A stretch of 32,910 nucleotides of DNA from Candidatus Hydrogenedentota bacterium. Its GTDB lineage: Bacteria; Hydrogenedentota; Hydrogenedentia; Hydrogenedentales; SLHB01. Location of the stretch: assembly GCA_019695095.1 (NCBI GenBank), contig JAIBAQ010000058.1, forward strand, positions 1-32,910. Direction: 5' to 3'. The stretch's first letter is position 1, and every line of letters begins with the position of its first letter. The notes under the pieces are model-generated. The model made no database searches. It worked only from the letters and a program-made list of their open reading frames with translations, and had not been told where the DNA came from. A program made the position numbers and the translations under genes. Positions 1 through 32,910 of this stretch are shown piece by piece.

Positions 1-2
1 CG

Positions 3-152
3 CGCGAACAGCTTAGCGAAAACCGTCCAAAATCTGCTCAAACCAGCATCGACGTGGGGCAACGCTTTGATCGTGTCCTCATTCGCGAAACACTCAATCC
101 CGACTCGCCCTACTTCGAACAATACCTTGCAGCACTGAACTGTCCACCGTAA
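3..152 (+). CDS. C-terminal fragment of an unidentified protein (5' truncated by window edge)
   Basis: An open frame enters from the left edge and ends at TAA 150-152, giving 49 residues that finish ...PYFEQYLAALNCPP. Of the three plus frames, one stops almost at once. The other runs to a stop near 141 but reads as low-complexity, basic and serine-rich sequence. The chosen frame has a balanced composition with acidic and aromatic residues (RFDRVLIRETLNPDS), as expected for the tail of a folded protein. I do not recognise the family. It converges on the cytochrome gene that ends at 251, with a short-period tandem repeat between them. Confidence 0.5.
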   Translation, partial: REQLSENRPKSAQTSIDVGQRFDRVLIRETLNPDSPYFEQYLAALNCPP

Positions 153-180
153 TGCCCGCTCCACAAGACGTCACTACCCG

Positions 181-250
181 CGCTGCCCGTGTTGGTCCGT
201 GCTGGTCCGTGTCGGTCCGTGTCAGTCTGTGTCAGTCTGTGTTCGTCAGT
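181..250. repeat. 10-bp-period tandem repeat between convergent genes
   Basis: About seven consecutive 10-bp units, five of them well matched (191-240). The plus-strand consensus is GTYRGTCYGT, which reads ACRGACYGAC on the minus strand. The outer units (181-190 and 241-250) are degenerate. The array ends exactly at the stop codon of the 13-heme cytochrome gene (251-253), so it would form the start of that transcript's 3' untranslated region. It shows no dyad symmetry of terminator type and no T-run. The period is close to one DNA helical turn. Function unknown. Confidence 0.8.
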
Positions 251-1483
251 CTATTCTTTGGGTTTTGCCGCTTCCTCGGGAGGCGGGAATGTCGTTCGCC
301 CGTCGTCGTGGCACGCGGAACAATCGGTGGGCTTGCCCATGCCGTTCGGGTGGCATGCGATGCAATCCAGTTCGATGTGGTTTTCGTCGAGCACCAGACC
401 CGTCACGCTGTGATCGAACTTCTCCGGCGTCCAGTCGGGAGCATGGCAGGTCTCGCATTTCGCATCGACGGGCTGCATGCGCGCGGCGCCACCGTGGCAC
501 TGACGGCACGACAGTTCTTTGTGATACGCGGCCAGCGCAACACCCGCGACCCGTTCGTGATCGAATCCTTGGGTCGGTTCGGTCGCGTGGCAATAGGTGC
601 AGTTGTCGGTTGTTTCTTTCTCGTGGCAGCGCACACAGTCTTCATGCGGGTCCTGCCGGACGTGAGGCTCGCGCTTGCCGTTGTCGTGGCATGTGCTGCA
701 ATTCTGCTTGCGGTGACAGTCAACGCATCGCAGGCCGAACACGTCGACGTGTTCGCGGTGGTGGAACGTCACTACGGGCGCGTCTTCCAGCTCCTTTGCG
801 TCATAGACCTTCGTATCCGGCGCCTCAATGTTCGGATGCAGGCTGCCCATGATGTCCGTTGGGTCTGTCGGAAGTTTCACTTCGACGCCCGGCGCGCGCT
901 TTGCATGGCAGATGGCGCAGTCGGTCTTGTGGTCCCACTCCCGGTGACAATTCAGACACTGCCGGTGGTAAGCGCCCTTCAGGCTGGGCTTCTCCAGGTT
1001 CGTCGCCTCCGATGGCCCGTTGTGGCACGCGCTGCACTTGAGGATGTGGCCGTCGGGATTGGCATGGTGGCATGTCGCGCATCCCACGCCCATATCCGTC
1101 ATCGAAGCGTGCAGCTTATGCGGGAAGACAACGGGCACGTACAACTCGGACAACTGATCCATAATCACGAAATCCGGCGATGGATTGTCCTCGATCTTGG
1201 CGGGTGCTTCATGCGGACGCGGACAGTTTTTCAGTTTCGCATCTTCAGCAGAAGTGGGCGCTTCGGACTCATGGCACACGTTGCACTTGGGAATGACCTC
1301 GGTCGAAGCGACCGGCATGGCAGGTGGCTCGGGTGAAGGCTGTGCCGCTGCCTGAGCCTCTGGCGCGTGAGATTGCTCGGGAGCGGCCTGTTCCTGGGCC
1401 TCTTGCTGGGCCAGTACTCCACCGAGTGGCAGCAGAACCACAAGGGTGCAGAACGCCCCTACTAGAAAATACCGTGTCCGCAT
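251..1483 (-). CDS. Periplasmic 13-heme cytochrome c
   Basis: A 410-residue protein with an N-terminal signal sequence (MRTRYFLVGAFCTLVVLLPL..., likely cut near VLAQ) followed by a proline/alanine/glutamate-rich linker. I count 13 CxxCH haem c motifs, in order CNVCH, CATCH, CSACH, CLNCH, CAICH, CVDCH, CSTCH, CVRCH, CTYCH, CRQCH, CETCH, CIACH and CSACH. Interspersed histidines could serve as distal ligands, as in class III/HmcA-type multihaem cytochromes. One further site reads CPRPH, a CxxxH lacking the second cysteine. The ATG has a GAGGGG ribosome site 8 nt upstream, and only 5 nt separate it from the NrfD-like gene. It is the likely periplasmic electron acceptor or donor for the two upstream-encoded subunits. 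The physiological partner is unknown. Confidence 0.93.
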   Translation of the reverse strand: MRTRYFLVGAFCTLVVLLPLGGVLAQQEAQEQAAPEQSHAPEAQAAAQPSPEPPAMPVASTEVIPKCNVCHESEAPTSAEDAKLKNCPRPHEAPAKIEDNPSPDFVIMDQLSELYVPVVFPHKLHASMTDMGVGCATCHHANPDGHILKCSACHNGPSEATNLEKPSLKGAYHRQCLNCHREWDHKTDCAICHAKRAPGVEVKLPTDPTDIMGSLHPNIEAPDTKVYDAKELEDAPVVTFHHREHVDVFGLRCVDCHRKQNCSTCHDNGKREPHVRQDPHEDCVRCHEKETTDNCTYCHATEPTQGFDHERVAGVALAAYHKELSCRQCHGGAARMQPVDAKCETCHAPDWTPEKFDHSVTGLVLDENHIELDCIACHPNGMGKPTDCSACHDDGRTTFPPPEEAAKPKE

Positions 1484-1488
1484 AGAGA

Positions 1489-2733
1489 CTACCCCTCGGC
1501 CCGCCGCCCCAACGCTGGAAGTGCATCACCCTCGACAGCGGGTAGAACGGGGAATATTGTCACGAAGACTCGATAGACCAGCATCAGCGTAGCGATCAAC
1601 CCCAGTGTGATGAGTATCTCGCCGATGCTCGGCACATAGCGATGCGTTGCGTAATGAGGCTGATAGGCCACGATGTATACGTTGATTCGATTCAGGGCTA
1701 CGCCAAGCACGATGAGCGTGTTGGCAATAAAGAGCCAGCTTGGCGACCGCCGGACGCGGCCAGACAGCAGCATGCAAAACGGAAGGAGCACTCCGGCTCC
1801 CACTTCCACCATAAACATGGTTGAAGCGAAGGAACCGTCCCATAGGTGGCCGTACGCGTTCCTCACCATCAGGTCGGTGATCTTCGCGGCCATGTAGATG
1901 CCCAGAAACAAGAGCGCAAGCCGGCTCAGCGGCGTGAGGACGTGCATCTCGGGTTCACGTCGAAAACTCTTCGCCGAGACCATCGATTCAAAGATCACCA
2001 TCGGGAAACCGACCGCGATCGCCGACAGCAGGAACAACAACGGAAGGATGGGTGTGTACCACAATGGGTGAACCTTGTAGGGAGCAATCAACATCAACGC
2101 CCCCAACGAGGATTGGTGCATGCAGGAAAGCACGACGCCCGCGATGATGAACACGACCATGGTCTTGCTCAGTGTCCGCTCGGCCACTTCGAGAAAGCGC
2201 TTCACGGGGTTCTGAAACACGGCCAATGGTCCCCATAGCCGTCCGCCTTTGCGCGACCATTCGCACACAATGGGCAAGAACTCGATGTACAGCACCGTCA
2301 AGTAGGCCATCACGCACATGCCCACTTCGAATAGAACGGAATTTCCCTGCCACATCGTGGGCCAGGCCGGATGCCAGATATTGTAGTATCTCCCCAGGTC
2401 GACCATCAGACCCAGGCCCACGAACGTGTAGCCCAGCATTGCCGTGAGCAACGCCGGGCGCACCACCGGCAAGTAACGACCGCGATGAAAGATGTGCGTC
2501 AGTGCCGCGGACGTGAAACCACCCGCGGCCAGGGCCACGCCCGTCGCCACATCTACCGCAATCCAAAGTCCCCATGGATACCGATCGTCCAGGTTCGTCA
2601 TCGACGCCAAACCAAACACGAACCTGTAGAGCGCCAATCCGCCTGCGATTGCGGCCAGCACCATCAATACGCCTACCCCCGGCGTGAAGAACTTCCGATT
2701 GACCGGCGCGGCGGCAAGACCATGCGCACTCAT
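1489..2733 (-). CDS. NrfD/HybB/HmcC-type integral membrane quinone-interacting subunit
   Basis: A 414-residue, strongly hydrophobic protein with roughly ten predicted membrane segments and the family's characteristic stretches (DDRYPWGLWIAVDVATG near residues 49-65, and LMVDLGRYYNIWHP). Members of the NrfD/PsrC/HybB superfamily are haem-free membrane anchors. They exchange electrons between the quinone pool and a periplasmic four-cluster ferredoxin-like subunit. The ATG overlaps the stop of the Fe-S gene by 4 nt (ATGA, 2730-2733), which implies translational coupling, and the cytochrome gene follows after 5 nt. No hydrogenase or molybdopterin catalytic subunit is encoded nearby. I infer a quinone:multihaem-cytochrome oxidoreductase similar to Hmc-type complexes. 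The direction of electron flow cannot be read from sequence. Confidence 0.9.
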   Translation of the reverse strand: MSAHGLAAAPVNRKFFTPGVGVLMVLAAIAGGLALYRFVFGLASMTNLDDRYPWGLWIAVDVATGVALAAGGFTSAALTHIFHRGRYLPVVRPALLTAMLGYTFVGLGLMVDLGRYYNIWHPAWPTMWQGNSVLFEVGMCVMAYLTVLYIEFLPIVCEWSRKGGRLWGPLAVFQNPVKRFLEVAERTLSKTMVVFIIAGVVLSCMHQSSLGALMLIAPYKVHPLWYTPILPLLFLLSAIAVGFPMVIFESMVSAKSFRREPEMHVLTPLSRLALLFLGIYMAAKITDLMVRNAYGHLWDGSFASTMFMVEVGAGVLLPFCMLLSGRVRRSPSWLFIANTLIVLGVALNRINVYIVAYQPHYATHRYVPSIGEILITLGLIATLMLVYRVFVTIFPVLPAVEGDALPALGRRAEG

Positions 2734-3662
2734 GAGACCCCCTTCGGCTTCGAAGAGGAGGCATCTTTGGCGGACGCAGCCCCGTGCGAAGAATCGTCTT
2801 TAAACGCGGTTATGGCCGCCCCCAACACGCCGAACAGCAACAGCGGCGGAATGCCGAACTTGAAGATGCTGTGCTGCAACGTCTCCGTGAGCTGCGGAAT
2901 AGGTTTGTCACCCAACGTTAGAAATCCCAATTCCTCGAACGGCTTCGCGGCGAGATACAACCACCGCGTTCCGCCTACTTCGTGTTCGCCGTACACGTTG
3001 TTGACATACTTGTCCGGATACTTGGCAATCCTCTCGTGCGCCAGGGCCAGTAGCTCCGTCCGCTTTCCATATGTAAGGCACATGGGCGGGCACATCTCCG
3101 CGCACGCGGGAATCTTCGCTTCGTTCTTCACGCGCTCGAAACAGAACACGCATTTCCTCACGCGCGGCGTCAGGGGATCCGAGTACTCGTAAGCGGGCAC
3201 TTCAAACGGGCACGCAACCATGCAATATCTGCAGCCCATGCATTTGCCCGCGTCATAGACAACGGCGCCGTTTTCGGCCGTAGTCAATGCGCCCACCAGG
3301 CACGCTGACACGCACGCAGGCTTCACGCAGTGCATGCATTGGCTCTTAACATAGATGGGTTGGTCGGGGGTGTTGGGCTGCGGGTACCGGTTTACGACGG
3401 TGTAGGCGTCGGCGACCATTCTTCGGGGCTGGTCGAATACCGACGTATCCTCGAACGACTCGCGCGAGCGCCCCGACAGTCCCTGGGCCTGGTCACACGC
3501 AAATTCGCATTTTCGGCATCCGATGCATTCCGTCGTGTCGACGAGCATCGCCATGCCATCGTCTTCCGTCGGGTCGTTGGATTCGCCGAGGGCCGGACCT
3601 GCACACATGCAGGTTGCGCCTGCCCCCAATAGATGCAGGAATCCTCTTCGATTGAGTTCCAA
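2730..3662 (-). CDS. Tat-exported four-[4Fe-4S] ferredoxin-like subunit (HybA/HmcB/DsrO-like)
   Basis: A 310-residue protein. I chose a TTG start at 3660-3662 because a strong GGAGGT site lies exactly 6 nt upstream (3669-3674) and translation then begins MELNRRGFLHLLG, a twin-arginine signal. The longer ATG at 3713 has no comparable ribosome site and would bury that signal. Four cysteine groups follow: CIGCRKCEFAC, CMHCVKPACVSAC, CMGCRYCMVAC and CVFC...CAEMC. They would ligate four [4Fe-4S] clusters. A single C-terminal membrane segment (IPPLLLFGVLGAAITAF) resembles the anchor of HybA. It is the first gene of a three-gene operon with the NrfD-like and 13-haem proteins and probably relays electrons between them at the periplasmic face. 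Confidence 0.92.
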   Translation of the reverse strand: MELNRRGFLHLLGAGATCMCAGPALGESNDPTEDDGMAMLVDTTECIGCRKCEFACDQAQGLSGRSRESFEDTSVFDQPRRMVADAYTVVNRYPQPNTPDQPIYVKSQCMHCVKPACVSACLVGALTTAENGAVVYDAGKCMGCRYCMVACPFEVPAYEYSDPLTPRVRKCVFCFERVKNEAKIPACAEMCPPMCLTYGKRTELLALAHERIAKYPDKYVNNVYGEHEVGGTRWLYLAAKPFEELGFLTLGDKPIPQLTETLQHSIFKFGIPPLLLFGVLGAAITAFKDDSSHGAASAKDASSSKPKGVS

Positions 3663-3997
3663 GGTGCTACCTCCAGATGCGCAGCCTCGCCGAGTTGCCT
3701 CGCAATCCTGCATTGAAAGGCGCTGGACGCAGTACTAGCCGCACAGCCGCAAGGGTCTGCCTGCCGATTCGCTGTTGGATTCCCCCGAGATGCTATTCTG
3801 CGAATCGACACAATGTGTTGTGCAAAATCCGTACCAGCAATCGCTGTTCTTTGGGTTTTCGGCGTAAGCCATGATAGGTACCGGCCTTAGCGCGTGGGTC
3901 CGTATTGCTCCAAAAGGTGACGAAATGTCCGAAGTACACACTTGCGCTCAGGACAGATGTGCTCACAGACAGCGAGAGGCGAGACCGGGGAATACAG
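3663..3997. other. Intergenic region upstream of the redox operon
   Basis: 335 nt between the 3' end of the lyase gene and the TTG start of the Fe-S gene, both on the minus strand, so it should hold the redox operon's promoter. I see a short dyad (CACAA-TGTG-TTGTG) around 3811-3824 that could be an operator half-site pair. I found no convincing -35/-10 pair, terminator or riboswitch-like structure. A 68-codon minus-strand frame here has no recognisable features and I do not call it. Confidence 0.4.
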
Positions 3998-5476
3998 TCA
4001 GCGGAATAGCCTCTTCAAACGAGACGTGACCTTCATCGCCTTGACCACGAGCGGAGGTAGCGCTGGCGGGGTAGAGACGTTTTCGGTAGTTGGTGCGTCC
4101 GCCTGGGGCGCACTCAGATCGGGAATCCCGCCCTCCGCGCTATACATCTTTTCGACAATGGCTAATACTTGACGCTTCACCAGCCGGCGCATTGGCGCTT
4201 TGGCGATTAGCCCATAGAGGGGGGCGCTGCCTTCAAACGCGGTATCGGGATGGTCTTTGACGTAAGCCACGGCCTCGCGCAGGTCATCCAGATAGGAGTC
4301 AACGATTTCTGCGTGGCCGGGATTTAGAATCATGTGCAGGCTTTCGGGGCGCTGCAGTCGATCGATGTGCCATTTGCGTGCCTCGAGCTGATCTCCGACG
4401 GCGTAGGTGCTTAAACCGGGAATACGTGCGCCGTAGGCGATGATCGACATGGCGGGCTTGCCCAACACTTCCAACTCGGGGATTGCGTTGATGCCCTCGT
4501 AGAATCGCTTCGTGACCACCATCACGCCCTTGGCGTTCTCGACATATCCACTGCGGCCCAGTGCATGCAAGGCGCCCCACGCTGCGGCAATCGCGCCGCC
4601 GGGCCGCGTTCCCGCCAAGGTCGGCGACGCATACACCCCGCCGCACCAATCCGTTGCGGCGCTGAACTGATACCGCAGGTAATCCATGCCGCGATACACG
4701 ATTACGCTTGCCCCCTTGGCGGCGTAACCGTACTTGTGTACGTCCGCCGACATGGACGTCACTCCCGGTACGCGGAAATCGAATGGCGCAATGGGCGCTA
4801 TTTGGTGCGCCGAACCAAGTTGCTCGACGAACGGCAGTAGAAATCCTCCGATACAGCCATCCACATGGACAGGCAATCCGCGCGATTGGCCCAGGGCGGC
4901 AATATCCGCTATGGGATCGACGACTCCGTAGGGATAGCACGCGGCACTTCCAACCACGGCGATGGTGTTGCGCGTGATTGCCCGCGCCATGGCATCCACA
5001 TCCGCGCGAAAGTCCTTCTGTAGCGGCGTCGGAATCATCTTGACGTCGAAGTACTCGCCCGCTTTGAAGAACGCCGCGTGCGCGGATTCCGGCAAGACGA
5101 TCTCCGGACGTCTCACCCACGGCCGGTGCTTGCGCGCGTGCTGTCGGTATGTCAGCACGGCCAACAGCAGACTCTCGGTACCCCCGGAAGTCATCGTCCC
5201 TACGACTGAATCATCGCCATGCAGCAAGTCCGCGGTGATGCGGACCACTTCATGTTCCATCCGCTGGAGACTCTGGAAGGCCATGGGATTCAGGCCATTC
5301 GTGGCCATGAACAAGTTGTGCGCCTGCCGAACAAATTCCGAATGGGCCTCGGAGTGGTCGTACACCAGTCCGAACGCCCGATGTTCTTTCCAGGCCACGT
5401 CACGGCGTGCCATCTCCTGCATTGCGTCCAGCAACGCCGGATGCGGCACGCCTTGTTCAGGCAACGTGGTTGCCAT
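3998..5476 (-). CDS. Sphingosine-1-phosphate lyase-like PLP-dependent decarboxylase-fold enzyme
   Basis: A 492-residue group II PLP-dependent decarboxylase family protein. From memory of the human and yeast enzymes, it matches the sphingosine-1-phosphate lyase branch closely along its length: TSGGTESLLLA near 96-106, PESAHAAFFKAG at 129-140, LPVHVDGCIGGFLLPF near 201-216 (Asp206 would contact the PLP ring nitrogen), and SADVHKYGYAAKG at 243-255 with Lys248 as the Schiff-base lysine. DWCGGVYASPTLAGTRPGG follows. Unlike the eukaryotic enzyme it has no N-terminal membrane helix and should be cytosolic. About 35 C-terminal residues are proline-rich and then basic. Start chosen at the ATG with an upstream purine-rich GGAGGGG. 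A glutamate/tyrosine decarboxylase role is possible but less well supported. 56 nt separate it from the upstream propeller gene, so co-transcription is plausible. Confidence 0.85.
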   Translation of the reverse strand: MATTLPEQGVPHPALLDAMQEMARRDVAWKEHRAFGLVYDHSEAHSEFVRQAHNLFMATNGLNPMAFQSLQRMEHEVVRITADLLHGDDSVVGTMTSGGTESLLLAVLTYRQHARKHRPWVRRPEIVLPESAHAAFFKAGEYFDVKMIPTPLQKDFRADVDAMARAITRNTIAVVGSAACYPYGVVDPIADIAALGQSRGLPVHVDGCIGGFLLPFVEQLGSAHQIAPIAPFDFRVPGVTSMSADVHKYGYAAKGASVIVYRGMDYLRYQFSAATDWCGGVYASPTLAGTRPGGAIAAAWGALHALGRSGYVENAKGVMVVTKRFYEGINAIPELEVLGKPAMSIIAYGARIPGLSTYAVGDQLEARKWHIDRLQRPESLHMILNPGHAEIVDSYLDDLREAVAYVKDHPDTAFEGSAPLYGLIAKAPMRRLVKRQVLAIVEKMYSAEGGIPDLSAPQADAPTTENVSTPPALPPLVVKAMKVTSRLKRLFR

Positions 5477-5532
5477 GCGGATCTATCCCCTCCCCCCGTT
5501 TCGGTCCGCTTCTTCTCGAATGGAACGCGCGA

Positions 5533-6762
5533 CTATTTGGCTTTAATATCGTAGGCGTAAAGTGAACCGTCATACCGGACGTACAACCGTCCGCCAGCAA
5601 TGGTCGGATGGGCCCAGTGCTTGTCCCTGCCCTTTGCAACGACAAAGGTCCCCGTTTTCTCGAACTTCTCGGGCGACGCCTTGACCAGGCTCATGATACC
5701 CTTCTTCGGACCTTCGTACGTGTACAGCATTCCGTCGGCGTACTCGACGACCGCCTGCGAAATCTCGTCGGCGCTCCACTTCACAGTGCCGGTCGCCAGT
5801 TCGATGCAGAACAGCTTGCCATTGTTGTGACCCGCACCGTAGATATAGCCGTCAAGCAACACAACGCCGTGGTGTTGGCAATCGAGGTTCTTGTCGGACC
5901 ACTTGGGCGTCACGGAAGCACCGTCCTTCGAGACTTCAAGCATGCCACCGCCTGAGCCGTAGCCGGCCGTGTAATAGAGCATGTTTCCTTGGAGGACCGG
6001 AGTGACGGCATGAATGTCATAGTCGGTCTCGTGCTTGTGGGTCCAGAGGACCTTGCCATCCTTGGTGTCGACGCCGATCACGGACTTCGCCGTCATCGTT
6101 ACCAGCACGCGGCGACCATCAAATTGAAAAACATCCGGTGCGCAATAGGCATGGGGCTCGCTGAATCCCTTCGTCGTCCAGACCGTGTCGCCGGTCATCT
6201 TGTTGAGTGCGACTACGGACGCATCCTGGCCGCCCGGCGTACAGAACACGAGATCGCCGTCCACGAGCACCGATTCCGCGATCGACCACGATACGTCCTG
6301 CCCGCCAAACTTGGTCTTCGTATCGACCTGCCAAATGGGCTTTCCATCCGCAGTGCTCATACACGTCAACACGCCCAGGCCGGAGATCACATAAAGGCGG
6401 TCTCCATCGATGGTCGGCGTCGTGCGCGAACCCGCAGCCTGCTTATCGAGTGTTTCCGTCCCGTAGGGCGACTTCCACTTCAGCTTTCCGGAAAGGTCGA
6501 GCGCAAACACGTATCCTTGATTGTCATCGAGCATCCCCGGAACGTAGATCGTGTCACCCACGACTGACGCCGAGGCGTATCCCGCGCCGATTCCATCCGA
6601 TTTCCATAGCAGGGCCGGCCCCCCCTCAGGCCACGCCTTGAGCAGACCCGTATCGGCGAATTTGCCGTCCCTATCGGGACCTCTGAACTGCGGTGAATCC
6701 GCCCCCATGGCTACTACAGACCCTACGAGAAGAATGAGCAGAAACCCTGTCGTCTTTTTCAT
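5533..6762 (-). CDS. Secreted PQQ-like beta-propeller repeat protein
   Basis: A 409-residue protein with a signal peptide (MKKTTGFLLILLVGSVVAMG) followed by the QFRGPDRDG opening typical of BamB/PQQ-like propellers in planctomycete-type genomes. Repeating blades carry the Trp-docking pattern (for example GKLKWKSPYG, GKPIWQVDTK, GDTVWTTKG, GKVLWTHKH, GTVKWSADE). There is no evidence for real PQQ binding or dehydrogenase activity, and such proteins are usually structural or binding modules. The ATG is preceded by GGAG at 8 nt. It is a paralogue of the divergently transcribed protein at 6994-8292, sharing the GLL(K/R)AWPE(G/S)GP segment. Function unknown. Confidence 0.88.
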   Translation of the reverse strand: MKKTTGFLLILLVGSVVAMGADSPQFRGPDRDGKFADTGLLKAWPEGGPALLWKSDGIGAGYASASVVGDTIYVPGMLDDNQGYVFALDLSGKLKWKSPYGTETLDKQAAGSRTTPTIDGDRLYVISGLGVLTCMSTADGKPIWQVDTKTKFGGQDVSWSIAESVLVDGDLVFCTPGGQDASVVALNKMTGDTVWTTKGFSEPHAYCAPDVFQFDGRRVLVTMTAKSVIGVDTKDGKVLWTHKHETDYDIHAVTPVLQGNMLYYTAGYGSGGGMLEVSKDGASVTPKWSDKNLDCQHHGVVLLDGYIYGAGHNNGKLFCIELATGTVKWSADEISQAVVEYADGMLYTYEGPKKGIMSLVKASPEKFEKTGTFVVAKGRDKHWAHPTIAGGRLYVRYDGSLYAYDIKAK

Positions 6763-6837
6763 CTGAAACGCTCCATTGATAATTCTTTCGAATCATGGGA
6801 CAATTGGGCAGCCAAGCATGTCTTGAAAAGGTACTTT

Positions 6838-6867
6838 ATTTTAGGGCAGGAAGACTGCGGTTCACAA
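6838..6867 (-). promoter_or_regulatory. Candidate sigma-70-type promoter for the minus-strand propeller gene
   Basis: On the minus strand TTGTGA (6862-6867) and TAAAAT (6838-6843) are separated by 18 nt and lie about 75 nt before the ATG at 6762. The spacing and hexamers are plausible, but this is pattern matching only. It would drive the propeller gene and perhaps the downstream lyase gene. No equally good pair is visible for the divergent plus-strand gene. Confidence 0.35.
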
Positions 6868-6993
6868 GACCCTTGACTCGTGCCCATGACATGCTCTTCA
6901 CTGGCCTTGCTGCCGCCCGAAAGCGGTACACGGACGCATCAGGCCAAGGTATACGAGAACTCCATGCTCAAAGAAAACAAGAAGGGTTCTATC

Positions 6994-8292
6994 ATGCGCG
7001 TGTTCCAATTCGGGGTTCGGTTCTCAACAGTGGCGCTATGCCTTGCAATGACCGTCGGCGCAATCGCCTTTGCGGAAGATTGGCCGCAGTTCCAGGGTCC
7101 AAACCGCGACGGTACGTCCGCTGAAAAGGGACTTCTTCGCGCTTGGCCCGAAAGCGGGCCCAAACTCCTTTGGTCAACCCCCGTCGGCGAAGGCTACGGC
7201 GGCCCTGCCATTCGCGATGGCGAGGTCTATGTCCTTGACCGCATCGAAGGCAAGAAAGACATACTCCGTTGCCTCGCGCTCGACTCGGGCAACGAACTCT
7301 GGCGATACGAATACGACGCCCCCGGCGAAGTTGGACATACGGGTTCCAGAACTCCTCCGACTGTTGACGAGAAATATGTCTATTCTGTTGGCATGATGGG
7401 CAACTTCCTCTGCATCGACCGCAAAACGCACCAGCCGGTGTGGCAGAAGAACCTTATGACCGACTACGGCTTGGAAGTTCCGCGCTGGGGATTTTCCCAG
7501 TCCCCATATCTCTACAAGAATCTCGTGATTGTGGCGCCGCAAGCCAAGGACGCCTTTGTTGTCGCGTACGACCGCGCCACGGGAAATGAAGTATGGAAGA
7601 GCCCGAGCCTGGGCCTTGTCGGTTATGTGCCGCCTATTGTTACCACGCTCGCAGGCGTCGATCAGGTGGTCATGATCGGCGCTTCCGACAAAGCAATGAC
7701 CATCAAGGGCTCGGTTGCAGGGATATCCGTTGAAGACGGTTCTATCCTCTGGTCCTACGACGGATGGCAGTGCTTCATACCCATTCCATATCCGATGCCT
7801 CTCCCCGGCGACCGCCTCTTTGTTACCGGCGGATACAATGCGGGTACGGTGATGATTCAGGTTTCCAAGGCCGACTCGGGATTTGCCGTCAAAGAACTGT
7901 TCAAGCTCGATTCGAATGTGTGTGGTTCACAAATCCACCAACCCCTCTTTTACAAGGACCATCTCTATATCAACAACAACTCCAACGAGCGCATGCTCGG
8001 CATGACGTGTATGACACTCGATGGCACCGTGAAGTGGCGTACCGGCGAGAAGGAAGGGCTTCCCATGTTCGAACGCGGGAGTCTCATTCTTGCCGATGAC
8101 ATGATCATCTCGTTGGATGGCAAGTCAGGGGTTCTGTACCTTGTGTCGCCATCGCCCGATGGATATCAAGAGCTTGCCCATGCCCCTGTGGTCGAGGGGA
8201 GAGAGTTGTGGGCTCCGCTTGCGTTGTCGCAAGGAAAACTGATTGTCCGAAGCCAGGACACGATGAAGTGTTTTGACCTCAAGAACCCATAG
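6994..8292 (+). CDS. Secreted PQQ-like beta-propeller repeat protein
   Basis: A 432-residue product from the ATG at 6994. I preferred this start to upstream in-frame ATGs (6880, 6964) because it gives a clean signal peptide (MRVFQFGVRFSTVALCLAMT...AFA) and has GAAGGG about 7 nt upstream. The mature part opens EDWPQFQGPNRDG and shows propeller blades with Trp motifs (GNELWRYEY, HQPVWQKNL, GNEVWKSPS, GSILWSYDG, GTVKWRTGE). It is a diverged paralogue of the protein encoded at 5533-6762 on the other strand, and the two share a 231-nt divergent upstream region. Probably periplasmic or exported. Role unknown, and no catalytic motif is visible. Confidence 0.88.
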   Translation: MRVFQFGVRFSTVALCLAMTVGAIAFAEDWPQFQGPNRDGTSAEKGLLRAWPESGPKLLWSTPVGEGYGGPAIRDGEVYVLDRIEGKKDILRCLALDSGNELWRYEYDAPGEVGHTGSRTPPTVDEKYVYSVGMMGNFLCIDRKTHQPVWQKNLMTDYGLEVPRWGFSQSPYLYKNLVIVAPQAKDAFVVAYDRATGNEVWKSPSLGLVGYVPPIVTTLAGVDQVVMIGASDKAMTIKGSVAGISVEDGSILWSYDGWQCFIPIPYPMPLPGDRLFVTGGYNAGTVMIQVSKADSGFAVKELFKLDSNVCGSQIHQPLFYKDHLYINNNSNERMLGMTCMTLDGTVKWRTGEKEGLPMFERGSLILADDMIISLDGKSGVLYLVSPSPDGYQELAHAPVVEGRELWAPLALSQGKLIVRSQDTMKCFDLKNP

Positions 8293-8448
8293 AGCTGTCG
8301 CGCCCCCGAATCCCGGCGGCGCTCGGCATGAGAAGTACATTGCGCATCTCGTCAGTCTATCGCGTCTCGTTTGCGGCAGCCGGAACGTCTGCCTTCTCTC
8401 GGCGCGTCGATTCTGTCGGCAATGACAAAGTGAAGCGCGCCAAGACCC

Positions 8449-10803
8449 ATGGAAGTAGCAGAATTCAGTAAAGACGATATCGAAGAGATTGTCGATTCGA
8501 GAGGCCGCAAACAGGAATCGCTTATCCCGATCCTTCAAGCCATTCAGGATCGATACCGGTTCCTGCCGGATCCCGCTCTTCAGCATGTCTCTGAAGTCAC
8601 GGAAATATCGCCTGCGTCCATAGAGGGCGTAGTGTCGTTCTACGCCCAATTTCGCAGGAAGCCCGTGGGCCGGCACCTGATCAGCATTTGCGACGGCACG
8701 GCCTGCCACGTCAAAGGTTCCACCGAAGTTTACGAAGCAGTGGCGCGGCGACTGCGTCTTGATAATTGTGACGACACGGACGCCGAGGGTAGGTTCACGG
8801 TGCGCAAGGTCGCCTGCCTCGGTTGCTGCACGCTGGCGCCCGCCGTCCAGATTGATGAAATCACTAATGGCCATGTGCGGTCGGATTCAATCGACCGTCT
8901 GCTTGGCGAACACGTGCAGCGCGCCGCAGTCGTCCACCGGCACCCAGCGCCATTCCGCGCCATGCCGTCGCCGCCGGTAGCCGAAGTGCGTATTGGTCTC
9001 GGTTCCTGCTGCGTGGCAGGCGGCAGCGATAAAGTCCGCGAAGTTTTAGAAGAAACACTCGCGACGATTGACACGCCGGTTCGCATCAAACCGGTGAGCT
9101 GTGTTGGCATGTGCCATCAAACGCCCCTGCTTGAATTCGTGACGCCCAACTCACCGGCACGTCTTTACGCAAAGGTTCAGGCGGAAGATGTTCAGAATCT
9201 TGTGGCGAAACACTTCATTCCGAGCCGCATTTCCGCGCGTATCGCTTCAAAGACCAAGACGTGGCTAAACAGTCTCTATGCGTCGCCAGAAGACACGATC
9301 GAGACCCGTGTACTCGATACAAAAGGCGAGTCTGTCGCGGCTTTCACGGAGAAGCAGAAGCGGATAGCGACCGAGTATTGCGGTGAATTGGACCCGCTCG
9401 ATATCGACGAGTATCAGCAGAAGAACGGGTTTGCGGCACTGCGCACGTGCCTGCAACATGAGTCGAACCCTGACGCCATCATCAGCATGGTGGACCGCAG
9501 CGGACTGCGAGGCCGCGGGGGCGCGGGTTTCCCGACCGGCCGCAAGTGGCGAGCCGTACGCGATGCATCAGGCGAGCGAAAGTTCATCGTCTGCAACGGC
9601 GACGAAGGCGACCCGGGCGCATTCATGGATCGCATGTTGCTCGAGTCCTATCCCTACCGTGTTTTGGAAGGCCTGCTCATAGCATCGCTGGCGGTTGGCG
9701 CGCGCGAAGGCGTGATCTATATTCGCGCCGAATACCCGCTCGCCGTCCGTCGCGTGAATGCCGCCATTGAACGCTGCGTTCAATCAGGTTTTCTGGGCGA
9801 CGACATCCTTGGAAGCGGGCATTCCTTCCACGTCCGCGTCATGGAAGCCGCGGGCGCGTTTGTGTGCGGCGAAGAGACTGCGTTGCTGGCGTCCATCGAA
9901 GGCCGCAGAGGCATGCCCGCGTATCGACCGCCGTTTCCGGCAACACGCGGTCTTCACGACTGTCCCACGCTTGTGAACAATGTCGAAACGTATGCGCTCG
10001 TGCCTTGGATCGTACGAAACGGCCCCGAAGCCTTCGCGTCGCTTGGAACCGAGCGAAGCAAAGGCACGAAAGTCTTCTCGCTCACCGGCAAGATACGGCG
10101 CGGCGGCCTCATCGAAGTGCCAATGGGCATCACGATTCGCCAGATCGTGGAAGAAATCGGCGGCGGCCCACCCCATGGCCGCGCTTTCAAGGCCGTGCAA
10201 ATCGGCGGACCATCCGGCGGCTGCATTCCTGCGTCACTCGCGGACACGCCGGTCGACTTCGAGGCGCTGGCGGATGTGGGCGCGATGATGGGGTCGGGTG
10301 GACTCGTCGTTCTTGACGACACCGATTGCATGGTGGAGATTGCGCGTTACTTCATTGCTTTTATGCAACACGAGTCGTGCGGCAAATGCACACCGTGCCG
10401 TGTCGGCACGACGCGTATGCTCGAGATTTTAACGCTGCTCTGCGAAGGCAAGGCCACATACGCGGATTTGGAGCAACTCGAGAGTCTCGCGCACAGCGTG
10501 AAACAGCTCAGCCTTTGCGGCCTTGGCAAAACGGCGCCCAATCCGGTCCTAACGACACTGAAATACTTCCGCGGCGAATTTATTGCTCACCTGGAAGGCC
10601 GCTGCCCTGCGCACGCGTGCCGGAAAATGGTACAGTACTCCATCAACGATGCATGCATTGGCTGTACAAAGTGCGCTCAGGAGTGTCCAGTGGATGCTAT
10701 TGAAATGAGGCCGTACCAAATTCACGCGATTGATGACGCCTTGTGTACGCGCTGCGGCGCATGCCGCGAGATTTGCCCAACCGGCGCGGTCAATGTGGAA
10801 TAG
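8449..10803 (+). CDS. NuoE-NuoF fusion, HydB-type NADH-oxidising Fe-S flavoprotein
   Basis: A 784-residue fusion. Residues 1-160 are NuoE-like, with thioredoxin-fold [2Fe-2S] ligands C81/C86 and C123/C127 (CDGTAC, CLGCC). Residues 178-255 are a second thioredoxin-like domain (GSCCVAGGS, CVGMC), as at the N-terminus of HydB/HndC. Residues 330-700 are the NuoF core: GRGGAGFPTGRKW (355-367, FMN/NADH), CNGDEGDPGAFMDR (382-395), CGEETALL, then ESCGKCTPCR plus C690 for a [4Fe-4S] cluster. Residues 730-784 form a two-cluster ferredoxin (C736/739/742/746 and C766/769/772/776). The extra N- and C-terminal Fe-S domains match bifurcating-hydrogenase or transhydrogenase modules rather than complex I NuoF. 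The ribosome site is weak. It is the first of six packed genes, with the next ATG 3 nt after its stop. No [FeFe] hydrogenase or formate dehydrogenase subunit is present. Cytosolic NADH oxidation or reduction is inferred. Confidence 0.9.
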   Translation: MEVAEFSKDDIEEIVDSRGRKQESLIPILQAIQDRYRFLPDPALQHVSEVTEISPASIEGVVSFYAQFRRKPVGRHLISICDGTACHVKGSTEVYEAVARRLRLDNCDDTDAEGRFTVRKVACLGCCTLAPAVQIDEITNGHVRSDSIDRLLGEHVQRAAVVHRHPAPFRAMPSPPVAEVRIGLGSCCVAGGSDKVREVLEETLATIDTPVRIKPVSCVGMCHQTPLLEFVTPNSPARLYAKVQAEDVQNLVAKHFIPSRISARIASKTKTWLNSLYASPEDTIETRVLDTKGESVAAFTEKQKRIATEYCGELDPLDIDEYQQKNGFAALRTCLQHESNPDAIISMVDRSGLRGRGGAGFPTGRKWRAVRDASGERKFIVCNGDEGDPGAFMDRMLLESYPYRVLEGLLIASLAVGAREGVIYIRAEYPLAVRRVNAAIERCVQSGFLGDDILGSGHSFHVRVMEAAGAFVCGEETALLASIEGRRGMPAYRPPFPATRGLHDCPTLVNNVETYALVPWIVRNGPEAFASLGTERSKGTKVFSLTGKIRRGGLIEVPMGITIRQIVEEIGGGPPHGRAFKAVQIGGPSGGCIPASLADTPVDFEALADVGAMMGSGGLVVLDDTDCMVEIARYFIAFMQHESCGKCTPCRVGTTRMLEILTLLCEGKATYADLEQLESLAHSVKQLSLCGLGKTAPNPVLTTLKYFRGEFIAHLEGRCPAHACRKMVQYSINDACIGCTKCAQECPVDAIEMRPYQIHAIDDALCTRCGACREICPTGAVNVE

Positions 10804-10806
10804 CCC

Positions 10807-12345
10807 ATGCCCACACTTACTATTGACGGCAAGACAATCGACGTAGCCGAAGGCTGTACCGTTATGGAGGCCGCCCGTTCTAACGGCATCGAGATACCCG
10901 CGTTGTGCCACGTTCCCGGCGTTCATTCGCTCACATCGTGTATGGTGTGCGTTGTGAAGGACATTGCGCGAAACCGGTTGTTGCCGTCCTGCTCGGCGCC
11001 CGCTGAAGATGGTATGGACATTGATACGCGCGGGGCCGATATCTTTGACGCACGACGACGTGTACTTGAGATGCTGCTAAGTGAACACGTGGGCGATTGC
11101 GAAGCTCCGTGCAGGCACATATGTCCGGCGTCGCTGGATGTTTCCGCGATGATGGCCCGGATTGGGCTGGGCGACTACGAGGGAGCAGGGCGCATCGCGC
11201 GTGAACATCTTGTGCTCCCCGCTACGCTTGGATACGTGTGCACCGCACCGTGTCAACGCGGATGCCATCGCGCGGCCACGGACATGCCCCTTCAGATTCG
11301 CGAACTGCATCGCGTCGTGGCAGAGAGTTCGATTCGTGACGATGTCCCCGAGTGCGCCCCTCCAACGAATAAGCGTGTTGCTATTGTTGGTGCGAGCGCG
11401 GCTGGCCTTGCGGCCGCATACGTCTTGCTTAGACACGGCCACTCGTGCACTCTCTACGACAAGGCCCCGGTTGCAGGCCGGGTAATCCGCGAATATGCGG
11501 AGGAATCCCTTGACCCTGGTGTTCTTGACGCCGAAATCGGATTGATTCAACGCATGGGTGCGCGATTTATCTTGAATTGCCAGGTAGGGCTTGATATCTC
11601 CGTCGAGACTCTGCGTATGGAACACGATGCGATAATCGTCGCGTGCGACGACCTCGAACCGGCAGTAAACGGGGTCTTCTATGCAATCGAATACCCAATG
11701 ACGGTGAATGCCGTGGCCGAAGGCAAGGCTGCTGCTCATCAAGCGCTCCATTACCTCAATGGCACTCCCGTGCCGCGGGCAATTTCGCGTTTCAATTCGA
11801 AGTTGGGCGAACTTCGCCCCGGTGAAGTGCCCGCGTTTCTTACGCGTCTCGACCCCATTCACGACGCCAAGAAGACACTAATCGCAAAGCTCCTTAAGTC
11901 GGTATTGGGCAAGCCATCTGTGAAGTCGCAATCGCATGCCGGCGATACGATAGTCGACGACCCCCAGCAGGAAGCCTCGTGGTGCATGCACTGCGAATGC
12001 CTCAAGCCCGTCTCATGCCGCTTGCGCCAATACGCGACCGATTACGCTGCCAGACAGGATGCGTTTCGTCTTGCGGCGCGCGCCAACGTTGCTCCGGCTT
12101 CCCGCTATGACCGCGTCGTTTTTGAACCGGGCAAATGCATCAAGTGCGGCTTGTGCGTGGAAGTGAGCCGCAATTCGAAATCTTCCGGTGGCATGGCATT
12201 CGAAGGCCGAAGTTATTCCGTCCGCGTGAAACCGCCGTTTGAACAAGAACTCGAAGAGGCCCTTGCCTCAAACGCCGAGCGATGCGTCCGCGTTTGCCCA
12301 ACCGGCGCGCTTGCGTTCCGGCTCGGAGAGGTGCACCCCGCATGA
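10807..12345 (+). CDS. GltD-like multi-Fe-S protein with [2Fe-2S] N-terminus and truncated, degenerate flavin domain
   Basis: 512 residues. Residues 1-75 form a NuoG/HndD-type [2Fe-2S] domain (C34, C45, C48, C62). Residues 95-175 form the GltD-type double-cluster domain (C98/C102/C106 and C145/C149/C153). Residues 188-318 resemble a GltD FAD domain but the usual GxGxxG reads GASAAG (196-201). The second, NAD(P)-binding Rossmann domain is absent, and the terminal VFAAGD-like motif reads VFYAIEY. A CMHCECLKPVSCRLRQYA segment follows at 393-410, then a C-terminal cluster site (C444, C447, C450, with C493/C497). In known complexes such as NfnB or Sporomusa-type StnC this subunit carries the NADP site. 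Here it looks reduced to an electron-transfer scaffold. It lies 3 nt after the NuoEF gene and overlaps the glycosyltransferase ATG by 4 nt. Confidence 0.85.
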   Translation: MPTLTIDGKTIDVAEGCTVMEAARSNGIEIPALCHVPGVHSLTSCMVCVVKDIARNRLLPSCSAPAEDGMDIDTRGADIFDARRRVLEMLLSEHVGDCEAPCRHICPASLDVSAMMARIGLGDYEGAGRIAREHLVLPATLGYVCTAPCQRGCHRAATDMPLQIRELHRVVAESSIRDDVPECAPPTNKRVAIVGASAAGLAAAYVLLRHGHSCTLYDKAPVAGRVIREYAEESLDPGVLDAEIGLIQRMGARFILNCQVGLDISVETLRMEHDAIIVACDDLEPAVNGVFYAIEYPMTVNAVAEGKAAAHQALHYLNGTPVPRAISRFNSKLGELRPGEVPAFLTRLDPIHDAKKTLIAKLLKSVLGKPSVKSQSHAGDTIVDDPQQEASWCMHCECLKPVSCRLRQYATDYAARQDAFRLAARANVAPASRYDRVVFEPGKCIKCGLCVEVSRNSKSSGGMAFEGRSYSVRVKPPFEQELEEALASNAERCVRVCPTGALAFRLGEVHPA

Positions 12346-13634
12346 AAGTGCTCAAGATCACTGCCGGCACCGGCGGCACGTTCTACTGTCAGAATTGCCT
12401 GCGAGACGGCGTGCTCGTGCGCGCGCTCCGGCGCCGCGGCTGTGATGTGCTCGTGGTTCCGCTCTATCTGCCAATCTTGATCGATGCGGAGGGCATGGCG
12501 CCCAAGACCCCCGTGTTCTTTGGCGGTGTGAACGTCTATCTCCAACAGCAACTCGGACTCTTCCGGAAAACACCCCGCTGGATCGATCGCCTGTTCGATT
12601 CGCCATGGGTACTCCGGCAGGCCGCTGCCCGCGAAGGTTCAACCAGCGCCGCAGAACTGGGTCCCATGACGTACTCCATGCTCCAGGGCCGTGAAGGCCG
12701 TCAACGCAAAGAGCTCGAACGTTTGCTGGAATGGCTGATCGAACAGGAGAAGCCCGACATTGTCCACATGTCCAACGCCTTGCTGCTCGGCGTTGCCAAA
12801 GAGGTCAAATCCGCGCTTAAAGTCCCCATCGTGTGCAGCCTGCAAGACGAAGACACGTGGCTCGACGCCATGACTCCCAATTGGCGCGACTATTGTTGGG
12901 AAATATTGGCCGAACGCGCGCGCGAAGTCGATGCGTTTGTCGCTGTGAGCAAGTGGTACGCCGACCGAATGATCTCGCGCCTGAAGATCCCCGCAGAGCG
13001 GGTATCGGTTATCCCGTTAGGCGTTGAGCTGGAAGAGACAGAACCGAGCCCCGTCGAGCGCGGGCCGCTTGCCATAGGCTACCTGTCGCGCATTTGTGGC
13101 TCGCTCGGTTTCGACCAACTCGTCGACGCCTTCATTCGATTAAAGCGCGTGCCGGGTCTTTATGACCTGCGACTGCGCGCCACCGGTGGTGTTACTTCCG
13201 GCGATCAGCGATTCCTGCAGACTATCAAACGCCGCCTCGCGGACGCCGCGTGCGAGGATTCTGTGGATATCGTCCCAGATTTCACCAAGACGTCCCGCAA
13301 GGACTTTCTACGGACGGTCTCCGTGCTCTCCGTGCCCGCGCCGCAAGGCGAAGCCTTCGGTCTTTTCGTCCTGGAAGCGGGTGGATGCGGCGTGCCCGTG
13401 GTACAGCCGGATACCGGCGCGTTCCGTGAAGTCGTCGAGATGACCGGCGGCGGGTTGGTCTACGATCCCAAAGACCCCGACGGCCTGTTCGAGAATCTTA
13501 AGAAGCTGTTGCTCGATCCAGAGCTCGCGAAAAGTCTTGGCGAGATGGCGCGTTCGACCGTGCGCGCTCAATACACAGGCGATGCCATGGCAGAGAAAAT
13601 GGACGCAGTCTACAAAGCATTGGAAACGCGATGA
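12342..13634 (+). CDS. GT4-family glycosyltransferase
   Basis: 430 residues from the ATG at 12342, which overlaps the previous stop (ATGA) and has GGAGAGG about 10 nt upstream. An ATG 60 nt earlier in frame would only add a translation of the preceding gene's coding region. GT-B fold hallmarks are visible: an N-terminal substrate-side domain starting MKVLKITAGTGGTFYCQNCLRDG, a donor-side half with VSVIPLGVELEE, and the EAFGLFVLEAGGCGVPVV motif (E-x7-E) that contacts the nucleotide-sugar, followed by GAFREVVE. It is retaining and probably cytosolic or membrane-associated. Donor and acceptor are unknown. Its position between a redox module and a lipoprotein/ABC set suggests envelope glycan or lipoprotein modification, which is inference. 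Confidence 0.88.
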   Translation: MKVLKITAGTGGTFYCQNCLRDGVLVRALRRRGCDVLVVPLYLPILIDAEGMAPKTPVFFGGVNVYLQQQLGLFRKTPRWIDRLFDSPWVLRQAAAREGSTSAAELGPMTYSMLQGREGRQRKELERLLEWLIEQEKPDIVHMSNALLLGVAKEVKSALKVPIVCSLQDEDTWLDAMTPNWRDYCWEILAERAREVDAFVAVSKWYADRMISRLKIPAERVSVIPLGVELEETEPSPVERGPLAIGYLSRICGSLGFDQLVDAFIRLKRVPGLYDLRLRATGGVTSGDQRFLQTIKRRLADAACEDSVDIVPDFTKTSRKDFLRTVSVLSVPAPQGEAFGLFVLEAGGCGVPVVQPDTGAFREVVEMTGGGLVYDPKDPDGLFENLKKLLLDPELAKSLGEMARSTVRAQYTGDAMAEKMDAVYKALETR

Positions 13635-14911
13635 CGAACCGGTGTGCATCCGGCCTTTGGGCCATTGCATATCCTCTCATGCTCCTCACCTGCCTGAGTC
13701 TCGGTTGCGGAAGCGATCCGTCCACGCCCGAGCCATCCGCGGCGCCGATGCCGGACTCCGCGGCCGCTACACACGACGCGCCAAGCATCAAGCCCGAACC
13801 TCCTCCTCGCCCTACCGCACCGCTGTGGCCAACCTATCATGGCCCCGCTTCTCTGTGCGGTTACGCGGACGTGTCTATTGCCGACACCCTCGAACCTCGC
13901 TGGCGGGCGGAATTGGGCGCCGAGGTTTCCAAGACACCCGTCGCTGACAACGAGCGCATCTACGCCGCAAATTCGAACGGTGAGATCCACGCGTTGGACT
14001 TCTCCGGCAAACCGATATGGACCCGCGCACTTACGGAAACACTGGTCGAAGGCAAACCTCCGAGTGCCGCCAGCATTGATGCTCCACTCGCGTTGTTCGA
14101 GTCGACGCTCATCGCATGTTCCTCAGGCGGTACCGTTTTCGCTCTCGATCCCGCCACCGGCGAGACACGTTGGGAAAGTAACGCGCATGTGCCGTTGCTG
14201 GGCTCGCCCAATCTCGCTATTCTCGACACGTCGGAGGCCAACCCTCGGCGCCTCCTTCTCATCGATCAGGCGCAGGGGTCGTTGCATGCGCTCGATTTCG
14301 ACACAGGCAAGCCCATCTGGAAAAGCAAGGGCATTGCTCGCTGCGACGGATCTCCGGCCGCAACCGCGGAAGTCGTGATATTTGGGAGCTGCAACGCAGC
14401 CCTTCACTTCTTCTCCACCAAAGACGGCTCGCTGGTCCGTGAAGTCGACATGGGAACCGACTGTGAAATCGCAGGAGGAGTCGCACTGAGCGGAGACTCC
14501 GCGTACTCGGGAAGCCGCTGCGGCAAATTCGTGCAAGTCAACGTGCGCACCGGTGCCATCGTGTGGGAAAACACCGAGTGCGAAGGCGAAGCCATGGAGA
14601 CGCCCGCAGTCAGCGAATCCAGCGTTGCGTTTACCGCCAACGACGGGTGCGTCTATCTTCTCGAACGCGCCTCCGGAAAACTCAAGTGGCGCACGAAGCT
14701 CGAAGACACGCCGTCCTCCCCTGTGCTCGTGCGAAACAAAGTGGTTGTCTCCGCGGACGGCAAGTTGCACGTCCTCGCTCTTGAAGATGGCCGTGTATTG
14801 TGGTCCTATGAAGTAAGCGACGAAATCTCTTCGCCTGCAATTGTTGGCGAGTTGGTCGTGGTAGGCTGCGACGATGGTTCGGTCGCCGCATTCGGATCGA
14901 AAGGAGCATAG
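13631..14911 (+). CDS. Probable lipoprotein with PQQ/BamB-like beta-propeller
   Basis: 426 residues. The N-terminus MTNRCASGLWAIAYPLMLLTCLSLGC has a hydrophobic core ending at Cys26. The lipobox (SLGC) is close to but not fully canonical at -3, so lipidation is likely rather than certain. A Pro/Ala/Ser-rich linker precedes propeller blades carrying Trp motifs (GKPIWTRAL, GETRWESN, GKPIWKSKG, GAIVWENTE, GKLKWRTKL, GRVLWSYEV). The start overlaps the glycosyltransferase stop by 4 nt, and the ABC ATPase start follows its stop by 3 nt. Encoded next to a LolD/MacB-like exporter, it could be the transporter's substrate or periplasmic partner. That is context-based inference. Confidence 0.87.
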   Translation: MTNRCASGLWAIAYPLMLLTCLSLGCGSDPSTPEPSAAPMPDSAAATHDAPSIKPEPPPRPTAPLWPTYHGPASLCGYADVSIADTLEPRWRAELGAEVSKTPVADNERIYAANSNGEIHALDFSGKPIWTRALTETLVEGKPPSAASIDAPLALFESTLIACSSGGTVFALDPATGETRWESNAHVPLLGSPNLAILDTSEANPRRLLLIDQAQGSLHALDFDTGKPIWKSKGIARCDGSPAATAEVVIFGSCNAALHFFSTKDGSLVREVDMGTDCEIAGGVALSGDSAYSGSRCGKFVQVNVRTGAIVWENTECEGEAMETPAVSESSVAFTANDGCVYLLERASGKLKWRTKLEDTPSSPVLVRNKVVVSADGKLHVLALEDGRVLWSYEVSDEISSPAIVGELVVVGCDDGSVAAFGSKGA

Positions 14912-14914
14912 ACC

Positions 14915-15592
14915 TTGGCAACTCCGTTGCTCGAACTGCGTAACGTCGTCAAACAGTACGACGGCGGTGAAAACCCACTTCGAGTGCTCTCCAATTTGAA
15001 CCTGCGTGTTGAGGCCGGAGAATCGATTGCCATCGTCGGCCCTTCCGGCTGCGGTAAGAGCACACTTCTCAACCTTATCGGCTCGCTCGATTCGCCCACA
15101 TCGGGAGAGGTGGTCTTCAAAGACAAGAACATCGCATCGTTGCCTGAGGCGGACCTCGCAACATTCAGAAGCGCAGAGATTGGCTTCGTCTTCCAATCGC
15201 ACATGCTCCTGCCTCAATGCACCGTGCTCGAGAACATCTTGCTCCCAACGCTTGTAGGCAAGGACGCTTCGACTGCGCTGGACCGCGCCACGCGCCTCCT
15301 CGAGCGCGTTGGATTGCGCGACCGCGCCTCGGATCTACCCGAACGGCTGTCCGGAGGAGAACGCCAGCGCGTCGCGGTAGTCCGCGCCCTCATCAACAAA
15401 CCCAGCCTTCTGCTCGCCGACGAGCCCACCGGCTCGCTGAATCAGAAAGGCGCCCACGACTTGGCTCAACTCCTTCTTGAACTCAATCGCGAAGAACAGT
15501 TGACGCTTATCGTCGTGACTCATTCCATGGCAATTGCCGAGCTCATGGGACGCGTTCTCGAATTGTGCGAGGGCGCGTTACGCGAACCATGA
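14915..15592 (+). CDS. LolD/MacB-type ABC transporter ATP-binding protein
   Basis: 225 residues with Walker A GPSGCGKST (42-50), Q-loop FVFQSHMLLPQ, signature LSGGERQRVAVVRAL (145-159), Walker B LLLADEPTGSLN (165-176) and the H-loop in VVTHSMAIAE. The start is TTG at 14915, with AAGGAG 8 nt upstream (14901-14906). The family is the LolD/MacB/FtsE-type ATPases that act with FtsX-fold permeases in mechanotransmission (lipoprotein release, peptide or small-molecule efflux, hydrolase activation) rather than classical translocation. The permease ATG overlaps its stop by 4 nt. Confidence 0.93.
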   Translation: MATPLLELRNVVKQYDGGENPLRVLSNLNLRVEAGESIAIVGPSGCGKSTLLNLIGSLDSPTSGEVVFKDKNIASLPEADLATFRSAEIGFVFQSHMLLPQCTVLENILLPTLVGKDASTALDRATRLLERVGLRDRASDLPERLSGGERQRVAVVRALINKPSLLLADEPTGSLNQKGAHDLAQLLLELNREEQLTLIVVTHSMAIAELMGRVLELCEGALREP

Positions 15593-18500
15593 ATCGATTC
15601 ACGCCGATAGCGCGCAGCCTGCGTTACTTCAAGCGATTGCACGCGGGACTCTTTTTCGGAACCCTACTCGCCGCAAGCATCCTCACCGGTGCGCTCATTG
15701 TCGGCGATTCCGCGGACTACACCTTGCGCACCTACGCGCTGTCACGCCTGGGCGGAATCCACCTCGTAGTGGTCGCCGGAGATCGCACGTTCTCACAGGG
15801 GCTGATTCGCGACGTGGACGCCAAGGTAGACACCCCGCTATCCGGTGCGCTTCTCTTGCGAGGCATGGTCATTCGCCAAGACGCCGCCACCGGCAAACAG
15901 ACGCAAGTAAACCAAGCCCAGATTACTGGCGTGGAAGACACCTTTTGGTCCTTCGGCAGCGCGGGGCCTCCTGTACTTGGTGAGCGCGAGGCCGCCGTCG
16001 ACGAGCGGCTTGCCGCCAGACTCGGAGTAAAACCCGGCGACACGCTAGCCCTTCGCATCCCCGTCCCCAGCTTGTTGTCGCGCGATGCGCCGTTGTCCTC
16101 GCGAGAGGAAGAGGCTGCCCGGCGCATCAATGTGCGCGTAAGCGCCGTGTTGTCCGACGCGCAGATGGGACGTTTCGGATTGACGGCCACTCAACTCCCG
16201 CCATTCAACGTCTTCCTGCGCCTCGGCGATCTTCAATCGCAGATGGAATTGCAGGATCGGGTCAACCTGGTGCTTTTCGGTGGCAACACAGACGCGTCCG
16301 CTCTGCAGGCGGCAATTCGGGAATCCTGGAAACCCGAATACAGCGGATTGCGCATCCGGCGCGCCGGCAATGCGGCGCTGCAACTCGAAAGCGACCGCAT
16401 ATTTATCGATGAACCCGTCTACAACGCGGCATCCGCGATACCGCAAGCGCAGGCTACCTTGACGTATCTTGTGAACCGCATAGCCAAAGGGGATCGCTTC
16501 ACGCCCTATTCCTTCATGACGGCTGGAGCGTGTGCCGACGGCTTGCGCGACGATCAAATTGTGCTCAACTCGTGGCTCGCGAGCGCACTCGATGCGCGCG
16601 AGGGAGATTCGATTTCGGTCGCATACTATGAAGTGACGCCCTCCAATCAATTCGTGGAACGCTCGCGTCAGTTCACGGTTCATTCCATCGTTCCCATCGA
16701 GTCCCTGAACCTCGAAAAGGAACTCGTGCCCGATTTCCCCGGACTCAGCAATGTCGAGAGCTGCGCCGACTGGAAAATCGGAATGCCGATGGACGACACA
16801 CTCCTCAAAGACAAATCCAACGAGGAGTACTGGAAACAGTATCGCCAGACCCCCAAGGCATTCGTCACGCTTCGCGCCGGTCAAGAGATGTGGGGGAATC
16901 GATTTGGCAAGGTCACGGCGGTTCGATTTCAGGATCCCGCTGCGACGCAGCAGTCAATCGATTCGGAATTGGCTCGGAATGTGGACCCCGCCGATCTTGG
17001 CTTTGTGGTCGAAGACGTTCGGACCAAAGCCCTGAAAGCCGTTGGCGAAGCCATCGATTTGGGCGGACTCTTCTTTGGAATGAGCTTCTTTTTGCTGATC
17101 TCCGCTCTGACCCTCACCGCACTGCTTTACACACTCGGTGTTCAGCAACGCGCCGGTGAAATTGGCCTCATGCTCGCAATTGGACTGGGCCGCGCTCGCG
17201 TCCGCACGCAGTTTCTGACCGAAGGATTTCTCGTGTCCGTGCCCGCGGCCTTGCTTGGCGCACTTATCGGAATTGCTTACGCTCAGGCACTGCTGCAGGG
17301 ACTTGCCAAGTTCTGGGGCGGCGCTGTCGGTAACATCCACATCCTGTTCCACGCATCCGGTTCTTCGATTGCGTCAGGCGCGGCAGCCACCATATTCTGC
17401 GCGCTCGGTGTGACGTTTCTATGTTTGCGGCGCATCATGCGCTTCCCCGCGCGCGAGCTGCTGCAGGGCGATTTCACTCAGCCGCGCCAAACCTATCGCA
17501 CCGGCAGAATAGGCCGAATTGTGGCTACCTTATCCCTGCTGTCTGCAGTGACCATTACCGCTCTCACCTTCTTCTCCGAAGCGGAAGACGTCTCCATGTC
17601 CTTCTTCACTTCCGGATTCCTCGTCTTGCTCGCGGGACTGCTCATCGCGCGCGACATGCTCATACGCGCGGCCTTCAGCAAGAGAGCAGGGCTTCCGACG
17701 CCGTGGCGTATCGCCCTGCTTAACGCCTCGCGGCGCAGGTCTCGCAGCTTGGGCATGATCTCGACTCTCGCGTCGGGATGTTTCCTCGTGCTGGCGGTCG
17801 CATCCATGCAGAAAGACCCCGCCGCGAACTCCGAAATGCATTGGTCCGGGACCGGCGGCTTCTCGCTCTACGCAGAAACGACGACCCCGCTAATCGATTC
17901 CGCGGCGATTTCGAAGGCGTTTCCGGAATTCACCTCTGCCGCGCTGCGCGTACGCGACGGCGACGACGCCAGTTGTCTCAACCTCAACCACGCCCAGACT
18001 CCGCGTATCTTTGGTGTGAACACCGAAGCCATGACAGAGATGAAGGCGTTTCTGCCCGCCAATGGTGACAACATCTGGCGTCTGCTCGATTCGGACACAG
18101 GCAACACCGTTCCCATCCTTGCCGGCGATGCCAATACCGCCATGTGGGGCCTGAAGATGAAAGTGGGCGATACGCTTGATGTGCTCGACGATTCGGGAAA
18201 CACGGTCTCGTTAAAGCTCGTTGGTACACTCCCGATGGCGCTCTCGGTATTTCAGGGAACCGTTCTAATTTCGGACGCCGCTTTCACGCGCCTGTGGCCA
18301 TCCGAACAGGGTTTTCGCGCGTTCCTCGTCGCTTCGGCGTCACCTCCAGCGCCGGAAACCGTGGCAAAGCTCCAGAGCGATTTCTCGCGCGACGGTATGG
18401 ACGTCATGACGACCGTCGATAGGTTACGCATGTTCTACGCCGTTGAAAGCACCTATCTGAGCATGTTTCTGGCTCTGGGCGGCCTGGGAGTATTGCTGGG

Positions 18501-18831
18501 GGCCGCCGCCACGGGCATTGTCGTGCTGCGGAACGTATTCGAACGCCGGCGGGAAATCGCGCTGCTCCACGCCTTTGGCTACCCTGCCCCCATGGTGTTC
18601 CGGCTACTCCTGCGCGAACACGCGCTTTTGCTCCTCGGCGGCATTCTTGTAGGAGCCGGCGCGGCAACGGTCGCCATGACCCCTGCCTTAGTGTCCATGC
18701 AAACCGCCGCAGGCGCCTTGTCACGTTATACCGTCCCCTTCGCGGCGCTACTGCTTGCTGCCGCCAGCGTATGGGCGGCGCTCGTATTTGCCCTGCGCAG
18801 TTCAAACATACGCGCGCTTCGATCGGAATAG
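15589..18831 (+). CDS. Large FtsX/MacB-type ABC permease, about 10 membrane segments
   Basis: 1080 residues from the ATG at 15589, which overlaps the ATPase stop (ATGA). An in-frame ATG 24 nt upstream lies inside the ATPase gene. TM1 is at about 20-45. A large extracytoplasmic domain (about 50-485) follows, then TMs in FFGMSFFLLISALTLTALLY, a second in VSVPAALLGALIGIAYAQAL and further segments. A second, smaller extracytoplasmic domain (about 745-935) precedes three final TMs in a second FtsX unit (ALGGLGVLLGAAATGIVVLR...). The duplicated-FtsX, 10-TM layout resembles the YbbP type more than four-TM LolC/MacB. One polypeptide probably supplies both halves of the translocator. Substrate unknown, with the adjacent propeller lipoprotein a candidate. 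Confidence 0.9.
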   Translation: MNRFTPIARSLRYFKRLHAGLFFGTLLAASILTGALIVGDSADYTLRTYALSRLGGIHLVVVAGDRTFSQGLIRDVDAKVDTPLSGALLLRGMVIRQDAATGKQTQVNQAQITGVEDTFWSFGSAGPPVLGEREAAVDERLAARLGVKPGDTLALRIPVPSLLSRDAPLSSREEEAARRINVRVSAVLSDAQMGRFGLTATQLPPFNVFLRLGDLQSQMELQDRVNLVLFGGNTDASALQAAIRESWKPEYSGLRIRRAGNAALQLESDRIFIDEPVYNAASAIPQAQATLTYLVNRIAKGDRFTPYSFMTAGACADGLRDDQIVLNSWLASALDAREGDSISVAYYEVTPSNQFVERSRQFTVHSIVPIESLNLEKELVPDFPGLSNVESCADWKIGMPMDDTLLKDKSNEEYWKQYRQTPKAFVTLRAGQEMWGNRFGKVTAVRFQDPAATQQSIDSELARNVDPADLGFVVEDVRTKALKAVGEAIDLGGLFFGMSFFLLISALTLTALLYTLGVQQRAGEIGLMLAIGLGRARVRTQFLTEGFLVSVPAALLGALIGIAYAQALLQGLAKFWGGAVGNIHILFHASGSSIASGAAATIFCALGVTFLCLRRIMRFPARELLQGDFTQPRQTYRTGRIGRIVATLSLLSAVTITALTFFSEAEDVSMSFFTSGFLVLLAGLLIARDMLIRAAFSKRAGLPTPWRIALLNASRRRSRSLGMISTLASGCFLVLAVASMQKDPAANSEMHWSGTGGFSLYAETTTPLIDSAAISKAFPEFTSAALRVRDGDDASCLNLNHAQTPRIFGVNTEAMTEMKAFLPANGDNIWRLLDSDTGNTVPILAGDANTAMWGLKMKVGDTLDVLDDSGNTVSLKLVGTLPMALSVFQGTVLISDAAFTRLWPSEQGFRAFLVASASPPAPETVAKLQSDFSRDGMDVMTTVDRLRMFYAVESTYLSMFLALGGLGVLLGAAATGIVVLRNVFERRREIALLHAFGYPAPMVFRLLLREHALLLLGGILVGAGAATVAMTPALVSMQTAAGALSRYTVPFAALLLAAASVWAALVFALRSSNIRALRSE

Positions 18832-18965
18832 GCCAGCGTCCCAAGCGACTCATCTTCAAGGGTTTGCGACCGGTCGGCGGCGTAGACCAGGAATCGAAGC
18901 ACATTCGGAAGTTTTACGAATTCGGGGATGTTCTACAGAGTACGTGCCGCCTGCAAAACTGGTGC

Positions 18966-18991
18966 TTGGGGTAGGTAAAAAAGGGTATGAT
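18966..18991 (+). promoter_or_regulatory. Weak candidate promoter for the pseudopilin-like gene
   Basis: A good -10-like TATGAT lies at 18986-18991, about 47 nt before the ATG at 19038. The nearest -35-like TTGGGG (18966-18971) is only 14 nt away, which is too short, so only the -10 is suggestive. The rest of the 206-nt gap after the permease gene shows nothing I can interpret. Confidence 0.2.
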
Positions 18992-19037
18992 GCTCCCTCC
19001 TCAAGTCCGTCAATGATTAAATAAGGATGCCCAACGC

Positions 19038-19967
19038 ATGAAACGCTACGGCTTTACGTTGATTGAGCTTCTTGTCGTAATCGCCATCATCGGAATCCTC
19101 GCGGCGATTCTTCTGCCCGCGCTTGCGCGTGCCCGCGAGGCCGCACGCCGCGCCAGTTGTCAGAATAACCTCAAGCAAATGGGTCTCGTCTTCAAAATGT
19201 ACGCCAACGAATCCAAGGGGCAGAAGTTTCCGCCTGTCCAGGGCGTCGCTGAGTACTTCACGGACGGTTCCGGCGGTCTCCCCTCGGGTTGCGGTGCGGA
19301 AATATCTTCGGAGCTTTGCCCACGCATCACCGCCATCTATCCCGAGTACCTGACGGACTGGGGCGTCCTGATTTGCCCGTCGGCCCCGCACTCTGCCGGC
19401 GATGTGGCCGATACCCTCGCTCTGATTAAAGAAGGCTGCGCCTACGCTGGACTCGCCGATAACGGCGACTCTTCCTATCACTACAACGGCTTTGTGCTCG
19501 ACCAGTGCGACGGCGATGACGAGATGAACACGACGATGCTGCCCGGGACCGCCCAGCAGATGATCGAGATGCTGCTGCCCCTCGCGACGGTAGGCGCATT
19601 CGGGTCCACGGACTTGGGCGTAGCAGGCGGCACCGCCGCGCGTGATGCCCTCGACAACGACATCAGCGTGACTTCCCCCTACGGCAATGGCGGCGGCTCC
19701 ACCGTACACCGCCTCCGTGAGGGCGTTGAGCGCTTCATGATCAGCGATATCAACAACCCTGCGGCCACTTCGAAGTCTCAGTCCGAGATCGCGGTTCTCT
19801 GGGATTCCGTCAGCCTTGACTCTACGTCGGATGCCACCTTCAACCATCTTCCCGGCGGCTCGAACGTGCTTTACATGGATGGGCATGTGTCCTTCCTCAA
19901 GTACGAGAAGGACGGCAAGTTCCCGGCAAACGGATCGTATGCGACCGTAGTTGTCTCGGGTCTCTAG
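19038..19967 (+). CDS. Type IV pilin/type II secretion-like pseudopilin with DGHV C-terminal motif
   Basis: 309 residues. The N-terminus [23 protein letters not shown] is a class III prepilin signal, cut by PilD after Gly5 with Glu at +5 of the mature protein, and is followed by [24 protein letters not shown]-terminal [17 protein letters not shown] segment resembles the H-X9-DG signature of this expanded planctomycete/Hydrogenedentes-type family, although here there are ten residues between His and Asp-Gly. AAGGA lies about 10 nt before the ATG. No secretion apparatus genes are nearby, and such proteins typically occur as many dispersed paralogues. Probably exported and membrane-tethered. Function unknown. 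Confidence 0.9.
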
Positions 19968-19968
19968 A

Positions 19969-19979
19969 CGCTAGGAGCG
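19969..19979. terminator. Very weak hairpin between convergent genes
   Basis: CGCT-AGG-AGCG is a 4-bp stem with a 3-nt loop in the 23-nt space between the convergent pseudopilin and GH78-like genes. On the plus strand it is followed, after a few bases, by a short T-rich stretch (TGTTTTTA). It is too small to be a confident terminator. Confidence 0.15.
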
Positions 19980-19990
19980 CCCAACTGTTT

Positions 19991-22633
19991 TTAGGGAATG
20001 AACACGACCGCCGTTCCCCCTGCGGGAATTCGGTAGCGGTTCAGGCCCAAAGGGTGTACTGGTTGTAGCGCGGTCAACTCGGTCTTGGACGAAGGCGGCA
20101 CCAGCAGTTCGCCTTCGCATCCCGCCGGCAACGACACCGTCACACGATGCCCGCCATTTTCGGGCACCGCTGCAAACGGTATGGGTCCTCGCACCGTGTA
20201 CGCCGTGAGTTCGAGCTTTCCGAGGTCCGCCAATTGCGGTCGTATGACGCACGTCGCGAAACCGGGCGACGTTGGCCGTATGCCCGCGATGTCCATATAC
20301 AGCGCATACGCGGGCATCACCGGGCAATGACTCCACGAACTTGTGGTGTCCGGCCGCGCCGACCAGTTCTCTTGAAGCGAGTTGTTCAACACCACGGACG
20401 GCATGGTCGCCCAGCGCTCACGCCACTCTTTCACCACGACGTCGGTCCGCCCCAACTGCGCCAGCGCCCAGCATCGCCAGTACGCGTTTGCCGGATACGA
20501 CAACCCCATCTCCGGCGGGCATTCCACTAATGCGTTCAACGCCCCCGCCGTGTTTCCACCGGGACACTGCTCAAAGAGGATCGCGGTTGCCAACGAACGA
20601 TCACACAACCGGACTTCCTTCTCTTCAGCTTGCCAAGGCAGATTCGCCTCGAAGCGTCCCCGATCCGCATTCCAATACCGAGCGACCGTCGCTTTCAGCA
20701 AATCTGCGCCGACCGATTCGTAATGCGCAGCCTTGGCTTCGTCTCCCATAGCCCGGCAAAGCGGCGCCAACGCATGCGAGAACATCGCCGCCGCATAGAG
20801 ATTGAACGCGCACTGCTTGTGACGCGGCATCTTGTACGCATCGTGATCGATCCAAACCGTCGGAATCCCCAGGTTCTCGACGGGCAACAGACCGTCCGCG
20901 CCTTTCAGGCTCTCCAAGTACTGCGCGAATCGAAGCAGACGCGGATAGGGTTCGCGGACTCCATCCAAGTCTCCCGAATACAGGTAATGCCACCAACAGT
21001 CGAAGTTGAAGCCCACCCCATGATCGAGCAAGGGACCCCAGTAGGCCCCGTCGATTTGCTTCTGCATCACGCGCGCCAGCCGATCGAAGGCGGGCCAGCA
21101 ATCCATGAAATACCCTTCCGGCGATTGTCCCTCGCTGAACGTGCGCAAATACCGCCGCGCCAGCAGGTAGTCCCCCAGCCCGTATCGCGCAAGGAAGATC
21201 TGCGGTCCGCAGTCCCCGCTGTACTGCTGCCGTTCGCGCCCCATTCCATCCACGAAAGTCTCGATACCGCTATTGAACACCGTATTGATGCTCGCGTCGA
21301 ACAATCGCTGCAACGCGGGTTCGTCGCACGAAATCCGGGCCTTTTCCGGCCACGGGTACGTCCGTCTGCGTACCCCTACGTCGCGTATCGTCACTGGGCG
21401 CGACGCATTGCGCACGTGCAACTGAACCCAGCGCAGACTCTCATAGTCGAATGTCTCGAAATGATTGATACCTTCGCGGCACACAAACCGTGTCCACGAG
21501 TAGAAATGCGTATCGAGGAACGCAGGACCGTTGATGGGATCGTGCGACTCTTGCGGCAACAGTTCGATGATCGTCCCTTCCGGGGCGTCGATCGTGAAAT
21601 GCGGCCATCCCACGATCTGCTCCGCGAACTCAAACGTAGCGAACACTCCTTCTCGATCGTTTGAGGTAGCGGGCAACTCCCAGGCATCTCCATTGGTTTT
21701 GGCAACATCGGCGCGATCCGCTTTGAAGGAATCCGCCATCCGCATATCGAACCAATCGTCGGGGTCGCGCAGCCAGGTCACCCGACCGGCCTCCGACAGC
21801 CGTTTCGCGTCGACCAGCGTTTCTCGAACCGCGGGTATCTGCCGTGCGCGCAACGCGCTCTTTTCCGAATTCGCCCTGTCAATCAAGTCGTTGCTGTCGT
21901 GTCTTCCGCAGGCCGCGGGCTTATCGGGCGGGCAATCCACAATTGCCGCGCCCATCCAATCGGCATCCGGCTCGTATTCGGGCGTATCCCAACCCTCCGG
22001 ACGTAATCGCGCGTCATACTCTTCCTGCAACGCGCGCAAGTACCACCGTTTGTATTGCCCCGGGCGGTGCGCTCGATCCAGCTTCACCTGCCATGAATCG
22101 TCTGACACGACGCGCTCAACACGACCGTCTTTGAACTCCATGACCGCATGAAAAATGAAGCCTGGCTTCCCGGCAGGCCACGTGCCGTCGCCCAATCCAT
22201 AAAACAGCACCTGCGCTCCGATCACGTTCTTCCCGGGCTTCATCAGCGCGGTAATATCGCAAGGGTCCACATCCAACTGACGCGGATCGCAGGGAGCCGG
22301 ACCCCACTGCACGCGCTGCCCGTTCACCGATAGCAAGTAGCGGCTGTCGCCGGTCACCCATGCCGATACACGCTCGGGGACTTCGTCCAACACAACTTCG
22401 CGGCGAAATAGGGCGAACGTATTCGATAACGTGCGTTGACATGGAAACCATATCCACCGCGCGGGGGCCATGGTCATCGGCGCCGGTTGCGAGGATGCAG
22501 CCGGGTTATCGCGCCGCGCATGTATGAGTTCGTCGACTGTCATTACCGTGCCCTCTTCAGCCCAAGTGGGTGTACCCAGCGCAAGCCCAATCCAGACCAC
22601 CGCCACGGACGCTGCTGCTTTCTGCAATTTCAT
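19991..22633 (-). CDS. Secreted alpha-L-rhamnosidase-like glycoside hydrolase (GH78 type)
   Basis: 880 residues with a signal peptide (MKLQKAAASVAVVWIGLALGTPTWA). An N-terminal beta-rich domain opens PARWIWFP and contains FRREVVLDEVPERVSAWVTG and YLLSVNGQRV, typical of bacterial alpha-L-rhamnosidase N-domains. A six-hairpin (alpha/alpha)6 domain begins near 435. Its VDGMGRERQQYSGDCG segment (461-476) corresponds to the conserved D-x3-(R/D)ER-xx(W/Y)xGD loop of GH78, so Glu467 is the candidate general acid. A C-terminal beta-sandwich follows (PQLADLGKLELTAYTVRGP...). The GGGGAGG ribosome site lies 7 nt from the ATG. It probably acts on rhamnose-containing plant or algal polysaccharide outside the cytoplasm. 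The exact linkage is unknown. Confidence 0.85.
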   Translation of the reverse strand: MKLQKAAASVAVVWIGLALGTPTWAEEGTVMTVDELIHARRDNPAASSQPAPMTMAPARWIWFPCQRTLSNTFALFRREVVLDEVPERVSAWVTGDSRYLLSVNGQRVQWGPAPCDPRQLDVDPCDITALMKPGKNVIGAQVLFYGLGDGTWPAGKPGFIFHAVMEFKDGRVERVVSDDSWQVKLDRAHRPGQYKRWYLRALQEEYDARLRPEGWDTPEYEPDADWMGAAIVDCPPDKPAACGRHDSNDLIDRANSEKSALRARQIPAVRETLVDAKRLSEAGRVTWLRDPDDWFDMRMADSFKADRADVAKTNGDAWELPATSNDREGVFATFEFAEQIVGWPHFTIDAPEGTIIELLPQESHDPINGPAFLDTHFYSWTRFVCREGINHFETFDYESLRWVQLHVRNASRPVTIRDVGVRRRTYPWPEKARISCDEPALQRLFDASINTVFNSGIETFVDGMGRERQQYSGDCGPQIFLARYGLGDYLLARRYLRTFSEGQSPEGYFMDCWPAFDRLARVMQKQIDGAYWGPLLDHGVGFNFDCWWHYLYSGDLDGVREPYPRLLRFAQYLESLKGADGLLPVENLGIPTVWIDHDAYKMPRHKQCAFNLYAAAMFSHALAPLCRAMGDEAKAAHYESVGADLLKATVARYWNADRGRFEANLPWQAEEKEVRLCDRSLATAILFEQCPGGNTAGALNALVECPPEMGLSYPANAYWRCWALAQLGRTDVVVKEWRERWATMPSVVLNNSLQENWSARPDTTSSWSHCPVMPAYALYMDIAGIRPTSPGFATCVIRPQLADLGKLELTAYTVRGPIPFAAVPENGGHRVTVSLPAGCEGELLVPPSSKTELTALQPVHPLGLNRYRIPAGGTAVVFIP

Positions 22634-22710
22634 TCGTAAACCTCCCCATATCCAGGCTCAATTTTGTAAAGGCGCGGCCCCGAATTTTCACAGACAAGCA
22701 TCGTGCCCCC

Positions 22711-25419
22711 CTATTCCGAAACCTTCGAATCCATATACGGATAAATATCGCGCACCATCGAGCACCGATTATCGACTAGACTCGCTTTCCAAAGCTCCTC
22801 GCCCGCAATCCCGTCGTCTGCGACAAAGAAGACCACGTCTCCCATCGGCGTAATGCTGTGTACTCGCGCAGATTGATTCTCCGCCAGCCGTCCCCTCGCT
22901 CGGAGATCGTTGTTTCCAACCCGTCGATCGATAACCAGCAATTCCCGGTCAAATGTCGCGTCGGGCATGATGGATCCAGAGAACACAGCGGCGTTGTCGT
23001 CCAAGAAGCGCCCTTCCGATGCGACGACGGGGAAACCGGCATGTCCCGCCCTGTCGACAAGCGTAATAACACCCGTGCCCTTCGTGGTTCCGTTGGATGT
23101 CCAAACCACACGGCCATACTGCGGATGATGGGCCACAAAGAGAAGCTCCGTCGGCGATGCGGCAAGCAACGACGGGCTTGAACTGGCCTGTCCGGGAAAA
23201 CAGTCGGAGACTAGCCGAGTTCCATTCGGAGTGCCGTCTGTACTCCACAACTCCGCCCCGGTCTCAAACGTGTGCGCCGCGAAGAGTACGACTCCCCCAA
23301 TGTCGACGAAGGGACACAGAGAGCGCTTGGAGCCGGGCGGATGGATGGCACTGATCAATGGGACGGGAAGCCCTTCGATCTTCTGCTCCCATTGCGTGGG
23401 CTCGGTTTTAGCCTGCCCAAGCAAGACCGCCATGTCGACGAGCGGATTGGCCATGTAGAGCTTACGCAGAGTGCCATCTTCGTCAAGCACCCAGAGCGCA
23501 CTCATCGAGCTTTCTCCGGATGTATAGATGAAGATGTGCTCTCGCAACACGAATACTTCTTCGATTGCAGCACCCGCCTCCGTTTCCGGTTGATGCGCCA
23601 GGATCGAAGTCCCTTCCTCGGTCCCGTCTGTTTCCCACAAGCGAGGTGCGTTCGGAGAGGCTTCCGCTACGAAATACACCTTGCCTCGTGAAGCCACTCC
23701 CATCCGTGGACAGCTCCCCTGCTTGCCAGCCCAGATATCTTTCACGCGCACTGTACCTTCGGCTGTTCCATCCGTCCGCCAGAGTTCCCGTCCGCTTGTT
23801 TCATCCTCGGCACTGAACAGTAGAACGGTTCCAAGGTTTGCCAGCAATTCGGGCCTTGAGTCCTCGGAACCTGCGCGGATGTCCGTCACTATCTGCGTGC
23901 CTTCGGTTGTACCATCGCTACGCCATAGTTCGTCGCCGCACTCTCGACTGGTCGCTCCAAAGCACAGGCGTCCATTTACTATCGCCAAATCGTGCGGGCT
24001 CGCCGAGGGACTCTTCTGAGATGCATGCTTCCAAATATCCGCGACGAGCCGAGTGCCCGCGGCACTCCCGTCACTTCCCCAAAGCTCCTCCCCGTGAACT
24101 CCGTCGTTGCAGGTAAAGAAGAGGCGCTCTTCCTTCAGATTCGTCAGACTGTCCGGGCCCGACGAACCCGTTCCTGGGACAATATCCGCGAGCGGCGTCG
24201 TCCCTTGTGCGGTCCCATCTGTGCAAAACACCTCTTCGCCAAACTCGATTGAATTAGCGCAGAAATAGAGCTTGCCTCGAAACTCCTCGGGAGACCACGG
24301 CTCACTTCCCACACTCCCGGGGAAGAGGTCTACCAGAAGTTGCGTTCCAGCGTTTGTACCATCGGTTCGCCACACCTCGATTCCGTGCTGGCCGTCATTG
24401 GCAAAAAAATACACATAGTCGCCGGCCTTTTCGAAATAGTGCGGATCACTTCCTCCCGCGCCAGGGCACACATCTTTCACCATCACCGTGCCTTCGGCGG
24501 TGCCGTCGGTCACCCAGAGTTCATTCCCGTGCTCGCCGTCGTTCGCCTGAAACCATGCTACGTCCCCAATGACCGTCATCGAGCCCATCTCGGAAGAAGC
24601 GGGTCCCGGCCGCACATCTTTCAGTAGCCGCGTCCCCTCCTGCGTGCCATCCGTGACCCATAACTCGCTCCCGCATGCGTCGTCTTGGTAGCGGAACAGA
24701 GCTCGTGAACCCAGCGACACTAAATGGTCGATGATGGAGGTGCCACCTCTACCGTCGCTAATCAACGAGACTTCGCGCGATTCAGGCTGAAATGCGTACA
24801 ACAAGTTCCTGCTCGCCACCAGGATTCTGTCATCACCCAGAAGCGCCGTAAAAAACTGCCCCGTTGAGGCCGGTATTTCAACCTTAAAACAAGGACGCCC
24901 ACTCGCCTGTGTAACAAACACATTGCGCTGGTTCAGATTTGGCGATGCATTGAAGACAATCCAGGAGCCGGCGCGTGCGCTTGGTTCAGGATCCGAGGAC
25001 AAGTTGCCCGGCGCAAGGTCGCCCAGGAGCGCCAGTTCGCTCGCCTCGCTCTCTCGAAGATAGGCTTCTCTTCCAAAGCCGTTTGAAGTCACTTCCGCGG
25101 AGAAGAATAGTACTCCGCCTCCCATATCTTTAAGGACTTTGGGGCTCGATCCCTTAGCGCCATCTTCGAGATCGACTGAAAGCTGACAGCGATCAGACAC
25201 ATCCACCGACCAGAGTTCCCGACCATTCTCACCGTCATCCGCCGAGAAATAGACATAATCGCCGCACGCGGTAAGGTACATCGGAGATGAAGAGGGTGGA
25301 TTCGGCGCGGTTGGGCCGACTTCCAAGATGGTGATTATAGGTGAGACTTGCGCCGATGCCTCAATGCAGCTAGCACAGACGGCCAGTGTGACACTGATCG
25401 ATTTGATCACCCTCGACAT
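22711..25419 (-). CDS. Secreted ELWxxDGT-repeat protein
   Basis: 902 residues from an ATG at 25419, preceded by GGAG at 9 nt and giving the signal peptide MSRVIKSISVTLAVCASCIEASAQ. A longer in-frame start at 25455 is less likely. The protein consists almost wholly of roughly 45-65-residue repeats. Around ten good copies carry (E/D)(L/V)WxxDGTxxGT followed by a (K/V/A)D(I/V)xPG end, for example ELWVTDGTQEGT and EVWRTDGTNAGT, with degenerate copies at both ends. The family is an extracellular beta-propeller-like repeat of unknown function. No C-terminal sorting signal is visible. The gene lies downstream of the kinase on the same strand, separated by a copy of the 184-bp structured element. Confidence 0.9.
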   Translation of the reverse strand: MSRVIKSISVTLAVCASCIEASAQVSPIITILEVGPTAPNPPSSSPMYLTACGDYVYFSADDGENGRELWSVDVSDRCQLSVDLEDGAKGSSPKVLKDMGGGVLFFSAEVTSNGFGREAYLRESEASELALLGDLAPGNLSSDPEPSARAGSWIVFNASPNLNQRNVFVTQASGRPCFKVEIPASTGQFFTALLGDDRILVASRNLLYAFQPESREVSLISDGRGGTSIIDHLVSLGSRALFRYQDDACGSELWVTDGTQEGTRLLKDVRPGPASSEMGSMTVIGDVAWFQANDGEHGNELWVTDGTAEGTVMVKDVCPGAGGSDPHYFEKAGDYVYFFANDGQHGIEVWRTDGTNAGTQLLVDLFPGSVGSEPWSPEEFRGKLYFCANSIEFGEEVFCTDGTAQGTTPLADIVPGTGSSGPDSLTNLKEERLFFTCNDGVHGEELWGSDGSAAGTRLVADIWKHASQKSPSASPHDLAIVNGRLCFGATSRECGDELWRSDGTTEGTQIVTDIRAGSEDSRPELLANLGTVLLFSAEDETSGRELWRTDGTAEGTVRVKDIWAGKQGSCPRMGVASRGKVYFVAEASPNAPRLWETDGTEEGTSILAHQPETEAGAAIEEVFVLREHIFIYTSGESSMSALWVLDEDGTLRKLYMANPLVDMAVLLGQAKTEPTQWEQKIEGLPVPLISAIHPPGSKRSLCPFVDIGGVVLFAAHTFETGAELWSTDGTPNGTRLVSDCFPGQASSSPSLLAASPTELLFVAHHPQYGRVVWTSNGTTKGTGVITLVDRAGHAGFPVVASEGRFLDDNAAVFSGSIMPDATFDRELLVIDRRVGNNDLRARGRLAENQSARVHSITPMGDVVFFVADDGIAGEELWKASLVDNRCSMVRDIYPYMDSKVSE

Positions 25420-25469
25420 TGACACCCGCTCCGCGCCCCTATCATGGCCTTCCATGCGGGACTATCTCC

Positions 25470-25653
25470 GGATTTCTCACGAACACACTTTACCTTCTCT
25501 CGCAACCAGTGCGTTTGCGGGACTTACGCCGAAAAACCAGGCAGCTCTCTGAAGACAGTGTGTGTTCGCGAGAAATCCACATGGCATAGCCTCAAAGTCT
25601 TGCTCGTGAGCAATTTGCATCAGCGTTCAATAGCGCCGATTCAAATTGCGGAC
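25470..25653 (+). repeat. Structured 184-bp repeat element, copy E1
   Basis: First of three gapless-alignable copies. Its 109-bp core (25470-25578) starts GGATTTCTCACGAACACACT and ends with the near-complement ...TTCGCGAGAAATCC. A 75-bp tail follows, containing a 40-nt hairpin at 25610-25649 (GCAATTTG ... CAAATTGC). It matches copy E2 at 88/109 core and 64/75 tail positions by hand count. It lies upstream of the ELWxxDGT gene, antisense to it. An 8-bp direct repeat ATCTCCGG occurs at 25464-25471 and 25655-25662, possibly a target-site duplication. In the rest of this gap (25654-25772), beyond that repeat, I see nothing interpretable. Confidence 0.85.
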
Positions 25654-25772
25654 CATCTCCGGCTTGCATAATCACGCAAACACCCTCTGCGGACAACGCT
25701 GCAATCCGCCGCATGGTGCTTTCAGTTCGCAATACCCATCGCTCCAGAGATTGCCGCTTTTCCGTAAGCAGA

Positions 25773-27869
25773 CTAGCGACTCAGCTCCCGAGACTCGAAC
25801 CGCAAGACGATACCGCGCTCCACATCGAGCAGCGTGGGGCTTCCCCAGTAGGCAACTGGCGTCGAATTTATCTCTTCGCCTGCCCGGCGAAGACTGCACG
25901 TCATTCTCCATCGCTGCTCATCTACAGGGATCTGCGCCGGAGCCATTCCCTCGAACGGGACACATATCTCGGCACTCCACCGGTTGCCGTCCTGCACAAT
26001 GCACCCCTGCCAATCGCATTGCCAGGGAACCTGCTGCTGTCGAACCAAGTTCAACGTGTTAACGACTTGTTGGCCTTGGATTCGGGCCATCCACCTCGGC
26101 GAGTCCGCCGTGCGCACATCGAATAGGCGCAATAACCCAATCTCCGCAAAAGTCGCGGATGGAATAGCTTCACCCCGAATTCCTACGTACAGGGCCTTCA
26201 CGCTATACCTCAATTCTAGCATCGAGCCCTTCGCGCCTTCTGAATCCAAGCGACCTGCGTCCAGGGTGTCGCCGGTCAACGGGGACTCCCACATAGGTTC
26301 ATCCAAGACGCCGTCCACGACGACTGGTGTCCTCGTTTCGTCAACAAATGGAACCTTCACAATGCGAGTCGTTCGACTCAACCAGGTATTTTCGAATTCG
26401 TCGAGCCAATCCGCATTGCGGGGCTGGAGCTCATTGTATAGTAGAGCGGAAATGTAGTCGGCCTGCTTCAGTCTGTCCAGAAATGCTTGGCTACCCCCAA
26501 CGCCCTTGGACGGACGCATGAATAACGCCCTGGTCCACTTCTCCCCGTCCAGCACATCCCTGAATGTAAGCGTGACGCCAAATTCGCTGTGCGCCTTGTC
26601 AAACCGTCCGACCCCGCTGCATTCACCGTATTGAAACAATCTTGCTGTCGGATCGCTATACTCGGCCCAACGCCCGTCCAAATCGATATGACCATCATCC
26701 CGTCGCGTCGCACGCATCATCCAAAGGTGCGTATCGCCCGTCGCTAATACGCGCCAAGTGCCAGGGGCTCCGGAAGGCTCGATCAGACAGTGGGCGCTCC
26801 AGACCGACGGACCGGCTGGGTCCAGTGTGTCAAACACGGTCGGTTTGGTCAGATCCAATGCTTCGGGTCCGGCGTCTCTGCTATACGTGTTGATGGCCCA
26901 GATTGCCCAACCTAAGACAATTGTCAAAACCGCTGGCATCCATGCTCTGCGCAAGAACCGCGTCGCTCTCTGGCGCATGAGCGATTTCGGTTTTGCCATG
27001 CGAGGAACAAGTGTTGCCCCACTCAGCCTGCTTGCCCGCTCAAATTCCGGCGATTTTTGCAGGCGGTCCAGCGCTGCCGAAGCGTCGGGGGTCCGTGCAT
27101 TGAGGTCGTGTATCAGCATGGCATCAACGGCATTACTCAGTTCCGGCGACACATTGGATACCAATTCAGAGAGGGGTGGAATCGGCTTCGCAAGCATCTG
27201 CTTCAACAGGGCCAACGGCGTTTCCGCGTCGTAGGGCAGCTTTCCCGCCAGCTTTTCGTACAACACCATCCCAACGGAATACACGTCCCAAGCTGGTGTC
27301 GGTTCCAGACCCTCCCATGCTTCTGGCGGCGCGTACATGGGAGTTCCGACAAACATGCAGGAGGAAGAAGTGCTTCGAAGAGAAGTGGACTGGTGAACCG
27401 CCAGTAGTTTGGCCAGTCCAAAGTCCGATAGTAACGCGCGCCCGTCGGTCGACAATAGAATATTGCTGGGCTTCACGTCCCGATGAACAATCTCAGCATC
27501 GTGGCAGCGCTCAAGACCACTCAGCACATCGACGGTCCAGCGCAGCGCCTGCTCAATGCTCGCCGAAGAGTTGATCAGCGGGCCGCCATCGATGTAGGCC
27601 ATATCGATCGCGAGATCGCCATCGATGTTTTCCAACGCGTGAATAGGGACAATGTTAGGATGCTGCAATCGAGCGATGGTCTTCGCTTCTTGACGGAAGC
27701 GCGCGCCAAAATCAGGGTCCGTTACGATACTTCGGTCGAGAATCTTCAGCGCCACTTCCCGGCCCAGTGTCTCGTCCTCGGCAAGGTACACTACACCCAT
27801 CGCCCCCCTGCCCAGGAAGCGAATGAATCGGTATTTGCCAAAGCGGTGACCAGCCTCAAAATGCGGCAA
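25773..27869 (-). CDS. Transmembrane Ser/Thr protein kinase with CBM9-like extracytoplasmic tail
   Basis: 698 residues. The kinase domain (11-280) has the glycine loop LGRGAMGVVY (19-28), ATP-binding Lys42 (VALKIL), HRDVKPSN with catalytic Asp131, DFG with Asp149 and GTPMYAPPE. All expected PknB/Hanks-type residues are present. A membrane helix at about 310-327 (WMPAVLTIVLGWAIWAIN) follows a basic stretch. The outside part has an unidentified region (340-500), then about 510-695 beginning VVVDGVLDEPMWESP, which fits the carbohydrate-binding family 9-like fold. This gives a sensor-kinase-like architecture with a possible glycan ligand. The start is TTG at 27867-27869 with only a weak ribosome site. 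No in-frame ATG precedes the glycine loop. The start codon lies 15 nt from the end of element copy E3. Confidence 0.9.
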   Translation of the reverse strand: MPHFEAGHRFGKYRFIRFLGRGAMGVVYLAEDETLGREVALKILDRSIVTDPDFGARFRQEAKTIARLQHPNIVPIHALENIDGDLAIDMAYIDGGPLINSSASIEQALRWTVDVLSGLERCHDAEIVHRDVKPSNILLSTDGRALLSDFGLAKLLAVHQSTSLRSTSSSCMFVGTPMYAPPEAWEGLEPTPAWDVYSVGMVLYEKLAGKLPYDAETPLALLKQMLAKPIPPLSELVSNVSPELSNAVDAMLIHDLNARTPDASAALDRLQKSPEFERASRLSGATLVPRMAKPKSLMRQRATRFLRRAWMPAVLTIVLGWAIWAINTYSRDAGPEALDLTKPTVFDTLDPAGPSVWSAHCLIEPSGAPGTWRVLATGDTHLWMMRATRRDDGHIDLDGRWAEYSDPTARLFQYGECSGVGRFDKAHSEFGVTLTFRDVLDGEKWTRALFMRPSKGVGGSQAFLDRLKQADYISALLYNELQPRNADWLDEFENTWLSRTTRIVKVPFVDETRTPVVVDGVLDEPMWESPLTGDTLDAGRLDSEGAKGSMLELRYSVKALYVGIRGEAIPSATFAEIGLLRLFDVRTADSPRWMARIQGQQVVNTLNLVRQQQVPWQCDWQGCIVQDGNRWSAEICVPFEGMAPAQIPVDEQRWRMTCSLRRAGEEINSTPVAYWGSPTLLDVERGIVLRFESRELSR

Positions 27870-27884
27870 TTAAAGACCCACCAA

Positions 27885-28068
27885 ACCCGCACAATGCACT
27901 GGCGCATCGGAGCGCCTGCTTACATTGTTCGCCTACAAGACATTGTGGTTATGCCGGGAGGATTTCTCGCGGTCTCACACCGTCTGCAGAGGACTCCGTC
28001 ATTCCCCGTTAAACGTCTCGCAAGCGAACTCATTACGAGAGATCAGGCCGTGAGTCCGTGAGAAATCC
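27885..28068 (-). repeat. Structured 184-bp repeat element, copy E3 (reverse orientation)
   Basis: On the minus strand it starts GGATTTCTCACGGACTCAC at 28068, and the 109-bp core ends at 27960. The 75-bp tail ends at 27885. It is the most diverged copy (about 70/109 core and 51/75 tail positions equal to E2 by hand count) but needs no gaps. The outer arms, the TCTCGTAA/TTGCGAGA hairpin and the tail hairpin (GGCGC/GCGCC plus ACAATGTA/TGCATTGT) are all retained. It reads in the same direction as the kinase gene and ends just before its TTG start, so it could form that gene's 5' leader. The 124 nt between it and E2 (28069-28192) hold nothing I recognise. Confidence 0.8.
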
Positions 28069-28192
28069 GACCGAATTTCACAAACAAGCCACGTCCAATA
28101 GTATCATTTGGAGAGAAGTTTTTCGACGCGGACTCCACACACCATGAAACCACGAGCGGCCTGATGACCTCTTGAGACGGCAAGTCTACCCC

Positions 28193-28376
28193 GGATTTCT
28201 CACGAACACACTTGAACCCCTCTCGTAACCGCTGTGTTTGCGAGACTTGCGGCGAGAAACAAGGCGTTTCTCCGAGAACAGAGTGTGTCCGCGAGAAATC
28301 CTCATGGCATAACCTAAAAGTCTTGCACGTGAGCAATTTGCGTCGGCGCTCAATCGCGCCGGTGCAGATTGCGGAC
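28193..28376 (+). repeat. Structured 184-bp repeat element, copy E2
   Basis: The core is 28193-28301 (109 bp) and the tail 28302-28376. The outer stem pairs positions 1-20 with 90-109, with 18 of 20 Watson-Crick pairs. An inner hairpin TCTCGTAA/TTGCGAGA sits at core positions 29-36/46-53, and a second hairpin GAGAAAC/GTTTCTC at 62-68/74-80. The 40-nt tail hairpin is at 28333-28372. The last base coincides with the metalloprotease stop codon (28376-28378), so it begins directly at that gene's 3' end, in antisense orientation. It points away from E3. Confidence 0.85.
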
Positions 28377-31300
28377 TACTGCTTTCTTGCTCGTCGGACT
28401 ATGACGGTACCAACAGCAAGTAGCACCAATGCGACCGGCCATGCTGCAATGGGCACCGCGGAGCTCTCTGCCTCCACGATCACCGTCCGCGTAACGCTAT
28501 CGGCCGCATTGCCCGCCGCGTCCGTCACGTTGTACGTCACCGTGTATGTCCCCAGCGAATTCGTATCCACCAGGTTACTGTCATCAACCACGCTGCCGCT
28601 GATGTCTCCATCGATATTGTCCGATGCCGTCGCACCCGCTTCGAAATAGGCATTGCCTTCCGTCACGTAGACTGGATTGCTGCCGACCAGTGTGATCACC
28701 GGCTTTGTATTGTCCACCGTGAACGTGCCGCTTGGACCTGCTGCGGGGGCGCTGTTGCTTGAACTGTCCAACGCGGTCCCCGATGCAATACCAATCGCCA
28801 AGGTCCCGTCGCCCGTGATACCACTTATTGTCACCGTCCGGGTCTGCGCATCTTTCGCTTTCGCGCCGGACACGTTTACTGTCCCCGTCGCTGTACCGGT
28901 CGTTACCAGCGAAACATCCGTCTCGTCCAGCGAAATCGAGGCCGCGTTGTCGTAGGTTATGGTGTACGACACCGGCCCACTCTTGGTCAGCATCGAAGAC
29001 GGCGCCCCGATGTTGACAGCTATCGCCGTGTTATCCACGGTAAACGTCGCGCTTGGACCTGCCGCCGGAGCCTTGTTGCCTGCGTAGTCGAACGCGGTAT
29101 CCGCGGCAAGCGAGATTCCCAGTGTGCCGTTACCGGTAATGCTTGAAAGCGTAATCGTACGCGCAGAACTGCCAAGCCCACTCAGGGTTATGGTCGCATT
29201 GGCATCACCGGTAGCGTTAAGGCTTACATCCCCATTGTCCAAAGTGACCACGCTTGCTTCAGTATAGGTTACGCTGAACGTCACCGGTCCCGTTGCCGTT
29301 ACCGTCGACGATGGAGCGCTGATACTCACGGTTGGCGGCGTCGCGTCTATGGTGATGGACTTACTGTCGCTCGCTGACCAGTTGCCCGCGTTATCGCGTT
29401 CCTGCACATATAACGTCTGGGCGCCCTCGGACAATGCAGTCACGGGTGTATACGACAAGCTCGTCGTCGTGGTCCATGCTCCCGCCTGGCTATTCAATTG
29501 GTAACGGTACGTCCCGTTACCGCCCCCGCCACCTGAAGTCCACGACCAGGTCGGCGTTGTGTCGTTCGTCGGCGAAGTGCCAGATACATTGGGCGCATTG
29601 GGAGGCGTGGCATCCAACGCAATCGCGAAGCTGCCGCTTGCCGACCAATTACCTACCGCATCGCGCTCCTGCACATACAACGTATACGTTGCGTCGGATA
29701 GCGGCGTCGCCGGTGTATAGGAAAGACTCGTCGTTGTTGTCCACGCTCCCGCCTGGCTGTTCAACTGGTAACGGTACGTCCCATTCCCTCCTCCACCGCC
29801 AGAACTCCACGACCAGGTCGGCGTCGTGTCGTTTGTCGGAGTTGTCCCCGTCACACTCGGCGCATTCGGCGCGGTGGTATCAATCGTAATCGTGTAGCTT
29901 CCGCTCGCGGACCAATTGCCCGCAGCATCGCGCTCCTGCACGTACAAGGTGTGCGCCGCAGCAGACAGAGCTGTCGCGGGCGTGTACGAAAGACTCGTTG
30001 TCGTTGTCCATGCTCCCGATTGGCTGTCCAACTGATACCGGTATGTCCCGTTTCCTCCGTTGCCCCCGGAACTCCACGACCACGTTGGCGTCGTATCGTT
30101 CGTCGGTGTCGTTCCCGTCACGCTCGGTGCGTTCGGCGCGGACTTGTCGATGGTGTAAACCTCTCCAGAAGAGAAACTGCCGTTTCCCGAACCCACGCCT
30201 CCGAGCTTCTCTCCATTTCCGTCTACGATCGAATCGTTGTCGACTACATCGAGACGGATGGTCCCGCTGCCTGTTCCTGTCGACACCGAAACGGTCCTTG
30301 TCGCTCCCGCGTCCGCGCTTACTGACGTGATTGACGCGCCAGTCACACCGCTGGCGCTAAGGGAGAGATCCGTGGCATCTACACCGGTCACAGCCTTATT
30401 GAACGTCACCGTGAAGTCTACAGAAGCCGCGTTGGTTGGCGAAGTTCCCACTCGCACAACAGAATTCACTGCCGGATACGGGCTACTCAGCAGGACGACC
30501 TGGTTCAGGTCTTCGGGAAGAGCGGAAAAAGCTCCCGCACCGTCGAAGTCGATGTAACTCCGCCCGGAGTAATTCCCCGCGTATTCCACGCCCGCGGGAA
30601 AACCGAAGCTCGCGTTTACAATTTTCAGTACCATCACCCGGTCGCTGGAAGCGGGAAACGATTGCGGCGTGCTAAGCAGAAACCGGTTCCACCCCGCGGT
30701 GGCGCTAAAGCCTGTCTGGCTATAGAGGAGCGTGGTAGGCACTCCTCCAGATATCGTCGAATACAGATAGAAGTCAACGGTCGCGGAAGAATCATTGATG
30801 TACACCTCAAATCCATCGAGGCTATTCATCGTGGTGTCGTTCGTAACCTGCAGCGCTGTCCACGCGGTGGACGATGAATACCCAAAGGCATACCCCGTCG
30901 CGCCATTCTCGTCGTAGCGTACGTGGTCGCCCATGCCTCCCGTAGCACTGGGCACGATGTTGGCCGTCATGCTCGCGCCCGAACTCGAAATACTCGTAAC
31001 AGCTATTCCAGTCGCGGTATTGGTGTAGTCTTTCGAATTGGGATTACTGGTATTGTTGAACGTCGTATTGTTCATAATTCCCGGATACGTATCCCCGGCA
31101 TCGCCCCGATTCGTCAGCAGATCAAGTCCATTTAGACCGTCAGCTTCTTCAAGATCCACCCACTTGTGCGACTCATCGGTGTTGTCTGTCATCCGATCGT
31201 CTACGTGCCAAATCAGTAGCCCATTTCCCGGAAGGCCCGCATCGAAACCGGATTGCTGCCGATTCTCAATCAGGAAGTACTCCCCGATCCGGTACTTGTC

Positions 31301-32596
31301 CACCCACAACCGCAAGATGGACGCATTGCTGCTTCCTTCAAGAATGTTGGCGCCAGTCGTGCTGGAGAGAACATCTGTCGGCGTCACAATGTCCAAGGCT
31401 GACTTGCACCACGCCGACAAGTGCGCGGGAGAATCTCCTGCCCAAGTCCCGATGTAGTTCCAACTGCCTCCTCCCATGAGTCCCCAGTTGCCGATACCCT
31501 CCGAGCTCTCATCCGTGTCGTAGAGGTCGGGCAATTCCAGCATAAGGTGCCCCAGCTCATGACACATGATCCCAATGGTTGCCATGTGGTTATCATCGGC
31601 ATCGCTTCGGTGACGTTCTCCGAACATGGTGTAAGGCTGCAGATTGACGCCATCCAACATCAGCGCGGACGACAGCGTCCATGCATGTCCCCACACCTTC
31701 GGCGTATACGTTCCGCCGTAAGCATTTTCATATCCCGCGAGAATCATCACGATCGCAAGTTCGTCGGACGTAATCGTTCCATCCGAATTGCTGTCGAAGG
31801 TCGCGTAGTTCACATACGAATTCGCGGCGCTCAGAATAGCGCTCGCTTCCGGCCGCGAGTCGCCGCCTCCCATGTTTGGATGAACAACAGGCCGCGTGAT
31901 ATGCACGATCCCATCGTTGGCAGTCCCATACGTCTCGTTCGCGGTCGTCACCGTAAATGTGCCATACGTATTCTCTAGATAGAACTCTTTTACGCTGTTG
32001 CTCGCCCCGTATATCGCGCTCTGGAAATTCGCGTCCGTGTACGCGAACGAAATATTCGTGTAATTCACGAGAATCGTCAGCACCGGCTGCGTATGCACCA
32101 ACGACTTTGTCGCGCCGGCGCCAAGAGTACGCGGAACAGTCTTCTCAAAGGCACGCGGGTCAACCGGTGGCCTCAGATGTCGAGGCATTGAGGACAACGT
32201 CTTCTCGGAAAGCGTCCCAACCTCGTTCGGAGACGCCGTCAGCTGCCCCGTCGCGGACTTCTCGGCGTAGTACCATGTTCCCGTCTGTTCCAGAATCGTG
32301 TAGCCTTCTTCCGTCTCATACCAGTTCGAGAATTCGTCGCCCCGGAGCTGGGCCTTAAAGTTCGATCCATCCGGCTGTTTCAACGTGATATCTATCGGAG
32401 CAGCTGGCGCCGCATAGGATTCCGGCGCTGCGAAGGCAAACAATAGAAGGATGGAGACTAGCGTTGCGCACAGCGCAAATCGTGTTACTCGGATCCGGCC
32501 CAATGCCTGTTTGATGGAATATATCCGTACCGCGTGCGCAAGCGTTGCGGATTGGGGGTTGCTTATGAGCAATGTGGGCCTAACGGAGTACTGCAT
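28376..32596 (-). CDS. Secreted M6-family metalloprotease with Ig-like repeats and C-terminal anchor
   Basis: 1406 residues. I chose the ATG at 32596 because AGGAG lies 6 nt upstream. A TTG 21 nt earlier is less likely. A long signal sequence has its hydrophobic core at about 40-58 (ALCATLVSILLLFAFAAPES). The M6 catalytic domain has HELGHLMLELPDLYD (zinc ligands His346/His350, Glu347, and Asp357), preceded by an EF-hand-like loop DSNSDGTITSDE near 268-279. After it come an Ig-like domain (PTNAASVDFTVTFNKAV), three 89-residue NDTTPTWSW repeats, two copies of a VSISAPSSTVT-type domain and a DUF5011-like domain (VITLVGSNPVYVTEGN...). The C-terminus VPIAAWPVALVLLAVGTVIVRRARKQ is a hydrophobic helix with a basic end, like a sorting or anchoring signal. 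Probably a cell-surface protease. Confidence 0.9.
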   Translation of the reverse strand: MQYSVRPTLLISNPQSATLAHAVRIYSIKQALGRIRVTRFALCATLVSILLLFAFAAPESYAAPAAPIDITLKQPDGSNFKAQLRGDEFSNWYETEEGYTILEQTGTWYYAEKSATGQLTASPNEVGTLSEKTLSSMPRHLRPPVDPRAFEKTVPRTLGAGATKSLVHTQPVLTILVNYTNISFAYTDANFQSAIYGASNSVKEFYLENTYGTFTVTTANETYGTANDGIVHITRPVVHPNMGGGDSRPEASAILSAANSYVNYATFDSNSDGTITSDELAIVMILAGYENAYGGTYTPKVWGHAWTLSSALMLDGVNLQPYTMFGERHRSDADDNHMATIGIMCHELGHLMLELPDLYDTDESSEGIGNWGLMGGGSWNYIGTWAGDSPAHLSAWCKSALDIVTPTDVLSSTTGANILEGSSNASILRLWVDKYRIGEYFLIENRQQSGFDAGLPGNGLLIWHVDDRMTDNTDESHKWVDLEEADGLNGLDLLTNRGDAGDTYPGIMNNTTFNNTSNPNSKDYTNTATGIAVTSISSSGASMTANIVPSATGGMGDHVRYDENGATGYAFGYSSSTAWTALQVTNDTTMNSLDGFEVYINDSSATVDFYLYSTISGGVPTTLLYSQTGFSATAGWNRFLLSTPQSFPASSDRVMVLKIVNASFGFPAGVEYAGNYSGRSYIDFDGAGAFSALPEDLNQVVLLSSPYPAVNSVVRVGTSPTNAASVDFTVTFNKAVTGVDATDLSLSASGVTGASITSVSADAGATRTVSVSTGTGSGTIRLDVVDNDSIVDGNGEKLGGVGSGNGSFSSGEVYTIDKSAPNAPSVTGTTPTNDTTPTWSWSSGGNGGNGTYRYQLDSQSGAWTTTTSLSYTPATALSAAAHTLYVQERDAAGNWSASGSYTITIDTTAPNAPSVTGTTPTNDTTPTWSWSSGGGGGNGTYRYQLNSQAGAWTTTTSLSYTPATPLSDATYTLYVQERDAVGNWSASGSFAIALDATPPNAPNVSGTSPTNDTTPTWSWTSGGGGGNGTYRYQLNSQAGAWTTTTSLSYTPVTALSEGAQTLYVQERDNAGNWSASDSKSITIDATPPTVSISAPSSTVTATGPVTFSVTYTEASVVTLDNGDVSLNATGDANATITLSGLGSSARTITLSSITGNGTLGISLAADTAFDYAGNKAPAAGPSATFTVDNTAIAVNIGAPSSMLTKSGPVSYTITYDNAASISLDETDVSLVTTGTATGTVNVSGAKAKDAQTRTVTISGITGDGTLAIGIASGTALDSSSNSAPAAGPSGTFTVDNTKPVITLVGSNPVYVTEGNAYFEAGATASDNIDGDISGSVVDDSNLVDTNSLGTYTVTYNVTDAAGNAADSVTRTVIVEAESSAVPIAAWPVALVLLAVGTVIVRRARKQ
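29339..30139 (-). repeat. Three tandem 267-bp in-frame repeats in the protease gene
   Basis: Three consecutive units of exactly 267 bp (89 codons). For example, the CCTGCAC word recurs at 29401, 29668 and 29935. Each encodes PN(A/V)(P)SVTGT-PTNDTTPTWSW ... YRYQL ... LYVQERD-AGNWSASGS. Conservation at DNA level is high, suggesting recent duplication or gene conversion. Copy number may vary between strains and assemblies may collapse here. Confidence 0.85.
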
Positions 32597-32910
32597 TCCT
32601 TTCTCCTGGACGTCCAACTACCTCTGATCGTGCATGGGACACTTCACATTCTGCGGTACACCGTCCACAGCAACTGCTCTCGCTTGCTTACGTGCTCTAC
32701 ATCTTGCTGCACTCGTAGTCGTCGGAGAGACGAGAATCCTCGTGGCAAAATTCCGACTGGACTTTACTGAGACCGGACCGCCACCCTCTAAGCTGAGCGG
32801 CTCAGTTACGTTATTCCCCCTATTCACCCAGAACCTGAAGCCACCTTCCGGGACACCGGTACTTTACCACAAGATGGGGCGCCGCCACTCAGTGAAGACG
32901 CCTGGCGTGG
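32597..32910. other. Upstream region of the protease gene, to window end
   Basis: 314 nt with no gene I can support. It should contain the minus-strand protease promoter, but no convincing hexamer pair is visible. One perfect odd palindrome, CTGAGC-G-GCTCAG (32793-32805), could be an operator or a small hairpin. It has no T-run, so it is not an intrinsic terminator. A small frame at 32618-32827 (minus) has no family features. Confidence 0.3.

Follow-up and report, generated by a model that had tools for sequence, protein, structure and literature searches.

The window analysed here, a stretch of 32,910 nucleotides from a Candidatus Hydrogenedentota draft genome, carries between 8449 and 13634 the genes for NuoE/NuoF-like fused iron-sulfur flavoprotein subunits followed by that of a 512-aa Fer2/NAD-binding protein, an arrangement that suggests an electron-transfer operon of the hydrogenase or Nuo type. 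Further along lie a kinase ORF (25773-27869, minus strand) and the gene of a bacterial Ig-like surface protein, which contains three tandem 267-bp repeats (29334-30134, 72-74% identical), together with three copies of a repeat, named E1, E2 and E3 (Table 1). E2 sits upstream of the kinase ORF, 15 bp from its called start, and the Ig-like protein ends at E3 in a membrane-anchor-like C-terminus (...VALVLLAVGTVIVRRARKQ) that looks natural. The first-pass annotation had described three gapless copies of 184 bp, and 184 alignment columns are indeed free of gaps; the pair it gave as E1/E2, with about 83% identity, had its labels swapped, since it is E1 and E3 that share 83% identity over 186 bp while E2 is the distant copy. 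Its ends were nearly right: the real left end lies 3 bp further left and the right end is 1 bp shorter, which makes an element of 186 bp.

Table 1. Coordinates of the repeat copies, their target duplications and associated features in the window
Feature	Position	Strand	Remarks
E1 element copy	25466..25652	+	187 bp, one extra base at left end; about 16% from consensus
E1 left target duplication CTAT	25462..25465	+	sequence read and family-wide statistics
E1 right target duplication CCAT, one mismatch	25653..25656	+	
E2 element copy	27886..28071	-	oldest of the three; about 33% from consensus
E2 left target duplication TTCG (minus-strand reading)	28072..28075	-	
E2 right target duplication TTTG, one mismatch	27882..27885	-	
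E3 element copy	28190..28375	+	186 bp; about 6% from consensus
E3 left target duplication CTAC	28186..28189	+	
E3 right target duplication CTAC	28376..28379	+	CTA is antisense of the TAG stop of ORF 28376-32617 (-)
E3 hairpin 1 (GGATTTCTC...GAGAAATCC), 109 bp	28193..28301	+	predicted fold; covariation
E3 hairpin 2 (linker), 31 bp	28302..28332	+	predicted fold
E3 hairpin 3 (GCAATTTGC...GCAGATTGC)	28333..28372	+	predicted fold; covariation
Host gene of E3, bacterial Ig-like surface protein, 1413 aa ORF	28376..32617	-	natural stop is the insertion site

The covariance-model scan that the first-pass annotation had proposed, carried out with a model built from E1, E2 and E3, recovers at least 150 copies in the same draft genome (6.77 Mb, 405 contigs); matches reach E = 1e-53 and the best-scoring ones are mostly 180-185 bp long. 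The left end alone matches at 126 places in this genome with at most one mismatch, against 3 for a reversed-pattern control, and the right end at 123 places, against 2. Diverged homologues were found by the model in 4 of 59 related genomes; these four belong to the same taxonomic family and represent two other genera, and in a fifth related genome (G021) the end search picked up one copy. Every genome used is a draft metagenome assembly. When 84,980 species genomes were scanned for two linked element motifs, only Hydrogenedentota records came back, plus one Thermoflexus match (L199) that on reading has no further resemblance and looks like chance. As had been guessed at first pass, Rfam gave no match, neither over the window at gathering score nor over the element region at E up to 1; plasmid and phage collections hold no similar DNA, and viral contigs lack the end pattern. 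A CRISPR array, an attC site and a riboswitch, already set aside at that stage, are rejected here too, no such structure and no Rfam match being present. The copies are dispersed and of many ages, lying from ~3% to ~32% away from the family consensus, and about 110 of them were studied in detail, a sample in which the oldest are under-represented because ranking went by similarity to E1-E3.

The element measures 186 bp in its own genome (YCCGGATTTCTC...TTGCGGR) and about 182-206 bp in the two other genera, which share its ends and architecture. In 110 distinct copies the sequence bordering YCC-GGATTTCTC... on the left and ...TTGCGGR on the right was compared, and a direct repeat of 4 bp, YTAN, lies immediately outside the two ends: left and right 4-mers are identical in 53 of these copies (2000 shuffles give a mean of 11.4 and at most 21), and the variable fourth base agrees on both sides in 80, with 31 expected. 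On the left this fourth base is A or G in 65 copies and C or T in 45, and no conserved base or information was seen in the flanks outside YTAN. Exact YTAN duplications also border 10 of 16 copies in the related genome G009 and 11 of 16 in genus g5. Read inward, the right end is YCCGCAATTT in the own genome, whose terminal repeat is short and imperfect, and YCCGCATTTCTCAC in the related genera, where YCCGGATTTYTCAC and YCCGCATTTCTCAC make up roughly 14-bp terminal inverted repeats. The strict conservation of length claimed at first pass holds for most copies, but deletions of 51 bp, of 16 bp and larger internal ones recur. Derivatives lacking 51 bp at the tip of the first hairpin (H1) keep both ends and are flanked by CTAG/CTAG or TTAG/TTAG, an element of only 55 bp has both ends and a CTAG/CTAG duplication, and reduced copies of 55-133 bp persist; these derivatives point to the ends as the essential part, though a deletion may in some cases postdate insertion. 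Target duplications decay together with their elements. In these draft assemblies we saw no transposition event, polymorphic site or empty allele of the same site. A repeat shorter than about 500 bp, too short for a transposase, bounded by terminal inverted repeats and a target duplication and dispersed in many copies, is very probably a MITE-like non-autonomous transposable element family, which bears out the first-pass candidate of a non-autonomous element, with copies of many ages and deletion derivatives to go with the 4-bp duplications. Two observations in relatives are worth recording beside it. Single-hairpin versions of about 107-140 bp occur in the related genera (L160, G012:C460, 2930-3068; L165, G020:C537), and the related genome G010 holds a homogeneous family (L225 and L226) whose ends are CCCGGATATCTCACCGG, bordered on either side by CTAG; it includes 18-bp hairpin units between two CTAG, of the type CTAG-CCCGG-ATCTCTCA-CCGGG-CTAG and similar.

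Empty sites were restored in silico, with simple heuristic ORF calling, to see where the copies had landed. In 32 of the 108 copies placed in this way, among them E3, the CTA (or TTA) on the right is exactly the antisense of the TAG (or TAA) stop of an intact gene, and 5 of 108 sit on a sense stop, while the available YTAN sites predict 2.6 and 1.2, respectively; the antisense class is thus in about 12-fold excess. Since the reverse complement of CTA is TAG and YTAN is duplicated, an insertion at TAG or TAA regenerates the stop. The excess stays stable whether the ORF cut-off is set to 100, 150 or 200 aa, and half of the copies in genus g5 (8/16) and 3 of 16 in G009 also lie at stops, a scan in which copy orientation is unreliable because the ends resemble each other. 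The stop-located genes are real and mostly whole: in at least 7 of 10 scanned, the stretch between a Pfam domain and the C-terminus is a few to 14 residues long (enoyl-CoA hydratase, SDR, PdxJ, BacA, GcvH, a PHO4 transporter, a GGDEF protein). No conserved neighbouring gene was seen among them. We are evenly divided on whether this bias reflects survivorship and not targeting, that is, whether other insertions near genes were purged and the stop-restoring ones, being harmless, remained. Insertions inside ORFs are depleted to 0.33-fold and the target is known only as YTAN, with no further base preference, both of which agree with survivorship; taken alone, it offers no obvious reason why exact stops should be enriched over other YTAN sites up to 80 bp downstream of genes (odds ratio 4.4, Fisher p = 6e-6), where damage should be slight too. 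This question concerns the cause of the bias only and is compatible with the MITE-like reading. It is tempting to go further and imagine a system that recognises folded hairpins, cuts with a 4-nt stagger and actively seeks stop codons rebuilt by its own duplication, a self-made safe harbour in gene-dense genomes; we regard this as unlikely. The MIRU of Mycobacterium tuberculosis, small dispersed repeats (Supply and colleagues, 1997), reportedly insert at stops and leave them intact; they sit at overlapping stop/start codons (TGA/ATG) in operons and carry small ORFs. The site used here differs from theirs in being TAG or TAA and in being regenerated by a 4-bp duplication.

Exact and 1-mismatch end searches in 25 draft genomes of the taxonomic family gave, among the matches listed and inspected, no autonomous 1-4 kb element with the family ends, and a search for orphan ends in the own genome gave no autonomous partner; multi-copy insertion sequences are often missing from draft metagenome assemblies. 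The transposase inventory, which is incomplete for the own genome, covered the families PF01609, PF01797, PF13546, PF13586 and PF13359, and loci of the first three were scanned for element ends. In it the own genome (G000) and G009 have no or almost no members of the DDE families PF01609, PF13546, PF13586 and PF13359, the DDE loci scanned have no family ends, and no IS5-type DDE transposase with matching ends was found. The single IS1182-type transposase of the own genome was rejected as a partner, its ends being different (GAGGCTGTCTCAC). Bridge-RNA self-targeting of the IS110 type was rejected as well, the longest match of a copy averaging 6.87 nt to its own flanks and 6.86 nt to those of other copies. 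Because the duplication is fixed at 4 bp, our best guess for the mover is a DDE-type enzyme; the covariation of the stems (see below) is not explained by it, as such an enzyme, working on ends that are double-stranded, would not of itself call for pairing to be kept.

Such covariation, like the position of the hairpins next to a CTAN foot, would suit a REP/REPIN- or IS200/IS605-type element that a tyrosine (HUH, Y1) transposase mobilises in the form of folded single-stranded DNA, and Y1 transposases occur in 6/6 genomes tested, but we consider this origin very unlikely. HUH transposition leaves no target duplication, as is the case for IS200/IS605-derived elements, whereas here a duplication is present and extends to the variable base; the mobilisation through folded DNA put forward at first pass would fit these 4 bp awkwardly, and the tetranucleotide is not the fixed GTAG. 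Moreover, the Y1 loci examined are bounded by unrelated inverted repeats and show neither a model match nor the element ends (YCCGSATTTCTCAC). Y1 genes with terminal inverted repeats of their own are on record (PMC3733652), and the Y1 loci L215, L221, L218, L223 and L216, with their own inverted repeats and hairpins (CCTAGGGC..., CCCAGGG...), resemble the TIRYT elements of that report.

Folding predicts the 109-bp core with inverted arms and two inner hairpins drawn at first pass, and also the 75-bp hairpin tail, which actually consists of two hairpins; the element is an array of three adjacent hairpins, H1 of about 109 bp, H2 of 31 bp and H3 of about 40 bp (60-65 bp in some relatives). As single strands, E3 as DNA (z = -4.1) and most of E1 as RNA (z = -4.3) are more stable than every shuffle, and the pairing of E2 is largely preserved through compensatory changes. 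Across genera the loops are poorly alignable and both main stems persist, with 95.8% of cells paired, compensation in 18 of 30 pairs of the two hairpin stems, and a covariation score of 0.43 against 0.18 when shuffled (0/500 shuffles), a signal that is lost when the partner is slid by one base. Own-genome copies less than 8% from the consensus (n=32) contain 89 uncompensated broken pairs and 0 compensated ones, and private mutations in this genome are not rarer in stems than elsewhere, so that individual copies look to be neutrally decaying and unconstrained. Young copies being uncompensated while genera co-vary, the fold is therefore kept only in lineages that are still moving; the selection on a fold put forward by the first-pass annotation is maintained in active lineages, as the cross-genus covariation shows, and does not extend to individual copies. 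The fold may be used by a transposase acting on folded DNA, or else serve tolerance at the RNA level. That the repeat is primarily a family of functional, structured non-coding RNAs with a regulatory or housekeeping role, spread by duplication, as the first pass had also considered, is highly improbable despite its strong fold and cross-genus compensatory changes: precise ends with matched 4-bp duplications largely refute it, young copies lose pairs without compensation, remnants of 55-133 bp persist, and neither Rfam (E up to 1) nor a conserved neighbour of the stop-located genes speaks for it.

The family is new and the kind of element already known; what is unusual is the multi-hairpin architecture, the covariation across genera and the stop-codon pattern. 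Like the prokaryotic MITEs that have been reviewed (Correia/NEMIS, ERIC, RUP, QMITE; PMC10969869, PMC2229807), it is about 100-200 bp long, lacks a transposase gene, has terminal inverted repeats and target duplications, forms stable hairpins, is mostly intergenic and comes in size variants. It departs from them in its YTAN target instead of TA, in three adjacent hairpins instead of one end-to-end stem, in the exact use of stop codons and in covariation measured here across genera, and no sequence shared with Rfam, plasmids or phages was found. The CIR repeats of Caulobacter and Brucella (PMC2229807) likewise have two independent long hairpin arms and a linker; here, unlike CIR, the consensus is devoid of the GANTC motif that CIR have in a hairpin loop, the linker itself folds, and target duplications, unknown for CIR, are clear. 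IS5 of E. coli, with its YTAR target (PMC10359306), also makes a 4-bp duplication at a YTA-containing site, but the fourth base here is not restricted to A or G and does not follow YTAR. GTAG-tagged REPs and RAYT/TIRYT elements (PMC3733652), of which REPs have been reported in Planctomycetes and Verrucomicrobia, are similarly palindromes with a tetranucleotide foot, often downstream of genes; REP/REPIN repeats with RAYT have a fixed GTAG (or CGTC) tag at one end, whereas here it is NTAG, with a variable N that matches the other side, the tetranucleotide is duplicated on both sides, and the Y1 genes are flanked by other repeats.

Returning to the MITE-like reading, a transposase supplied in trans would insert the element at YTAN, and a staggered cut of 4 bp would leave the direct duplication seen as flanking repeats. 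Where the target is a TAG or TAA stop, the duplication rebuilds it, and copies are found at sites of this kind in strong excess. The inserted copy would then decay free of constraint, as its mutations indicate, and pairing of the hairpins, kept in the moving lineages, may be needed for mobility. The finding adds a large, previously unmatched family of mobile repeats to a little-studied phylum, and it shows that a selfish element can keep a multi-hairpin fold across genera though each of its copies decays. The family may also serve as a warning that a dispersed repeat is not made a functional RNA by deep covariation on its own. It further offers a case, open to measurement, of insertions into stop codons repaired by the target duplication, which, if the bias proves to be targeting, would be a natural route to harmless insertion.
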